A stretch of 64,000 nucleotides of DNA from Methanoregula sp. SKADARSKE-2 (GTDB lineage: Archaea > Halobacteriota > Methanomicrobia > Methanomicrobiales > Methanospirillaceae): assembly GCA_030919125.1 (NCBI GenBank), contig CP121470.1, positions 496,001 through 560,000 of the forward strand, given 5' to 3'. A program made the translations under genes and the position numbers. The notes under the pieces were generated by a model, which was given only the letters and a program-made list of their open reading frames with translations, made no database searches and was not told the origin of the DNA. Below, one piece after another: positions 1 to 64,000 of this stretch. How positions within the stretch are numbered: position 1 is the first letter of the stretch; each line of letters starts with the position of its first letter.

Positions 1-408
1 GAGACCATTCCGGACGAGAAGTGTTGTATTCCTCTTATCGATTCTGCACAAAACTCTCTCCAGTCTGGTACTGTCCGGAAGGTACTCGGAGACGGAGCGT
101 ACGATCATATTTCGATTTTTAACGACCTTGAAAAGCGGCACATTTCTTCGGCGATCAAGATTCGATCGAATGCTTCGAGAAGATCGAAGGGTTCCTCCTA
201 TCGGGCTCAATGTGCCCGGGAGTTCCTTGATGCGGGATACGAGGAATGGGCTCAAAGACACAACTATGGTTCGAGATGGGCGGTCGAAGGCGTTTTCTCT
301 TCAATGAAACGGATTTTGGGGAAATCGGTCAAAGCTACCAGCATCAATGGAATGTTTCATGAGTTCCCACTGAAATTCAGTCTTTACAATATCCTCATCA
401 ACAGTTAA
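1..408 (+). pseudogene. IS5/IS4-type transposase, C-terminal fragment
   Basis: The reading frame is open from the first base and stops at a TAA ending at 408, giving the last 135 residues of a DDE transposase. Residues 30-35 read GDGAYD, which fits the second catalytic Asp. The segment around residue 96 (WAVEGVFSSMKR) fits the catalytic Glu helix of IS4/IS5-type enzymes. The N-terminal part lies outside the window, so I cannot tell whether the gene is whole. No clear terminal inverted repeat is visible in the 200 bases after the stop. Family assignment rests on motif pattern only. Confidence 0.7.
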
Positions 409-624
409 TACGCCCAGATTTCTAAACCGGGGAATTTAGTACGGATTTGTGCAACACAGCACGGTTGCAGGAAATGCTGTTGGCGATGCATCACGCCCGA
501 TGATGAAAAGGATGGCTCAGAAATACATGGATGATCCGGTCTAGCATTCCGGAGAAGCCCCTCACCTCGTTGGTCGACGGTATAATGACAAGTGTTATCA
601 TCGGGCTTTTTCAATATTGAATCA

Positions 625-1536
625 ATGCTCGAAAAATTCAAAGGGTGTCTGCTGGGCGCGGCGATAGGCGATGCGCTTGGAATGCCTAACGAGAGCGCAG
701 CTCCCAACCTGAGTAAGATGAGATACGGCTACCGGCGCCCGTACAAAGGCCATCCCAATGATAATCTCCATCCCGGCCAGTACACCGATGATACCCAGTT
801 GATGCTGCTTCTCGGAACCCTCCTCGCCGATGGCAGGTATAACGAGGAGCGGTATGCAACAGCGCTTCGCGCATTGTGTGCGCGGGGGGCTCTTCGTTTT
901 CCGGATGGATCCGTGACTTCCGCGTGCGAGCGGGCGGTCAAGGAAAGCGTTCCCCAGAAAGGGGTTAAATCGACAACCTCCGGTTGCCTCCCGGTCTCGA
1001 TCTCGTTCGCGCTCACCTTCCCGGATATGAACGAAGGTTGCGAACGGGCGGTCCGCGCCTGTAATGTCACGCACTCCCATCCCGCAGCCCATGCAGCGGT
1101 TTCAACATTTGTAACTCTCCTCTACCATGCCCTCCATGAATCTCCGGCTCCGGTTGAACGTGCACTTGAAAAAGCCCAGGCTGAGGATGAAGCCCTGGGA
1201 GCGAAGCTCAGAAATGCAGTTATCCTCGAAAAAGACGGGATGGAGACCGAAACGGCGTTACTGAAGATCGGCAATGATGTCTCCGTATTCCAGACTCTCC
1301 CCATAGCATTCTTCCTGATCAACCGGTACCACCATCCTCCGGATCTCCTGACCGTTGCTGCGAACACCGGCGGCAACACCGATACGATCTGCCTCCTCTG
1401 CGGTGCTTACATCGGGGCATCAAAAGGGATGGGCGCACTCCCTGCAGATCTTCTGGAAACACTGGAGGACCGTCAGCGTATCGAGCTATTAGCCCAGCGA
1501 CTTCATACAGTGTATAGCCGGAAAACCGGACAATAA
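625..1536 (+). CDS. ADP-ribosylglycohydrolase family protein
   Basis: A 303-residue protein of the DraG/ARH family. These di-metal enzymes hydrolyse ADP-ribose links on proteins or small molecules. The metal-binding pattern is present: GAAIGDALGMP at residues 11-21, TDDT at 54-57 and GGNTD at 249-253, as expected for the bi-nuclear Mg/Mn site. I chose the ATG at 625 over one 33 bases upstream because the family normally begins a few residues before the GxxxGDALG motif. It stands alone between a transposase fragment and the arginine operon. The natural substrate cannot be read from the sequence, and no ADP-ribosyltransferase or nitrogenase gene is nearby. Confidence 0.88.
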   Translation: MLEKFKGCLLGAAIGDALGMPNESAAPNLSKMRYGYRRPYKGHPNDNLHPGQYTDDTQLMLLLGTLLADGRYNEERYATALRALCARGALRFPDGSVTSACERAVKESVPQKGVKSTTSGCLPVSISFALTFPDMNEGCERAVRACNVTHSHPAAHAAVSTFVTLLYHALHESPAPVERALEKAQAEDEALGAKLRNAVILEKDGMETETALLKIGNDVSVFQTLPIAFFLINRYHHPPDLLTVAANTGGNTDTICLLCGAYIGASKGMGALPADLLETLEDRQRIELLAQRLHTVYSRKTGQ

Positions 1537-1632
1537 ACCCGCACTTTGTTTCCCGATACATTCCCACAGTCGGGGTAATTTTTTTGGTGATTCCTTAATA
1601 ACCATTAAATTTTCACAACCGGATATTCTTTT

Positions 1633-2619
1633 ATGAAAATTGCGATTATCGGTGCCTCCGGCTACGCCGGTGGTGAGCTTATCCGTCTCCTCGCTTGCCA
1701 CTCTGCTGCCAAAGTGGTCTGCGCCACTTCGCGCACGCTGGCAGGAACTCCTCTCGATCAGATACATCCCCATCTCAAGGGGTTCACGGATCTCAAATTC
1801 GAGAACCCGGCGGTTGATGCTATCGACGCCGATGTCGCATTTCTCGCAGTTCCCCACACCGCTGCAATGACGTACGCGGGAAAGCTCCTCTCCCGGGGAA
1901 TAAGAGTCATCGACCTCAGTGCCGATTACCGGTTGCCCCAAGAAGTTTTCGAGAAGGTCTACGGTGTCCCCCATACCGATTACTTCTGCGCACCCTACGG
2001 CATCCCGGAGATCCACCGGAAAGAGATTATCGGGGCGAAATTTACCGCAAATCCCGGGTGTTTCCCGACCGGTGCCACTCTCGCAGCCGCCCCGCTTGCG
2101 AAGCTCGCCCATACCATTATCTTTGATTCGAAGACGGGTGTCAGCGGTGCTGGCGACAACCCGTCTGCGACAACCCATTACCCGAATGTCGGGGACAATG
2201 TCGGTCCGTACAAGCTGACAACCCACCGCCACCTTGCTGAGATGATGCAGGAGATGGCGTGCCTTGGATCAGAGGCAGATGTCTACTTTACTCCCCACCT
2301 CATTCCCGTCAACCGCGGAATCCTGACGACCGCACATATCCTTCTCAACGAACCGCTGGGCCAGAAAGAGGTGGAAAAGCTCTACCAGGACTATTTCAAA
2401 GGCGAATATTTCATCAGGTACCAGAAACCCATACTCGCAGCAGTCCGGGGAAGCAACTTCTGTGATATCATGGTCGAAAGCGAAGGCTCGCGCATTGTGG
2501 CTATCTCTGCCATAGACAACCTTGTCAAAGGGGCGAGTGGCCAGGCAATCCAGAACATGAACCTGATGTGCGGGTTCGGGGAAAAGGACGGACTGAAAGG
2601 AGCAGGCATACTGCCGTAG
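1633..2619 (+). CDS. argC: N-acetyl-gamma-glutamyl-phosphate reductase
   Basis: 328 residues. The enzyme catalyses the NADPH-dependent reduction of N-acetylglutamyl-5-phosphate to the semialdehyde, the third step of arginine synthesis. The N-terminus carries the dinucleotide-binding [10 protein letters not shown] at residues 7-16. The catalytic cysteine is C143 in NPGCFPT, and the conserved [10 protein letters not shown] at 220-229 supplies the active-site histidine. It opens the arginine operon with the CBS gene, argJ and argB on the same strand. AT-rich TATA-like segments (around 1593-1615) lie 20-40 bases upstream of the ATG. Full length for the family; very secure. Confidence 0.97.
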
Positions 2620-2627
2620 GTGAGACC

Positions 2628-3122
2628 ATGCTGGTTGAAGAAGCGATGACAAAAAACCCGGTTATTTGCAGCCCGGAGACCCCCCTCCGTGAAGTAACGG
2701 CACTCATGAGGAAACACAATATTGGGGGCCTTCCTGTCGTGGACGGTGGGGAACTGGTAGGGATGATCACGGAATCCGATCTTATATCGCTCCTCAAAGA
2801 CGAGCGCATCTCGGATGATCTTTGGCTCCCCTCTCCCCTTGAGATTATCGAGATCCCGGTCAGGGAGTTCTTTAACTGGGAGAAGACCAAGCACGCGCTC
2901 CGCAATATCGGCGATATGCCGGTAAAAAAGATCATGACGCATCGTGTTGTCACTGCATGGAGAGAGATGGAAGTCGAGGAAGCTGCCTCAATTATGCTCA
3001 AGGAAGGCATTGCCCGGCTTCCGGTTCTTGCGGAGAAGAAGCTTGTCGGGATCATCACCCGGGAAGATATCATCCATGCGATAGGGTCTGCCTTTTCCGA
3101 AAATACGGGAGCCACGCAATGA
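2628..3122 (+). CDS. CBS-domain pair protein within the arginine operon
   Basis: 164 residues made of two CBS motifs, about 1-60 and 95-155, each with the usual M-T-x-x-P or I-M-T-H-R opening and a GMITESDL or GIITREDI ending. CBS pairs bind adenosyl ligands (AMP, ATP, SAM) and act as regulatory modules. There is no attached enzymatic domain. The ATG at 2628 follows GGTGA; an earlier in-frame ATG lies inside argC and gives a basic, non-conserved extension. The gene sits 8 bases after argC and its stop overlaps the argJ start (ATGA), so it is co-translated with arginine enzymes. A regulatory role in the pathway is inference from position only. Confidence 0.88.
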   Translation: MLVEEAMTKNPVICSPETPLREVTALMRKHNIGGLPVVDGGELVGMITESDLISLLKDERISDDLWLPSPLEIIEIPVREFFNWEKTKHALRNIGDMPVKKIMTHRVVTAWREMEVEEAASIMLKEGIARLPVLAEKKLVGIITREDIIHAIGSAFSENTGATQ

Positions 3123-4276
3123 CGTATAAGAGCATCTGTTCCGTTAAAGGCGTCGACGCGTACGGCATAAAGGAAGGAAGATTCGGGCTCGCTGTCATAC
3201 GGGCAAGCGGGACCGCAGCGGGCGTTTTCACGGAGAACCTTGTCAAGGCGGCACCCATCGAACTCATGCGCACTCAGATAAAAGCCGGGTGGCTGGAGGT
3301 CGTGATCGCCAACAGTGGCTGCGCAAATGCCTACACGGGGAAACGAGGGTACGCAGATGCGGTCTCGATGACCGGGATTGCCGGGACAGCGCTTGGCATC
3401 GACCCTAAACATGTCGGTGTCGCAAGCACCGGGGTCATTGGAAGGTATCTCGATCTCCCGCTGATCGAACGCCAGTGCAAAACGGTTGTCCCCAGACTCG
3501 ATCATACGCCGGAAACTGAGGCGCTTGCTGCCCAAGCAATCATGACTACCGATCTCTTCCCCAAGCACGCTCTTGTGAAGAAAGAGACCTTCGCGGTCGC
3601 CGGCATTGCGAAGGGGAGCGGGATGATCGCTCCCAATATGGGGACGATGCTGGCCTTCATCTATACCGATGCGGAGATCGGACCGGACCCCCTCTCAACC
3701 GCGCTTAAACAGGCGACCCGGAGGACCTTCAACCGCGTCGTAGTTGATGGTGATATGAGTACGAACGATATCGCCCTCTGCACGGCAACCGGGGAGTCCG
3801 GAAAAGTCGGGGCCCCCGAATTCTCTGCCGCACTTGAAGAGTGTTGCCGCCTTCTTGGACGACAGATCGCTGCCGATGGTGAAGGTGCAACAAAACTCCT
3901 TGAAGTGACGGTGAAGGGAGCAAGGAGGGAAGACGATGCCGCAAAAGTTGCGCGGACCGTGATTGAATCCCCCCTCGTGAAGACCGCAGTCTATGGTGAG
4001 GATCCAAACTGGGGCCGGGTCATCGCGGCGGCCGGACGGGCAGGTGTCGAATTCGATCCCAATGCGGTATCGCTCTGGATAAGCGATGGTGAAGGGGAGT
4101 ACCCCCTGGTCAAATCCGGTGAGATCATTGCTGACCTCAAGAGAGCAAAAGAAGCCATGCACGGCAAAAATGTTATCTTCATCCTCGATCTTGCCGCAGG
4201 AAGAGAGGAAGCGACTTCCTGGGGATGCGACCTCACCGAGCGCTACGTCAAGATCAACGGGAGGTACACCACATGA
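3119..4276 (+). CDS. argJ: Bifunctional ornithine acetyltransferase / N-acetylglutamate synthase
   Basis: 385 residues. ArgJ transfers the acetyl group from N-acetylornithine to glutamate, and in bifunctional forms can also use acetyl-CoA. The family cleaves itself before a nucleophilic Thr. Here the site lies in [14 protein letters not shown], with Thr176 preceded by Gly175 where Ala is usual. The strongly conserved EDPNWGR-type segment near residue 295 is present. The ATG at 3119 overlaps the stop of the CBS gene, and the stop overlaps argB, so translation of the three genes is probably coupled. Homology alone does not show whether it has the acetyl-CoA activity. Confidence 0.95.
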
Positions 4277-5148
4277 TGAGACGCGAAGACGTTCTCATGG
4301 AGGCCCTCCCGTATATCCAGCAGTTTCACGGCAAGACCGTCGTCATCAAGCTCGGCGGCCACGCGATGGTCGATCCTGTTGTCCTCGAAAACGCGATTCG
4401 CGACGTCGTGCTCCTTCGCTACGTGGGGATCCGGGTAGTTCTCGTCCACGGGGGAGGCCCGGAGATCAGTGAGAAGATGAAGGCCATGGGGAAGGAGTCT
4501 GTCTTCGTTGGCGGTCTCCGCGTTACCGATCAGGAGACCCTTGAGATCGCCCAGATGGTGCTTGTCGGTAAGATCAACCGGGGGATAGTCTCGCTGATCG
4601 CAAAGTGCGGGGCACGGGGTGTCGGCCTTTCAGGAAGCGACGGGAACCTGATCATCGCAAAGAAGATGGATCCCCAGAAAATCGTGGTTGGCGGCGTGGA
4701 AAAAGAGGTAGACCTCGGCCACGTAGGTGAGATCGAGTGGATTGATCCGGAACTTCTCAACACCCTGCTTGACAAGGATTACATCCCGGTTGTTGCACCC
4801 ATTGCTATTGACCGGCACGGTGGCGGTCTGAATATCAATGCAGACACGGCAGCGGGAGATATTGCAATCGCGCTCAAGGCATACAAGATCATCAACATGA
4901 CCGATGTTGACGGTGTCATGGATGCTGATCGCAAACACGTCTTCCGAAAACTCACCCTTGACGAGGCCAAAGCCATGCAGAAATCCGGGGCCATTGGCGA
5001 AGGAATGATCCCGAAGGTCGGCTCCGTAATCAGAGGTGTCGAGAACGGTGTCGCCTACGCCCATATCATCAACGGGAATATCGAGCACAACCTCATCCTC
5101 GAACTCTTCACCCATGATGGCGTGGGGACGATGCTTTCCCTGAGGTAA
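4273..5148 (+). CDS. argB: Acetylglutamate kinase
   Basis: 291 residues. Phosphorylates N-acetylglutamate with ATP, the second step of arginine synthesis. Amino-acid-kinase signatures are clear: [10 protein letters not shown] near residues 20-29, the LVHGGGPEI loop near 58-66, and the late GMIPKV segment. The ATG at 4273 overlaps the argJ stop (ATGA); a second ATG follows directly at 4276. The C-terminal part ([16 protein letters not shown]...LLELF-like end) is full length. It is the last gene of the argC-CBS-argJ-argB operon. ArgD and the rest of the pathway are not in the window. Confidence 0.97.
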
Positions 5149-5218
5149 TCCTTCTTTACTGCGGAAAGGACATTTTATCAAACCTCCCATCTCCACTACT
5201 ATACAGGGGATACCCGCA

Positions 5219-6697
5219 ATGGACAGGACAATAAAAATTGTACTCGGACTATTTCTCGTTTTGGTAATTGGCGTCGTGGTAGCATCTCTTTTCACCGCTT
5301 CCGGTGCGACAGAACCCCAACCCGTGATTGCCGGCCCATCCGGCAATGTCTCAGTATATTTCTTCTACGGTGAAGGATGCCCGCACTGCAAGAATATAGA
5401 GCCGTTTCTGGCAGACCTCTCAAAGAAATATCCGCAGGTGACGTTTTCATCCTTCGAGGCATGGCACAACCAGACAAATGCTGAGTGGTTTGCTGCAATA
5501 AACCAGAAACTCGGGATAAAAGGAGGGTTCCCGGAAGTCATCACCGGAAACACTGTTCTCGTGGGGGATAGGGAAATTCCGGCAAAGCTGGAAGCCGCCA
5601 TTGTGGACCAGCTAAAAAAAGAACTGAATGAGAATACCGCCGGGCCGAAGCCGGGATCGGAGCCTCTCCCCCCGGGTTCAAAAACGACCATCTCCGCGCT
5701 CTTCTTTTATAGCGAAGGATGCAAATACTGTGATGCTGTCAAGCCATTCCTCGCCGAACTTACGCGGAAGCACCCGGGCTTCGCAATCGAATCCCTGGAA
5801 CTTTACCATAACAGGACGAACCAGCAGAAATTCTCTGAATTGACCAGCCAGTACGGGATCAGCGGCGTGGGGATCCCGGTGGCGTTCATCGGGAAGCATG
5901 CACTGGTGGGGGATGTCAATATCACGAATCATCTCGAAGCGTACATCGCTGAAGCGGAAAGATGTCCCCTGTCAAATATGACGGCTATAGGGACAGGCGA
6001 GGGTAGTTCAGCGACCTCATCTGTATGCCTGACCGTCCCTCTCGTGATATCTTCAGCACTGGTTGACAGCATCAACCCCTGTGCCTTTTCCGTGCTGATC
6101 TTCCTCCTGATATCCATTATTTCGGTAAAAAACCGGAGGAAGATCCTGCTTGTCGGCGGGGTCTATATCGCTGCGGTCTTCCTCTTCAATCTCCTCACAG
6201 GTCTCGGCCTCTTCTCCATGATCCACCTATCCGGCCTCTCGTTTTGGCTCTCCCTTACCGGCGCGATTGTTGCACTTGGGCTCGGCCTCGTGAACGTAAT
6301 CGATGCAGTGAGGAAAGAAGAAGGGTTTCTGCTGGCAATACCCGAATCAAGAAAAGAGTCGTTCAGCCACTACATCCGGGAGGCATCCCTGCCCGCTGCC
6401 TTTCTGCTGGGAATTCTTGTAGGGATATTCGAACTTCCCTGCATCGGGGGAATTTACCTCGCAATTCTCGGGCTTATGAGTCGGGAACTGACGCTTGTCC
6501 AGGGGCTACCGTACCTGTTTTTATACAATTTTGTCTTTGTCCTCCCCCTCATTATCATACTCCTTGTCGTCGCGTTCGGCATGGACCCCGAGAAGGCGGA
6601 TGCATGGTGGTTGCCGCACCGGAGAACGCTCCGCTTGATCGTGGGGTTGGCCATGATTGCCCTTGGTGTATTCATCCTCGCAAGCGGGATACGGTAA
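5219..6697 (+). CDS. Membrane thiol-disulfide protein: two thioredoxin-like domains fused to CcdA
   Basis: 492 residues with an unusual order: an N-terminal membrane anchor (residues 7-27), a thioredoxin-like domain with GCPHC (C54, C57), a second with GCKYC (C168, C171), then a six-helix CcdA/DsbD-type membrane region (about 272-492). The paired membrane cysteines of CcdA are present at C288 (DSINPCAF) and C408 (FELPCIGG). CcdA proteins carry electrons from cytoplasmic thioredoxin across the membrane, so this fusion could pass reductant directly to extracellular disulfides; that flow is inference. It is a single gene 70 bases after argB, with AT-rich sequence before the ATG. Confidence 0.88.
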   Translation: MDRTIKIVLGLFLVLVIGVVVASLFTASGATEPQPVIAGPSGNVSVYFFYGEGCPHCKNIEPFLADLSKKYPQVTFSSFEAWHNQTNAEWFAAINQKLGIKGGFPEVITGNTVLVGDREIPAKLEAAIVDQLKKELNENTAGPKPGSEPLPPGSKTTISALFFYSEGCKYCDAVKPFLAELTRKHPGFAIESLELYHNRTNQQKFSELTSQYGISGVGIPVAFIGKHALVGDVNITNHLEAYIAEAERCPLSNMTAIGTGEGSSATSSVCLTVPLVISSALVDSINPCAFSVLIFLLISIISVKNRRKILLVGGVYIAAVFLFNLLTGLGLFSMIHLSGLSFWLSLTGAIVALGLGLVNVIDAVRKEEGFLLAIPESRKESFSHYIREASLPAAFLLGILVGIFELPCIGGIYLAILGLMSRELTLVQGLPYLFLYNFVFVLPLIIILLVVAFGMDPEKADAWWLPHRRTLRLIVGLAMIALGVFILASGIR

Positions 6698-6756
6698 AAA
6701 AACGGTGCAAGGCAGAACCCGCGGAATTAGGGGGATATCTCCAAATATTTTACAAT

Positions 6757-7032
6757 TTAATCCTTGCAGGAGCATCCCCGCTGGCGCTCCTCGCTCATAG
6801 CGATAAGAATTCCGAAGATTTTCCGGACCGTCTCGGGATCGATATTATAGCCGGTTGCGAGTTCTACTGCCGATTCAATCACCGCAGCAGCTCGTTTTGC
6901 GTCATGGACCGGTATGCCCTGGCTGCTCTTAATCTTTGCAATCTCCGATGCAAGATCCTGCCTCTTTGCGATAAGCCGGACAATCTCGTTATCCACGCCC
7001 GTGATCTCGGCCCTTACTGTCTCAAGGGACAT
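6757..7032 (-). CDS. Chorismate mutase, AroQ type
   Basis: 91 residues of all-helical AroQ fold; converts chorismate to prephenate for Phe and Tyr synthesis. The N-terminal LETVRAEITGVDNEIVRLIAKR matches the first helix (with the conserved R and D), and later IPVHDAKR supplies further active-site residues. I took the ATG at 7032; a second ATG lies 6 bases upstream. A TATA-like GTTTATAGG on the minus strand (7056-7064) is placed to start transcription almost at this codon, suggesting a leaderless message. The C-terminal CSC-K tail is not a known motif. It is divergent from the M50 protease gene. Confidence 0.88.
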   Translation of the reverse strand: MSLETVRAEITGVDNEIVRLIAKRQDLASEIAKIKSSQGIPVHDAKRAAAVIESAVELATGYNIDPETVRKIFGILIAMSEERQRGCSCKD

Positions 7033-7132
7033 ACACATAACATCTCGTTATAGTTCCTATAAACCCGATCGGTTAAAAGACCCAGAACACCAGAAAGATA
7101 ACAGAGGACTTCCTTATCTGATCCGGTGCTCT

Positions 7133-7786
7133 ATGCTTGAACGTATCTCCCGCCGTGAAGAGTTTGATCTTTTTATCGCCTGGATTGCCATCTCGCTTGC
7201 GTTTACGATAATTTTCATCTCGCCCGGGGGACTTTTAACCCCTGCGATGCGCATCCCGCCGCTGGCCGCCTTAATCTTCTTTGGGGTCTCTCTGGTTACT
7301 GTCGGCATCGGGTTCATCCTCCACGAGGTGGCCCACAAGTTCCTCGCTATGAAATACGGGTTCTGGGCAGAATTCCGGAAGGACAACGTGATGCTGCTCA
7401 TCGCTGTCGTCCTTGCCGCCCTGGTGGGTTTTGTCTTTGCAGCGCCGGGAGCGACGGTTATCTATCCGAACAGTGCCGATGGCCGGGGGCTCAGCCGGGA
7501 AGAGAACGGGAAGATATCGGCAGCCGGTCCCCTCGTCAATCTCCTGCTGTGTATCCCGTTTGCCCTGATCCTTTACCTTGCGGTGAGTGCCGACAGCCCG
7601 AACAGTATCCTCACCATTATCGGTACTGTTGGTCTCCAGGTCAACGCGATGGTCGCCGCATTCAATATGCTGCCGGTCAGTGTCCTCGATGGGAAAAAGA
7701 TCCTTGCATGGAACGTGGGAGTGTTCGCTGTTATGATCGTTGCGGCCTTCGGTATTCTTATCGGATCGTTCTCTTTCTTACCCTGA
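7133..7786 (+). CDS. Membrane metalloprotease of the M50 (site-2 protease) family
   Basis: 217 residues with about six hydrophobic segments. The zinc site HEVAH is at residues 64-68 inside a membrane helix, and the third-ligand motif N178-x2-P181...D186-G187 (NMLPVSVLDG) is complete. M50 enzymes cut transmembrane segments of regulatory or other proteins. There is no PDZ or CBS domain, so this is the short form common in archaea. The ATG at 7133 was chosen because the hydrophobic profile starts there; the longer frame runs antisense through chorismate mutase. The substrate is unknown. Confidence 0.88.
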   Translation: MLERISRREEFDLFIAWIAISLAFTIIFISPGGLLTPAMRIPPLAALIFFGVSLVTVGIGFILHEVAHKFLAMKYGFWAEFRKDNVMLLIAVVLAALVGFVFAAPGATVIYPNSADGRGLSREENGKISAAGPLVNLLLCIPFALILYLAVSADSPNSILTIIGTVGLQVNAMVAAFNMLPVSVLDGKKILAWNVGVFAVMIVAAFGILIGSFSFLP

Positions 7787-7817
7787 TAACCTACCACTTT
7801 TTTGATGGATAAGAAGA

Positions 7818-8426
7818 TCAGGCCAGGGTGTTCATCTTTTCCAGGACTTCCACGACCGTCCTCCCCTTCTCGAAGGCTCCTTTCAGGGCGGTCGGGTGCT
7901 TCTTCACCCCGCCGAAAGCGTCCATGTTGTTTGCGATAATGTTATCGTAATACTCAAATCCGGTGCCGTTGAAAAACGCCGTTATCGCAGGGAATGCAGC
8001 ATCGAAGACGTTGTCCCACGAAAGGCCGGCGGTCGAGATAAAGAGGCCTTTGTGGCGTTTGATGTGGTCGCTTGAGAAGTAGAGCGTTTTTAAAATAAAT
8101 TTCCTGGCCCAGAGATACTGCGCCCGGTCGATCAGGCTTTTGAGTTCCGCGGTAATTCCCATGCTGTAGATGGGAGAGGCAACCGCAATACAATCGGCCG
8201 CGAGGATCTTGTCGAGGAGCCCGATTGCGTCGTCTTTTATGACGCATTCACCGGTCTTGTGGCAAGCGTTACAGCCCCTGCAGCTTGAACAGGTGATCTC
8301 CTTGAGGACGATCTTCTCAACCTCTGCCCCGGCTTCCCGGGCACCTTCGAGAAAACTGTCGAGCAGGGTCTCCGTGTTTCCATGACGGTGCGGGCTTCCG
8401 GAGATCCCCAGTACTTTGATAACCAT
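7818..8426 (-). CDS. Iron-sulfur flavoprotein (Isf family)
   Basis: 202 residues. The N-terminal flavodoxin-like fold starts with VLGISGSPHRHGNTETL, the FMN phosphate loop of NADPH-dependent FMN reductases. The iron-sulfur cysteines are C49, C52, C55 and C61 (with an extra C46), matching the compact motif of Methanosarcina Isf. Isf proteins move electrons from ferredoxin and reduce O2 or H2O2 in methanogens. It is the downstream member of a pair with the gene ending at 8440 (13-base gap), so the two probably share a transcript. Physiological partner unknown. Confidence 0.9.
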   Translation of the reverse strand: MVIKVLGISGSPHRHGNTETLLDSFLEGAREAGAEVEKIVLKEITCSSCRGCNACHKTGECVIKDDAIGLLDKILAADCIAVASPIYSMGITAELKSLIDRAQYLWARKFILKTLYFSSDHIKRHKGLFISTAGLSWDNVFDAAFPAITAFFNGTGFEYYDNIIANNMDAFGGVKKHPTALKGAFEKGRTVVEVLEKMNTLA

Positions 8427-8439
8427 GTCTGTATCGTCC

Positions 8440-9057
8440 TCACAGCGCGAGGCGCTTTTTCAGTTCTGCGATTGTTGCGCGACCGAGTTTTTCGGCATCC
8501 TGTTTTGCTGTCGGGTGGTTCGCAATGGCTCCCTTTTCATCAACCCCGTTTATCATCAGGTAACTGATATCGGCGTCCCGGATATCGATGACATGGTAAA
8601 AGCATTTCACCGAGGGTTTCGCGGCATCGAAGACATGATCCCAGTCCTGTCCTGCGGTTGCGAGGAATATGCCGAGACGCTTCCCCTTCCGCTCTTCGGG
8701 AACGACCGGGAGTTTCAGCACGTACTTTCTCGACCTGAAGACCTGCGCCCGGTCGATGAGCGACTTTGTCTGGGCGTTTATTCCCATGCAGAAGATTGGC
8801 GCAGCGAGAATGATGCAATCTGCATCGATGAGTTTGTCGTGGAGAATGCCCATGCCGTCCCGCTGGACACATTTGTTCAGCTTCTCGCAGGCATTGCACC
8901 CGTGGCAGGGGTTGACATTCGCCTCGGTTAAGGCGATCTTCTCTATGGATACATCCTTGTCCTCACCCATAGATCCCAGAACCCAGTCGAGCAATGTTTC
9001 CGAGTTACCGTGCCGGCGCGGGCTGCCTGCAAAGGCGAGAACCTTGATTGTCATCAC
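8440..9057 (-). CDS. Iron-sulfur flavoprotein (Isf family), second copy
   Basis: 205 residues and clearly paralogous to its downstream neighbour. It has the FMN loop AGSPRRHGNSETLL at about 10-23 and the cluster motif C51-x2-C54-x2-C57-x5-C63. The later LIDRAQVFR and TAGQDWDHVFDAAKPS segments align with the first copy, which indicates a tandem duplication. The start could be either of two adjacent ATG codons (9057 or 9054). Downstream of other redox genes, it fits an oxygen-defence role, which is inferred from the family. It is first in the two-gene transcript. Confidence 0.9.
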   Translation of the reverse strand: MMTIKVLAFAGSPRRHGNSETLLDWVLGSMGEDKDVSIEKIALTEANVNPCHGCNACEKLNKCVQRDGMGILHDKLIDADCIILAAPIFCMGINAQTKSLIDRAQVFRSRKYVLKLPVVPEERKGKRLGIFLATAGQDWDHVFDAAKPSVKCFYHVIDIRDADISYLMINGVDEKGAIANHPTAKQDAEKLGRATIAELKKRLAL

Positions 9058-9479
9058 CCTTTTCTATGTCATCCGAAGTGAAAAAAGATTGGATAGAGTT
9101 TTCGGGGGGGGGGAATTGTCAGGATCGACAGGGGAGTACCCCCCTCCACAGAGACCGGGACATCTCCCTCTGATTTTCACTTACGTTGCCACAGTTTCGA
9201 TTGGATTTAGGTCGGAGAAGTGATTTATTTTTATCGCGATTCTGAAGGGTGGTGGCCCCTCTTGTATGCCCTGAGGGGTACCCCCTGTCCGGTTTCTTGG
9301 CCGACCAACCCCCCTCCCCCGCCGGCTCCCATTACGAGAAACTAGCTGGTGGCATACGAAAACAAATTCAGAAGAAACCGAGGCACGGAAATCGTGTTAC
9401 TACAAGATGCGGGCAAAAAAATCCTCTCGTTCCGGACCACTAAAAGGCCAGGAACGGGGAAACGGATCAACGAGGACCC
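9058..9479. other. Intergenic region with a G10 tract
   Basis: About 420 bases between the Isf pair and the CMD gene. I find no convincing gene: the short frames have no codon bias or recognisable motif. It contains a run of ten G at 9104-9113 and several C/G-rich blocks. It should hold the promoter of the Isf pair near its left edge, but no strong TATA box is clear. Confidence 0.5.
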
Positions 9480-9833
9480 TTACTTCATCACTTCATCGAG
9501 CTGGGCCTTCCCGTACACGTAGGCGGGCATCCCCGACAGCAGGAAAGTGACCCTGAGTGCTTCTTCAACTTCCGCCTTCGTGACGCCCAGATTTGCCGCT
9601 CCGGCGAGCTGGGCACGGACGGCATGCTGGTCCCGGAGAGCGGCTGCGATCGCTATCGCGATAAGTTTTTTCGTCTTCTTAGAAACGGCACCATCGTCCC
9701 AGATATGTTCCTCGAATTTCATCACGAGATCGAACATCTCCGGGTCGTTCACGGTCAGTTCCTTGAAAAATTTCGGGACCTTCCCGATCTGTTTCTCCAG
9801 GTTATCGAGTTTCTTATCTTTTGCCTTGTCCAT
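9480..9833 (-). CDS. Carboxymuconolactone decarboxylase-like protein without redox cysteines
   Basis: 117 residues of the CMD/AhpD fold: KLIAIAIAAALRD...GAANLGVTKAEVEEALRV is the typical helical core. AhpD-type peroxidase relatives have a CxxC in the segment after IAAAL; here it reads RDQHAVRA and there is no cysteine, so AhpD-like peroxidase activity is unlikely. The ATG at 9833 is used; a GTG at 9839 is two codons upstream and would overlap the stop of the desulforedoxin-like gene. The pairing with that gene suggests co-transcription. Reaction unknown. Confidence 0.85.
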   Translation of the reverse strand: MDKAKDKKLDNLEKQIGKVPKFFKELTVNDPEMFDLVMKFEEHIWDDGAVSKKTKKLIAIAIAAALRDQHAVRAQLAGAANLGVTKAEVEEALRVTFLLSGMPAYVYGKAQLDEVMK

Positions 9834-9835
9834 AA

Positions 9836-9964
9836 TCACTCACTCTCCAGCTGCATCGGTTCGCCGCAGCAGACCAGTTCTCCACCGCCAGCCTCCTTGA
9901 CGACAACGACGTTGCCGCAGATCTCGCATTTGTAGACCTCTCCGGCCTTTGACACGTTTACCAT
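9836..9964 (-). CDS. Desulforedoxin-like protein
   Basis: A 42-residue protein. It reads VYKCEICGN near residues 11-18 and ELVCCGEPM near 29-37, so C13, C16, C32 and C33 form the Cys-x2-Cys...Cys-Cys pattern of desulforedoxin and of the N-terminal domain of desulfoferrodoxin. Such proteins bind one Fe(Cys)4 and carry electrons. There is no superoxide reductase domain attached. A GGAGG-containing segment lies about 12 bases before the ATG at 9964. It is upstream of the CMD gene with essentially no gap, so the two form a small unit. Confidence 0.88.
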
Positions 9965-10096
9965 GATCTTCTTCTCCTCCCCTGCGTCTGCAGAGTTTAT
10001 TCCGGGGCTGGTTGTGGCTCCTCTTGAGCGCCATGCGGGCGCCTCCAGCCCGGGCGATTGCCCTGTTTCCGAGCGTTCCGTCGGATAAATAAGAAA

Positions 10097-10348
10097 TTAC
10101 TGGAAGCTTTTACCACGCTTCGGTGGGTTTTTGGCATCCTCCGGGGTTTTGACATCCGGCCGGATGTGGGTCATGGGGAAGCACTGGTACTCCTCGCACG
10201 AACAGGATGGGCATTTCCGGAGATCCTGTTCGCTCTCGTCGAGATTATACTCTCGGCCACAATCGAGGCAGACATATTTTCCGGGGCCGACTTTCTGTCC
10301 TGCATTGTAGGTCTTTTGTTCGGTCAAATGACTCACCAGACTTCTCAT
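10097..10348 (-). CDS. Small zinc-ribbon protein
   Basis: Up to 83 residues. One zinc ribbon is formed by C27-x2-C30 (VCLDCGREY) and C46-x2-C49 (KCPSCSC), in the pattern of rubredoxin-like or 'zinc ribbon' domains in archaeal redox loci. The tail is Pro- and Lys-rich. A strong minus-strand TATA element (GATATATACG, about 10359-10368) lies only 11 bases from this ATG; the usual 25-base distance would start the message at a GTG at 10336, so the real protein may be four residues shorter and leaderless. Function unknown. Confidence 0.72.
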   Translation of the reverse strand: MRSLVSHLTEQKTYNAGQKVGPGKYVCLDCGREYNLDESEQDLRKCPSCSCEEYQCFPMTHIRPDVKTPEDAKNPPKRGKSFQ

Positions 10349-10465
10349 TTATGCCTAACGTATATATCAGTTGTGTTCGCGTCAATTTCGGCAGTCCCGA
10401 TATCCGCAGGGATAACGATCTCTTTATACATTGAAATGTACTGGATCTTCTCTGGCAGTGATGAC

Positions 10466-11059
10466 ATGACAGGCAGGATAATCGGTCTCCTTGGCAGTCC
10501 TCTTTCCGGGGGTAATACTGCGCGGCTTCTCGACCGGGCGATACAGGGGGCCCGGGATGCAGGATGCGATGTTGAGAAAGTAGTTGTGGCCGACCTCGAT
10601 TTTGAGGCCTGCAAGGAGACGATGTTCTGCACGGAACATGAAACCTGCATCATGGATGACGATATGCAGGCAATGTACCAGAAATTCCGGGAGATGGATG
10701 GGATCATTATTGCGACTCCCGTCATGACGATGGGAATTCCCGGCAAGTTCAAGTCATTCATGGACCGGTTCCAGGTCTTTTTTATGGCAAAATATATGCG
10801 GAACAGATCTCTGGTGGCAAGAGAGAAGCGCGCAAAGAGGAAAGGGCTCCTGATCTCCATCTCGGGAATGAATATTCCCGGGGTATTTGACGGTGTGCTC
10901 CTGACCGTCAGGGCTTTCTTGGATATTATCGATTGCCAGTATGGGGATGAACTGCTCATCTGCGATATGGACACCATACGAGATATCGACACCCGGCAGG
11001 ACCTCCTCCAGGCTGCTTATGACAAGGGGTATGCTCTTGGAAAGGCGCTCAATACCTGA
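10466..11059 (+). CDS. Isf-like flavoprotein with an incomplete iron-sulfur motif
   Basis: 197 residues. The FMN-binding start IIGLLGSPLSGGNTARLL and the later GIPGKFKSFMDRFQVF segment match Isf and FMN-reductase proteins. Where Isf has four close cysteines, this protein has only C49, C55 and C61 spaced C-x5-C-x5-C. It may therefore lack the normal 4Fe-4S centre or bind another cofactor. The ATG at 10466 was chosen because the conserved FMN loop follows immediately; a TATA-like TCTTTATAC lies about 40 bases before it. It is divergent from the zinc-ribbon gene. Confidence 0.85.
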   Translation: MTGRIIGLLGSPLSGGNTARLLDRAIQGARDAGCDVEKVVVADLDFEACKETMFCTEHETCIMDDDMQAMYQKFREMDGIIIATPVMTMGIPGKFKSFMDRFQVFFMAKYMRNRSLVAREKRAKRKGLLISISGMNIPGVFDGVLLTVRAFLDIIDCQYGDELLICDMDTIRDIDTRQDLLQAAYDKGYALGKALNT

Positions 11060-11157
11060 AAGGCGGGTGAGCCTCTCAGGTCCGGCGCCTGCCTGCATTA
11101 TCAGGCCCTAAGACTGTCCTGCAATCTGCGTGTGTAAAAAAGTCCTGGGTTTCTGCT

Positions 11158-11823
11158 TTAGAGGTGTCCGCGCTCACGCATGCTCAGATGGCCGGTTTTT
11201 GTAACAATGATATGATCGATGAGCTGGATGCCGACAAGAGCCCCTGCCTCCCGGAGCTGGGCGGTGATCGCAATATCCTGACTGCTTGGCTCCAGCGAAC
11301 CGGAGGGGTGATTGTGGACGCAGATAATCGATGCAGCCCGATCGGTGATCGCGTCAGCAAAGACTTCCCGCGGATGAACAAGGCTGTGGTTCAGGAGCCC
11401 CACGGTTATCGTCCTGTTCCCCAGAACCTCTCCTGCACCATTTAAGGTGATGCATACAAAATGTTCCTGCCGTTTTTCCCGGAGATTGGAGACGAGGGAG
11501 AGGAGATCTTCCGGCTTTGTTATCTTATGAACCGAAGGCTCTTCTTTGAAATGTCGCCGTCCGAGTTCGAAACACGCCATGATCTGGGAAGCCTTCGAAG
11601 GGCCGATCCCTTCGATATCCTGGAGATCTCCATAGTTGATCTCCTGGGGCGACTGCTGGATAAGCGTCGCAATTTCTTTTGCTATCTTCCGGACATCGTT
11701 ACCCTTCGTTCCCCGGCCGATGATAACTTCTATCAGTTCATTGTCCGAGAGCACTGAGATACCCTTTTTTGCGATCTTCTCGCGGGGCCTCTCCGGTAAT
11801 GATACATCCCGCATCTTTTTCAT
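11158..11823 (-). CDS. radC: RadC-family JAB/MPN+ domain protein
   Basis: 221 residues: an N-terminal helix-hairpin-helix region (DIEGIGPSKASQI at about 69-81) and a C-terminal MPN+ domain. The JAMM zinc motif is complete: H170-x-H172-x7-S180-x2-D183 (HNHPSGSLEPSSQD). RadC was once linked to DNA repair, but the biochemical role is unsettled; the metalloenzyme fold is known. It stands alone and convergent to the Isf-like gene. Length and motifs are standard for the family. Confidence 0.92.
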   Translation of the reverse strand: MKKMRDVSLPERPREKIAKKGISVLSDNELIEVIIGRGTKGNDVRKIAKEIATLIQQSPQEINYGDLQDIEGIGPSKASQIMACFELGRRHFKEEPSVHKITKPEDLLSLVSNLREKRQEHFVCITLNGAGEVLGNRTITVGLLNHSLVHPREVFADAITDRAASIICVHNHPSGSLEPSSQDIAITAQLREAGALVGIQLIDHIIVTKTGHLSMRERGHL

Positions 11824-11936
11824 GACAGAACAATCCCCCGAAACACAAACCTTCCCGCAGTCAAACCTTTCTTTTCAACCCGGGCTCAAACCCCGGCGAC
11901 CCTGTAACCGTCTGCCGTTCTCGCCCGGAGGAAGTC

Positions 11937-11945
11937 TTTAAATGA
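11937..11945 (+). promoter_or_regulatory. TATA box of the rubrerythrin gene
   Basis: CTTTAAATG with its centre about 26 bases before the ATG at 11968. At the usual archaeal spacing the transcript would begin within a few bases of the start codon. No Shine-Dalgarno sequence is visible between them, so the message is probably leaderless. Confidence 0.55.
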
Positions 11946-11967
11946 ATCATTCTCAATAAATCTTCAC

Positions 11968-12471
11968 ATGGTAACCGTAGAAAATGCAAAGGAAGCACTT
12001 GCTGGTGAATCACAGGCGAACAGAAAGTACCAGGCTTTCTCTGACAAGGCGGCAGAAGAGGGGTTCAAAAATATCGCAACACTCTTCAAAGCTGCGTCAG
12101 AGGCAGAAGCGATCCATGCAAAAAAACTCCTCAAGGTCCTGAACGCTGTCGAGAGCACCGCAAAGAATCTTGAAGGAAGTATTGCCGGTGAGACCCATGA
12201 ATTTACTTCAATGTACCCTGATTTTGTCAGGGGAGCTGAGGTTGAGGGGAGGAGTGACGCCCTGATCGCATTCACGCATGCGATGAAGGCCGAGCAGGTC
12301 CACGCAAACCTCTACAGAAAGGCTCTCGATGCAATCAAAGCGGGAAGTGACATGAGCAGGGAGAAGATCTTCCTCTGTCCGATCTGCGGGAATATCGAGA
12401 CGGGCAAGGCTCCGGACAAGTGCCCGATCTGCGGTGTTTTCGGGAAACAATTCCGGGAGATCACCCTCTAA
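11968..12471 (+). CDS. Rubrerythrin
   Basis: 167 residues. A ferritin-like four-helix domain (1-130) carries the di-iron ligands: E14, the E47-x2-H50 pair and the later E109-x2-H112. A C-terminal rubredoxin-like domain has C137-x2-C140 and C152-x2-C155. Rubrerythrins reduce hydrogen peroxide in anaerobes using electrons from rubredoxin or related carriers. It is a single-gene unit with its own TATA box and a T7 run after the stop. The surrounding Isf, desulforedoxin and thioredoxin reductase genes make an oxygen-defence neighbourhood. Confidence 0.95.
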   Translation: MVTVENAKEALAGESQANRKYQAFSDKAAEEGFKNIATLFKAASEAEAIHAKKLLKVLNAVESTAKNLEGSIAGETHEFTSMYPDFVRGAEVEGRSDALIAFTHAMKAEQVHANLYRKALDAIKAGSDMSREKIFLCPICGNIETGKAPDKCPICGVFGKQFREITL

Positions 12472-12473
12472 TA

Positions 12474-12480
12474 TTTTTTT
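12474..12480 (+). terminator. Poly-T terminator after rubrerythrin
   Basis: Seven consecutive T directly after the rubrerythrin stop codon, with further T-rich sequence at 12488-12506. Short T runs terminate transcription in archaea without a hairpin. Confidence 0.5.
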
Positions 12481-12529
12481 AATCTTCACTTTTGGGTTCT
12501 TTTATTGTAACCTCGCACGTAACCAGGTA

Positions 12530-13828
12530 CTATTTTCTCATCCGCTTGCTTCTCACATGGAGCCACACCATGACAAGGATGAGGGCGATAAGCGTAGCCC
12601 ATGACGCGGTGTAAATCACAATTATCGGATTGCTCGAGATGATCCCCTGCGGATTAATGGCAGCGGGTTGCGTCAGGGAGTCAAACTGGACAGTCACGGT
12701 TGAGGGAAATCGCCCTGGTCCATCGAAATACCTGACGATAACGGTTGCATTCCTGCCGTGAATCGTCCCCTCAACCGGTGCATTGTTGGTGTTCGGGAAC
12801 TGGACTCCCCGATCGACTCTCCCTTGCGTGTCATCGATCTCCACGTACCATGAATCCGCTCGCAGCTTTGCATAATGATCTCTCACCTTTACGGCAAGTT
12901 TGGATCCTGGCGGAAGCGCAATAGTCCAGATAGCGGTCTCACCAGGACCGGAGAACGTGATGTCCCTCACCTCAGAGCCACCCGAATCAAGAACCAGCGA
13001 CCCGGAGAGCGGGTTGCAGACTGCTTGGTATACAACGGGCGGCACCTGGACCGACGTTATTTCTGGCTCCTGCGAACAGCTCAATTGGTCATTGTTAACG
13101 TCCCCGTAGGTAAGGCCGGTATCATATATTTTCACCTCGTCAATCCCGCCGCGGAAAAACTGGGGACATTGTGGATCAGGCTCATCCGATATCCCGGCAT
13201 TTGCTCCGATCATTACGTAATTCGGAAACTGGTAATGGATCGCCCCTGAGGCGTTGACCCGGCTTCTGAGTACGCCGTCAAGATAGATCTTAGAGCTTGT
13301 CCCATCATAGATTCCTGCAAGGTGATGCCACTGGCGCAGCGTGATGTTCTCGTGCTGGACCGGAATAGAGACATCCCCGGATCCTTCAAGGTTGACGGTC
13401 CACCAGAGATCCCCACCGTCATCGAATCCAAGCTTGTACCCTCCATTATTATACGTGGAAATCAGCACTTTCGGGTTGTAATCATCGATAAAGAACCAGA
13501 GGGAAGTTGATACCGCGTTCGCCGGGTGGTTCTCGTGAGAATACGGGATCGTGACGTAACTGTTGATCCCGTTAAAAACGATCGAACGCCCGCATCCGCT
13601 GTTCTCGACCCGGGTAACAGCGTGAAGCGTCCCGCCGCTGCCGGACCCTGCAGCGTTAAGAGCGGTACCTCCGCTGCCTTCATTGAAGTTGAGATGGACA
13701 ACCGGTTCCGCAGATCCCAGAGAAGATCCGGGGAATCCCTGAACCCCGGCGACGAAAGTGAAGAGAATGAGAATGCACCAGAGACAAAAGATACTTTTCT
13801 GGTACCCGGTACCCGGCTCGATGCTCAT
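12530..13828 (-). CDS. Surface-anchored LamG (concanavalin A-like) domain protein
   Basis: 432 residues. The N-terminus has a signal-like segment (about 12-31). A LamG/laminin-G-like beta-sandwich follows (about 45-240), with the typical VHLNFNEGSGG opening, SLWFFIDD and WHHLAGIYDG strands. A second beta-rich stretch occupies about 255-395. A hydrophobic helix (about 400-424) followed by HVRSKRMRK anchors it to the membrane with the body outside. LamG domains bind sugars or proteins. Convergent with rubrerythrin and divergent from the Grx-TrxR gene. Ligand unknown. Confidence 0.82.
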   Translation of the reverse strand: MSIEPGTGYQKSIFCLWCILILFTFVAGVQGFPGSSLGSAEPVVHLNFNEGSGGTALNAAGSGSGGTLHAVTRVENSGCGRSIVFNGINSYVTIPYSHENHPANAVSTSLWFFIDDYNPKVLISTYNNGGYKLGFDDGGDLWWTVNLEGSGDVSIPVQHENITLRQWHHLAGIYDGTSSKIYLDGVLRSRVNASGAIHYQFPNYVMIGANAGISDEPDPQCPQFFRGGIDEVKIYDTGLTYGDVNNDQLSCSQEPEITSVQVPPVVYQAVCNPLSGSLVLDSGGSEVRDITFSGPGETAIWTIALPPGSKLAVKVRDHYAKLRADSWYVEIDDTQGRVDRGVQFPNTNNAPVEGTIHGRNATVIVRYFDGPGRFPSTVTVQFDSLTQPAAINPQGIISSNPIIVIYTASWATLIALILVMVWLHVRSKRMRK

Positions 13829-13909
13829 GGTATCAAATCAGTGGTTTATTGGCGTTCGTCCGAAAAGAACGTTGCGATAGATGGATAGCTATTCGTAATC
13901 CGGAACGTG

Positions 13910-13939
13910 TCAACATGTACGTTTCAACATGTTTATATC
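13910..13939 (+). promoter_or_regulatory. Promoter of the Grx-TrxR gene with two direct repeats
   Basis: TCAACATGT occurs at 13910-13918 and again at 13924-13932, one helical turn plus four bases apart. The second copy runs into a TATA-like TTTATATC. Each repeat contains the palindrome ACATGT. The placement over the BRE/TATA region suggests an operator for a regulator; which one is unknown. Confidence 0.5.
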
Positions 13940-13962
13940 TCTCCAGAACGTTTGCGGGAGGT

Positions 13963-15111
13963 ATGAGGAAAGTTGTGGTCTACTCTACCCAGAACTGCCC
14001 CTACTGCCGCATGGCCAAGGCATTTCTTGAGAAACACGGGGTAACCTACGAGAGTGTCGATGTCGGCAACGATGCCGTCCAGGCACAAAAGATGGTAGAG
14101 TTATCGGGGCAGCGGGGTGTGCCGGTGATTGGGATCGACAGCGAGGTAATTGTCGGGTTTGATGCCCAGCGGCTGAACGAGCTCTTTGGCGAACCCCTGA
14201 AGAGCGAAAGTTCTGACGTCCTTATTATCGGTGCAGGCCCGGCAGGGCTTACTGCCGCGGTATACTGCGCACGGAAGATGCTCAGCACGGTAATCATCAG
14301 CGAAAATATCGGTGGCCAGGCCCTCGAATCGTGGGCGATTGAGAACTACATGGGATACAGGATGGTTTCGGGAGAAGAACTCATGAAGAAGTTCGACGAG
14401 CAGGTCCGGAAAGAAGATATCCGGTTCGTCCTCGACCGCGTGATCGCTCTGGAGAAAAAAGACGGACTATTTGTTGCGGAGACGATCTCGGAGAATACCC
14501 TCAAAGCAAAAACCGTGATCCTCGCCCAGGGCAACAAGCCCCGGAAGATTGGCGTCCCGAAAGAGGATGAGTACCTGGGACGCGGCCTCTCGGTCTGCTC
14601 GACCTGCGATGGGCCTCTGTACCGGGGGAAGAAGGTTGCCATTGCTGGCGGGGGCAACTCTGCCCTCCAGACTGCTGTCGAGATGAGCGGGATTGCAAAA
14701 ACGGTTGATTTGATCGTCCGAAGCGATATCAGAGCAGATCCGGTCTACGTTGACCGGCTCCACGAGAAGAGCAACCTCAATGTGCACCTGCAGACCAATA
14801 TAACCGCCCTCCACGGGGATAAGTTCCTTACCGGCATCTCCATTGAAACAAAGAACGGAGTGGAACGGGATCTGGAACTCGACGGTCTGTTCATCGAGAT
14901 CGGGTGGCTGCCCAACACCGGGTTCCTCGACGGGTTTGTGGAACTGAACGAGCATAAAGAGATCGTGATCGATATAAACTGCCACACGAATATCGAAGGT
15001 GTCTTTGCAGCAGGAGACGTGACCTCGATCAAGGGCAAACAGATTATCATCGCCGCAGGGGAAGGAGCAAAAGCGGCGCTCGAAGCCCACGAATACCTGA
15101 TGAAACAGTAA
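13963..15111 (+). CDS. Glutaredoxin-like domain fused to thioredoxin reductase
   Basis: 382 residues. Residues 1-80 form a glutaredoxin/NrdH-type domain with CPYC (C12, C15) and GVPVIGID. Residues 84-382 form a thioredoxin reductase: FAD loop DVLIIGAGPAGL (85-96), redox pair C212-x2-C215 (VCSTCDG) and NAD(P) loop IAGGGNSAL. The reductase would reduce its own fused domain, which could then serve ribonucleotide reductase or other disulfides; this is inferred from the architecture. GGGAGG lies 3-8 bases before the ATG. A longer frame upstream crosses the LamG promoter and was rejected. Confidence 0.92.
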   Translation: MRKVVVYSTQNCPYCRMAKAFLEKHGVTYESVDVGNDAVQAQKMVELSGQRGVPVIGIDSEVIVGFDAQRLNELFGEPLKSESSDVLIIGAGPAGLTAAVYCARKMLSTVIISENIGGQALESWAIENYMGYRMVSGEELMKKFDEQVRKEDIRFVLDRVIALEKKDGLFVAETISENTLKAKTVILAQGNKPRKIGVPKEDEYLGRGLSVCSTCDGPLYRGKKVAIAGGGNSALQTAVEMSGIAKTVDLIVRSDIRADPVYVDRLHEKSNLNVHLQTNITALHGDKFLTGISIETKNGVERDLELDGLFIEIGWLPNTGFLDGFVELNEHKEIVIDINCHTNIEGVFAAGDVTSIKGKQIIIAAGEGAKAALEAHEYLMKQ

Positions 15112-15179
15112 CTCCCCGGAACCTCACTATTCGAAAAGGAAAGGTGAGAACAGAACAAATACAGGATCGGTCAATCCTG

Positions 15180-16646
15180 TCACTCTTTTTTGCAGGAGCA
15201 ATTTTTACGGTCCTGCTTCTGGTACCCTTCGAGAAGCACCGTAGCAACATGCCTTACCGGTCTGTCCGTGTGCCCGCTGATGTGGAACTCGCAGAACGGG
15301 CAGGAGGTAATGACAAACTCCGCCCCGGTCTTTGCGATATCCTCTCCCCTCCGGGCACCGAGGGCTGCCGCCTCCTCGGGAACCCCGGACCTGACCCCCC
15401 CGCCGGAACCGCAGCAGATCGAAGGCATCTCAACGAGATCGACAACCTGCCGAAGGAGCTTCCGGGGCTGGTCGTGGATCCCCTGCCCCCTGAGAAGGTG
15501 GCAGGGGTCGTGATATGTTGCCCTGATCGGGAGCCGTGCGGGGGGTTCGATCCCATACTTCGTGAGGATCTCGTTGAAATCCATAACCTCGAACGGGGTC
15601 GTATAATCGTTCTTAAGGGTCGACCCACAGCCGGCGCACATGGTCAGGACGGTATCGATCCCGCGGCTCCTGAACGTCTCGATATTCCGTTGTTTCAGCG
15701 AGTCTATGATCGAGAGCTGCCCGGTCCGGATGAGTGGTGATCCGCAGCAGACCTGCTCCTCTGGAATAATGACCCGGATTCCGTTGCGCCGGAGGACTTC
15801 CATCGCATCGAGCGCAGACTGGACTTGCCGCATATTATACATACAGCCGATGAAGAAGCCCACGGTTGCCTTAACAGGGCCGTACGGCTCGATGACCTCG
15901 CCGACCTGTTCGAGGAAAGTAGGGCCGGTGCGGGGGACGCTTCTTCCTGTTTCTTTGATGAGGGCTGCGACCTCCTGGTGCCGGGGCAGGGTGTACCCTT
16001 TCCTGTTCGCGAGCGCCCGCAGTCTCTCGATCGCCTTTGCCGGCATCTCAATCCCTTTCGGGCAGATCTTCCAGCACGCCTGGCAGCTTGTACAGGAGAA
16101 GAGCCGGTCTTTTACTGCTTCGGTCACCCGGTCCGCGCGATCCCGGGGATCGAGTGCAAGCCGCATCTCCTGCCGCATCATGGTGGGCCCGGGGAACTCC
16201 GTCACGCCAACGGCCGGGCAGACGGTAACACAACAAAGGCACTCGATGCAGTCCTTTAAAGGCCTCATCGCGTCGATCTCGGATCTCTTTGGCATCACCA
16301 GTTCATCGCACGGTTTGATCGATGCTATCGTTTCGAGGGTGGGGATGAGATCAACCACAAGATCTTTTTTTACCGTAAGTTTCAGGGGCTCAATAGAGCT
16401 GTTATTCCTCGCCTCTTCCATACATGCGAGCGTCGGCTCGCCATTTACCCGGACAGCACAGCTGCCGCACTGCCCTGAGCCGCAACAGTAGCGGTACTCA
16501 AGCGTCGGATCGATCTCATCGTGAATCGTGTGCAGCACGTGGAGAACCCGGGCGCCATCGTTTACCGTGATTGTATATGTCTCCCAGTGGGACTCGCGAT
16601 CGGTCTCCGGATCGAATCGCAGGATTCGGACTGTCATTTTTTTCAT
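15180..16646 (-). CDS. tfrB: Thiol:fumarate reductase subunit B
   Basis: 488 residues, as in characterised TfrB. N-terminal 2Fe-2S ferredoxin domain (C55, C60, C63, C75), then two 4Fe-4S motifs (C133, C136, C139, C143 and C185, C188, C191, C195), then two CCG domains (CCG at 300 and 411) like HdrB. The CCG part oxidises coenzyme M and coenzyme B thiols; electrons pass through the clusters to TfrA, where fumarate is reduced. The ATG at 16646 overlaps the tfrA stop (ATGA); an N-terminal extension of the open frame is antisense noise within tfrA. This links succinate formation to the CoM-CoB heterodisulfide. Confidence 0.96.
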   Translation of the reverse strand: MKKMTVRILRFDPETDRESHWETYTITVNDGARVLHVLHTIHDEIDPTLEYRYCCGSGQCGSCAVRVNGEPTLACMEEARNNSSIEPLKLTVKKDLVVDLIPTLETIASIKPCDELVMPKRSEIDAMRPLKDCIECLCCVTVCPAVGVTEFPGPTMMRQEMRLALDPRDRADRVTEAVKDRLFSCTSCQACWKICPKGIEMPAKAIERLRALANRKGYTLPRHQEVAALIKETGRSVPRTGPTFLEQVGEVIEPYGPVKATVGFFIGCMYNMRQVQSALDAMEVLRRNGIRVIIPEEQVCCGSPLIRTGQLSIIDSLKQRNIETFRSRGIDTVLTMCAGCGSTLKNDYTTPFEVMDFNEILTKYGIEPPARLPIRATYHDPCHLLRGQGIHDQPRKLLRQVVDLVEMPSICCGSGGGVRSGVPEEAAALGARRGEDIAKTGAEFVITSCPFCEFHISGHTDRPVRHVATVLLEGYQKQDRKNCSCKKE

Positions 16647-18274
16647 GATCCGGTACCCCGTCTCTCGATCCCTTCCCGTACCCGGGAAATGTACGTGTAA
16701 CCGAAGGGGGAGTTCTTTGCATCCCAGACCGGGGGGGGGATGTCCTTTCTTATATGCGCCCCCCGGGACTCCTGGCGGATCAACGCGCTCCTGCAGATGA
16801 GCGACGCCGTCAGGCACATGTTCCGGACAATGCAGCATTCGGCAAGGTTCCGCGGCCTCTCTGCACGGAGCTCGACCCCCGAGAGCCGGTCGATGGTTTT
16901 GAGTGTCTTTTCGAGAGTTGATGCAGTCCGGAAGATCCCGGCACCTTCCCACATCGCTTGCTGGAGCTCCTTTCTGACCAGGGCCGGGTTCACACTCCCG
17001 GAGAGGAACGCTTCGAGATGCCCCAGCGTGGAACTGACCTGAGTTCCATCGTGGCGTTTATCCCGCGTCCCGGATTTCCCTGCAAACTCTCCCGCCCGCT
17101 TGCCAAAGACCTGTGTCTCGGCAAGGGCGTTTCCCCCAAGCCGGTTCGCCCCGTGAACTCCCCCAGATACTTCTCCGCAGGCAAAGAGCCCCGGCAGGGT
17201 CGTCCGGCACTCTGGCGTGATCCTGAGGCCTCCCATGATGTGGTGGGCGGTCGGAGCGACTTCCATGGGGGTTGTCCTGATATCGACCCCGAATTTCAGG
17301 AACTGTTCGAGCATCACGGGCAGTCGTTCCTCGATCTGTTCCCGGGGGAGATGGGTGACATCCAGAAAGACCCCGCCATGCTCGGTATTCCGCCCCTCGA
17401 GGATCTCTGTTGCGATCGCTTGGGCGACGATATCCCGTGTCGAGAGTTCCATTCGTTCGGGATCGTATTTTTTCATGAATCGTTCGCCAAGGCTGTTGAG
17501 CAGCAGCCCCCCCTCCCCGCGGACTGCTTCGGTCACGAGCCTGCCCCGGGCATCGTACGGGTATACCGCCCCGGTCGGATGGAACTGGATCATCTCCATA
17601 TCGATGAGTTCCGCTCCCGCCCGGTACCCAAGCGCAAACCCGTCCCCGGTCCCGCTGGCTGAGTTGGTCGAGATGTCGTAGACTTTCGTCGTTCCTCCGG
17701 TTGCAAGGATCGTGCTGTCCGCTTTGAGCAGGATGAGGTTGCCTCTTTCATCGAGAGCCATCGCTCCGATCACGGAATCGTCGTCTTTTAAGAGTTCGAT
17801 GACGGTGAATTCCTGCATAACGTCTGCGTTCGTGGAGTCAAGGCGCTCCATGAGCGTCGTCATCATCTCGTGGCCCGTCCGGTCGCCCGCATAACATGTT
17901 CTCGGGAACTGCTGCCCCCCGAATGGGCGCTGCGCGACCACATCGTTCTCCGTGAAATCGAAGACCGCTCCCCAGCAGAGGAGGTCGTGCATGCGTTGGG
18001 GAGACTCGTTGACAAGGATCGTCACCAGCTCGGGATCGTTGAGGTACGCCCCACCTTTGAGCGTGTCCTCTTCGTGAATACCGCAGGAATCCTGTTCCCG
18101 GAGCACCGCATTATAGCCCCCCTCGGCCATCGGGGTACATCCCCCCTTGCCTGCGATGGTTTTCGAGACAAGCACGGTGTCGCCATAGCACGATGCCTCA
18201 ATGGCAGCCCTGACCCCGGCGCCCCCGCTCCCGATCACCAGCGTATGGCAATCCACTGTCTCATCTGCGAGCAT
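16643..18274 (-). CDS. tfrA: Thiol:fumarate reductase subunit A
   Basis: 543 residues, a flavoprotein of the succinate dehydrogenase/fumarate reductase family. The FAD loop IGSGGAGVRAA lies near residues 14-24. Conserved HPTGAVYP and later HGANRLGGNALAE segments are present. Fumarate is reduced here with electrons from TfrB. A run of nine C on the coding strand (16731-16739) near the 3' end encodes part of IPPPV, a possible slippage site, but the frame is intact. Its start region faces the aspartokinase gene across 68 bases containing both promoters. Confidence 0.96.
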   Translation of the reverse strand: MLADETVDCHTLVIGSGGAGVRAAIEASCYGDTVLVSKTIAGKGGCTPMAEGGYNAVLREQDSCGIHEEDTLKGGAYLNDPELVTILVNESPQRMHDLLCWGAVFDFTENDVVAQRPFGGQQFPRTCYAGDRTGHEMMTTLMERLDSTNADVMQEFTVIELLKDDDSVIGAMALDERGNLILLKADSTILATGGTTKVYDISTNSASGTGDGFALGYRAGAELIDMEMIQFHPTGAVYPYDARGRLVTEAVRGEGGLLLNSLGERFMKKYDPERMELSTRDIVAQAIATEILEGRNTEHGGVFLDVTHLPREQIEERLPVMLEQFLKFGVDIRTTPMEVAPTAHHIMGGLRITPECRTTLPGLFACGEVSGGVHGANRLGGNALAETQVFGKRAGEFAGKSGTRDKRHDGTQVSSTLGHLEAFLSGSVNPALVRKELQQAMWEGAGIFRTASTLEKTLKTIDRLSGVELRAERPRNLAECCIVRNMCLTASLICRSALIRQESRGAHIRKDIPPPVWDAKNSPFGYTYISRVREGIERRGTGS

Positions 18275-18342
18275 CTTATTATTTTGTGGATCGTATAGTT
18301 ACATAAATAGTGACAAATGGCATTGCCAGAGTGAGAACGACA

Positions 18343-19740
18343 ATGAGATTTTTGATGAAATTTGGCGGGACCTCGGTCGCCGATGCACAATGTATCCGGC
18401 GGGTCGTGGATATTCTCGAACAGCATCACCGGGCCGGGGACGAGATTGCAGTCGTGGTGTCCGCACAGCGCGGCGTGACCGACCTGCTTATCGAGATAGC
18501 ATCTTCGCTCCCGACTGCAAATGACGACAGCGCGATCATCTCGATGATCCAGAGCCTGTCCAAGCGCCACATGACCACCCTCGAAGGCGCTGCTCCCGAC
18601 TATATCGCCGAGACCGGGGCGATCATCGATGAACGGCTGAAGAGCCTCCAGAACATCCTCTTTGCTGTCTACAACCTGCGGGAACTCACTCCCCGCTCGA
18701 AGGACTACGTGATCTCGTTTGGCGAGCGCCTGCTCGCACCGATTCTTGGGGCAGCTCTCCGGCAGCGGGGAATTCCGTCAACAGTTCTCGATGGCTGCGA
18801 GGCAGGGATCATCACCACGCCCCAGCACGGGGAATCGACCGCGCTCCACGAGAGCGACGTGCGGATAAAGAGCCGGATCGGCCCTCTGATCGGGAAAGAG
18901 ATTCCGGTTATCATGGGTTTCATAGGGTGCACGAAGGATGGCATCCTGACCACCCTTGGGCGGAGCGGCTCGGACTACTCCGCATCGATCCTCGGGGCAG
19001 GCATCGATGCCGACGAGATCTGGATCTGGACAGATGTGGATGGGATCATGACCTGCGATCCCCGGGTTATCAGCGATGCACGCGTAATGCATTCCCTCTC
19101 TTACCTCGAAGTGATGGAGCTCTCATACTTCGGCGCGAAGGTCATGCACCCGCGATCCATTGAGCCCGCCATGCGCAAGAACATCCTCGTCCGGGTCAAA
19201 AATACCTTCAACCCCTCCCATCCCGGAACAGTTATCGTCCGGAATGGGCAGCGGGACCACCGGGTGGTCAAGGCCCTGACCTATATAGACAAGGTTGCGG
19301 CAATAAACATCAATGGCGCCCAGATGATCGGGAGGCCCGGGGTGGCAAAAGCGATCTTTACGATCCTTGCTGACCATGAAGTGAACGTGATGATGATCTC
19401 CCAGGGGTCGTCCGAAGCGAATATCTCGCTCATCGTAGACGAAGCCCACCTCAGTTCTGCTGTTGAGGCACTCGGGAATCTTATGAGGAGGGGCGTTGTC
19501 CGGGAGGTCTCCCACGACCACAAAGTTTGTGCGGTCGCCGTTGTGGGGGCGGGTATGGCAGGAGCCCCCGGAACCGGTGGGAGGATATTTACCGCTCTCG
19601 GCAAGGCGGGGGTCAATGTACTGATGATCTCGCAGGGTTCGTCCGAGGCAAACATCTCGTTTGTTGTGAGCCAAGACGACGGGCCCCGTGCGGTGCGCAT
19701 CCTGCACGATGAGTTCCGGCTCTCGGAGGAGTGCGAATGA
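18343..19740 (+). CDS. Aspartate kinase
   Basis: 465 residues. Phosphorylates aspartate at the entry to lysine, threonine and methionine synthesis. MKFGGTSVAD at the N-terminus is the amino-acid-kinase signature. Two ACT domains occupy about 325-465, each with a VNVMMISQGSSEANIS or VNVLMISQGSSEANIS stretch, indicating feedback control by an amino acid. I used the ATG at 18343; one 33 bases upstream gives a non-conserved extension. Its stop overlaps the purM ATG (ATGA). Confidence 0.95.
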   Translation: MRFLMKFGGTSVADAQCIRRVVDILEQHHRAGDEIAVVVSAQRGVTDLLIEIASSLPTANDDSAIISMIQSLSKRHMTTLEGAAPDYIAETGAIIDERLKSLQNILFAVYNLRELTPRSKDYVISFGERLLAPILGAALRQRGIPSTVLDGCEAGIITTPQHGESTALHESDVRIKSRIGPLIGKEIPVIMGFIGCTKDGILTTLGRSGSDYSASILGAGIDADEIWIWTDVDGIMTCDPRVISDARVMHSLSYLEVMELSYFGAKVMHPRSIEPAMRKNILVRVKNTFNPSHPGTVIVRNGQRDHRVVKALTYIDKVAAININGAQMIGRPGVAKAIFTILADHEVNVMMISQGSSEANISLIVDEAHLSSAVEALGNLMRRGVVREVSHDHKVCAVAVVGAGMAGAPGTGGRIFTALGKAGVNVLMISQGSSEANISFVVSQDDGPRAVRILHDEFRLSEECE

Positions 19741-20729
19741 GCAACAACGCGTACCGCGACGCTGGCGTGGATATCGACCTCGAAGCGACCGCGATCAAAT
19801 CCTTAATCAAAAACCTAACGTACCGCAGGACCGGTTCGGGGAAGATGATGGGATCGGTTGGACATTTCGCCGGCCTCATTGAATTCGGCGAGATGGCCCT
19901 TGCTCTGACGACCGATGGCGTTGGAACCAAGATGCTCGTCGCCGACAAGATGCAGGACTGGAGCACGGTCGGGATCGACTGCATCGCGATGAACGTCAAC
20001 GACTTATACGTCATGAATATCGAGCCGGTCGCGTTCGTCGACTACATTGCGACCGACAAGCTCTCGATAGAGAAGATGTCGCAGATCGGAATCGGCCTGA
20101 ACGAAGGCGCCCGGCAGGCGAATATCGATATCGTCGGAGGAGAGACTGCATCCCTCCGCGGGCTCGTGAACGGTCTCGACCTCGCCGGCACCTGCCTCGG
20201 GATGCAGAAGAAGGAGAAGATCATCTCCGGTGCAACGATCCGGCCCGGCGATATGATTCTCGGCGTCCCGTCAACCGGTCTTCACAGCAACGGCCTCTCG
20301 CTCGCCCGCTCGGTAGTCGAGAAGTACGCCGGCTACGATGAAAAGATGAAGAGCGGCCGGACCTTGGGGCAGGAACTCCTCACCCCCACCCGGATCTACC
20401 ATGAGAGCCTCAAAGTCGCAGCGTCCTGCACGGTCAACGGCATGTGCCATGTCACCGGAGGCGGCCTGCTGAACTTCAGACGGCTGAGCGGGTTCGGGTT
20501 CCGGTTCGATACGCCGATCACGCCCCCGGAGATCTTCACCTGGATCCAGGAGACCGGGGATATCTCGGTCGAAGAGATGTACCGGACCTTCAACATGGGC
20601 ATGGGCTATGCGTATGTCGTTCCCGAGGAGAGCGTTGACGGTATCCGGAAGTTGGTTCCCGGAGCAAAAGTTGTTGGCTCTGTGGTGGAGGAACCAGGGT
20701 CATTTCTGGGCGAACTGGAGATAACGTAA
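19737..20729 (+). CDS. purM: Phosphoribosylformylglycinamidine cyclo-ligase (AIR synthetase)
   Basis: 330 residues. Makes aminoimidazole ribonucleotide in purine synthesis with ATP. The N-terminal YRDAGVDIDL, ALTTDGVGTKML and MNVNDLYVMN segments and the later VTGGGLLNF are characteristic. The ATG at 19737 overlaps the aspartokinase stop, so the two unrelated pathway genes are translationally coupled. An earlier in-frame ATG at 19731 adds only two residues. Family full length. Confidence 0.96.
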   Translation: MSNNAYRDAGVDIDLEATAIKSLIKNLTYRRTGSGKMMGSVGHFAGLIEFGEMALALTTDGVGTKMLVADKMQDWSTVGIDCIAMNVNDLYVMNIEPVAFVDYIATDKLSIEKMSQIGIGLNEGARQANIDIVGGETASLRGLVNGLDLAGTCLGMQKKEKIISGATIRPGDMILGVPSTGLHSNGLSLARSVVEKYAGYDEKMKSGRTLGQELLTPTRIYHESLKVAASCTVNGMCHVTGGGLLNFRRLSGFGFRFDTPITPPEIFTWIQETGDISVEEMYRTFNMGMGYAYVVPEESVDGIRKLVPGAKVVGSVVEEPGSFLGELEIT

Positions 20730-20962
20730 ACCTTCTCTCAAACACCATAATCCACATTTTTTATAAAAAAGTCTACGATTTTGAAGGTACCTGTTTACGG
20801 TCCCCCCTGTCAGGGGAGAACGATCATGATCTCCGGGAACTCAGGCAGTCCCCGGATTTTGCGACTCTAACGTCCACCTCCCCGGATCGACGCGGCCGGT
20901 ACCCGCGAGCGTTGACACAACCGAAGAGTACCTGAGGAGAAGAATGGAAAAATTCCGGACTT

Positions 20963-21484
20963 TCACTCTTCCGGTGTGTATCCGCACTTCTCTGCCTTAT
21001 CCGAAACTATCGCACTGTTCCCGGAGGGATCTTCAAGAATCAATGTTACCGGAAACGTCCCACACTTGATCCGGGCGAGATCAGCGAGGAGCTTCGTGGC
21101 GTTTTCCTTCTCCTCGTCAGTTCCCCCCTGGAGAGCACCCATGACCACCTGCTCGATCCGGTCAAGGACGCCCTCAACGTTTGAGACGAATCCCTGGCAC
21201 TGCGGGCCGGGACTGATATGGACCCCGAGCTCCAAAATCTCGATGCTTGCGCTCATGCTCCGGATGATACGGATGCTCATGTCGTCGGTGGTGGTGATAG
21301 CAACCGTATAGCGGGTCGGCGCGCCGTGCTTCAGCATCTGGGTATCAACGAACTTGTACCCGCATTGGGGGCAGATCGCAGAAATAATGAGAATATCAGA
21401 AAAATAAGGGATATTTTCTGTTCTGTAACAATATTCAATTTCTGTATTGCAGCTCGGACACGGGCCTGAAACGATCGTCTCCAA
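20963..21484 (-). CDS. ZPR1-type zinc finger domain protein
   Basis: 173 residues. A zinc finger with C9-x2-C12 and C38-x2-C41 in the ZPR1 pattern (GPCPSC...ICPQCGYK). A beta-rich ZPR1 companion domain follows (about 55-165). Eukaryotic ZPR1 binds eEF1A; the archaeal single-domain form is widespread, and a role with elongation factor is a plausible inference. It lies 2 bases downstream of sepF on the same strand, so the two are probably co-transcribed. Confidence 0.9.
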   Translation of the reverse strand: METIVSGPCPSCNTEIEYCYRTENIPYFSDILIISAICPQCGYKFVDTQMLKHGAPTRYTVAITTTDDMSIRIIRSMSASIEILELGVHISPGPQCQGFVSNVEGVLDRIEQVVMGALQGGTDEEKENATKLLADLARIKCGTFPVTLILEDPSGNSAIVSDKAEKCGYTPEE

Positions 21485-21486
21485 AT

Positions 21487-21855
21487 CTATGCCCCGCCGA
21501 TCCGGTCGCGCGAGATCTTCACGGACATGGGAGTAAGGACGACGTAGCGCTGATCCCCAAGCCCAATGATATCCCCGTTGACATCCTTTGCGACCTCCTT
21601 GAGATCCTTGAGTACCCGCTCGTAGGAGATCTTGTCCATCTTGAGCCGGGAGATATCGACGATAACAATGTTGCCGGAGTAGACTTCGTCCTTGACCCGG
21701 GGGGTGTCCTTGAGATCGGTTATCGTTGCGATCTTGACGAGCAGGGCGGGAGAACCAGCGCTGTGCTCTTCATAAGAGGCGAGGTCGAGTTCCATGTAAT
21801 CTCCGTCCGAGCTTGCGGAACTCTTTCCAAGAAGGGTGTCTATGATCTTAACCAT
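21487..21855 (-). CDS. sepF: SepF-like cell division protein
   Basis: 122 residues. Archaeal SepF proteins anchor FtsZ to the membrane. The first dozen residues (MVKIIDTLLGK) form a short amphipathic helix suitable as a membrane-targeting sequence. The core has the SepF fold: NIVIVDISRLKMDKISYERVLKDL and later DQRYVVLTP. A TATA-like AATTAAATAA on the minus strand about 25 bases upstream fits the promoter. It leads the sepF-ZPR1 pair. FtsZ is not in the window. Confidence 0.9.
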   Translation of the reverse strand: MVKIIDTLLGKSSASSDGDYMELDLASYEEHSAGSPALLVKIATITDLKDTPRVKDEVYSGNIVIVDISRLKMDKISYERVLKDLKEVAKDVNGDIIGLGDQRYVVLTPMSVKISRDRIGGA

Positions 21856-21978
21856 AAAAAAACTGTATGATGAAAGTTATTTAATTGTATCTATTTGGCG
21901 GGCCTCTCTCCGCGATTTTGGGGCAGAAATCGGGCAAAACCGTCTGCTTCCCGCATCTGCCTTACCCGGAAAATCCGG

Positions 21979-22476
21979 TCAGATCTCAAGGTTCCAGATC
22001 TCGTCACCGACGTGATGGAAATTCTTGCACATCTTTCCCGAGCTGCTCGCAAGAATTGCCGGTCCGTCGTGGAGCGCGATGCCTATCGCCAGCGGTTTCC
22101 CATGGCGCTCCTCCACGATCTGGACCGGGGAACCGGCCAACACATCCGGGGTTACTGCAACAATGCCCGGCCTCATGACATCAGCACCATTGACCACGTA
22201 CGGGATTGCACCGGCATCAACGGTCACCCTTCGTTCCGGGAAGGGGAGCTGCACGGCCCCCCTCATGGTCGGGAAGACCCAGGTTCCGGCATCCATCAGG
22301 ACCAGCTTTTTGTTGACAAGGAAGAGCGAGACCTCGGCATTTGTTTCTATGACCTCAATCATGTCTGCGGTGAAGAGTTTTGCGGACTCACCGATCTCCT
22401 GGGAGAGCCTTGCGATAAGGTCCTGCGCCTGGCTCTTCCGGATCGAATGACGTTTTTTGACGGTTATTTTTTTCAT
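21979..22476 (-). CDS. PUA-domain RNA-binding protein
   Basis: 165 residues. The C-terminal half (about 75-155) is a PUA domain: VDAGAIPYVVNGADVMRPGI is the typical core, as in MCT-1/Tma20-like and archaeal relatives. The N-terminal part, with a basic start MKKITVKKRHS, matches the pre-PUA region. The ATG at 22476, preceded by AGGAAG, is better than the one 27 bases upstream. Eukaryotic homologues act in translation re-initiation and ribosome recycling; that role here is inferred. Divergent from the LSm gene. Confidence 0.88.
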   Translation of the reverse strand: MKKITVKKRHSIRKSQAQDLIARLSQEIGESAKLFTADMIEVIETNAEVSLFLVNKKLVLMDAGTWVFPTMRGAVQLPFPERRVTVDAGAIPYVVNGADVMRPGIVAVTPDVLAGSPVQIVEERHGKPLAIGIALHDGPAILASSSGKMCKNFHHVGDEIWNLEI

Positions 22477-22657
22477 GCTTCCTGCACACTTATCTCCATC
22501 CAAAGGAAATATGTGTTCCCGAGATCTGCATGTACGGGTGTGCCATGGTGATCACCTTTCGCAATTTCTGTCACTTTATCTGTGCAGGATCGATTGAGCC
22601 TTGGGAAAGGTTATTGGAAGATGGCGATCTACGGTATGTTTAAGTGATCCGCTCGCA

Positions 22658-22667
22658 CACATATATT
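22658..22667 (+). promoter_or_regulatory. TATA box for the LSm-L37e-purF unit
   Basis: CACATATATT lies about 35-40 bases before the LSm ATG, the right position for a short leader. It serves three genes with small gaps. Confidence 0.5.
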
Positions 22668-22699
22668 ACTCCAGAGCGATGGTATAACAGGGTATTATT

Positions 22700-22930
22700 A
22701 TGACCAAGCGGCCGTTGGATATTTTGGATCTGGTGCTGAACCGTCAGCCCGTTATTGTGTCTCTCAAAGGCGGGAGAGAGATCAGGGGAATTCTCCAGGG
22801 ATATGACGTACACATGAACCTCGTGCTTGACAAGGCAGAGGACGTGGAGAACGGCAAGGTCCAGAAGGTCGGGACGCTCATCGTCCGTGGCGACAACGTG
22901 ATCTATATATCACCCTCATTGGAACAATAA
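22700..22930 (+). CDS. Sm-like (LSm) RNA-binding protein
   Basis: 76 residues covering one Sm fold. The Sm1 motif includes [20 protein letters not shown] and [10 protein letters not shown]; the Sm2 motif is [15 protein letters not shown]. Archaeal LSm proteins form heptameric rings that bind U-rich RNA. It starts a compact LSm-L37e-purF unit; pairing of LSm with L37e is a widespread archaeal arrangement. Very secure. Confidence 0.96.
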
Positions 22931-22941
22931 GGTGAAGTAAC

Positions 22942-23124
22942 ATGTCAAAAGGCACTCCATCCATGGGTAAGAGGAACAAGTTCACCCACATCGCCTGCCG
23001 GCGCTGCGGGAAGATCTCGTTCCACGCCCAGAAGAAAGTTTGCTCTGCCTGTGGATTTGGCAAGAGCACGAAGATCTCCGATTACAAGTGGCACAGCAAG
23101 CGGCCGAAAGTCCCGACCCATTAA
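22942..23124 (+). CDS. rpl37e: 50S ribosomal protein L37e
   Basis: 60 residues, the expected length. One zinc finger: C19-x2-C22 and C34-x2-C37 ([15 protein letters not shown]). Basic tail [17 protein letters not shown] upstream serves as ribosome binding site. It lies 11 bases after the LSm gene and 9 bases before purF. Confidence 0.97.
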
Positions 23125-23133
23125 GAGTCTATC

Positions 23134-24573
<1,440 letters not shown>

Positions 24574-25110
24574 GGTTCAATTTTTGCGGGAAAAACCTTA
24601 AGATTTTTATAGTAATGCAGAAAAATTTTTGCACACCCAGATGTTCTTACCCCCCCTCTTACCGGTAAAATCCCGGTGACGCGATAAGAGTTCCCCTGAA
24701 AATTTTTTGGACGTACTCGTTCAATGCGAACCCGTCGGTCGCCGCATCGGTGGGATCCCCACACTTACAAATAGTCCAGCCGGATTTATGAAGGGCAGAA
24801 GAAAGATACGGTCGTTTAGGTGAACGCGAGCGTGTGATCTCCGGCTCGTAGGCAAGGGAGACTCAATGACCGCAGACACCGGCTGGGGTATCAGTGTTGT
24901 TCTCGAGGAATTCGTCGGCGCGCGGTGTCATCGGCTTTAGGGAGGGTGTTTTTCCGGGAATGACTGCCATAACGATCTGGAGAAACGGGCAATCGGAGCT
25001 GTCTACGGGGACCGTTTGGCCCCTCTGAAAGGGGTTGGAAACCTCATTGCAGAGTTGTTGCCAAAACCCGGGAGAGAGGTCACACTCGCGGGAGAAGAGA
25101 TCCAAGAAGT
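24574..25110. other. Intergenic region between purF and initiator tRNA
   Basis: About 540 bases. The first 100 bases are AT-rich with T runs that may end the purF transcript. A minus-strand frame of 80 codons (24863-25105) sits immediately downstream of the tRNA, but it has no recognisable motif or ribosome binding site, so I do not call it. No other structure is evident. Confidence 0.4.
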
Positions 25111-25184
25111 AGCGAGGGATGGATTTGAACCATCGATCTACGGGTTATGAGCCCGTCGGGATATCCTGACTACCCTACCTCGCT
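25111..25184 (-). tRNA. Initiator tRNA-Met (CAU)
   Basis: On the minus strand a 74-base cloverleaf folds with acceptor AGCGAGG/CCTCGCT, anticodon loop CTCATAA and T-arm GATGG-TTCAAAT-CCATC. The first pair is A-U, and three G-C pairs (GGG/CCC) end the anticodon stem. These are the marks of archaeal initiator tRNA rather than elongator Met or Ile. No CCA is encoded. A possible TATA element (ACTATATCT) lies 35-45 bases upstream. Confidence 0.93.
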
Positions 25185-25290
25185 TCACGGTCAGGTTATT
25201 AGTATAGGCGAGTGACGCAGATATAGTTAACCCCTTCTTTCGGGTGGGAACCGTGATCATCTTTAATTACTTTTTTCTCATTTGAGGAAT

Positions 25291-25692
25291 ATGGATGATG
25301 AGTTGACCCGGATACGGGAGAAACGGATGCAGGAGATGAGAGAGAAGATGAGAGAACCGCCAAAAGCCGTCGTGACCCATGTCGACGAAACGCATTTTCA
25401 GGAATTTATTAAGACCAACCAGTATGCGGTGGTGGATTTCTGGGCGGAGTGGTGCGGACCGTGCCGGAGAATCAGCCCAATCATGGAAGAACTCTCGATG
25501 GAATTTTCCGGAAAGGTTGCGTTTGGGAAGGTCAACACGGATGACAACCGGAATCTTGCCATGCAGTTCAATATCTCGGCTATCCCGGCGGTCCTGCTCT
25601 TCTCAAACGGGCAGCTCATCGAAAGAATTATTGGTGCATACCCAAAAGATGCGTTCCGGGAGAAGATCCGCCGGAAATTCACTATCAGATGA
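25291..25692 (+). CDS. Thioredoxin with an N-terminal charged helix
   Basis: 133 residues. The thioredoxin fold (about 30-133) carries WCGPCR with C55 and C58, and the cis-Pro region ISAIPAVLLFSNG. The first 25 residues are a highly charged helix rich in Arg, Glu and Met (MDDELTRIREKRMQEMREK) that could form a coiled coil. The ATG at 25291 follows GAGGA; a TTG nine bases upstream is less likely. It faces the tRNA gene across a shared promoter region. The partner reductase may be the Grx-TrxR fusion or an F420- or ferredoxin-dependent one elsewhere. Confidence 0.93.
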   Translation: MDDELTRIREKRMQEMREKMREPPKAVVTHVDETHFQEFIKTNQYAVVDFWAEWCGPCRRISPIMEELSMEFSGKVAFGKVNTDDNRNLAMQFNISAIPAVLLFSNGQLIERIIGAYPKDAFREKIRRKFTIR

Positions 25693-25697
25693 GAAGA

Positions 25698-25721
25698 GCC
25701 GGAGATCCGGCGATTTTTTTT
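25698..25721 (+). terminator. Hairpin and T8 terminator after thioredoxin
   Basis: GCCGGA-GA-TCCGGC forms a compact palindrome just after the stop codon and is followed by eight T. It lies between convergent genes and could also serve the minus-strand neighbour. Confidence 0.6.
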
Positions 25722-26055
25722 ATTGTGGCGTGCGTTCTTTTGCATTGAGTTTTGCCGCCATGATAAAATCGTTCTGGGTTAGTCCCCCGGCGGGATAGGT
25801 ATAATACGAGATGGTAATAAATTTCGATTCTTTCATGGAGAAGTCCGGAATGTGTCCTTCCTGCATCGAGAGGTTCATTACTTCGTTAAAAAAATCGATG
25901 CACGTTCCTGCATCGGGCAGTTCGTAGTTCCGGTTCAGATGCCCTTCCCCGAGCGACCAGCCGGGTACCTCGCCAAGGAGTTCGATCGTCTCCTTTCGGG
26001 TAAGGGGCGGGGATCCTGCCCGGTAGGTTGTGCATTTTTTTTCTGCGAGATCCAT
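25720..26055 (-). CDS. Pterin-4a-carbinolamine dehydratase-like protein
   Basis: 111 residues. The C-terminal AGGLTQNDFIMAAKLN segment and EVPGWSLGEGHLNRNYEL match the PCD/DCoH fold. In typical enzymes a His-His-Pro and a Thr-His before the GGLT carry catalysis. Here the first reads H-I-P and the second reads YTYPAGGLT, so two of the usual histidines are replaced. Either the activity is altered or the protein has another role, such as in molybdopterin or regulatory function as proposed for some homologues. It follows the symporter on the same strand at about 90 bases. Confidence 0.82.
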   Translation of the reverse strand: MDLAEKKCTTYRAGSPPLTRKETIELLGEVPGWSLGEGHLNRNYELPDAGTCIDFFNEVMNLSMQEGHIPDFSMKESKFITISYYTYPAGGLTQNDFIMAAKLNAKERTPQ

Positions 26056-26143
26056 GGTTATTTTTCCGTTTTGTTAGGAAAAAAAGTTTCTTACCGGCCA
26101 ATGCCCAAGTGTTCCATCGGACCGGGCCGGAGGAAAAGATTGT

Positions 26144-27712
26144 TTATGCTGCCGGGACCGGAGCAGTTTGTCTCTTCGCTACCCGGACCTGCATCACAAT
26201 CATCACGATGAAGGAGATCGGGAGGGCGATCACGATCGGGTCCATGACCGACCACGGGAGTCCCAGCAGCGAGGTCTTGCCGAAAATTGCCTGGCAAAGG
26301 CCGAGAGGTTTTGCTTCGGCCGCATGGACGAACGCAGTCCAGAGGAACCAGGCCGCGGCACCGGATACCATGCTGCAGAGGGCGGCCTTCGTTGAGGGTA
26401 CTTTTGCATACACCCCGACAGCAAATGCCGGGAGGAACGCCGCCGCACAGAGCCCCATGAACATGGCGGTTGCACGTGCTATGATACTGATGGGGAGGGC
26501 GAAGGCGAGGAGTGTGGAGACGATCATCATGAGGATGATGCCGTACTGGTGGTGACGGTGGGTGAGCGAGCGTTCTCTTCCTCGGCCCCAGAGATCGCAG
26601 GTGAGTGCTGTGCCCATCACATGGTAGAGGGCGCTCAGGGTCGACATCGCCGCAGCGAGCAGGGTGAGCAGAAAGATGACGATGAAGATATCCGGCATTG
26701 TCTGGTTGATGAAGAGCGGCATGATAGCATCGACATTCCCGCCCGCTGCATCGATCGCGATCTTTCCCGTGGCCTGCGTGAAGTAGACATTTGTCAGAGC
26801 GCCGACAGTGAAAGCGACACCGGTCATCATCAGGATGAAGAGGCCGCCAACAAGGATTGCACGGTTCAGCGACGTGTTGTCTTTTGCCGTCATGAAGCGC
26901 ACGACCAGCTGCGGCTGGGCAAGGACCCCGATCCCGACACCGAGCACGATCGTTGTCACGAGGGTGAACCAGATTGGTGAGCCGAGAGATGGCATCGTCG
27001 TCCACCCGGTCATTCCCTGGTCAGCGAGCGCCTTCGGAACAAGGTGGGCCATGTTTGTCAGGGCCGTGTTGCCCGCGGTGATCCCGCCGACCGCGATGTA
27101 CGTCAGCACCAGGAGGACCGTCATGCCGATGAACATGATCGTTCCCTGGAAGGCATCCGTGTACATGACCGCGATGAGCCCTCCGAAGACGACGTAAATT
27201 GCCGTGATCGCGGCAAAGAGGATGAGCGATCCCGAGTACGAGATGTTGAGCGTCGGCTCGATGAACCGTGCCCCACCGATCAGGATTGCTGCGGTATAGA
27301 GCGGCATTGAGATGACGATGATGAACCCGCTGATGTACTGGAGGAGGGGCGATCTGTAGATCTTGCCCATCAAGTCCGGGAAGGTAACCGCAGAGAGCCG
27401 CTGGCCGATCTCCCGGGTCTTCTTGCCGAAGAGGACAAAGGCGAGCAGGATACCGATGCCGATGTTCAGCACCGTCAGCCAGATCAGCCCCATACCAAGG
27501 TTTGCCGCCTGCCCACCGAAACCGATGATCGCTGAGGTGGAGATGAACGTTGCACCATATGAGAGGGCGATGATGACCGGATGACTACACCGGCCGGCCA
27601 CGAGATAGTCCTCGGAACTCCTCGTCTTTTTATAACCAAGGTACCCGATAACGAGGGTTGCGGCAAGGTAGACGAGGACGAGGGCGGTCATCGTGAGCGG
27701 ATTAACTGCCAT
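26144..27712 (-). CDS. Sodium:solute symporter family protein
   Basis: 522 residues with about 13 hydrophobic segments, the size and profile of the SSF family (PutP, PanF, acetate permease). The N-terminal [19 protein letters not shown] and [19 protein letters not shown] segments are the family's first helices and loop, and they contribute to Na+ binding. Residues [14 protein letters not shown] match the conserved helix 8 to 9 region. Substrate cannot be read from the sequence; no metabolic gene next to it gives a clue. Its 5' end abuts the truncated restriction gene on the other strand. Confidence 0.9.
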
Positions 27713-27757
27713 AGGTCTTCACCTCCTCGTTCCAGTACAGATAGCCGTACACTATGC

Positions 27758-29128
27758 ATGGATGATCTCTGGGCCCGGTACCGGAAATGGAAGGGGCTCG
27801 ATGACCGAAAAGAGCAGATCGTGACGCAGGGGTACTACATCGACGATGCCCGGAAGACTTCCCGGTATTACCAGATGAACGCGATCAACCTGACGGTCGA
27901 GGCGATCGCAAACGGCCAGAACCGGGTCCTGCTTGTTATGGCTACCGGGACCGGTAAGACCTACACCGCATTCCAGATCATCTGGCGACTCTGGAAGGCC
28001 GGGGTCAAGAAGCGGATCCTCTTCCTTGCGGAACGGAATATCCTGGTTGACCAGACCAAGAAGAATGATTTCAAGCCGTTCGGATCACAAATGACGAAGA
28101 TCACGAACCGGCAGGTGGACAAGAGTTACGAGATCTATCTCTCGCTCTACCAGGCGGTCACCGGGAATGAAGAGGAGCGGAACATCTACAAGCAGTTCTC
28201 CCGGGACTTCTTCGATCTGATCGTTGTCGATGAATGTCACCGGGGGAGTGCCGCGGACGATGCGATGTGGCGGGAGATCCTGGATTATTTCAAGACGGCC
28301 ACGCATATCGGCCTGACCGCGACCCCGAAGGAGACGAAGCACGTCTCCAATGTCCACTATTTCGGGGAGCCCGTGTACGTTTACTCGCTGAAGCAGGGGA
28401 TCGAGGACGGGTTCCTTGCCTGTGCGATCGAGAATATCCGGAAGACCGTGAAGACGATCGAGGACGAGGGCCTGCTCCAAAGCTCGATCCACGGCGTCGA
28501 GAAGAAGCCGATGCCCCACCTACTCTGCGTGACGAACATGATGCTGCATGGCATCGATGTCCCGATCCAGATCAAGCACGACAATACGCTTGCCCGCCCG
28601 CTGAAAGATTACTCGGCCCGGGACCGGGTGGATGTGATCGTGACGAACCCGCCGTTCGGTGGCATGGAGGAGGACGGGATCGAGCAAAACTTCCCGTCCA
28701 TGTACCAGACCCGGGAGACCGCCGATCTCTTCCTCGTCCTGATCATGCAAATCCTGAAGGATGGCGGCAGGACAGCGATCGTGCTCCCGGACGGGACGCT
28801 CTTTGGCGAGGGTGTGAAGAGCCGGATCAAGGAGAAACTCCTGACGGAGTGCAACCTCCACACCATCGTCCGGCTCCCGAACGGTGTTTTCGCCCCGTAC
28901 ACCGGGATCAAGACGAACCTCCTCTTCTTCGAGAAAGGCAAACCCACGAAAGAGATCTGGTACTACGAGCACACCTATCCCGAGGGCGTCAAGTCGTATA
29001 ACAAGACCAAGCCGATCCGGATCGAGGAGTTCGAGCCCGAGAAGGAGTGGTGGACGAACCGGACCGAGAACGAGCATGCGTGGCGGGTGCCGGTCGAGCA
29101 GGTGCTCGCAAACGGGTATGTCAAATGA
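27758..29128 (+). pseudogene. Chimeric remnant: type I restriction HsdR helicase part joined in frame to HsdM part
   Basis: The 456-codon frame is two genes in one. Residues 1-221 are the central helicase part of HsdR: Walker A MATGTGKT at 61-68, DECH at 158-161, TATP at 187-190, ending at GIEDGFLA. From about residue 218 the sequence is Hsd[13 protein letters not shown]..., then [13 protein letters not shown] with the catalytic NPPF at 297-300. The HsdR nuclease domain, HsdR C-terminal half, HsdS and HsdM N-terminal half with the SAM-binding CGTGGF are missing. The end is also short (NGYVK then stop). The frame has no internal stops, so it may still be expressed, but it cannot be a working restriction enzyme or methylase. 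Confidence 0.9.
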
Positions 29129-29185
29129 TTTCAGGATAGGACATCAATTCAGCGTTCGGTTTTTAAGAGGTGGCGGGGTATCCGG

Positions 29186-29623
29186 TTATACTACGTGGAC
29201 AGAACCCTGCATGCTTGGCTGGATCACGTCCGAATAATCATATACACCCGGATTGTTGAAAACCGTGGTCCAGGACTGGCCGTGAGACATGAGTTGTGAC
29301 GTGGTTCCATCGGCAAATTGGATACGGTGTGTTGAATCATCCCCGTTCACCCATCGGGCAGAGGCGCCTGCCTTGATCGTCAGTACTTCAGGATCGATTG
29401 CGAGTCTCTTGAGGGTGATTGTATTGTCGTTGACTGAGACCGTTTGTTGAAGGGTGGGCTCTGCGATCAGGGTCGGTTCTGCAGTAGCGATCGTTTTTGT
29501 AACAACTGGCTTGGTTATCGCAGGGGTAGGGGCAGGTGGTGCGGATGCCGGTGAAGTCTGGGTGCACCCCATCGCAAGGGTAGCAGCGGTCACAATAATG
29601 ACAAAAACAATTTTTTTCTTCAT
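29186..29623 (-). CDS. Cupredoxin-fold lipoprotein with altered copper ligands
   Basis: 145 residues. A lipobox-like LAMGC ends at Cys20, followed by a Pro/Thr-rich linker to about residue 65, then a plastocyanin-like domain. In family members the copper site has one His in the middle and Cys, His and Met in a C-terminal loop of the form YDYxCxxHPxM. Here the loop reads YDYSDVIQPSM: Cys is Asp132, His is Gln135, and only H99 and Met138 remain. The fold should persist, but a normal type 1 copper site should not. It is probably exported and lipid-anchored. Confidence 0.82.
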   Translation of the reverse strand: MKKKIVFVIIVTAATLAMGCTQTSPASAPPAPTPAITKPVVTKTIATAEPTLIAEPTLQQTVSVNDNTITLKRLAIDPEVLTIKAGASARWVNGDDSTHRIQFADGTTSQLMSHGQSWTTVFNNPGVYDYSDVIQPSMQGSVHVV

Positions 29624-29716
29624 GGTTTTCCCTTAGTTAACTCTCTGTACAATAGTCGGAGGCCGGCGAAAATAAATGCGTGGTTTCAGGGTGAACTCCT
29701 ATCCGCAAAGGATCTT

Positions 29717-31873
29717 TCAGGCTCCCCCGGGATCAGGCACTTCGAGAACTGTTACCTTCAAGCGGGTAAAAACTTCCATGAAATCATCGGCATGATAATA
29801 ATCGGATACCACCATATCATGGAGGAATCCTACGGGTATAGCAGGCGCAAACTTCCAGCTTTCTGTCCGGGGAAGCGGCAGGAGACGGGAGATCTTTTCG
29901 TAACTCATCAACCGGACCGATTCTAAGGCGGTCTGGATCTCCGCGCATGCACAAACCGTGCCCACCACTCTCCCCGGCCGCTGCACCCGTATGAGGAGGT
30001 CATTGTACCTGACCTGTGCCCTGTTCCCGAGATGATGCCTGAGAAGATAAGCGAGTAGCCGGTTGAACCGGCTGCCGGAGAGAGAGAATATCTGAACATC
30101 GACTCCGCCACGAGTTCCCTTTCGGGAAGTCACGTAAAGGCCATCGGCACCCACATTGTCGGGGATCCGGTGAAGTGCCTCAGCGATCAGTGTTCGTTCG
30201 GCCTCTCCAAGAGGGAGGATCGAACCTCCCCGGGAGTGGATCCTCTGGATCATCCGGCAGACAATCGGAGAAAAACCCGCCGCTTCGCTCCCGGTCCAGA
30301 AGATCCGGGACCTGCCCGATCCAGATGGGACGAGAACCACGATGTTATGCCCCTCATCAGTTTTTACCATCGACCAGTCCCTGCCCCCAAGGGAAATCAC
30401 ACTGTCGGTATTACTGTTGACAAAACGTGCATCCAGTTTTCCCACCATCTCTCCCTCAGGAGTGACCGCCCGGTACTCCTCCCCACCCGTTATGACCGAG
30501 TAAAGTTCCTTCCAGTTTGACCTCCCGAATTGTCGCTCCGCCTCAGGTCCCGGCATAATCACCTCGCCATCCGGTGTGATGTAGCCTGTATTGACAAGAT
30601 GGCTGAGGATCGCATCGAAGACTTCGGGCTCAATCCCGCGAAAAGGAGGATGGCTGTGAAGCGCAGAGAAAACCTGGCGGCGGGTCACCCGGGAATGCGT
30701 GTGCAGGTACAGGAAGATCTGCTGGAGCAGGACGTTGTAGGGCTTTTTCGGGGGAGTAAGGTCTTCGACCTCTCTTTTCACGGCGCACTCGATGATGGCA
30801 ACGCTGCAGAGGAGCTCGCAGGAGTTCCTGAGGATCCAGGCAACAGACGCAATCCCGTCGCGCCTCCCGGCCCTCCCCGTCCGCTGGAGGAACGATGAGA
30901 CGGTATCTGGGCAGCCGATCTGAACCACGATGTCGAGACTCCCGATATCGATGCCGAGTTCGAGCGTGCTGGTGCAGATGATGCACGCCCCATCCGGGGA
31001 AGAGAATGCATCTTCTGCAGCTTTCCGTGTCACGGGCGCGAGGGAGGAGTGGTGGATGTGAAGGTTCCGGATCCTCCCGGAAACTGCTTTCGCAATCTTC
31101 TCCGCCTCGCTCCTGCTGTTGACAAAGACCAGCGCCTTTTTGCCCCGGACAATCCGGACAAGCGCCTCGATCCTGCCCTCATACTCAGGTTCGACGGTAA
31201 ACCTGAACTGTTTTTCTTTCGGCGGCGAGGAGATCGCCACGAGCTCCCTTCCCTGCCGGTTCTCCGAGAGCCACGCCAGCACCTCTTCAGGATTCCCGGT
31301 TGTTGCCGAAAGCCCGATGCGCTGGATCTTTCGTTGCGTGAGAATGTCCATGCGATCGAGCAGGACCTTCATCTGAACCCCCCGATCGGATTCCACAAAG
31401 GCATGGAGTTCATCGATGATGATAGTTCTGACCTGCCGGAGGTCTTTTGCATATTCCTTTCCCTGAAGGACTACTTCAAGAGACTCCGGCGTTATCATCA
31501 GAAAATGGGGCGGCTCACCATCAGGCCAGGTACGTTCCCCTTTCGCCAGATCCCCATGCCATTTCATGACCGAAAGCGAGGTGGGGACACAGAATGCCCG
31601 GAATCGTTCTTCCTGATCGTTGATTAGGGCTTTTAACGGGGAGATGTAGATGCAGTTCACCCCGCACCTCCCGTTCTTGAGGATGTCATCCATGATGGGG
31701 ATAAGAGCCGCCTCAGACTTCCCTCCTGCGGTCGGCGCGATAACAAGAACATCGTTCCCGGAAATAACAGCAGCGTACGCCCGCGCCTGCACATCGCGGA
31801 TCTCGGTCCAGCCCAGCCGCTGGGAGAGGACCTGCTGGAGGGATTCATGCAGCCTGGAGAAGGTGTTCGACAC
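29717..31873 (-). CDS. Lhr-like DEAD/DEAH-box helicase
   Basis: 718 residues. RecA-1 domain with Walker A APTAGGKS (46-53) and a DELHAF box near 150; RecA-2 with TSTLELGIDIG and QRTGRAGRR; then a winged-helix and C-terminal region like that of Lhr and related superfamily 2 helicases. Related bacterial Lhr proteins unwind DNA and act in repair. The gene is shorter than full Lhr because the long bacterial C-terminal domain is absent. Stand-alone gene; no clear operon partner. Confidence 0.9.
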   Translation of the reverse strand: MSNTFSRLHESLQQVLSQRLGWTEIRDVQARAYAAVISGNDVLVIAPTAGGKSEAALIPIMDDILKNGRCGVNCIYISPLKALINDQEERFRAFCVPTSLSVMKWHGDLAKGERTWPDGEPPHFLMITPESLEVVLQGKEYAKDLRQVRTIIIDELHAFVESDRGVQMKVLLDRMDILTQRKIQRIGLSATTGNPEEVLAWLSENRQGRELVAISSPPKEKQFRFTVEPEYEGRIEALVRIVRGKKALVFVNSRSEAEKIAKAVSGRIRNLHIHHSSLAPVTRKAAEDAFSSPDGACIICTSTLELGIDIGSLDIVVQIGCPDTVSSFLQRTGRAGRRDGIASVAWILRNSCELLCSVAIIECAVKREVEDLTPPKKPYNVLLQQIFLYLHTHSRVTRRQVFSALHSHPPFRGIEPEVFDAILSHLVNTGYITPDGEVIMPGPEAERQFGRSNWKELYSVITGGEEYRAVTPEGEMVGKLDARFVNSNTDSVISLGGRDWSMVKTDEGHNIVVLVPSGSGRSRIFWTGSEAAGFSPIVCRMIQRIHSRGGSILPLGEAERTLIAEALHRIPDNVGADGLYVTSRKGTRGGVDVQIFSLSGSRFNRLLAYLLRHHLGNRAQVRYNDLLIRVQRPGRVVGTVCACAEIQTALESVRLMSYEKISRLLPLPRTESWKFAPAIPVGFLHDMVVSDYYHADDFMEVFTRLKVTVLEVPDPGGA

Positions 31874-32061
31874 GGTATAAGAGCATAATTCGTTCCCTGT
31901 TATGGTCTTTTTTGTGAGCCTCTGCCTTCTCCCCGGGAATCACGATATTCCCGGTCGCGAGCTTCTTTCCTGGACCGGAGATCAGCGAACGCAACTCGCA
32001 AAGAATATATGAGAATTCTGAAAAATTCCCCCTGTAGCCGGTAGTACTTTATCTTAGTACG

Positions 32062-32301
32062 ATGCATCCGATCGGTATCCGCGATGTTCTCAAAAACGCT
32101 CGAATCTCTCGAATCCTATCTCCCGGGGAACGCCCATATGCCGTCATCAAGAATGTGTTCCATTCTGCTCATACCAGAGTCACAACCGTTCTCAGGGTGT
32201 ATACCAAAATGCTGTTCTCGGCCTTCTGCTTTAACCGGTTTCAACTAGCAACCCTCAAAAAACAAGGGGTTCTTGAGCGGATGCTCTCGACAAAAAACTG
32301 A
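32062..32301 (+). pseudogene. IS5-type transposase, C-terminal remnant
   Basis: 79 residues ending in a stop, with no matching N-terminal part upstream. The segment ERPYAVIKNVFH...HTRVTTVLRVYTKM resembles the C-terminal helix and catalytic Glu region of IS5/ISH-type transposases. It does not align by eye with the fragment at the left edge of the window, so it came from a different element. Flanking bases show no clear inverted repeats. Confidence 0.68.
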
Positions 32302-32436
32302 AATGTGGCCTGAAAATGCAAGAACCGGATACATAGACCCACTCACATTGGTGCTATTTTGTAAAATTGGGGCAAGCCGAACGCTCGGGAAGCACCCCTT
32401 TCCGGTACGATCGTAAAATAAATGGGTTATTCGTTA

Positions 32437-32456
32437 TCCTCTCAAATTTGAGAGGA
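32437..32456. repeat. 20-base perfect palindrome over the methyltransferase stop codon
   Basis: TCCTCTCAAATTTGAGAGGA reads the same on both strands. It includes the last codons and the TGA of the methyltransferase gene. It may act as a terminator for the minus-strand gene or as a protein-binding site. Confidence 0.6.
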
Positions 32457-33383
32457 CAGATCCGGTTCTTCAGAATTTATCAGCCCGGGATCCGGATAAT
32501 ACCCGGAACCTTTCTCATAATCATTCACTGAGGTCACCCGCTCCAGTGCACGATCACAGTACTGGCGTGAGAGATCGATCCCGATAAACCGGCGCTTCAG
32601 CTTACGCGCAACCAGGGCGGTGGTCCCGACTCCGCAGAAGGGATCGAGAACGATATCGTTCTGGTAGGAAAAAAGTTTCATCACCCTCCGGGGCAGCTCT
32701 TCAGGGAACATGGCAGGATGATCGAAGGCTTTCATCCGGATCTCCGGTGGAAATGACCATCTCCCGATGACCCATTCCTTGAATTCTTCTGCGGTGAGAT
32801 CGATATCCTCGCGCCTGCCCGTCTTCTTATGCGTCCCCTTGTCGAAGACCTCGATGAACTCCCACGTATACTTGATATACGGCATAGAAGGGGATCTCCA
32901 GCTCCCCCAGGCGGTATACTTGGCATTGTAGTTGTTCTTCTCCCAGAGAAATTCTGCTTTCCAGAGAAGACCAAGACTCATCAGCTGCTGGGAGATAAGA
33001 TGGTGCGTGGGGATATAATCGGAGAAGAGCGGCTGAACATTGACCGCTATTCTTCCCCCGGGTTTGAGAAGACGATCGCACTCTCTCCAGATTTCCAGCA
33101 ACTTCCCGAAATACTCGTTCCATTCGTGGGTGTCGTGATGCTGATCCTGAGCGTAAGAGTGCCCGAAATTGTAGGGGGGGGAGGTCACGATGAGATCGAT
33201 GCTCTGCGAAGGGATCCGCTCAAGAATTCTCCTGGCCTCCCCGCAGATAATCCGGTTGATGAAAGGGAGGATTTCAGCGGGTTCCGAAGTTATGACGCTC
33301 TCGTTTGCGGCATTCGATCCCTTCCGGATCCGGCACTTTTCTGCCTTGTCCTCAACCTTTTCCCGTTTCCTGACCCTGCTCAT
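32442..33383 (-). CDS. Site-specific DNA methyltransferase, class beta (SPPY type)
   Basis: 313 residues. The catalytic motif IV is TSPPYNFG (67-74), and the SAM-binding motif I is DPFCGVGTT (247-255) near the C-terminus; this order defines the beta class. SPPY is typical of N4-cytosine enzymes, though N6-adenine is possible. No restriction endonuclease or specificity subunit is adjacent, so it appears solitary. A C8 tract encodes the two prolines of the catalytic motif. Acidic and basic stretches at the N-terminus are not conserved. The recognition sequence cannot be predicted. Confidence 0.92.
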   Translation of the reverse strand: MSRVRKREKVEDKAEKCRIRKGSNAANESVITSEPAEILPFINRIICGEARRILERIPSQSIDLIVTSPPYNFGHSYAQDQHHDTHEWNEYFGKLLEIWRECDRLLKPGGRIAVNVQPLFSDYIPTHHLISQQLMSLGLLWKAEFLWEKNNYNAKYTAWGSWRSPSMPYIKYTWEFIEVFDKGTHKKTGRREDIDLTAEEFKEWVIGRWSFPPEIRMKAFDHPAMFPEELPRRVMKLFSYQNDIVLDPFCGVGTTALVARKLKRRFIGIDLSRQYCDRALERVTSVNDYEKGSGYYPDPGLINSEEPDLSSQI

Positions 33384-33516
33384 CTCTGTTATACTATACC
33401 ACGGGCTCGATTAAAGAATCGCGGTTCGGCCTGATACCCGGGACCCTCACGCGTTCGTGGATAGTAGGTTGAAAAGCGTTTAATGCCGCACTCGCCAAAC
33501 ACTTTACGATTATTCT

Positions 33517-34248
33517 ATGCTGCATATCGAAGATCTGCATGTGAACGTCGGCGACAAAGAGGTGTTGCATGACATCAACCTCCATATCGGGGAGGGTGAG
33601 ACCCATGTCCTCCTCGGGCCCAACGGGTCGGGGAAGACCACCCTGCTGATGACGATAATGGGTTTTTCCAGCTATACCATCACCGAAGGGATGATCCTCT
33701 TCAAAGGCGAGGATGTCACACGGATGCGGGCCCACGAACGGGCAGAACGGGGGATCGGTATACTCTTCCAGCGCCCCCCGACAATTTCCGGTCTGAAGCT
33801 CGGGAAACTCCTGACTGCGATATCCCGGAAGAAGAACGAGGACATCCCTGCTCTGGCAGCGTCAGTCCACATGGACAGATTCATGGATCGCGATATCAAC
33901 AAGGGTTTTTCCGGGGGAGAGATCAAGCGGAGCGAAGTTCTTCAGCTGATGATCCAGAACCCGGATTTCATCATGCTTGACGAGCCGGAGAGCGGGGTCG
34001 ATCTCGAGAATATCTCCCTCATGGGAACAGCGATCGGTTCGCTCCTCGAAAAAGAGAAGCGCATGAGCAAGCGACAGAAGAGCGGACTCGTCATCACGCA
34101 CACCGGCTATATCCTTGATTACATCGAGACCGACCGGGGCCATGTGATGTGCGACGGGATGATCCGCTGCCACGGCAACCCGAGAGAGATCCTGAAAGAT
34201 ATTAAACAGCGTGGATACAAGGAGTGTCTGGAATGTCGCCAAACGTAA
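33517..34248 (+). CDS. sufC: Fe-S cluster assembly ATPase SufC
   Basis: 243 residues, an ABC ATPase: Walker A GPNGSGKTT (34-42), signature SGGEIKRSE and Walker B FIMLDEPESGVD. SufC works with SufB or SufD in scaffold assembly of iron-sulfur clusters. A TATA-like GCGTTTAATG (33477-33486) is about 30-40 bases before the ATG. Its 3' end overlaps the start of the next gene by 16 bases. Iron-sulfur assembly by SufBC is the usual route in methanogens. Confidence 0.95.
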   Translation: MLHIEDLHVNVGDKEVLHDINLHIGEGETHVLLGPNGSGKTTLLMTIMGFSSYTITEGMILFKGEDVTRMRAHERAERGIGILFQRPPTISGLKLGKLLTAISRKKNEDIPALAASVHMDRFMDRDINKGFSGGEIKRSEVLQLMIQNPDFIMLDEPESGVDLENISLMGTAIGSLLEKEKRMSKRQKSGLVITHTGYILDYIETDRGHVMCDGMIRCHGNPREILKDIKQRGYKECLECRQT

Positions 34249-35348
34249 ACCTCTCCGAGCTCTCAGCTGCCGACAAGGACCGGCTTGTCCAGTCGGGGAT
34301 CGATCTCACGATGACGAACAGGTGCGGAAGTTACCTCCAGATGGATCAGGATATCGTCCATTCCGAATGCACATCGGAAGGAATTGAGGTCCTGCCCTAC
34401 AAAAAAGCCTTTGAGAAATACTCGTGGATGAAGGAGTACGAGTGGAAGGTTGTCGCAGAAGACAAAGACGAGATCACAAAATACGTTGCAGCACAGAAAG
34501 ACCCGAAAGGTTACGTAATTATTGCTCACAAGGGATCGAGCAACATCGTCCCGATTCAGGCATGCCTCTACCTGGGGAGAGAGCAGATCCAGCATGTCCA
34601 CAATATCATCATTGCCGAAGAGGGAGCAGAACTCCACATAATCTCCGGGTGCACGAGCGGGACCCATGTTGGCAAGGGTGGCGCACACTATGGGGTCTCC
34701 GAATTCTATGTGAAGAAGAATGCAAAGATCAGTTTTACGATGATCCACAACTGGTCGGAGAATATCGAAGTCTTCCCGCGGAGCGCCTCTGTTGTAGAAG
34801 AGAACGGCGTCTTCCTCTCCAATTACGTCTGCATGCAACCGGTGAAGATGGTGCAGATGTACCCGACCGCGACCCTGAAGGGTGACAATTCTGTTGCACG
34901 GTTCTCAAGTATCGTCATCGCAACCGCGGAGTCCCATATGGATCTCGGCTCCCGTGCAATTCTTGAAGGGAAGGGAGCGAGCGCTGAGCTCATAACCCGG
35001 GCGATAACGAAGGGCGGCACGATCATCTCCCGCGGGCATATCAACGGGAAGACCGCCGGGACCCGGGGGCACCTCGAATGCAAAGGCCTGATACTCCAGG
35101 ATGGCCGGATCTACGCGATCCCCGAGATCGAAGGATCGGTTGTAGGCACCGAGCTCTCGCACGAGGCTGCAGTCGGCAAGCTGGCAAAAGATGAGATCGA
35201 GTACCTGATGTCGAGAGGTCTCGATGAGGACGAAGCAACAGCGACGATCATAAGGGGATTCCTTGACGTGAAGATCAACGGCCTCCCCGATGCCCTCCAG
35301 CACCAGATCGACGCTTCGATCGACGTTGCGGAAAGATCCGGATTCTGA
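34233..35348 (+). CDS. sufB: SufB/SufD family Fe-S assembly protein
   Basis: 371 residues. The C-terminal beta-helix region with EGKGASAELITRAITKGGTIISRG and CKGLILQDG matches the SufB/SufD scaffold core. The ATG at 34233 is preceded by AAGGAG with proper spacing; a GTG nine bases earlier is less likely. It overlaps sufC by 16 bases, so the two are translated together. There is only one SufB/D-type subunit here, as is common in archaea, which suggests a SufB2C2 complex. Confidence 0.93.
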   Translation: MSPNVNLSELSAADKDRLVQSGIDLTMTNRCGSYLQMDQDIVHSECTSEGIEVLPYKKAFEKYSWMKEYEWKVVAEDKDEITKYVAAQKDPKGYVIIAHKGSSNIVPIQACLYLGREQIQHVHNIIIAEEGAELHIISGCTSGTHVGKGGAHYGVSEFYVKKNAKISFTMIHNWSENIEVFPRSASVVEENGVFLSNYVCMQPVKMVQMYPTATLKGDNSVARFSSIVIATAESHMDLGSRAILEGKGASAELITRAITKGGTIISRGHINGKTAGTRGHLECKGLILQDGRIYAIPEIEGSVVGTELSHEAAVGKLAKDEIEYLMSRGLDEDEATATIIRGFLDVKINGLPDALQHQIDASIDVAERSGF

Positions 35349-35355
35349 TCTCTCT

Positions 35356-36015
35356 ATGACCCCGTATCCCCTGATCGAACAACGCCGGAAAATGGTAGAA
35401 GGGCAGATCAGGGCACGGGGAGTACGGGATCCCCGCGTCCTCGCGGCTTTGGAGGAGGTTCCGCGCCATCTCTTCATCCCGCCACCCTATGACAGGGATG
35501 CGTACGAAGACAGCCCCCTTCCCATAGGAAACGGGCAGACGATCTCCCAGCCGTATATCGTGGCAGTTATGACCGAGCTGCTGCAGCTCAGACCCTCCGA
35601 CAGGGTTCTTGAGATCGGGACCGGCAGCGGTTACCAGGCCGCGATCCTCTCGAGAATTGTCAGCCATGTTACGAGTGCTGAGAGAATTCCGGAGCTTGCG
35701 GAGCTTGCCCGCCGCAATCTCTCTGCGCTGCATTATGATAACGTCGAAATAATTGTTGGAGATGGAACACTCGGGTATCCTGCGAATGCCCCCTACAATG
35801 GAATCCTGGTAACCGCTGCTTCACCGGATATTCCGCAGCCCCTGACAGAGCAGCTAGCCGATGGCGGCAGGATGGTTCTTCCCGCAGGGGGAAGGGATCT
35901 CCAGAAACTGATGGTACTGGAAAGAGACGGCAGTTCGGTCACCAGCTCCGAATACGGAGGGGTACGGTTTGTGCCATTGATAGGGGAATACGGCTGGAGC
36001 GGAGAGGGATCGTGA
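35356..36015 (+). CDS. pcm: Protein-L-isoaspartate O-methyltransferase
   Basis: 219 residues. Repairs isoaspartyl residues in aged proteins using SAM. The SAM loop VLEIGTGSGYQAAIL and the N-terminal RARGVRDPRVLAALEEVPRH are the family signature. The ATG at 35356 lies 7 bases after the sufB stop. The last codons overlap the next gene start (GTGA), so it belongs to the same run of genes. Confidence 0.95.
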   Translation: MTPYPLIEQRRKMVEGQIRARGVRDPRVLAALEEVPRHLFIPPPYDRDAYEDSPLPIGNGQTISQPYIVAVMTELLQLRPSDRVLEIGTGSGYQAAILSRIVSHVTSAERIPELAELARRNLSALHYDNVEIIVGDGTLGYPANAPYNGILVTAASPDIPQPLTEQLADGGRMVLPAGGRDLQKLMVLERDGSSVTSSEYGGVRFVPLIGEYGWSGEGS

Positions 36016-36641
36016 TCTTTTTCGACGTGACACGCCCCCTTTCCCGGAGTACTCTTGTTCTTCCCGGGGATTGCACCCCGTCTTTCAATCAGGAAGATCG
36101 GGGAAATTACCTCATCAGCGAGCTGCAGATGAGCACCCATTCGGGAACTCATATCGACGCCCCTGTGCACTACCTCAAACGGGGAGAGACGATCGATGAA
36201 GTACCCCTGGAGAACCTGATCGGTCCATGCCGCGTTCTCGATCTTACATCTGCAGGGAAGAGGATCACCCAGGAGAGCCTCAAAGGGCAGACCGGAGAGG
36301 CAGAGCGACTCCTCCTCAAGACCACATTCTCCGGCAGAGAGACATTCGATGAGGATTATCCCTGTATTGACCTGAGTGCTGCAAGAATGCTCGCAGCAAG
36401 CAGGATCAGGTGCATCGGAATCGATTCTCCTTCAATCGAATCGTATCACTGCGACGGGGCAGTGCACCGGACACTCCTTGAGTCCGGGTGCTCCATTATC
36501 GAGCTTCTCGACCTTTCCCGGGTTGAAGAGGGGGATTACGGGATGATCGCATTGCCGCTTCGCTTGGCAGGCCTTGACGGTTCACCAGCGCGGGTAGTAC
36601 TCTGCCCATCAGAAGGAGAGAGATATGGACGTAGTCATTGA
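36012..36641 (+). CDS. Cyclase family protein (kynurenine formamidase-like)
   Basis: 209 residues. The metal-binding motif is complete: H43-x-G-T-H47-x-D49...H53 (STHSGTHIDAPVHY), as in the cyclase/KynB family of metal-dependent hydrolases. Kynurenine formamidase activity is known for some members, but the pathway is not expected here, so the substrate remains open. Starts with GTG, whose bases overlap the pcm stop. It overlaps the next gene by 17 bases, which indicates tight coupling. Confidence 0.88.
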   Translation: MIFFDVTRPLSRSTLVLPGDCTPSFNQEDRGNYLISELQMSTHSGTHIDAPVHYLKRGETIDEVPLENLIGPCRVLDLTSAGKRITQESLKGQTGEAERLLLKTTFSGRETFDEDYPCIDLSAARMLAASRIRCIGIDSPSIESYHCDGAVHRTLLESGCSIIELLDLSRVEEGDYGMIALPLRLAGLDGSPARVVLCPSEGERYGRSH

Positions 36642-37233
36642 TTCTGTTAATAAGATCGAAGCGATCCTCTCGAACAGCGGGTGCGACGATTGTGATGCCG
36701 TTCTCGATATCGATCCCGATACCCTTCATTGTCAGTTCGAGCGGGGAGCCTGCATCTCCGCATCGTTCGGAGGAAAGAGCGCAGACTTTGTGACATCTGA
36801 CCCGCTCTGTGCGCGGATAAAAATTTCATTCATGTTCGGTGCCTCTCTTGATACCGAGGCTACCCGGGGGGCGGCCTGCGCAGTCATAAACGCGGTGACA
36901 GGATTTTTTTCGCTGACAAGGGTCCACCATCCATGCAGAGCGTCCTGCCACTCGCCATGCATGGAGCTCTTGAAGATGGCGATTGAGGGAAAACGGATAG
37001 AATGTATTGGAGAAATGCCGGCAATTACGTTCGAATTAGACCGGTTTATTGTAAAAAACCATTCGGATGCGGACATAATTCTCATCACGGGCGACGGCCT
37101 TGTTGACAGGAATGCAGGAGACATCTTCACCGGGGAACAATCGAGGAAGAAGATCCTCTGTCTTGGACCTTCAACTGCGGGGGTGGCCCGGCTTCAGCAG
37201 CTCGAGCACTGGTGCCCCTACGGACAGTCCTGA
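36625..37233 (+). CDS. Cysteine-rich conserved hypothetical protein
   Basis: I do not recognise this family. 202 residues. A Cys-x2-Cys pair (C20, C23) is followed by a tight C104-x3-C108-x3-C112 stretch (HPCRASCHSPC) that could bind a metal or iron-sulfur cluster. The C-terminal third (about 145-195), with ADIILITGDGLVDRN and KKILCLGPSTAG, looks Rossmann-like and resembles the end of DUF364-type proteins. It overlaps the cyclase gene by 17 bases and precedes glmM by 63 bases. No membrane segment or signal peptide. Function unknown. Confidence 0.7.
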   Translation: MDVVIDSVNKIEAILSNSGCDDCDAVLDIDPDTLHCQFERGACISASFGGKSADFVTSDPLCARIKISFMFGASLDTEATRGAACAVINAVTGFFSLTRVHHPCRASCHSPCMELLKMAIEGKRIECIGEMPAITFELDRFIVKNHSDADIILITGDGLVDRNAGDIFTGEQSRKKILCLGPSTAGVARLQQLEHWCPYGQS

Positions 37234-37296
37234 ATTTTTTTCATCCAACCCTTGGACGGCGTAAACTCTTTTTCAACGATAATTCAATACTGTAGC

Positions 37297-38547
37297 ATGC
37301 TTTTTGGATCTTCGGGGATCAGGAGAACGTTCGATCAGACGCTTCTTGAGATCGCGTTAAAAGTCGGTTCCGCTCTGGCGTCCGGATCCTCTGAGATCAT
37401 CGTAGGGAGGGACACCCGGACCACAAGCCCCCTCCTCTCGAACCTGGTAGCTGCAGGAATACTCGGAAGCGGGGGGGATCTTTTCGATGCCGGGCTCGTC
37501 CCGACACCCTCGGTCGCATTTGGGACACGAGAGGTAAAAGCCGGCTGTATGGTGACCGCTTCGCACAACCCGGAGAGATATAACGGGCTGAAGCTCTTCA
37601 ACCCGGATGGTTCATCGTTCACAAAAAACCAGCAGGAAGGGATGGAGAGACTTCTTGAAGCATGGCACTGGACCGACTGGAAGCACCAGGGAACTATCCG
37701 GGCCGTGGATGCAATAACGCCCCATAAAAGAGCTATTCTCGAGAGAACGACGACAGGAAAGGAGATTGTCACCGTGATTGATTGCGGAAACGGCGCCGGC
37801 TGTACTCTGACACCGTCTCTTCTCTCTGAGTCCGGGGCAAGGACGATCTGCCTCAACTGTGACCCATCCGGTCGTTTCGCACGACCCTCAGAACCTCTCA
37901 AGGAGCACCTCGGCTATGTGGGCGAGATCGCCCGGAAAAAAGGGGCGACGTGTGCCGTAGTTCACGATGGGGATGCGGACCGGATGATGGCATTCGACAA
38001 CAGAGGGCGGTATGTCGAAGGGGATCATCTTCTGATGCTCTTTGCCCGGTATCTCGATGCACGCCGCGTGGTGACGACATCGGATGCTTCTATGCTTATT
38101 GAAAATTTCGCGGACGTAAGACGGACCCCCGTCGGGGATTCGTACGTCTCGGAGGAACTCCTGAAATGGGGGGACTTCGGGGGCGAACCTTCCGGTGCAT
38201 GGATATTCCCGGAGATCTCCCTCTGTCCCGATGGTCCCTTTGCCGCGGCCCTTTTCTGTGAGATAGCCTCGGAGTGGGATGTGGCCCGGGAGATCGATTC
38301 CGCTCCCGTTTATTCGATCCTTCGCGAGGCCCTGGTCTGTGCGACTGCACGAAGAACGGTCATAGCCTTGGGGGCAGAAAATCCAACAGACGGAATCCGA
38401 ATTGCCGATGAGGAGGGCTGGTATCTTATCCGGGCAAGCGGAACAGAGGACAAGATACGGATCACTGCCGAGGGGAAGAACCGGAAGGCTGCTCAGATAA
38501 AGCTTGAAGAGGCACGTACCCTGCTGAAAAAGGGGAAAACTGCTTAA
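37297..38547 (+). CDS. glmM: Phosphoglucosamine mutase-like phosphohexomutase
   Basis: 416 residues. Interconverts glucosamine-6-phosphate and -1-phosphate. The catalytic phosphoserine is S89 in VTASHNPE. The magnesium loop is DGDADR (224-229), and the C-terminal phosphate loop is RASGTEDKIR. The start at 37297 gives MLFGSSGIRRTF, the usual opening; a longer frame is rejected. Family members also act on mannose or glucose phosphates, but the neighbours glmS and the nucleotidyltransferases favour glucosamine. Confidence 0.9.
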   Translation: MLFGSSGIRRTFDQTLLEIALKVGSALASGSSEIIVGRDTRTTSPLLSNLVAAGILGSGGDLFDAGLVPTPSVAFGTREVKAGCMVTASHNPERYNGLKLFNPDGSSFTKNQQEGMERLLEAWHWTDWKHQGTIRAVDAITPHKRAILERTTTGKEIVTVIDCGNGAGCTLTPSLLSESGARTICLNCDPSGRFARPSEPLKEHLGYVGEIARKKGATCAVVHDGDADRMMAFDNRGRYVEGDHLLMLFARYLDARRVVTTSDASMLIENFADVRRTPVGDSYVSEELLKWGDFGGEPSGAWIFPEISLCPDGPFAAALFCEIASEWDVAREIDSAPVYSILREALVCATARRTVIALGAENPTDGIRIADEEGWYLIRASGTEDKIRITAEGKNRKAAQIKLEEARTLLKKGKTA

Positions 38548-38570
38548 AGGTTGTAGTACGAGTTTTACGC

Positions 38571-39770
38571 ATGGAATGTGTCGTGCTCGCTGCGGGGGAG
38601 GGGAAGCGGATGCATCCGCTGACTTCAAAGCGTCCAAAAGTCATGCTCCCCCTTGCAAACCGGCCGATGATCGAGCACCTTGTTCTTGCCGCAAAGGCTG
38701 CAGAAATTACTGATTTTATCTTTGTTGTCGGGTATGGCGAGCGGGAGATCCGCCGCTATTTTGGCGATGGATCTCTCTTTGGAATAACCATCTCGTACGT
38801 CCCGCAGCGTCAGCAGATGGGGACAGCAGATGCCCTCCGGTCAGCCCGGGATCGGGTATCGGGAAAATTCCTCGCCATGAATGGCGATATGATCGTAACA
38901 ACAGAAGATCTCCTGCACCTGATCCAATGCCCATCCCCCTGCATGAGTATAAGTTCCACCGATCATCCATCGGATTTCGGAGTTGTTCTGGTTGAGGGAG
39001 GAAGAGTTATCTCACTCGAAGAAAAAACTCAGAAACCCCGATCGAACCTCATCAACGCGGGGGCATATCTTTTCGATCCGGATATTTTCGGACTGGTCGA
39101 TCGCGTTAATCCGTCCTCTCGGGGGGAACTTGAGCTCACGGACGCACTAAATATCTACATCCGGGAGGGAAAGTTATCAGCATACCACCTCTCGAAATGG
39201 CTGGATGTCGGATATCCCTGGGATATGCTGGATGCAAACACCACGCTCATGAGAGATCTGAATTCTCAAAATCTGGGATCCCTTGAAGACGGAGTTACCC
39301 TGTCGGGAACGGTAACAATCGGGGAAGGATCCGTCATCAAATCCGGCACCTGCATTGAAGGCCCCTGTAGTATCGGAAAGAATTGCAGGATCGGTCCCCA
39401 TGCCTACATCCGCGGATCCACAAGTATCGGGGACGAATGCCACATCGGGCATTGTACAGAACTTAAGAATTCCATTATCATGAGCGGGACAAAAATTCCT
39501 CATTTTAACTATGTTGGGGATTCTATCATTGGGAGTGGGTGTAATCTCGGTGCGGGAACAAAAATTGCTAATCTCAGGCACGATCATACATCCGTGAAAG
39601 TCTGTGGTAGAGATACGCGAAAGAAGAAATTCGGCGCCATTATCGGGGATGCAGTGCAGTTTGGCATTAACTGCTCAGTGAATGTCGGCGCTGTGATCGG
39701 AAGCAATTCAGCGTTCGCCCCGGGTTCAGTCATTGAGGGCTGTATCGGGGAAAACTCAAGGTTACGGTAG
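38571..39770 (+). CDS. Bifunctional sugar-1-phosphate nucleotidyltransferase / acetyltransferase (GlmU-like), copy 1
   Basis: 399 residues. N-terminal nucleotidyltransferase with AAGEGKRMHPLTSKRPKVML (7-26), then a left-handed beta-helix from about 240 with hexapeptide repeats. In archaea such proteins make UDP-GlcNAc from GlcN-1-phosphate in two steps. Its repeats include SVIKSGTCIEGPCSIG and CHIGHCTELKNS. It is 23 bases after glmM and 7 bases before a second gene of the same type. Which copy is the true GlmU is not clear from motifs alone. Confidence 0.88.
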   Translation: MECVVLAAGEGKRMHPLTSKRPKVMLPLANRPMIEHLVLAAKAAEITDFIFVVGYGEREIRRYFGDGSLFGITISYVPQRQQMGTADALRSARDRVSGKFLAMNGDMIVTTEDLLHLIQCPSPCMSISSTDHPSDFGVVLVEGGRVISLEEKTQKPRSNLINAGAYLFDPDIFGLVDRVNPSSRGELELTDALNIYIREGKLSAYHLSKWLDVGYPWDMLDANTTLMRDLNSQNLGSLEDGVTLSGTVTIGEGSVIKSGTCIEGPCSIGKNCRIGPHAYIRGSTSIGDECHIGHCTELKNSIIMSGTKIPHFNYVGDSIIGSGCNLGAGTKIANLRHDHTSVKVCGRDTRKKKFGAIIGDAVQFGINCSVNVGAVIGSNSAFAPGSVIEGCIGENSRLR

Positions 39771-39777
39771 GTGAAGG

Positions 39778-40932
39778 ATGCAGGCAGTAATTCTTGCGGC
39801 CGGAGAAGGCAGACGGATACGGCCGCTCACCCGGAGCAGGCCCAAATCGATGATTCCGGTAGCGAACCGCCCTATTATTGCGTATGTTATCGACGCTCTG
39901 ATAAAAAACGGGATCCGGGATATCATTGTTGTTGTCGGTTACCGCAAGGAACACGTCACACGCTATCTCAACCAGATGGGAATCCCCCTTGAGGTTGTTG
40001 TTCAGGACAAGCAGTTGGGCACGGCACACGCCCTTCAATGCGCAGAATCGCGTATAACCGGGGATTTTCTCGTCCTCCCCGGGGATAATTACATTGATCC
40101 AGACTCAATCACCCGGGTAATGGCAGAAAAAAATGCGATGCTGGTAAAGGAGCATCCCAACCCGTCCAACTTTGGCGTGGTTCTCCTCAGCGAGGGCTGC
40201 GTGGAAGAGATCCTGGAGAAACCGGAACACGCGCCGAGTTTTATGGTCAGTACCGGGATCTACTCTCTTACAAAAGATTTTTTCCAGTACATCCGTAAGA
40301 ACGATATCACCGATGCGGTCTCGGCCATGATCAAAGACGGTAAAAAAATTCAGGCCGTTCCCGCTGATGACTGGCAGGATGCAATTTATCCCTGGGATCT
40401 TCTCAGAATGAACTCGCGGCTACTGAAAGGGCTGGTCCCATCCCGCGAAGGTGAAGCCAGCAGACAGGCCATCATCCAGGGTCCGGTAAAGATTGGGAAG
40501 GGAACAATAATTGGCGCAAATACCGTAATCAAAGGCCCGGTGGTTATCGGAAATGATTGCGAGATTGGTCCGAACTGCTGTATCTCTCCTGACACAAGCC
40601 TCGGATCCCGGGTCTCAATGGAACCCTTCTCCTACATCGGCAACGCGCTGGTAATGGATGATGTCCATATCGGTTCACACTCACGCGTAATCAGCACCGT
40701 AATCGGGGAACGATGCGATCTGGGAGATCACCTGTCAACTGCACCCTCAGGGGAGTTGCTGGAGGTGGAGGGAGTTGTCGTAAAGCCGGAATTCGGCGCC
40801 GTTATCGGGGACCAGGTGACCAGCAGCCCCTTTACGGTTTATAAAAATTGTATTGTCGGAAATAACACAAGGATCTGTTCCGTCCACCGGTTGATTTCCG
40901 GAATACTACCGGATGATTCAATGGTGATCTGA
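39778..40932 (+). CDS. Bifunctional sugar-1-phosphate nucleotidyltransferase / acetyltransferase (GlmU-like), copy 2
   Basis: 384 residues, paralogous to the gene just upstream: AAGEGRRIRPLTRSRPKSMIPV at the N-terminus and a beta-helix from about 235. Divergence between the copies is substantial, including in the inner hexapeptide region, so different sugars or acyl donors are possible. GTGAAGG precedes the ATG. It ends two bases before the glmS GTG start, so it is coupled to glmS. One of the two copies could make UDP-GlcNAc and the other dTDP-glucose or an acetylated derivative. Confidence 0.87.
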   Translation: MQAVILAAGEGRRIRPLTRSRPKSMIPVANRPIIAYVIDALIKNGIRDIIVVVGYRKEHVTRYLNQMGIPLEVVVQDKQLGTAHALQCAESRITGDFLVLPGDNYIDPDSITRVMAEKNAMLVKEHPNPSNFGVVLLSEGCVEEILEKPEHAPSFMVSTGIYSLTKDFFQYIRKNDITDAVSAMIKDGKKIQAVPADDWQDAIYPWDLLRMNSRLLKGLVPSREGEASRQAIIQGPVKIGKGTIIGANTVIKGPVVIGNDCEIGPNCCISPDTSLGSRVSMEPFSYIGNALVMDDVHIGSHSRVISTVIGERCDLGDHLSTAPSGELLEVEGVVVKPEFGAVIGDQVTSSPFTVYKNCIVGNNTRICSVHRLISGILPDDSMVI

Positions 40933-40934
40933 AA

Positions 40935-42680
40935 GTGTGCGGGATTGTCGGTTATATCGGCAGGCGGGAGGCATCACCGATAATTGTGGATGGGCTAAAA
41001 AAGCTTGAATACCGGGGATACGATTCGTTCGGGGTTGCGATTATCGGAAGCTCCCTCACGGTATCCAAGCATCAGGGACGAATCGCAGAAAATGCAAACA
41101 GTGCTGGCAGCCTGCAGGGGAAACTGGGCATCGGTCACACACGATGGGCAACCCATGGGATCCCCAATGAGATCAACTCCCACCCCCACACCGATTGTTC
41201 GGGAGAAATTGCTCTCGTTCACAACGGAATTATTGAGAACTATGCTGAGTTGAAACGAGCCCTCCTCGCACAAGGTCACACCTTCCGTTCAGATACCGAC
41301 ACCGAAGTAATAGTCCATCTCATCGAAGACAGGTATAAAGAAACCCAGGATCTCCTCTCCGCGGTTCAGGCCACCCTGCCATCCCTGAAAGGATCCTATG
41401 CGATCCTTGTCATCAGGAACGGGGAGGATCGTCTTATCGCAGCCCGTTGTGCCAGCCCCCTTGTCCTCGGGGTCGGGGATGGGGAGTACTTCGCAGCCTC
41501 AGATATGACCCCGCTCATCGAGCACACGGAGCGGGCCGTCTTCCTCGAAGATGGAGACATCGCAAGTGTCTCGCGCACCTCAGTTGCAATCTTTCACGGA
41601 AACGAACCGGTCAACCGCCCGATAGAACTCGTCGATCTGAGGCTGGAAGATGTTAAGAAAGGGGGGTTTGCTCATTATATGCTCAAGGAGATCTACGAGC
41701 AACCCCAGGCATTCTACAACACGATCCAGGCGGTCAGGGATCTCTCGCTCAGCCCCGAAATTACGTGTATCTCGCCAATTACCCTTGTTGCATGCGGATC
41801 TTCATTTAATGCCGGGCTCATCTTCAAGTACCTGCTTGAGGAGGCAGGCAATATCCCAGCCCGGATAGAATTTGGATCCGAATTCAAGTATTTCCCCCCA
41901 CCGGTAGGTGGGACTGTTATCGGGATAACACAATCGGGCGAGACTGCAGACACCATCTCGGCTCTCCTCCAGGCAAAAGCCCAGAATTGTTGTACGATCG
42001 CGATTACCAATGTGCTGGGAAGCTCAGTCAGCAGGGTGGCAGATCGCACCATCTTTATGAGGGCCGGGCCGGAGATAAGTGTCGCAGCAACAAAATCCTT
42101 TGTGACCCAGCTTGCAGTCCTGATGCAGATGGTAAACAGGCTCTCTGAAAATACCTATGATGAGATCCTCGCTCACGGCCACCACGTCATTGAGGAGCTC
42201 CTCCTTATGGATTTTTCAGACGCAGTCGACCTCTGCATGACGGCACAGAGTATCTTCTATGTCGGGAGAGGTGCGTTCTATCCGGTCTCCCTTGAGGGCG
42301 CCCTTAAAATGAAGGAGATAGCCTACATCCACGCAGAAGGGTACGCTGCAGGTGAACTGAAGCATGGTCCGTTCGCCCTCCTTTCACCCAAGACGCCGGT
42401 CATCGCCATCTGTATGCCGGGAAAGACCTATGGAGTCATGATCTCCAATATCAAAGAGATGAAAGCCAGGGGCGCACCGGTCATTGCTCTGGGAAGCGCA
42501 GGAGACAAAGAACTCATCGATATCGTTGATCTCTACCTCCCCTTACCGGGAAACAATGTTTTTGTTCAGGTACTGGCAAGCCTTGTGGCACTCCAGCTCA
42601 TCGCATACTACACGGCAGTAGCCCTTGGAAAGGATGTCGATAAGCCCAGAAATCTTGCAAAGAGCGTGACGGTAGAATGA
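40935..42680 (+). CDS. glmS: Glutamine:fructose-6-phosphate aminotransferase
   Basis: 581 residues. Makes glucosamine-6-phosphate. Cys2 of (M)CGIVGYIG is the glutaminase nucleophile; the start is GTG. The class II glutaminase domain covers about 1-220, with the HNGI and the DTEVIVHLI segments. Two SIS isomerase domains follow (about 270-400 and 440-560), with GESADT-like SQSGETADT and AAGELKHGP. Slightly shorter than the bacterial enzyme. Its stop overlaps the next ATG (ATGA). Confidence 0.95.
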   Translation: MCGIVGYIGRREASPIIVDGLKKLEYRGYDSFGVAIIGSSLTVSKHQGRIAENANSAGSLQGKLGIGHTRWATHGIPNEINSHPHTDCSGEIALVHNGIIENYAELKRALLAQGHTFRSDTDTEVIVHLIEDRYKETQDLLSAVQATLPSLKGSYAILVIRNGEDRLIAARCASPLVLGVGDGEYFAASDMTPLIEHTERAVFLEDGDIASVSRTSVAIFHGNEPVNRPIELVDLRLEDVKKGGFAHYMLKEIYEQPQAFYNTIQAVRDLSLSPEITCISPITLVACGSSFNAGLIFKYLLEEAGNIPARIEFGSEFKYFPPPVGGTVIGITQSGETADTISALLQAKAQNCCTIAITNVLGSSVSRVADRTIFMRAGPEISVAATKSFVTQLAVLMQMVNRLSENTYDEILAHGHHVIEELLLMDFSDAVDLCMTAQSIFYVGRGAFYPVSLEGALKMKEIAYIHAEGYAAGELKHGPFALLSPKTPVIAICMPGKTYGVMISNIKEMKARGAPVIALGSAGDKELIDIVDLYLPLPGNNVFVQVLASLVALQLIAYYTAVALGKDVDKPRNLAKSVTVE

Positions 42681-43285
42681 GAGAATTCGGTACCAATACC
42701 ATTGGGGAAAATTATCGTGTATTTGAACCCGTTACGCTGGGATTCCCTTCCCGCGATAATTTCGACAGGACCGGATTCGCGGGAACAACGATCGGAAGAG
42801 ATGCGGTTCTGAGATCGGGAACGATCCTTTACTGTGATGTGATAATCGGCGATGCTTTCCAGACGGGTCACAATGTCCTGATCCGTGAAAAAACAAGAAT
42901 TGGCAGTGGCGTAAGAATCGGTACCGCAACAGTCATTGAGGGGGATTGTACTCTGGGGAATGAGGTAAACATCCAGAGTATGGTTTTTATTCCGACGGGG
43001 ACCTCTATCGGGAACCGGGTTTTTATTGGTCCTCATACCGTTCTTACCAACGATAGGTACCCCCCGACAGGAATGGGTGGTCTGAAAGGGCCGATCATCG
43101 GCAACAGTGCAGCGATCGGAGCCAATGTTACAATCCTTCCGGGAGTTCAGATCGGAGAGGGGGCCCTTGTTGCGGCAGGGAGCGTAGTAACCCGCGATGT
43201 TCCCAAATACACCCTTGCCATCGGAGCTCCCGCTAAAATTAAAGAGCTCCCCAGAAGGATGATCCCGCAGAAACAGGCGGACTAA
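42677..43285 (+). CDS. Left-handed beta-helix acyltransferase
   Basis: 202 residues of hexapeptide repeats. The pattern IGRDAVLRSGTILYCDVIIGD...IGEGALVAAGSVVTRDVPKYT is that of WbpD/VioB-type N-acyltransferases which act on UDP-linked amino sugars. It probably acetylates an amino group on a nucleotide sugar for glycan synthesis. ATG overlaps the glmS stop. No aminotransferase or dehydrogenase that would make the amino sugar is nearby, so the exact substrate is open. Confidence 0.87.
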   Translation: MREFGTNTIGENYRVFEPVTLGFPSRDNFDRTGFAGTTIGRDAVLRSGTILYCDVIIGDAFQTGHNVLIREKTRIGSGVRIGTATVIEGDCTLGNEVNIQSMVFIPTGTSIGNRVFIGPHTVLTNDRYPPTGMGGLKGPIIGNSAAIGANVTILPGVQIGEGALVAAGSVVTRDVPKYTLAIGAPAKIKELPRRMIPQKQAD

Positions 43286-43320
43286 TTTGAAAAAATTCTT
43301 GCTGAAAGATCCGTGAAACC

Positions 43321-44454
43321 ATGAAGATTCTGCTTGTTTCCACCCAGGATTATATTCATCACCCGATACCATCCCGGCACCATTACATCTTCGAAGAACT
43401 GGCAAAGACCCATGAGGTTCACGTTGCCCATTTCCATGTCAGTCGCGGAGAGGCACGGTCGACACGGCTGACCGTGGATGAAGCCACGCAGTTCCCCTTA
43501 AAATCTCCACTTTTACATTACACCCTCAATGCACCGTACCATTTCTATATTTTCGAGAAGCTTCTCAAAAGAGGTAATTTTGATATCGTCGTAGCTGCTC
43601 AGGTCCTGGCAGGGACGGGGGTCATCCATGCCGCAAAAAAACACGGAGTACCGGTCATCTTTGATCTCAAGGACTGGTTCCCGGACTCCGCTGCAGCGTA
43701 CTTTAAGAACGAGCTCCTGCAGCAGGCGGTCAGAAAGAGCGTCTGGATGGTAACGCGGCACAACCTCTTGAAAAGTGATAAAATTACCACCGTCTCTCCT
43801 TCCCTGGTCGAAAAGCTCAGGAATCTTGGTTTTGCAGCAGATCTTATTACCAACGGAGTCAATACAGAGATTTTCAAACCCGTCTCCGGGGATGAAACAA
43901 GGGGGGAACTCGGAATTGATGCCCGGGAATTTGTTATCGGCTTTTCCGGCAGTGTCGAGAGATGGTATGCACTGGATGATATGATCCGGGCCATGCCGGA
44001 ACTGATTCGGCATAACAGGGATACGCGCCTCCTTATTGTCGGGGGATCTCTCTTCACCGACTATCTCGTGGAATTAAAACGACTTGCAGAGACCCTTAAA
44101 ATTTCAGAGAGGATTATCTTTACCGGAACGAGACAGTACCATGAACTCCCGCGGTACATCGCGTGCATGGATGTTTGTACAATCCCTCTCTCCCCTCCGC
44201 AATGGGGCGATATTGCCCTTCCCAACAAATTTTTTGAATATTCCGCGTGTGGAAAGCCCATCGTGATGCGCCCCATTCCTGATGTGCAGCGAATCGGGGG
44301 CCCCAACCTTTTTGTTTACCGCACTCCGGACGAATATATTGAGACCGTCAAGGATCTGATGAGAACCACTCCGAGATATTCCATAAATCTTGACAACTAT
44401 AGCTGGAAAGAGAAAGCACGCCAGTTTGAAGCGATCTTCAAGTGTCTTACCTGA
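43321..44454 (+). CDS. Glycosyltransferase, GT4-type
   Basis: 377 residues with two Rossmann domains. The C-terminal part has FSGSVERWYALDDMIRAMPEL and the donor-binding EYSACGKPIVMRP segment typical of GT-B family 4 enzymes. There is no membrane segment. Placed between the sugar-nucleotide enzymes and aglB, it is a good candidate for adding a sugar to the lipid-linked glycan; the linkage is unknown. It begins 35 bases after the acyltransferase. Confidence 0.88.
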   Translation: MKILLVSTQDYIHHPIPSRHHYIFEELAKTHEVHVAHFHVSRGEARSTRLTVDEATQFPLKSPLLHYTLNAPYHFYIFEKLLKRGNFDIVVAAQVLAGTGVIHAAKKHGVPVIFDLKDWFPDSAAAYFKNELLQQAVRKSVWMVTRHNLLKSDKITTVSPSLVEKLRNLGFAADLITNGVNTEIFKPVSGDETRGELGIDAREFVIGFSGSVERWYALDDMIRAMPELIRHNRDTRLLIVGGSLFTDYLVELKRLAETLKISERIIFTGTRQYHELPRYIACMDVCTIPLSPPQWGDIALPNKFFEYSACGKPIVMRPIPDVQRIGGPNLFVYRTPDEYIETVKDLMRTTPRYSINLDNYSWKEKARQFEAIFKCLT

Positions 44455-44516
44455 AGAGGTCGTCAATGTTTATGTATACGCTCATTGAATGTTATTAACA
44501 GGACGAGTTGGTTTTT

Positions 44517-47108
44517 ATGGCAGGTCTCGATTATAAAAAGAAGAGAACACTCCTCATATTCAGCCTTGTCGGCATATTCACATTATTTGCCCTCTGGCTC
44601 CGTATTCTCCCGATCTTCTCGGGGAACTCTGATATTCTGACAGCCGTCGGGAGTGATGATCCCTTATACAACCTGCGGCAGGTTGAACAAATTCTTGCGA
44701 ACTTCCCGAACTACGCATGGTTCGATCCCATGACCCTCTTCCCGACAGGGACGACAATTTACTGGGGACCACTCTTCCCCACGATCATTGCAGTCTTCTG
44801 TCTTATCACGGGATCTGTCACCCGTCCGGAAATTATCTCTACGGCACTGATCATCCCCCCCTTGATGGGGGCAGCGACCGTCGCGGTGATGTATTTTGTT
44901 GGTAAGACCTGCGGAGACTGGAAGACCGGAGTGCTGGCCTCGGGATTGACAGCGGCGGTGACCGGCCAGTTTTTTTACCGATCCCTGTACGGTTACATCG
45001 ATCATCATATCGCAGAAGTCCTCTTCTCTGCCATTTTCTGCCTTCTCTACATGTATGCCATTTCTGCAGAGAAGAAGACGAAAATTGAGTTGAAAAATAT
45101 CGCGACGTATAAGAAGACAATCCTTCTTGCATCTCTTGCGGGTATCGCCTACCTTCTCGGGTTATTTACGATGCCCACGATGATCCTCTTCGCGATGATC
45201 GTAGGAATCTTTACCATCATCCAGTCTGTTATCGATGTTTACCGAAAAAGGAGTTCCGAGTACCTTCTCGTTATCAATGGTATTGTTTTTGGGGTAGCAA
45301 TAGTCGGACTCTTCATTTTTGGATTTAAGAGTCCCGGCATCGATCTCTCCACGTATTCTATCGGCCATATCTACGCGTATCTGGCACTGATCCTGGGAAC
45401 ACTCGTCCTTTTCGGCCTCGCTCATTTCCTCAAAGGAAAAGAACGCTATTATTATCCACTGATTCTTGCCGGATGTGCGATCGTATTTGCGGTCGTTTTA
45501 TTCATCGTGAATCAGACACTCTTCAATCTCCTTATCTCATCCCTGTTTGCATTTTTCGGGCAACAACCGATAACCAATACGGTCCAGGAAGCCCGTGGCT
45601 GGACGTTTGATTATGCCTGGCTGACCTTCAACTATGGTCTCATTCTCATGGCGGGGGGTGCCCTGGTCATGCTGTACAACAATATCCGGGATGAGCACCC
45701 CCACCAGATTTTCGCCCTTATCTGGTCACTTATAATTTTGTTCTCAACGTGGCAACATATTCGCTACGAATATTATCTCGCAGTAAACATTGCCCTCCTC
45801 TCAGCAGTTTGTATAGGTTTCAGCTTCGATAAAGGGTGGGACCAGGTTCGGAATCTGGTGAGAACAACACCCTCTGAGCAGGGGAGAGGAGAGAAGAAAA
45901 ATTCCGATACAGAAGGACGTAACTCAGATAAGAGACAGAAAAGGGCTCTTAAAAAAAGTGCGGAGGAACGTGCAAATTCCTCCTTGTCCGCAGGTCTGCT
46001 GATACTGGTGGCAGCCCTTGCAGCCCTATTCGTATACACCTCGATCTCCTACAGTTACCCAAATGCTTCTTCCGATGGAATCAGGATGAATCCTGACTGG
46101 AAAGAGACACTTGAATGGATGGGAAAGAACACGCCGGAAACCGGAGTCGGTTATCTCACCCAATATAATCCCAAAGAGTTCCAGTACCCATCGGAAGCCT
46201 ACGGGGTGATGTCCTGGTGGGATTACGGACATATGATAACCTATATCGCAAAACGGATCCCCAATGCAAACCCATTCCAGCAGGGGGTCTCAGGACCTGA
46301 CGGTTCTGCAGCATATTTCCTCTCAACATCGGAGGATAAGGCAAATACCGTCCTCGATCACGACAGAACCCGGTATGTTATCACGGATATCGAGATGGAT
46401 ACCAGTAAATTCTGGGCGATGGCAACCTGGTATAATGCAACGGTTGCAAACAATCCGTATCAGATGTCCCTCTTTACACCAAAGGAGGATGACCCCAAGG
46501 TTCTGCAGCCCGTCGTCCTCAACAACCAGCAATACTATCTGACCATGGTATCAAGACTCCATAACTTCGATGGATCCATGGCACCGCCTTCGACCGTCTA
46601 CTATATCGAGTACATCGATCCTTCTGTCGCTGGTGCGCCCCTCCCGGTAATAACTGCCGCGGGGGCTACAAATACGAGTGATGCAAAGGAACGTGCAGCC
46701 TGGTATACTCTGAAGGCTCCTGCGGGACATCATGCAGCAGTCTTGAGTCCGAAAATAACTTTTCCGGTCGATACGGTGCCAGCCCTCCGGCATTATCGCC
46801 TCGTCCATGAATCCCCTTCAGACGCATCCAGAGGAGAGAGACCGGAGGTAAAATATGTAAAGGTCTTTGAGTACGTCAAAGGTGCTCACATCAGAGGAGA
46901 CGGGATCATCTCTGTTCCGGTTATGAGCAATACGGGAAGGAAGTTCAATTATATCCAGGCGAGTGTAAACGGAGAATTTGTGGTGCCGTACTCCACAACC
47001 GGAGATACTTACGGCGTTAAAACAACCGGGAAATACCAGATTTTGGGGACCGATCGACAGTTCGAGGTCCCCGAATCTGCAGTTTTACAGGGAACCACAC
47101 TACCATAA
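44517..47108 (+). CDS. aglB: Archaeal oligosaccharyltransferase AglB (STT3 family)
   Basis: 863 residues. Transfers the lipid-linked glycan to Asn of exported proteins. About 13 membrane segments occupy 1-520, with an outer soluble domain after. WWDYG is at 567-571 in the soluble domain, the signature of STT3 proteins. GSDDPLYNLR near residue 45 fits the first external loop carrying a metal-binding Asp. A highly charged Lys/Arg/Ser-rich insertion sits just before the last membrane helix. I used the ATG at 44517. A TATA-like TTTATGTATAC at 44469-44479 could give it its own promoter. T8 follows the stop. Confidence 0.95.
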   Translation: MAGLDYKKKRTLLIFSLVGIFTLFALWLRILPIFSGNSDILTAVGSDDPLYNLRQVEQILANFPNYAWFDPMTLFPTGTTIYWGPLFPTIIAVFCLITGSVTRPEIISTALIIPPLMGAATVAVMYFVGKTCGDWKTGVLASGLTAAVTGQFFYRSLYGYIDHHIAEVLFSAIFCLLYMYAISAEKKTKIELKNIATYKKTILLASLAGIAYLLGLFTMPTMILFAMIVGIFTIIQSVIDVYRKRSSEYLLVINGIVFGVAIVGLFIFGFKSPGIDLSTYSIGHIYAYLALILGTLVLFGLAHFLKGKERYYYPLILAGCAIVFAVVLFIVNQTLFNLLISSLFAFFGQQPITNTVQEARGWTFDYAWLTFNYGLILMAGGALVMLYNNIRDEHPHQIFALIWSLIILFSTWQHIRYEYYLAVNIALLSAVCIGFSFDKGWDQVRNLVRTTPSEQGRGEKKNSDTEGRNSDKRQKRALKKSAEERANSSLSAGLLILVAALAALFVYTSISYSYPNASSDGIRMNPDWKETLEWMGKNTPETGVGYLTQYNPKEFQYPSEAYGVMSWWDYGHMITYIAKRIPNANPFQQGVSGPDGSAAYFLSTSEDKANTVLDHDRTRYVITDIEMDTSKFWAMATWYNATVANNPYQMSLFTPKEDDPKVLQPVVLNNQQYYLTMVSRLHNFDGSMAPPSTVYYIEYIDPSVAGAPLPVITAAGATNTSDAKERAAWYTLKAPAGHHAAVLSPKITFPVDTVPALRHYRLVHESPSDASRGERPEVKYVKVFEYVKGAHIRGDGIISVPVMSNTGRKFNYIQASVNGEFVVPYSTTGDTYGVKTTGKYQILGTDRQFEVPESAVLQGTTLP

Positions 47109-47121
47109 AAATTTCCGGTAC

Positions 47122-47129
47122 TTTTTTTT
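47122..47129 (+). terminator. T8 terminator after aglB
   Basis: Eight consecutive T about 14 bases after the aglB stop, flanked by CCGGTA and CCGGTAA. It fits a poly-T archaeal terminator for the long gene run. Confidence 0.5.
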
Positions 47130-47185
47130 CCGGTAACACTTCATCACTCTGCAGATGAACCAGATGAGATCGGGGGAAGACAGAA

Positions 47186-48158
47186 ATGGTCCAGAGTGCG
47201 GTAATATCCGGTGATATCTTTTCCCAGCATCACGTTGAAACCCATTCTGAAAGCGCAGACCGGATGCAGGGCGTCCGTTCAGGTATTCCGAAGGGATGTC
47301 ATAGGTACGAACCACACCGGGCTACGGACGATGAAATTCTGAAAGGTTCACACACAGAATATCTCCATCTCATCCGCGAGTTCTCTTCTCATGACGGTCA
47401 GTACTTCGTAGATCAGAATACGTATATTACCGGAGAATCGTTTGAGGTCGCGGCGAATGCTGCCGGGGCGTCGATTGAGGCAGTGCAGCGCTCGATAGAT
47501 GGGGAAGACTGTTCTGCTCTTGTCCGCCCACCGGGCCATAACGCAGAAGCCGATCGGGCAATGGGCCTGCATATTCAATAACGCAGCTATTGCTGCAGCC
47601 TCGGCGCTTGAAAGGGTGGAAAGGGTCGCAATCATTGATTGGGATGTTCATCATGGAAACGGGACGCAGAAGATCTTCTCTGAAGATGACCGGGTCCTTT
47701 ACTGCTCCATCCATCAGAGAGATATCTTCCCCTATACCGGGTGGGTTGATGAAGTGGGATCCGGAACGGGCAAGGGCTTTACCATCAATGCACCCCTGCA
47801 TGCAAAATTCACTGTCGCCGATTACCGGTTCGTATTCGAGGAGGTATTTATTCCCGCGCTGGAGAGATTCAGACCGGATGCAGTTCTGATATCTGCAGGC
47901 CAGGATGCCTTGTCTGACGATCCAAAGAGCGATATGTTGCTCTTCCCCTAGGATTTCTGTACTCTCACCGGTCTTCTGCGGGACTCAACGGGGATCCCCT
48001 TTGCCCTTCTTCTCGAAGGGGGGTACGGCCCGTCGCGTGGCAGCGCTCTCTCCGAAATATTTTCAGCCCTCGCGGGGGCCAGGGTGCCCGCCAGGAGTGG
48101 CGATCCAAAACTGACAACCCGTGACATGGTTTCCCTCCTCCGGAAAATCGCCCTTTGA
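47186..48158 (+). pseudogene. Histone deacetylase/acetoin utilisation family protein, broken
   Basis: The protein is recognisable in two frames. The first part runs 47186 to about 47570 with ALVRPPGHNAE, where the usual second His of PPGHHAE is Asn. The reading frame then shifts by the loss of two bases at AMG(F)CIFNN (around 47565-47570). The second part continues with DWDVHHGNGTQ and LISAGQDAL, then meets a TAG (47949-47951) in PxDFxxLTG where Glu is expected. After it the frame goes on to 48158 with LLEGGYGPS. Three lesions make a functional enzyme unlikely. Acts on acetylated amines in the intact family. Confidence 0.88.
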
Positions 48159-48207
48159 AGAAGGGAGTATGCGGAAATGATTTAACCGCAGATTCAATAG
48201 TACCTGT

Positions 48208-48501
48208 ATGCTTGCTGAGGAGCTCACCCCGGGTATGCGTGTCCGGTATCCTCGAACGGGAACAACGGGAAATATTCTCCGGATCGAATCAACCGGGAAA
48301 GCAGTATTTGCCGAGCTGGATAGCACTCACCTTCTCTATCGTGTGGATCAGCTGATTCCTGCCCCGGCCACGGAGAAGATCGCCAAGCCGATCATAGAGG
48401 ATGCAAAAACGATGATCGCCCGCGAGAGAGAGTTTGCTGCGGGGAGTGAGTTGCAGGAAGCGATTAAGAATATCGACCAGAGTTGTGAAGGAGGGGGTTA
48501 G
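48208..48501 (+). CDS. DUF2098 family protein
   Basis: 97 residues. The N-terminal PGMRVRYPRTGTTGNILRI...FAELDSTHLLYRVDQL matches DUF2098, a small beta-barrel family confined mostly to methanogens. A charged helix ends the protein. Function unknown. It is a single gene between the broken deacetylase-like gene and the aIF2-gamma cluster. Confidence 0.86.
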   Translation: MLAEELTPGMRVRYPRTGTTGNILRIESTGKAVFAELDSTHLLYRVDQLIPAPATEKIAKPIIEDAKTMIAREREFAAGSELQEAIKNIDQSCEGGG

Positions 48502-48797
48502 GATCGCTCTCCTCCTTTGCCGCTTCTCGCTCCGTATCCTTCTTCAGTAAAATACCCGCATATGGTTGAAGGTGAGAGGGTACCAATCCCTCATGGAACT
48601 CCTCTGCCTTCTCATTCCTGATCAATCTCCCACGAGGGGATTGAATTTATGTATCAGGCGCACAATATCATAATCAGCTATGCGTCTGTACTTGGTGAGA
48701 TCTGGCTTTTACCGGTATTTTACGAGGCACGCATAAAAGATTCATCGCTATTTGGCCAGCTGCCCAGATTGGATAAACTAAGGAGGTTTGATTTCAT
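48502..48797. other. Leader and promoter region of the aIF2-gamma cluster
   Basis: About 300 bases without a gene. It holds a short hairpin GAGGG-TACCAAT-CCCTC near 48576-48592, a TATA-like CATAAAAG at 48731-48738, and AGGAGG at 48781-48786 that serves the next gene. The TATA box implies a leader of some 35-40 bases. Confidence 0.45.
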
Positions 48798-50033
48798 TTG
48801 AATGATGCGACAGTTCCCAGCGTCAATATCGGGGTCGTAGGTCACGTCGATCACGGCAAGACGACACTCGTCAATGCACTCACCGGAACATGGACGGACA
48901 GACACAGCGAAGAGGTGAAGCGGGGCATCTCTATCCGTCTCGGATATGCAGATGCAACATTCTACCGGTGTGACAGATGTGAGGGGCCTGACTCCTATTC
49001 AATGGGCAGAGACTGCCCGGGCTGCGGGGGAAAAGGAAGAGCGTTTCGGTCCGTTTCCTTCGTAGATGCCCCCGGTCACGAGACCCTGATGGCGACCATG
49101 CTCTCCGGATCCGCGCTTATGGATGGGGCGATGCTCGTCATCGCTGCAAGTGAGAAGTGCCCCCAGCCGCAGACAAAGGAGCATCTGATGGCACTGGAGC
49201 TTGTCGGGATCAAGAAGATCGTTATCGTCCAGAGTAAAGTCGATGTCGTAAGCCAGAAGGAAGCGATCGACAATTACCACGAGATAAAAGCATTTATCAA
49301 AGGAACCATTGCCGAGAGCGCACCCATTGTCCCGGTCTCTTCCCAGAAAGGGATCAACATGGGCGCTCTTGTCCAGGCGCTCGACCAGACAATCCCGGAA
49401 CCCGTCCGGGATCCTGACGCCGAACCGATGATGCTTGTCGCCCGTTCATTCGATGTGAACAAACCCGGGGTCAACTGGAAGGAGGTCAAAGGTGGCGTGG
49501 TTGGGGGGTCTCTCATCCGGGGCATCCTCCACGAGGGCGACGAGATCGAGATCCGTCCGGGAAGACAGACGCAGATCGAGAACAGGATCCGATGGATTCC
49601 GATCACAACCAAGATCACCTCGATTAACGCGGGATCCAAAAAAGTTGCTGACGCGACACCGGGAGGACTTCTCGGCATCGGTACGAGACTCGATCCGGCC
49701 CTGACCAAGAGCGATGCCCTTGCCGGGCAGGTCCTCGGCCACGCGGGAAAACTCCCGCCGGTCTGGGACAGACTCCGGTGCAAGGTAACTCTGATGGAAC
49801 GCGTTGTGGGTGCTACCAGCGAGCTCGTTATCGAACCGCTCAAACACAGCGAACCCCTCATGCTTTCCGTGGGGACTGCCGTTACTGTCGGGGTTGTGAC
49901 GAATACGAAAAAGGATATGGTTGAGATACAGCTGAAGCGTCCGGTCTGTGCTGAAGTGGGATCACGGATCGCTATCAGCCGGCAGGTGGGAGCACGCTGG
50001 CGGTTAATCGGGATGGGTGTTCTGGGCGAATAG
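48798..50033 (+). CDS. eif2g: Translation initiation factor aIF2, gamma subunit
   Basis: 411 residues. GTPase that brings initiator tRNA to the ribosome. P-loop GHVDHGKTT (15-23), zinc knuckle C58, C61, C73, C76, DAPGHE and later beta-barrel domains. The start is TTG at 48798: AGGAGG lies 11 bases upstream, and the only nearby ATG (48802) is in another frame. The length agrees with the family, so the TTG is well supported. It leads the cluster of transcription and translation genes. Confidence 0.95.
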   Translation: MNDATVPSVNIGVVGHVDHGKTTLVNALTGTWTDRHSEEVKRGISIRLGYADATFYRCDRCEGPDSYSMGRDCPGCGGKGRAFRSVSFVDAPGHETLMATMLSGSALMDGAMLVIAASEKCPQPQTKEHLMALELVGIKKIVIVQSKVDVVSQKEAIDNYHEIKAFIKGTIAESAPIVPVSSQKGINMGALVQALDQTIPEPVRDPDAEPMMLVARSFDVNKPGVNWKEVKGGVVGGSLIRGILHEGDEIEIRPGRQTQIENRIRWIPITTKITSINAGSKKVADATPGGLLGIGTRLDPALTKSDALAGQVLGHAGKLPPVWDRLRCKVTLMERVVGATSELVIEPLKHSEPLMLSVGTAVTVGVVTNTKKDMVEIQLKRPVCAEVGSRIAISRQVGARWRLIGMGVLGE

Positions 50034-50413
50034 GAGTTCTCCTGGACGCCAATGCACTGATGATGCCTGCTCAGTTCCAGATCGACATTTTCGAAGAGCT
50101 CCGGGAACTTCTCGGCTCGTTCGAACCACTCGTGATGTCGCGCGTCATGCAGGAACTGGCGGGGCTCTCAAGGGCCCGCGGTCGTGACGGTTCCGCTGCG
50201 AGGCTGGGTTTTTCCCTCGGGGAAAAATGTACAATAATTGATTGCAATGACCTGAAATCCCCCACGGTTGATGAACAGGTGATCGAGTATGCAACCCTGA
50301 CCCGGTGCATGGTAGTAACCAATGATCGCCGGGTCCGGGAGGCGTTGTATACCCGGGGTATCGGGGTAATATCGATGAGACAGAAGAAAAAACTGGAGAT
50401 CATGCGGAGATAA
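50030..50413 (+). CDS. PIN domain (Fcf1-like) nucleotide-binding protein
   Basis: 127 residues if started at ATA 50030, 117 if at the first ATG (50060). The conserved Asp of the PIN motif is in GVLLDANALMMP, upstream of that ATG. The in-frame codons before it contain no ATG, GTG or TTG for some 50 bases. The ATA overlaps the aIF2-gamma stop (ATAG) and gives the usual length. VTNDRRVREAL carries the later acidic residues. PIN proteins are Mg-dependent RNases; Fcf1-type members work in rRNA maturation. No antitoxin gene is near. Confidence 0.82.
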   Translation: MGVLLDANALMMPAQFQIDIFEELRELLGSFEPLVMSRVMQELAGLSRARGRDGSAARLGFSLGEKCTIIDCNDLKSPTVDEQVIEYATLTRCMVVTNDRRVREALYTRGIGVISMRQKKKLEIMRR

Positions 50414-50416
50414 GAA

Positions 50417-51055
50417 ATGTATCACAACCTGATGCTTGAGGATAAAGTGCGGGTACCCCCTCAGAGACTTGGGGAGAAGATCGAGAAGGTCATTCTCGAT
50501 GTCCTGCAGGAGCAGCTCGAAGGCAGCATCGATAAGGAGATCGGGATTTTCATCTGTGTAACCAGAGTGATGGACGTCGGGGAGGGCGAACTCGTACCCG
50601 GGGACGGGGGCGTCTATTACGATGTGAAATTTGAAGCGATGGTTCTCCGGCTCGCGTTACAGGAGGTTATAGAAGGTCTCGTCGTTGAAACGACAAGCTT
50701 CGGAGCTTTCGTCAGTCTGGGGCCGATCGATGCGATGCTCCACGTCAGTCAGATCTCTGACGAATACATCAATTACGATGAGAAGAATGCCCGCCTCATC
50801 TGTCAGGAATCCAAGCGGTTCATCGGGGTTGGGGACGTTGTCCGGGTGCGTGTCGTCACCCTCAGCTTAAACGAACGGGAACCCCGGGACAGCAAGATCG
50901 GTCTTACGATGCGTCAAGCAGGACTGGGGACCGCACTCTGGCTTGAAGAGGAGATGAACGCGGTGAAAGAGAGAGCGGCCGGCCAGACCGGAGCGGTGAA
51001 GGAGCGGCCCGCGGAAAAGAAGAGCAGGAGAAAGGAGAATGCCGCCGGCGAATAA
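50417..51055 (+). CDS. rpoE1: RNA polymerase subunit E' (Rpo7)
   Basis: 212 residues. N-terminal RNP-like domain (1-80) and an S1 domain (about 82-165): EGLVVETTSFGAFVSLGPIDAMLHVSQ is the typical start. It forms the stalk of archaeal RNA polymerase with subunit F. The last 30 residues are a charged tail rich in Lys and Glu. It is 3 bases after the PIN gene and overlaps spt4 by 17 bases. Confidence 0.95.
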   Translation: MYHNLMLEDKVRVPPQRLGEKIEKVILDVLQEQLEGSIDKEIGIFICVTRVMDVGEGELVPGDGGVYYDVKFEAMVLRLALQEVIEGLVVETTSFGAFVSLGPIDAMLHVSQISDEYINYDEKNARLICQESKRFIGVGDVVRVRVVTLSLNEREPRDSKIGLTMRQAGLGTALWLEEEMNAVKERAAGQTGAVKERPAEKKSRRKENAAGE

Positions 51056-51245
51056 GAAAAAACAGGGGAAAGTCTGCCGTGACTGTCACCGTGTCGTGGA
51101 TGGAGAGTTCTGCGTCAACTGCGGAACCTCCAATTTGAGCGAAGACTGGTCAGGTTACCTTGTTATTATCGATCCCGAAAACTCCGAAGTTGCGAAGCGG
51201 ATGAACATCAAACTTCCCGGACGCTACGCACTGAAGGTCCGTTGA
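51039..51245 (+). CDS. spt4: Transcription elongation factor Spt4 (subunit E'')
   Basis: 68 residues. Zinc finger C13-x2-C16 and C25-x2-C28 (VCRDCHR, FCVNCG), then GYLVIIDPENSEVAKRMN, as in Spt4. It pairs with Spt5 for processive elongation. It overlaps rpoE1 by 17 bases, a common archaeal arrangement. The stop overlaps the TTG/ATG region of the next gene. Confidence 0.95.
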   Translation: MPPANKKKQGKVCRDCHRVVDGEFCVNCGTSNLSEDWSGYLVIIDPENSEVAKRMNIKLPGRYALKVR

Positions 51246-51736
51246 TGCTCATCCTTCCTGAAGAGCACCGGAAGCTCTTTCAGGAGCCTTTTGGCGAATT
51301 GCATCGAACTATCGAAGATATTATTCCGCGGTTCGGCAAAAATCCTCTGTACGCTGTCGGGGATGTGGTAACCCATAATCTCCACAAAAACCATATCCTC
51401 CCCGAAGTTGCGGTTGTCGACGGCTTCACGATGCGTTCTCCCTGCAGCAGGATCCCTGCAGTTAGAGGCGAATGCATCCGGATCAAGAACCCGGCCGGGA
51501 CAATTACCGGGGAACTGGAATCGGCGCTTGAATATGCTGTTACTCATCCACCGGTAACGATCTTCGTTGATGGCGAAGAAGACCTTGCCGTAATACCCCT
51601 TGTCATCGCTGCACCCATGGGTGCAATCGTGCTCTACGGACAACCAGATGAGGGAGTGGTCTTCCGCATCATCGATCCCGAAGCAAAGGCAACAGCGCGC
51701 CGGTTTCTCGATCACTTCATCCGATCCGACGAATAA
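51245..51736 (+). CDS. GTP-dependent dephospho-CoA kinase (DUF359)
   Basis: 163 residues. Archaeal enzyme that phosphorylates dephospho-CoA with GTP, the final step of CoA synthesis. GDVVTHNL (about 37-44), VVDGFTMR and IKNPAGTIT are family-typical segments. Also DGEEDLAVIPLVIAAP and LYGQPDEGVV near the end. The ATG at 51245 shares a base with the spt4 stop; a TTG at 51242 is the alternative. It is co-transcribed with information-processing genes. Confidence 0.93.
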   Translation: MLILPEEHRKLFQEPFGELHRTIEDIIPRFGKNPLYAVGDVVTHNLHKNHILPEVAVVDGFTMRSPCSRIPAVRGECIRIKNPAGTITGELESALEYAVTHPPVTIFVDGEEDLAVIPLVIAAPMGAIVLYGQPDEGVVFRIIDPEAKATARRFLDHFIRSDE

Positions 51737-51838
51737 GTTACGCACCTATTTTTTTCACGTCCAGAGGGGAGTCTCCTCCGGACATCCTGCAGAGTGATAT
51801 TTTAAATAAGCCGGTTTCCAATAATTACAGGATATCCG

Positions 51839-52138
51839 ATGGACTTTGAGATCACGAACGATAAGAGAAATGAACTTTTATCAAGAAGAGAGGTTCAATT
51901 TACCCTCAAATACGATGGTGCAACCCCCTCGCGGATGCAGATCATCGGAAAACTCTGTGCCCTGCTCAACATAAAAGAAGATCAGATTACGCTTGATTCC
52001 TTAAGCAGCAGCTTCGGGAAGACCGAGATCAACGGCGCAGCGCGCATCTATGAGAGCAAAGAGATCCGGAACAAGACCGAACGCCCGCACCTGGCAGCTC
52101 GTGGAATGCCCAAGCCCAAGGAAGAAGGAGCGGCATAA
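51839..52138 (+). CDS. rps24e: 30S ribosomal protein S24e
   Basis: 99 residues. [26 protein letters not shown] is the conserved start of S24e, followed by [32 protein letters not shown]-like ATTTTAAATAAG is about 40 bases before the ATG. S24e and S27ae are adjacent, as in most archaea. Confidence 0.96.
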
Positions 52139-52140
52139 CC

Positions 52141-52326
52141 ATGGCAGCAGCAAAGAAGGCAGCGGTTGCCAAGGGACCGAAACGGGGAGACCACTACAAG
52201 GTTGAGGGAGCAAAAGTAACCACAACCAAAAAGTTCTGCCCACGCTGCGGACCCGGTGTCATGATGGCCGAGCACAAGGACCGGATTGCATGCGGGAAAT
52301 GCGGCTATACTGAATTCAAGAAATAA
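52141..52326 (+). CDS. rps27ae: 30S ribosomal protein S27ae
   Basis: 61 residues. Zinc finger with C33-x2-C36 and C51-x2-C54 ([18 protein letters not shown]). Basic Ala/Lys-rich N-terminus. It starts 2 bases after S24e and lies 6 bases before the Kae1-Bud32 gene. Confidence 0.96.
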
Positions 52327-52332
52327 GATCCG

Positions 52333-53925
52333 ATGCCTGTTTTTGGGCAGATACTGGGACTCGAGGGGACAGCCTGGAACCTCAGTGCCGCTCTTTTTGA
52401 TAGCGATCTCATCGCTCTTGTTTCGAAGCCCTACAGACCCGTACAGGGGGGCATTCATCCGCGCGAAGCTGCCCAGCACCACGCATCGGCAATGAGAGAT
52501 CTCATCGCATCCCTTGTCAAAGAGCCGGAGAAGATCACCGGGGTTGCATTCTCCCAGGGGCCGGGCCTCGGCCCCTGCCTCCGGACGGTTGCAACAGCAG
52601 CCCGATCCATTGCACTCGCTCTTGATGTGCCGCTCATCGGTGTCAACCATTGTGTTGCCCATGTCGAGATCGGGCGCTTTGCGACAGGGTGTCTCGATCC
52701 GGTCGTCCTTTACGCAAGCGGGGCAAATACGCAGATTATCGGGTATCTGAACGGAAGATACCGGATCTTTGGGGAGACCCTGGATATCGGTATCGGCAAT
52801 GCGCTCGACAAGTTCGCTCGTGCGAAGGCTTTTCCCCACCCCGGTGGCCCCCTTATAGAGACCAGAGCAAAAGATGGTCACTATATCGAGTTGCCTTACA
52901 CCGTAAAAGGTATGGATCTCGCCTTTTCGGGCCTTATCTCCGCTGCAAAAGACGCCCGGGTTCCGCTCCCGGATGCCTGTTACAGCCTGCAGGAGACCGC
53001 GTTTGCCATGTGCGTAGAGGTGACTGAGCGGGCCATGTCACTTGCCGGGAAATCAGAAGTGCTCCTCGTTGGCGGTGTGGGAGCCAATCGCCGTCTTCAG
53101 GAGATGCTCCGGATCATGTGCGAGGAGCGCGGGGCTCGGTTCTTTGTCCCTGAACAGAGATACCTGGGGGACAATGGCGCAATGATTGCGTACACCGGCA
53201 AACTCATGCTGGAGAGCGGAGTGACGCTGCCCGTCGAACGCTCGCAGATTAACCCTTCATTCCGCTCGGATGAAGTTGAGGTGACGTGGGGACATAACGT
53301 TTCATCCCAGGAGAGCGCACACCGCCATCCGGCGAGGAAGAAGATCGAACATAAACAGGGCGCAGAAGCGATCGTAACCTTTCGGGAGGGAAAAGCAGAG
53401 AAACATCGTTTATCCAAACGCTACCGTGTGCCGGAACTCGACCGCAGACTTATCTCCGAACGGACCCGGGCCGAAGCAAAGCTTATCGCTCTCTCCCGTA
53501 AAGGGGGTGTTCCAACTCCGTTCATTATCGATATAACCGGGGATACCATTGTAATGGAGCAGGTTGCGGGCCCTCTTCTTGCCCAGTGCCTTACCGGGCC
53601 CAATCTCCGAAAGACCGGGCGCATGACCGGAGACCTCCATGCCGCCGGTATAGTGCACGGGGACCTGACAACGAGCAATGTGATCATCCGATCCGACGAT
53701 AACAGGGCGGTCCTGATAGATTTCGGTCTCGCCCAGGTGACCCAGGAGATCGAGCAGCGCGGGGTCGATATTCATGTCCTCTTCCAGACGCTTGAGAGTA
53801 CTGATCCGGACCGGGCTGGGGATCTCCGGGGTTCATTTATTCGAGGGTACTGTGAGACGTTTGGCGGGGCAAGAGAGGTTATCGCCCGTGAACACGAGAT
53901 CGAATTACGGGGAAGATACCTGTGA
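52333..53925 (+). CDS. Kae1-Bud32 fusion: t6A tRNA modification ATPase and kinase
   Basis: 530 residues. Residues 1-325 are Kae1 (Tsd/OsgEP family), with metal ligands H106 and H110 in VNHCVAHVEIG and D280; it makes threonylcarbamoyl-adenosine at tRNA position 37. Residues 345-530 are the Bud32 kinase-like part with HGDLTTSN (442-449) and DFG (463-465). Fusion of the two is known in several methanogens. It is 6 bases after S27ae and overlaps the next gene by 4 bases. The partners Pcc1 and Cgi121 are not in the window. Confidence 0.96.
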   Translation: MPVFGQILGLEGTAWNLSAALFDSDLIALVSKPYRPVQGGIHPREAAQHHASAMRDLIASLVKEPEKITGVAFSQGPGLGPCLRTVATAARSIALALDVPLIGVNHCVAHVEIGRFATGCLDPVVLYASGANTQIIGYLNGRYRIFGETLDIGIGNALDKFARAKAFPHPGGPLIETRAKDGHYIELPYTVKGMDLAFSGLISAAKDARVPLPDACYSLQETAFAMCVEVTERAMSLAGKSEVLLVGGVGANRRLQEMLRIMCEERGARFFVPEQRYLGDNGAMIAYTGKLMLESGVTLPVERSQINPSFRSDEVEVTWGHNVSSQESAHRHPARKKIEHKQGAEAIVTFREGKAEKHRLSKRYRVPELDRRLISERTRAEAKLIALSRKGGVPTPFIIDITGDTIVMEQVAGPLLAQCLTGPNLRKTGRMTGDLHAAGIVHGDLTTSNVIIRSDDNRAVLIDFGLAQVTQEIEQRGVDIHVLFQTLESTDPDRAGDLRGSFIRGYCETFGGAREVIAREHEIELRGRYL

Positions 53926-54497
53926 AACTGACCCTGGTAACCAGCAACGCTCACAAGGCAGAGGAAGTTGCGGCTTTTTTCGGCGGGATGCTGGAAGTAG
54001 AGCACATCGCAATGGAGATCCCTGAACACCGGTCCGATGATGTCCGCACGATTGCCCGGGGAAAGGCCCGGTTTGCGTTCGAACACCTCAAAACCCCGGT
54101 AATCGTTGATGATACGGGTCTCTCCATCGATGCATTGAACGGCTTTCCCGGCCCGTATGCAGCCTACGTTCTCCATACGATCGGGAACGAAGGGATCCTG
54201 AAACTGATGGAACGCGCAGAGGACCGCAGAGCACATTTTACCACCGCAATAGCATTTGCCGATGGAGACGGCGAACGGGTATTTCAAGGTACACTCCACG
54301 GAAGGATTGCTCCGAACCCGAGAGGGAGGGGGGGGTTTGGCTACGACCCCATCTTTGAATGGGAAGGCCGGACCCTTGCCGAACTCAGGCTTGAGGAGAA
54401 GAGCAGGATCTCCCACCGGGCAAAGGCACTTCGGTATTTCCGCGAATGGTTTGTCAAAGAGCATCGCATGGAAGACGCCCAGGACACAAACGGTTAA
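53922..54497 (+). CDS. XTP/dITP pyrophosphatase (HAM1/RdgB family)
   Basis: 191 residues. Removes non-canonical purine triphosphates from nucleotide pools. KLTLVTSNAHKAEEV opens the family motif, followed by VIVDDTGLSIDALNGFPGPY and GRGGFGYDPIF. A G8 run (54328-54335) encodes part of this last motif. GTG start; four-base overlap with the upstream stop. The length is normal. Confidence 0.94.
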   Translation: MKLTLVTSNAHKAEEVAAFFGGMLEVEHIAMEIPEHRSDDVRTIARGKARFAFEHLKTPVIVDDTGLSIDALNGFPGPYAAYVLHTIGNEGILKLMERAEDRRAHFTTAIAFADGDGERVFQGTLHGRIAPNPRGRGGFGYDPIFEWEGRTLAELRLEEKSRISHRAKALRYFREWFVKEHRMEDAQDTNG

Positions 54498-54542
54498 GAA
54501 GTCTCACAGCTTTGTTATAAGGGCAGACAGGAGTGTTTAATA

Positions 54543-54689
54543 ATGGCAAAGTTTCCAGAAGCCGAAGCACGGTTACTCAATGTAAAAATATGCATGCACT
54601 GTAACGCCCGCAATGCGATCCGCGCCACCAGCTGCCGCAAGTGCGGTTACCAGAATCTCCGCCCCAAGAACAAGGAAAGGAAAGCGTAA
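54543..54689 (+). CDS. rpl40e: 50S ribosomal protein L40e
   Basis: 48 residues. Zinc finger with C17-x2-C20 and C31-x2-C34 ([17 protein letters not shown]), then the basic tail [10 protein letters not shown]. It matches archaeal L40e in length and in its KFPEAEARL opening. It lies 45 bases after the XTPase and is followed by T7 at 54708-54714, which probably ends the transcript. Confidence 0.95.
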
Positions 54690-54918
54690 TCGTACGATAT
54701 AACTATCTTTTTTTCAGGTTTTAATCAGCTTCTTTTGGGATCTTCCCGAAGTGTACCACGGTGGCGATACAGAATTTTATCTCTCTCCCAGGCCGGTATT
54801 GAGAGAGGAGATCAGCGCTCCGATACGGGGTGCCTCCGAATGGATGACGCTTTTTCAGAGCGACTGAGTCCGGTCCAGGCAAAAGAAAAGCAGGGATTTG
54901 AGAATTTGCTGGAAGAGA

Positions 54919-55569
54919 TCACGCGGAATAATACGTAACGCGCTTCCCTTTCTTTGCATATTCCCCGGCAAAGGTCTCAATATTCCGCTTGTATCCGATA
55001 CGGTCAACAAAGCCAAGCTCGCGAAGTTTCTCTCTGATACGCATTACATCGGCCTCTTCAGCCCAGTCCCTTGTGTATACATAAATGACCTTTCGGCTGT
55101 CCCGCGAATCAGGGTTTGATTTTGCCGTGCTCACCTTCGCGGATATGCCAATCTCCCCGGCCACCGTTGCATCCCTCACCTTCTTCCATGCGCAGTCGAC
55201 AACCTCCGGTTCCTGGAAGATCAGCCACTTGCCCGCATTCTCATCTTCCGTTGCTTCCGGCAGGCTGCCGGGAGCGTCCTGAACGATCCAATAGGTCTGC
55301 AGCGTCTTTGAGGGAAGGACACCTTCCCCTTCCCTGAGCATCATGTAGATCGTATCGAGATCGGAGAAACGGCCCAGCAGGGCTTCTGCAAGCAGGGGGT
55401 AGTCTTTTGCAAACTCATCGAAGATCCGGATCAGATCGGGTTTGAAGTCACTGCCCCCCTCGACAAGGGCAAACAGGTACCTGCCGGCTGCCAGAAGACC
55501 GCGGTTAAGAAGGTGCTCGAAGATGCCGTATGCCACGTCAGCCAGCGCTTCGGGATCGACTTCAGCCAT
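54919..55569 (-). CDS. DUF1917 (BLES03-like) family protein
   Basis: 216 residues from the second ATG. Helical N-terminal part (about 1-85). The C-terminal TYWIVQD...GKWLIFQEPEVVDCAWKKVRDATVAG and VIYVYTRDW...VMRIREKLRELGF segments match DUF1917, which also occurs in eukaryotic BLES03 and has been likened to phosphothreonine lyases. The archaeal role is unknown. An ATG 9 bases earlier (55578) is possible. It is convergent with the ribosomal cluster and divergent from htpX. Confidence 0.8.
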   Translation of the reverse strand: MAEVDPEALADVAYGIFEHLLNRGLLAAGRYLFALVEGGSDFKPDLIRIFDEFAKDYPLLAEALLGRFSDLDTIYMMLREGEGVLPSKTLQTYWIVQDAPGSLPEATEDENAGKWLIFQEPEVVDCAWKKVRDATVAGEIGISAKVSTAKSNPDSRDSRKVIYVYTRDWAEEADVMRIREKLRELGFVDRIGYKRNIETFAGEYAKKGKRVTYYSA

Positions 55570-55741
55570 GGATAACACGTCTGATGTTTTCGAAATAATA
55601 GCTTTTGTATTGACTTCGGGTGGGAGGGTACCGGGTGTTCTTTTTAAAACGGAGGAATTCCCCTGAAAGTCTCACAAATACTCGCGATTATTGTAATTGT
55701 CGAATGTTTTATGAGTGCAAAATACGTAACATGTACCAACT

Positions 55742-56632
55742 ATGGAATGGAGACGCGACTGGGGACTAACGGCACGGGTACTGTTCACCGGTTTCCTGCT
55801 TTTGATCCTCTACCTTATCTTTATGACAATATTGTGGGTGTTGTTCCCCGGCGCCAGCATCTGGTTCTTTGTGATTCTGGCTGTTGGCATGGGGCTTGTT
55901 CAGTACTTCTTCTCAGACAAGATGGTGCTCTGGTCAACCGGGGCACGGATTATCGAGTCGGATGAATACCCTGACCTTCACCGGACTGTGGAAAGACTCT
56001 GTAAGGAAGCAGATCTCCCAATGCCGAGGATTGCCATGATGCAGAGTCCGGTTCCGAATGCGTTTGCAACGGGCAGAAGCCCGAAACATGCGGTAGTCGC
56101 ATGCACGGATTCGATCCTGCGCCTGCTGAACAAGGGAGAACTCGAAGCCGTCCTCGCCCATGAGCTCTCACATGTCAAGAATCGCGACATCCTGACCATG
56201 ACCATGGCAAGTTTCATCGCTATGACAGCCTCGATGATTATGCAGAGCTTTTTTTTCTCCGCTCTGTTCGGGGGCAGAGAGGACCGGGAAGGTAGCGGTT
56301 TTATCGTCGTCTGGATCGTCTCGATTATCGTGTACGCCGTTAGTACGCTCCTCATCCTTGCCCTCTCGCGGTACCGTGAGTTTGCGGCAGACCGTGGCAG
56401 CGGTTACATCACCCGAAACCCCCGGGCGCTCATCTCCGCATTGAACAAGATCAGCGGGAGGATGGATGCGGTGCCGGTTGAGGCACGAGCAAAAGTCGAG
56501 AGTGTAAACGCCTTCTTTATCATACCCGCCCTCTCGGGCAACACCATCATGGAGCTCTTCTCCACCCACCCGGCACTTGAGAAGCGGATAGCAAATCTTG
56601 AAAAAGTGGAAGCAGAACTCCGGGGATACTGA
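55742..56632 (+). CDS. htpX: HtpX-type membrane zinc protease (M48)
   Basis: 296 residues. Two N-terminal membrane segments (about 14-36 and 39-58), the zinc motif HELSH (140-144), then two more hydrophobic segments and the third ligand region REFAADRGSG. HtpX degrades damaged membrane proteins in bacteria; the archaeal form is assumed similar. Starts at ATG 55742 with an AT-rich upstream region. Single gene. Confidence 0.94.
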   Translation: MEWRRDWGLTARVLFTGFLLLILYLIFMTILWVLFPGASIWFFVILAVGMGLVQYFFSDKMVLWSTGARIIESDEYPDLHRTVERLCKEADLPMPRIAMMQSPVPNAFATGRSPKHAVVACTDSILRLLNKGELEAVLAHELSHVKNRDILTMTMASFIAMTASMIMQSFFFSALFGGREDREGSGFIVVWIVSIIVYAVSTLLILALSRYREFAADRGSGYITRNPRALISALNKISGRMDAVPVEARAKVESVNAFFIIPALSGNTIMELFSTHPALEKRIANLEKVEAELRGY

Positions 56633-57143
56633 TCCCGCTCTTACCATCCCTCTGTTTTTTTTCATTCACGGAAAGCCGACCTTTTTTTGGGTCTATAAGA
56701 TCCGGAGAGCCCGGGAGATCGGCCGGGTTGTTCCAGGATGGCCGGCGCCGGTTTTTGGAGGTGAGAGAGTATCCGGCAGCCACTGCCGGATTTGATGGAG
56801 CTGAAGAACGATGGGGTGCTCGCCCGGGCCGGGAACGACCCCACTATACCAGTTGGACTGGCGTCTGCCCGGGTCCCTGCAATCCTTGGGATCTGGGCCA
56901 TGCGGCTGGCACGGACGACCCTGCCGGGGACCATACAGACACGTCTCTTTCCCGGTCTGATCTTTTCTTCCGGACCGGGCTGGTCGTTGGCCCGCTTATG
57001 TCCCTCTGCGCTGCAATCATACCGGACCAATGGGGCGTCCCGGCACTTCCGCAACCGGACTGATCGCTGATCGGTTTATGTTACCGGGGGTCTCCAGAAA
57101 GGACAACTATTAATACGCTGCCCCACTAAAATTGTAAAGCATC
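56633..57143. other. Intergenic region before the tRNA pair
   Basis: About 510 bases. Overlapping short frames exist on both strands but show no recognisable motif. A perfect 9-base-stem hairpin ATCCGGCAG-CCA-CTGCCGGAT lies at 56771-56791, and a TATA-like ACTATTAATAC at 57104-57114 is placed to drive the tRNA genes. Confidence 0.5.
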
Positions 57144-57214
57144 GCATCGATGGTCTAGTGGTATGACTTAGGCCTTCCAAGCCTATAGCCCGGGTTCAAT
57201 TCCCGGTCGATGCA
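57144..57214 (+). tRNA. tRNA-Gly (UCC)
   Basis: Acceptor GCATCGA/TCGATGC closes a full cloverleaf. Anticodon loop CTTCCAA in a TAGGC/GCCTA stem gives anticodon UCC. The T-arm is CCGGG-TTCAATT-CCCGG. 71 bases with the discriminator A; no CCA encoded. A TATA element lies about 35 bases upstream and probably serves both tRNAs. Confidence 0.95.
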
Positions 57215-57217
57215 TAG

Positions 57218-57291
57218 GGGCTCGTGGTCTAGTTGGCTATGACGTCGCCTTCACACGGCGAAGATCTCGTGTTCGAATCACGACGGGCCCA
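57218..57291 (+). tRNA. tRNA-Val (CAC)
   Basis: Acceptor GGGCTCG/CGGGCCC with one G-U pair. Anticodon loop TTCACAC in a TCGCC/GGCGA stem gives CAC. T-arm TCGTG-TTCGAAT-CACGA. Three bases after the Gly gene, so they share a transcript. T5 follows at 57295-57299. Confidence 0.95.
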
Positions 57292-57297
57292 CTGTTT

Positions 57298-58180
57298 TTA
57301 AGGTTCTTCCGGGAAGGCTCTTCTCGGTTCGTACTGGCTCGCGGGGGGCTGCCCGGCCTTATCTTCCAGCCCGATACCGGCCACCAGTACGATATCATCG
57401 AACTGCGGCCGGGCCCCGGCAAATGTTGTGTTCTCCCAAACCACCGCTTCGATAATCTCCTTCGAAGGCAGCGACCGGACCGACTCGATCATCTGTTGCA
57501 GCCGCTCCACCCCGTACTCTTCATCCATCTCGTTGCAGGCTTCCGTCACCCCGTCAGTATATAAAACGAGAACGTCCTCCTTTTTCAGCGCGACCTCCCC
57601 CGAATCGAGCTCGATCTCGTCCTTGACACCGAGTGCTATGCCATCCGCGTTGAGGAGCTTGATCCCCGCAGCCGGGGCTTTGAAGAGGGGGGGTTATGGC
57701 CGGCATTGACGAAAGAGAGGGTCCTTCCGAACATCCAGGATCGCGTAGAAGAGCGTGACGAACATGCAGGTCTTTGAAACGAGATAGATGTCCCGGTTCG
57801 CTTCCCGTATGGGTCCGGCGGGGTCATGGTTCCTTGTCATGCTGGACCGGATCAGGGTACGGGAGAGCGCCATGAATAATGCGGCGGGTACACCTTTCCC
57901 CGGGACATCCGCGATGACGAGACCCCAGCTCTCCGGGCCGGTCCCGAGATCCACCGGATACCTGACGGGATCAGGGTGATCTCGGCCTGGATCCCAACCG
58001 CTCCATTGAGGAGAAAGTACCGGTTGTTTAACCTGCAGGGATCGAAGCCCGTTCGTCTCCCCCCTACCAATCGTCCGGGCGCATCCTTCGGGATCAAGCG
58101 GGATCCCGAGGGACTTGCAGAAATCATGGGAAGATCCCCGCGGAACAATGCCGATCGTCCATTCTCAATCGACTAGTCCC
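57298..58180 (-). pseudogene. SpoIIE/RsbU-type serine phosphatase, frameshifted
   Basis: The minus strand encodes a PP2C-like phosphatase in pieces. WGLVIADVPGKGVPAALFMALSRTL (57954 downwards) is the family core; SFVNAGHNPP and LVLYTDGVTEACN follow in other frames; the end at 57298 reads FDDIVLVAGI. At least two shifts separate them: one after LDVRK near 57722 and one in a run of seven C (57697-57703 on the plus strand as G) where eight would restore the frame. The N-terminal part is also out of frame. It partly overlaps the shared spacer after tRNA-Val. Confidence 0.85.
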
Positions 58181-58234
58181 TCGCAGAACTGCCCTGTCAC
58201 CTCCTCCCCACGGAAGAGAGTGGCCCTTCCTCCG

Positions 58235-58750
58235 CTACTTCCCCTTGCCCGCGGTTGCGAGCGCAACAGCGCTCCGGGTACACTCCGCAGCCTCGGATTC
58301 CTCCCCCATATCGTTCAGGGTTATTCCCTTGAGTTGCCAGACCGTCGCATCGCTTCCGTTTAACGCGAGCGCCCGGTCATAGGACGATACCGCTTCAGCA
58401 TAGCGGTGCAGATTGTGGAAGGTGACTCCTCTTCCGACCCAGGCGACGGTAAAGTTCTCGTCGACGGTTAGGGCTTTGTCGAAGTATGGGATGGATTCGT
58501 TATATTCAGCGTACTGTGTGGAGAGGGCAAGCGCCTTGAAGAAGAGGATCTGGGCCAGCGGGGAATGGGTGGACACATCCTCGGATTTCACCGATATTGC
58601 GACGGCGGTCCCGCCATACTGGTACGATCCCTCGCCCGTTATGGGGGCAGGGATAGAAACCGCAAGCGCGATCTCCTCCCAGAAGAGACACCCGGCTGCG
58701 ATGAGAGAGACAAGAATGAGGAACGTGACCAGGAACGGGGCAGATCTCAT
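58235..58750 (-). CDS. TPR-repeat lipoprotein
   Basis: 171 residues. N-terminal signal with lipobox-like LIAAGC ending at Cys21, so it is probably exported and lipid-anchored. About three TPR units follow from residue 75: AEYNESIPYFDKALTVDENFTVAWVGRG, the next with YAEAVSSYDRALALNGSDATVWQLKG, and a partial third. TPRs are scaffolds for protein binding. It lies next to the broken phosphatase on the same strand, 55 bases apart; whether they once worked together is unknown. Confidence 0.82.
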   Translation of the reverse strand: MRSAPFLVTFLILVSLIAAGCLFWEEIALAVSIPAPITGEGSYQYGGTAVAISVKSEDVSTHSPLAQILFFKALALSTQYAEYNESIPYFDKALTVDENFTVAWVGRGVTFHNLHRYAEAVSSYDRALALNGSDATVWQLKGITLNDMGEESEAAECTRSAVALATAGKGK

Positions 58751-58861
58751 GAGGTGTATTCGGGGCCAGAAAGATTAGAGGTTGTGGTTCTGGGATCGGT
58801 TACCCGTTAAAAACCTAAAAGAAGAAGAGATCCAAGAAACCAAGTTCCAGTATAACCCGAG

Positions 58862-59498
58862 ATGACTGTCAACGAACCGATCAGCAAGGTAAACCTCGAA
58901 CGGATCACCAACGCCATCTACGCTTTCACGATGACCCTGATGATCAAAAACCTCCAGACACCCGGGCCGGGGGCTATCGATACTGCGGCTTCACTTGCCC
59001 ATTATCTCACTCGCGCGTTCTATGCGGTGATTGATTTTGTCGGCGCGTTCCTTATTCTCGGCATGTTCTGGCTCTTTTATCTCCAGGTCTTTCACCGGAT
59101 GAAGACCTTCGATTTCAAATTCCTCTACATCCATCTTCTTTCGCTGATGGTCGTTGTCTTTGTCCCCTTCACGTCAAGTTTCTCCTCGAAAGGAGAGATG
59201 GCTGCCGTCGGCGATGTCTTCTTCCAGTTGAACAATCTCATCCTTGCGATCGTACTCGTCTACGGATGGCACTATTGCGCGATCCCACCCGGAACTGCTG
59301 GTGCCGGAACTTACGGGTGAGGAATCAGCGTTCCTTGGAAAGAAATTCCTTGTTCCCCTGGGGGTTGCATGCATCGGTTTAGGGTTTATCGTCACCGGAA
59401 TGGGATATGTCGATCTGCTGTACATTGTCCCTTTCATTCTCCTCGGGCTCTTCTTCCGATCACCGCCGGGCAGGAAAGCCACACCGGAAAAGACCTGA
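58862..59498 (+). pseudogene. TMEM175/DUF1211 membrane protein, frameshifted
   Basis: The first frame (58862-59320) has ERITNAIYAFTMTLMIKNL and four hydrophobic segments as in TMEM175-type potassium channels. After VYGWHYCA it runs into a short, wrong tail. Shifting one base near 59282 restores SHPELLVPELTGEESAFLGKK and two further membrane helices up to 59498. One extra base explains both halves. The N-terminal channel signature RxxxFSD is not intact even before the break, so function was uncertain already. Confidence 0.8.
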
Positions 59499-59515
59499 CC
59501 CTTGTCCGGAGAAAA

Positions 59516-59835
59516 ATGCCCCGTTTACCCGGTTATTCCCTCATTTTTGCGGGAACTATCATCCTTATCGGCGCCATTCTCACTGCGGGATGCAGAAGCC
59601 CGGGGGTTGTACCAAGCTTGCCACCCATCAGGACCCGATCCGCCGGGCTTCAGTCCTCGTGGAGAAGTACCCGGCACCGGGCACGCATCTCAAGGTAGAC
59701 GGAAGCCGGATGCATATCCGGTGTGTGGGGGCCGGGAGCCCGACGGCCATCCTGGAGGCAGGGTCGAATCGATATCTCTCCTTATTCCACGGGAACGCAA
59801 ACATTGCGCACATACGTCCAGATCCAGTCTCCGGC
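59516..59835 (+). pseudogene. Lipoprotein / alpha-beta-hydrolase N-terminal remnant
   Basis: A signal-like start with ILTAGC (59516 onward) is followed, in another frame, by YPAPGTHLKVDGSRMHIRCVGAGSPTAILEAG, which resembles the N-terminal strands of alpha/beta-hydrolases. The nucleophile elbow and the rest of the domain are absent. A weak call based on a short match. Confidence 0.4.
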
Positions 59836-60245
59836 ACATCTCTGCAGGGAGGTGATGCTCGGGACCGCAGAAGGACCTTTCGGAGATTAAATAAAGCGTC
59901 TGAAGGCGGTCAGGCCTTCAAACCGGGGAAGATCAGGAGTGGGGTGTATCGCGGATATGCTGGAAGGGAGATCATGCCCTGGGGGGTAGCAGATCCATGG
60001 GCCCATCCGGTAAATTTTGCTCCAGGAGCGGAGAGATGAACGATCCCTTCGGGGATTATCTCGTTCTGGAATCGTATACAGCATAAAGCCCGCGGTAATG
60101 GCGCACCTGCCACGGGGTGAGGGGGTAAAATTCCCGCAGAAAAAACGAAAATGAGAAACTTCCCCCGCAGGGGAAAAATCTGTGGGCAGTCCTCCTGACC
60201 GGAACCGGCCGGCCTGCGGACTGCGTGCAAAAGGAAAATTTCAGA
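59836..60245. other. Non-coding or decayed stretch
   Basis: About 410 bases without a supportable gene between the hydrolase remnant and the small repeat protein. Frames on both strands are short and lack motifs. The strong GC content is like neighbouring decayed genes. No repeats or RNA genes were seen. Confidence 0.4.
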
Positions 60246-60461
60246 TTATGCGTTCTTCATCTTGGCTTTTGCGACGTATCCGTCTTTGCCAATGTAGTAC
60301 ATGAAGCCCTTTTCCTTGGCGATCTTCTCAGTACCGACTTTCTTCTTCTTGCCGGTCTTATTGTGCTTCATCGGGGCTGCCCATACGTAGCCGTCCTTGC
60401 CGATGAAGTAGAGAAATCCCTTTTCGCGCGAGATCTTTTCTTTTCCGATTTTCGTTCCCAT
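60246..60461 (-). CDS. Small protein with duplicated KGF-Y-IGKDGYV unit
   Basis: 71 residues made of two copies of about 23 residues: REKGFLYFIGKDGYVWAAPMK and KEKGFMYYIGKDGYVAKAKMK, joined by a Lys-rich linker. The short family with KGF.YYI.KDGYV is seen in bacteria and archaea, usually as a small basic protein of unknown role. GAGGTG lies 6-11 bases before the ATG. A hairpin (60472-60490) is just upstream of it, and a TATA-like TTTTATATTAT near 60517-60527 sets the promoter. High Lys suggests binding to an acidic partner or nucleic acid; that is inference. Confidence 0.82.
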   Translation of the reverse strand: MGTKIGKEKISREKGFLYFIGKDGYVWAAPMKHNKTGKKKKVGTEKIAKEKGFMYYIGKDGYVAKAKMKNA

Positions 60462-60471
60462 GTAAACACCT

Positions 60472-60490
60472 CAAAACCTGATTGGTTTTG
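60472..60490 (-). promoter_or_regulatory. Hairpin in the leader of the KDGYV protein gene
   Basis: CAAAACC-AATCA-GGTTTTG on the minus strand is a perfect 7-base inverted repeat with a five-base loop. It ends two bases before the GAGGTG ribosome binding site of the small protein gene. It could hide the binding site in the mRNA or be an operator in DNA. Confidence 0.55.
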
Positions 60491-60653
60491 ATATTGAAGA
60501 ATTAACGCCTGATAATATAAAAGGTTTCCGTCGAAACATCGTCGATGTTCTCTTTTTGGGGAAATTTTTGAAGGTATTTTGGGCATTGCGACACACTAAT
60601 CACGCCGTTTAAAATCCGTTTTAAAATGTCCGAAATTGATTATCCATGTTGCA

Positions 60654-60890
60654 TTACAGGCAGAATGAGCGGCGGTGCGCTCCGGGAGACCGGAAGAGGA
60701 AGCGCCGCGCTGGGTCGATTATGACGGTAGATTCCTGGTATGGCACGGTCGTGTCTGAAGGGAAGATGAGGAGTTCGAACTGTTCGTTGGGTTCGAGGAT
60801 ACTATCAGAATCCGCCGAATGCCCGGGGAGCATAAATTTACCGGCGATCGACCAGCCCGGGCAAATGAGCATCCTGCTTTCAATCATGGG
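60654..60890 (-). pseudogene. Possible archaellin C-terminal remnant
   Basis: On the minus strand SILEPNEQFELLIFPSDTTVP resembles the conserved C-terminal part of archaellins (LxPxEQFxLxI...). After IIDPA the frame is unlike archaellin, but the next frame over gives GASSSGLPERTA, similar to the usual GA-x-L-x-RT-x-A end. No N-terminal archaellin helix is found. The match is short, so this is tentative. Confidence 0.35.
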
Positions 60891-60953
60891 CACCACCGGT
60901 TCGAATAGGGCCCCGGCAAACCAAAAATTTAATATAACAACCTGATTATTATA

Positions 60954-61211
60954 GTGCTTGCCGTGGGAGTACCGCAGGTATCTGCGTTTACCTGGAAGCA
61001 CACCGTGCAATTAAATCATTACTTCTCTATTAGGGAATTTTCAATGTATCCATTTTCCCCCGAAGGGTACTCCTGGGACCCGAATTATCTTCAAAAGATT
61101 AATGCTTGGAACTCGGGCCCTGATTACTACGATATTAAATTTAAAGCTATACGGTGCGGAAATTCGACCGTAGTATTTAAGGTGTCACCTACAACAATTA
61201 CTATAAGATAA
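60954..61211 (+). CDS. Hypothetical small, AT-rich, probably exported protein
   Basis: 85 residues from a GTG start. The beginning (VLAVGVPQVSAF, extended upstream by LIII) looks like the end of a signal peptide with cleavage after SA. The rest is aromatic-rich (Tyr, Trp, Phe) and not recognisable. Base composition is more AT-rich than the surrounding genes. It may be a transferred or truncated gene, since no good start codon precedes the hydrophobic segment. Confidence 0.35.
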   Translation: MLAVGVPQVSAFTWKHTVQLNHYFSIREFSMYPFSPEGYSWDPNYLQKINAWNSGPDYYDIKFKAIRCGNSTVVFKVSPTTITIR

Positions 61212-61938
61212 CTGTCACATGCTAGGGTTCTTTAAGAAAATTCAGAACCGGCGCAACATTCCCTCTGGCTCCAGTAGGAAGGGAAGATTACCCGCGCGAA
61301 CGGCTGGTACATTTGGGCTACGATTTCCTATATCGGGACAACACCCACGTAGATAGATGACCTCACATACACGTTTTGGCGATAGTTTTCCAGCCACGTT
61401 TTCTTCTGTTATGAGAGATTTTTGAGTGGAGTGGTGGGTAAAGGAGGAGGGTCTGGAGAAGACCTAAACAAAGCGCTCACTCAAAAACCCCTCGCACACT
61501 CTCATCCAAGGGGTTTATGGTCGTCTATCACGGGGATCGAGCGCACGTTCGTGCAGCCATAGGGGGAGCATGCACTGGTCCGGATCTATGGGTTGGTGAG
61601 ACACTATGCTGTTTGAAGACGGGGATATCTTTTCAATCAGTGTCGCCATACGGGAAGGTGATCTCCCCGTCAGACGTCTGCAATGGGATCCTGCGTCCCA
61701 TAACTGCAACCCTCCCTATGGATCCATTGCTGGGTAGAGACGGAACCCATTCTGTTACGAGGGTATCCGGGTTCCCGGGAGAGATCTGGCGATCGGTTTC
61801 GTTGTACCAACCAGTCAGTACTCCCCTATCAGATTATAGGCACCATGATGATGGCAAGATCATCGTTCCCGCCAACGGTCCCTTTCGCGGTGTGACGCGG
61901 GTTTATGATCCGGCGTGGCACATAATATATAGGTTTTT
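61212..61938. other. Intergenic region with an inverted repeat
   Basis: About 730 bases without a convincing gene. Perfect 10-base arms TTTTTGAGTG (61419-61428) and CACTCAAAAA (61478-61487) enclose 49 bases; ATGAGAG and CTCTCAT lie further out (61411-61417 and 61500-61506). A plus-strand frame from 61517 reads partly antisense and shows no domain. A CATAATATATAGG at 61921-61933 lies just before the radical SAM gene. Confidence 0.5.
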
Positions 61939-63063
61939 GTGTACTTCCATCTCATCCTCACAGACAACTGCAATCTCTGCTGCAGCTACTGCCGGGCAAG
62001 AGCATTCCAGAGCAGCGAGGAGAAGGGAGAGGAGGTGATCATCGAGATCGACTCTGCCCTTCCCGTTGAACTGTCTGTTGAACTGCCTGTACTCTATAAA
62101 TTCCTCAAAAGAGATCCCGCGCCGACGCTGACATTTTACGGGGGCGAACCTCTCCTCCGGGCGGATCTGATCACCACAATGGTCAGCGATGCGCCGGTGA
62201 GCCGGTTCATGATCCAGACCAACGGGCTCCTTCTCGACCGGCTCCCGCCGGAGATCGTGAACCGGTTCTCTACGATCCTCGTCTCACTCGACGGGCCTGA
62301 AGGGTTGACCGATGGAAACCGGGGACCGGGGGTTTACCGGAAGGTAATGGATAACGTCCGTCTGATCCGGTCAAACGGCTTTACCGGTGAACTCATTGCC
62401 CGTATGACCGTGACGGAGAAGGCCGATATCGTCGCCGCGGTCCGGTGGCTCTCTCAAAATCCCGATAATTCCTTCACCTCCATCCACTGGCAGCTCGATG
62501 CAGACTTTGCCGGGGATTTTTCGGGGCGCAGGTTTGAGAAATGGGCGGAGACAGAGTACAACCCGGGGATTCAGACCCTCGTCCGGGACTGGGTCGATCA
62601 TATGGAGGGGGAAAGGAAGGTACTCCGGTGGTACCCGTTCCTCGACCCGATGGAGGATCTCCTCAACGGACGGGCAAGCAGGCTCCGGTGCGGGTCCGGG
62701 TATGCCAATTACAGTATCATGACGAACGGGCATATTGCACCCTGCCCGGTGATGATCGGGATGTCGGACTATTACGTTGGTCATATTTCGGACGCAGATC
62801 CGTTACACCTCAAAACAGTTCCTATCGGAGGCGATTGCCTGGATTGCACGATCCTTGGTTTCTGCGGGGGTCGCTGCCTCTATTCAAATATCACCCATCC
62901 TTGGGAAGATCGCGAGCGAAAAATAGTGTGCATAACCGTAAAGAACCTCAATGACGCCCTGACCGGTGCTCTTCCCCGGGTACGGGAGCTTATCGCAAAG
63001 AAAAGAATTTCTCTCGAAGACTTCTCGCACGAAAAATTCAATGGGTGCGAGATTATTCCATGA
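61939..63063 (+). CDS. Radical SAM/SPASM protein, putative peptide-modifying enzyme
   Basis: 374 residues. The radical SAM cluster motif is C11-x3-C15-x2-C18 (TDNCNLCCSYCRA). FYGGEPLLR (66-74) is the SAM-contacting segment typical of SPASM-type enzymes. C-terminal cysteines C251, C269, C300, C303, C309 and C313 can bind the auxiliary clusters. The overall form resembles the archaeal AF1577-type family proposed to modify peptides. GTG start, with the usual FHLILTDNCN opening. No precursor peptide gene is recognisable in the flanks. Stand-alone gene. Confidence 0.85.
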   Translation: MYFHLILTDNCNLCCSYCRARAFQSSEEKGEEVIIEIDSALPVELSVELPVLYKFLKRDPAPTLTFYGGEPLLRADLITTMVSDAPVSRFMIQTNGLLLDRLPPEIVNRFSTILVSLDGPEGLTDGNRGPGVYRKVMDNVRLIRSNGFTGELIARMTVTEKADIVAAVRWLSQNPDNSFTSIHWQLDADFAGDFSGRRFEKWAETEYNPGIQTLVRDWVDHMEGERKVLRWYPFLDPMEDLLNGRASRLRCGSGYANYSIMTNGHIAPCPVMIGMSDYYVGHISDADPLHLKTVPIGGDCLDCTILGFCGGRCLYSNITHPWEDRERKIVCITVKNLNDALTGALPRVRELIAKKRISLEDFSHEKFNGCEIIP

Positions 63064-63126
63064 TCAGTGATGGGGGCCGCTACCGGGGGGATAAATAATA
63101 GTGATGTATATGTGGTCTTTGCACAG

Positions 63127-63134
63127 ATATATAT
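63127..63134 (+). promoter_or_regulatory. TATA box of the small zinc-ribbon gene
   Basis: ATATATAT centred about 26 bases before position 63156. Transcription would start at or near the ATG at 63153, which favours a leaderless message and the longer of two starts. Confidence 0.55.
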
Positions 63135-63152
63135 GCGCAGAACAAACGCTGC

Positions 63153-63332
63153 ATGAGTAATACAATGGAGAGAAGAAGTTTTGGTGGCCCGAGAGATTTC
63201 GGCCCCAGAGAAATGACCAAGACAGTCTGCTCAGACTGTGGAAAAGAGTGCGAAGTCCCCTTCAAGCCCACCGAGAGCAGACCCGTCTATTGCAGAGACT
63301 GCCTCTCGAAGCACCGGAAACCCCGGTTCTAA
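63153..63332 (+). CDS. Small CxxC...CxxC zinc-ribbon protein
   Basis: 59 residues. C26-x2-C29 (VCSDCGKEC) and C47-x2-C50 (YCRDCLSKH) form a zinc ribbon, with VPFKPTESRPV between. This pattern is known in small proteins of many archaea and candidate bacterial phyla, role unknown. The N-terminus is Arg/Gly-rich (RRSFGGPRDFG), like an RNA-binding tail. An inner ATG at 63165 would give 55 residues. The TATA spacing favours 63153. Confidence 0.82.
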   Translation: MSNTMERRSFGGPRDFGPREMTKTVCSDCGKECEVPFKPTESRPVYCRDCLSKHRKPRF

Positions 63333-63688
63333 TCCCCCTTTTCTTAAGAGATCGTTTGGGAGCGTACTTCTTGCGCACCAGAGAGACCGCTTTCTCATAT
63401 CTTACCTGGAATTTATCCAAGGGCACTTCTTTTTGGGAGAGGTATGGGAGATAGGGCCCATAGCCGGACCCCGTGCACTGCACACCGGCATCGTTAATTT
63501 CGGATAAGCATGGAGAAAACCGGAGGCAGCCTCCTCTCGGGAAAAGTCTCGAAGGGCGATCACCCCCGGAGAGCACCTCTTTTTCACTTCATCACGGAAC
63601 CGGTGGAGGATGTCGTACATGACAAGCCGGAACTTTCGCCCCCAACTCCTCGGACGATTATGTCTCTGGAGATTGGTTGCTTCCCGGT
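63333..63688. other. Region without a supportable gene
   Basis: About 350 bases between the zinc-ribbon gene and the partial membrane protein. A minus-strand frame (63402-63707) is basic and has no recognisable domain, and its start lies within the upstream membrane protein gene. It could be a real downstream gene, but nothing in it supports a call. Confidence 0.35.
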
Positions 63689-64000
63689 TCATGTTCCGGC
63701 GCGACAATCACGACTTCTTCGGGGCCGCTCTTTCGGTCTCCACCGGATCTGGCGCAGGATGGCAAGGTACCCGGCAGCAAGAACGAGGATGAAGACAAGG
63801 GGTACTATCATGAACGAGAGGACCCGGAATAGGGTGTACAGATCGGTCGATGCGACGCGATCGATCCACAGGATCACCTGGTGAAGGAAGGCGATGCAGA
63901 AAACGCTCCCAAACTCCCTGAAAATCGGGGCTGGAAGGTTGAGCCGGAATGCCAGGGCCATGAGAACGTCACCTGCGAGAAGGAGGATCGCAATAAGCAC
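63689..64000 (-). CDS. Partial membrane protein at the right edge
   Basis: The last 103 residues or more of a membrane protein, open towards the right end. Three hydrophobic stretches are visible (about 2-17, 33-45, 63-83) followed by a strongly basic tail (RQIRWRPKERPRRSRD). No family is recognisable. Whether the first ATG in view is the real start cannot be decided from this window. Confidence 0.4.
   Translation of the reverse strand: MLIAILLLAGDVLMALAFRLNLPAPIFREFGSVFCIAFLHQVILWIDRVASTDLYTLFRVLSFMIVPLVFILVLAAGYLAILRQIRWRPKERPRRSRDCRAGT

Follow-up and report, generated by a model that had tools for sequence, protein, structure and literature searches.

The enzyme gene and its family

The window, meaning the whole stretch of DNA analysed, comprises 64,000 nucleotides of Methanoregula sp. 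SKADARSKE-2 (contig CP121470.1, positions 496,001 to 560,000, forward strand). The following features were assigned to the gene under study, in window coordinates.

61939..63063, + strand: radical SAM/SPASM enzyme of the TIGR04084 (AF0577) family; GTG start, 374 aa, open reading frame
61969..61992, + strand: CxxxCxxC motif (C11/C15/C18), ligands of the SAM-binding [4Fe-4S] cluster; invariant in 185 of 185 proteins
62140..62151, + strand: GGEP, residues 68-71, SAM-binding; three of the four residues invariant, G69 conserved in 99.5%
62485..62493, + strand: HWQ, residues 183-185, invariant; located where a predicted barrel strand (E181-186) ends
62689..62931, + strand: SPASM region, C251 to C331, with seven cysteines for two auxiliary clusters
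63049..63063, + strand: C-terminal E371-I-I-P374, followed at once by the stop codon (read directly from the sequence)

The 374-aa protein was matched by the NCBIfam profile TIGR04084 (rSAM_AF0577) at 250.4 bits (curated cut-off 225) over positions 2-347 of 347. The one other NCBIfam model above its own cut-off was that of the generic SPASM domain (TIGR04085; 34 bits, cut-off 27); the best family below cut-off was PapB (NF047865; 90 bits, cut-off 340), and the AhbC, NirJ and AhbD profiles each gave 34 bits or less. Pfam returned only Radical_SAM (PF04055; 42.1 bits, threshold 29.5) and Fer4_12. The radical SAM/SPASM identity proposed in the initial annotation was thus borne out by the family profile, the SPASM profile and the CxxxCxxC motif alike, and a match to a radical SAM family with a small-molecule substrate, named in the initial annotation as what would refute it, did not occur. 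The gene is real and encodes an ordinary member of a known, uncharacterised family; a full-text literature search for TIGR04084 found no paper. Among orthologues from 110 relatives the reading frame was intact in nearly all. One copy was split (genome G065), and one in a genome of the window's order was broken by in-frame TAG and TAA codons (G087:C28:61321-62433), so the function can be lost.

The SPASM cysteines (C251, C269, C300, C303, C309, C313 and C331) were spaced C-x12-G-x4-C ... C-x2-C-x5-C-x3-C ... C, with G264 as the glycine, which fits the seven-cysteine SPASM pattern CX9-15GX4C ... CX2CX5CX3C ... C. Across 185 family proteins the first six were conserved at 99.5-100% and C331 at >90%. 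The six C-terminal cysteines counted initially were revised to these seven, plus a further, non-conserved cysteine (C370).

Structure model and nearest relatives

An AlphaFold2 model of the enzyme, computed with 59 relatives, had a mean pLDDT of 93.6. Its best PDB folds were the SPASM enzymes anSME (E 2.9e-15, TM 0.68), CteB and SuiB, and CteB was also the best profile relative (108.8 bits). The nearest solved folds and profiles are therefore protein or peptide modifiers. This likeness in sequence and fold is what stands of the earlier description of the enzyme as peptide-modifying; it does not establish that the substrate is a protein. MoaA, viperin and Tes, which act on small molecules, were also among the structural matches.

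Two other readings of the family were weighed against these data. In one, the substrate is a cofactor, lipid or sugar, which TIGR04084 oxidises, cyclises or rearranges and to which the C-terminal carboxylate binds in the manner of QueE or MoaA. The Tes and MoaA matches favour such an activity, whereas the sequence lies nearer to maturases of the PapB, anSME and CteB type than to AhbC, AhbD, NirJ or MoaA; overall we consider it possible, at perhaps one chance in three. In the other, the enzyme is an ordinary RiPP maturase with a precursor peptide that lies nearby but went unrecognised, or that lies at another locus. The closest characterised relatives (PapB, CteB and SuiB) do mature RiPPs, but no RRE (PqqD-like) domain was found in the protein with Pfam, and the radical SAM core begins at residue 2. 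With the evidence from distribution and neighbourhood given below, this second reading is judged improbable.

Distribution and inheritance

At E<=1e-20 the enzyme was found, as a single copy, in 110 of 120 relatives; of the 89 relatives with high-quality genomes, 87 had it. Within the phylum it was present in 104 of 296 genomes, among them almost every sampled member of the window's order and numerous genomes of families f9 (probably Archaeoglobaceae, from the family's content) and f14 (Methanocellaceae by tree). By name, the loci belonged to Methanoregula, Methanolinea, Methanoculleus, Methanospirillum, Methanocorpusculum, Methanocella, Methanimicrococcus, Bathyarchaeota, Helarchaeota, Aenigmatarchaeota, Nanoarchaeota, Woesearchaeota, Methanofastidiosum and Theionarchaea. 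Of 200 Thermoproteota-type genomes, 94 had the enzyme, always as one gene (in one case in two pieces on a contig), and the S. acidocaldarius control was positive. It was scattered in Asgard archaea and found in 15 of 194 genomes (~8%) of a DPANN phylum, some of them only 0.6-0.9 Mb in size. The Haloferax, M. jannaschii and M. acetivorans controls gave no match over the cut-off, and no relatives were found in the viral contigs searched. The initial view of a methanogen enzyme family was accordingly too narrow: the family extends to Archaeoglobaceae-like genomes, Thermoproteota, Bathyarchaeota, Asgard archaea and DPANN. The gene at 61939-63063 is the Methanoregula-type orthologue in a family of SPASM enzymes that is pan-archaeal and single-copy, and the patchiness of its distribution indicates that the function is dispensable in many lineages.

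In a tree of 99 proteins, the window's order formed one clade (44 rows, support 99), and Thermoproteota and most Bathyarchaeota each formed their own. DPANN proteins were mixed with those of Methanofastidiosum and Theionarchaea, which suggests some transfer; inheritance was otherwise mostly vertical.

This distribution looks like that of a core gene and is unlike that of RiPP cassettes. A single-copy core gene with no protein partner would also suit an enzyme of small-molecule metabolism; against this, the enzyme occurs in some DPANN genomes of 0.6-0.9 Mb, from which most biosynthesis is probably missing.

Gene neighbourhood and candidate substrates

Neighbourhoods were compared in ~150 loci. 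No gene neighbour was common to different phyla, and adjacent genes were conserved only within a genus or family. No short ORF of at least 30 aa was kept beside the enzyme beyond the Methanoregula-like group. The absence of a nearby Cys-rich peptide, reported initially for this locus, was confirmed, and the puzzle of the missing precursor extends to the whole family, with no short ORF (at least 30 aa) conserved near homologues across clades. In Methanocorpusculum no precursor gene would fit between the enzyme and its neighbours, as the spacing on both sides is -6 to +12 nt. Because the enzyme is a single-copy core gene without a conserved neighbour across clades, a dedicated neighbouring precursor is unlikely; the 30-aa limit of the ORF comparison does leave room for shorter peptides, and to that extent for an ordinary RiPP maturase.

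The two nearby proteins named as candidate substrates in the initial annotation lie where it placed them: the KDGYV protein on the opposite strand, 1.48 kb upstream, and the zinc-ribbon protein on the same strand, starting 90 nt downstream. Both were excluded as general substrates, since they adjoin the enzyme only in Methanoregula-like genomes and many carriers of the enzyme lack them. In 22 of 28 loci of the same genus, and in G011, G017, G033 and G048, the zinc ribbon (TIGR04272) directly followed the enzyme; in other enzyme-bearing genomes it lay elsewhere or was missing. Of 38 enzyme-bearing genomes 16 lacked it, nine of these being Thermoproteota outside Bathyarchaeota. The start of the zinc-ribbon gene is preceded by an A/T-rich, TATA-like sequence, which may allow transcription independent of the enzyme gene. 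The KDGYV protein was present in only eight of the 38 genomes and absent from 30. As a separate observation, tandem triplets of the TIGR04272 CxxC-x17-CxxC zinc ribbon were seen at G127:C1:582095-582607 and G145:C10:78735-79253, both in family f14.

Other neighbours were rejected as partners. LemA lay beside the enzyme in four loci of two phyla, was absent from 11 Thermoproteota carriers and was common in genomes without the enzyme. FtsZ, LeuRS, MtaB, HtpX and FKBP neighbours were confined to few clades, varied in distance and strand, and were judged to reflect chance or synteny. The B12-radical SAM neighbours seen in two clades belonged to different families (TIGR04013 and TIGR04190). Exporters and transporters (MFS, LysE and TauE neighbours) were scored among immediate neighbours, where polytopic membrane proteins were not enriched (9.0% vs 6.8%, p = 0.38).

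The strongest local arrangement, seen in 13 Bathyarchaeota loci (L133, L143, L144, L146, L147, L148, L149, L151, L153, L154, L156, L157 and L159) and nowhere else, had genes for polyprenyl synthetase, MFS transporter and enzyme in that order on one strand. It favours a small-molecule substrate, which is opposed by the lack both of a conserved pathway neighbour and of transporter enrichment beside the gene.

Three further genes were recorded in the window. An M48 (HtpX-like) peptidase gene lies ~5 kb upstream of the enzyme (55742-56632, +), and an HtpX-like gene was also found 2-5 kb upstream in about ten other loci of the order. A small, single-repeat TMEM175-type potassium channel is encoded at 58862-59320 (+; PF06736, 56.5 bits), and a Bles03-like protein, of a family named from a mammalian protein, at 54919-55578 (-; PF08939, 83 bits).

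An exact C-terminal tetrapeptide

All 185 distinct complete family proteins, read from their loci, ended exactly in E-[IVA]-[IVM]-P-COOH (EIIP in 156, EVIP in 24, others in five). E371 and P374 were invariant in all 185, and the preceding 16 columns (residues 355-370) were variable. The residues immediately ahead of the tail differed by clade (NGC or NSC, NTT, DST, FGP), so no cysteine is required there. To our knowledge this exact C-terminal tetrapeptide is new for TIGR04084, and we know of no published description of such an E-phi-phi-P motif in the family.

In two AlphaFold models most of the protein was above 90 pLDDT and the last residues were low (block means 66 and 46). A tail that is conserved yet not pre-ordered in the models would have the look of one that docks only with substrate or partner; the low pLDDT also fits docking on another protein. 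Conserved, catalytic C-terminal tails are known in the small-molecule radical SAM enzymes MoaA and QueE, a further point for a small-molecule substrate: the MoaA tail is reported to control catalysis (Hover and Yokoyama 2015, cited in PMC11302051), and the QueE tail hydrogen-bonds its substrate (PMC8124187).

The tail could alternatively serve as a targeting or docking signal, for example in Fe-S cluster delivery. An exact C-terminal signal, the tripeptide of CIA clients, is described for eukaryotic Fe-S clients (PMC10623007), and the disorder of the tail in the models is compatible with such a role. A shared delivery signal should, however, recur on other Fe-S proteins, and coding sequence for EIIP plus stop occurred only 0-6 times per genome (three times in the enzyme's own genome, one of these being the enzyme itself); the eukaryotic CIA signal is, moreover, a different motif. 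We regard a docking signal as very unlikely. An equivalent CIA-type complex is not known to us from archaea.

Least probable, at long odds, is that the enzyme acts on its own E-phi-phi-P tail and so generates a cofactor of ribosomal origin or an active site formed by autocatalysis. The precursor would then be built in, as in borosin methyltransferases, which would account both for the absence of a separate gene for it and for a terminus conserved so exactly.

Proposed mechanism and significance

The family, the cysteine pattern, the distribution, the lack of a partner and the invariance of the tail are observed. For the chemistry, the role of the tail and the kind of substrate we infer the following, which we hold with about even confidence: TIGR04084, a pan-archaeal, single-copy SPASM enzyme, would stand alone and act in trans on an unlinked, widely shared substrate, with its C-terminal tail closing the active site. 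The CxxxCxxC cluster would cleave SAM, and the resulting 5'-deoxyadenosyl radical would take a hydrogen from the substrate. One of the two auxiliary [4Fe-4S] clusters, for which the seven SPASM cysteines are the ligands, would then take up an electron from the substrate radical; with seven cysteines in place of the eight of anSME, one of these clusters probably has an open iron site. The mobile tail, E-phi-phi-P with its free carboxylate, would fold over or into the active site when substrate binds and so gate the reaction.

Neither an RRE nor a leader peptide would be involved, and the substrate, common to many archaea, would come from a gene or a pathway elsewhere. As the RRE is missing, a leader-dependent peptide is not expected. 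A substrate that is unlinked to the gene and common to very different archaea, some with genomes below 1 Mb, is best matched by a conserved protein and next by a small molecule; a residue in a conserved protein is thus somewhat more likely.

The enzyme probably has a shared cellular job rather than a part in making a dedicated small peptide, and its gene can be dropped from the list of candidate RiPP clusters. A single-copy radical enzyme found throughout entire archaeal orders and in several phyla points to a modification, or a step in making a cofactor, that has yet to be discovered in archaea. Interest is raised by the combination of an archaea-wide distribution, an absent partner and an exact C-terminal tetrapeptide. 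The invariant E-phi-phi-P offers a concrete handle on the enzyme, and since S. acidocaldarius, which is amenable to genetics, has a homologue, the substrate question can be tested directly.

Comparison with known systems

Gms (GMGT synthase), another archaeal SPASM enzyme, was set aside as a counterpart: its six-helix N-terminal domain (PMC11186832) is missing from the enzyme.

A second SPASM enzyme in the same genome belongs to a separate family, TIGR04083 (Mhun_1560 family peptide-modifying radical SAM enzyme), which scored 59 bits with the enzyme of the window. That second enzyme (690 bits with TIGR04083) lies outside the window, ~150 nt downstream of an apparent mcrA gene (G000:C1, about 357146-359768; in locus L002, mcrA ends at 1293 and the enzyme occupies 1459-2622). 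Its position after mcrA suggests that methyl-coenzyme M reductase, and not a separate peptide, may be what it modifies.

MoaA (GTP 3',8-cyclase) also belongs to the radical SAM enzymes and also has an auxiliary cluster and a C-terminal tail that is conserved. The MoaA tail is Gly-Gly, and it is reported to gate radical initiation. Sequence similarity between MoaA and the enzyme is confined to the core (26.7 bits), and the substrate of MoaA is GTP.

CteB (SCIFF maturase, PDB 5wgg) shares with the enzyme the C-x17-C spacing of the first two SPASM cysteines. Ahead of its core CteB has ~100 residues, which we take to be its RRE-containing region and which the enzyme lacks. CteB and PapB (a ranthipeptide maturase) have cognate precursor genes, whereas none is present for the enzyme.

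anSME (PDB 4k36-4k39) is likewise a SPASM enzyme without an RRE, and it modifies protein in trans. It is ~18% identical to the enzyme and has eight SPASM cysteines where TIGR04084 has seven, and the alignment ends before the E-phi-phi-P tail. The residue after its second aligned SPASM cysteine, D277, which we take to be its catalytic base, aligns with P270 of the enzyme, 99.5% conserved in TIGR04084, so the reaction is probably not that of anSME. The match to TIGR04084 itself is full-length, and its members have the same length, cysteines and C-terminus as the enzyme.
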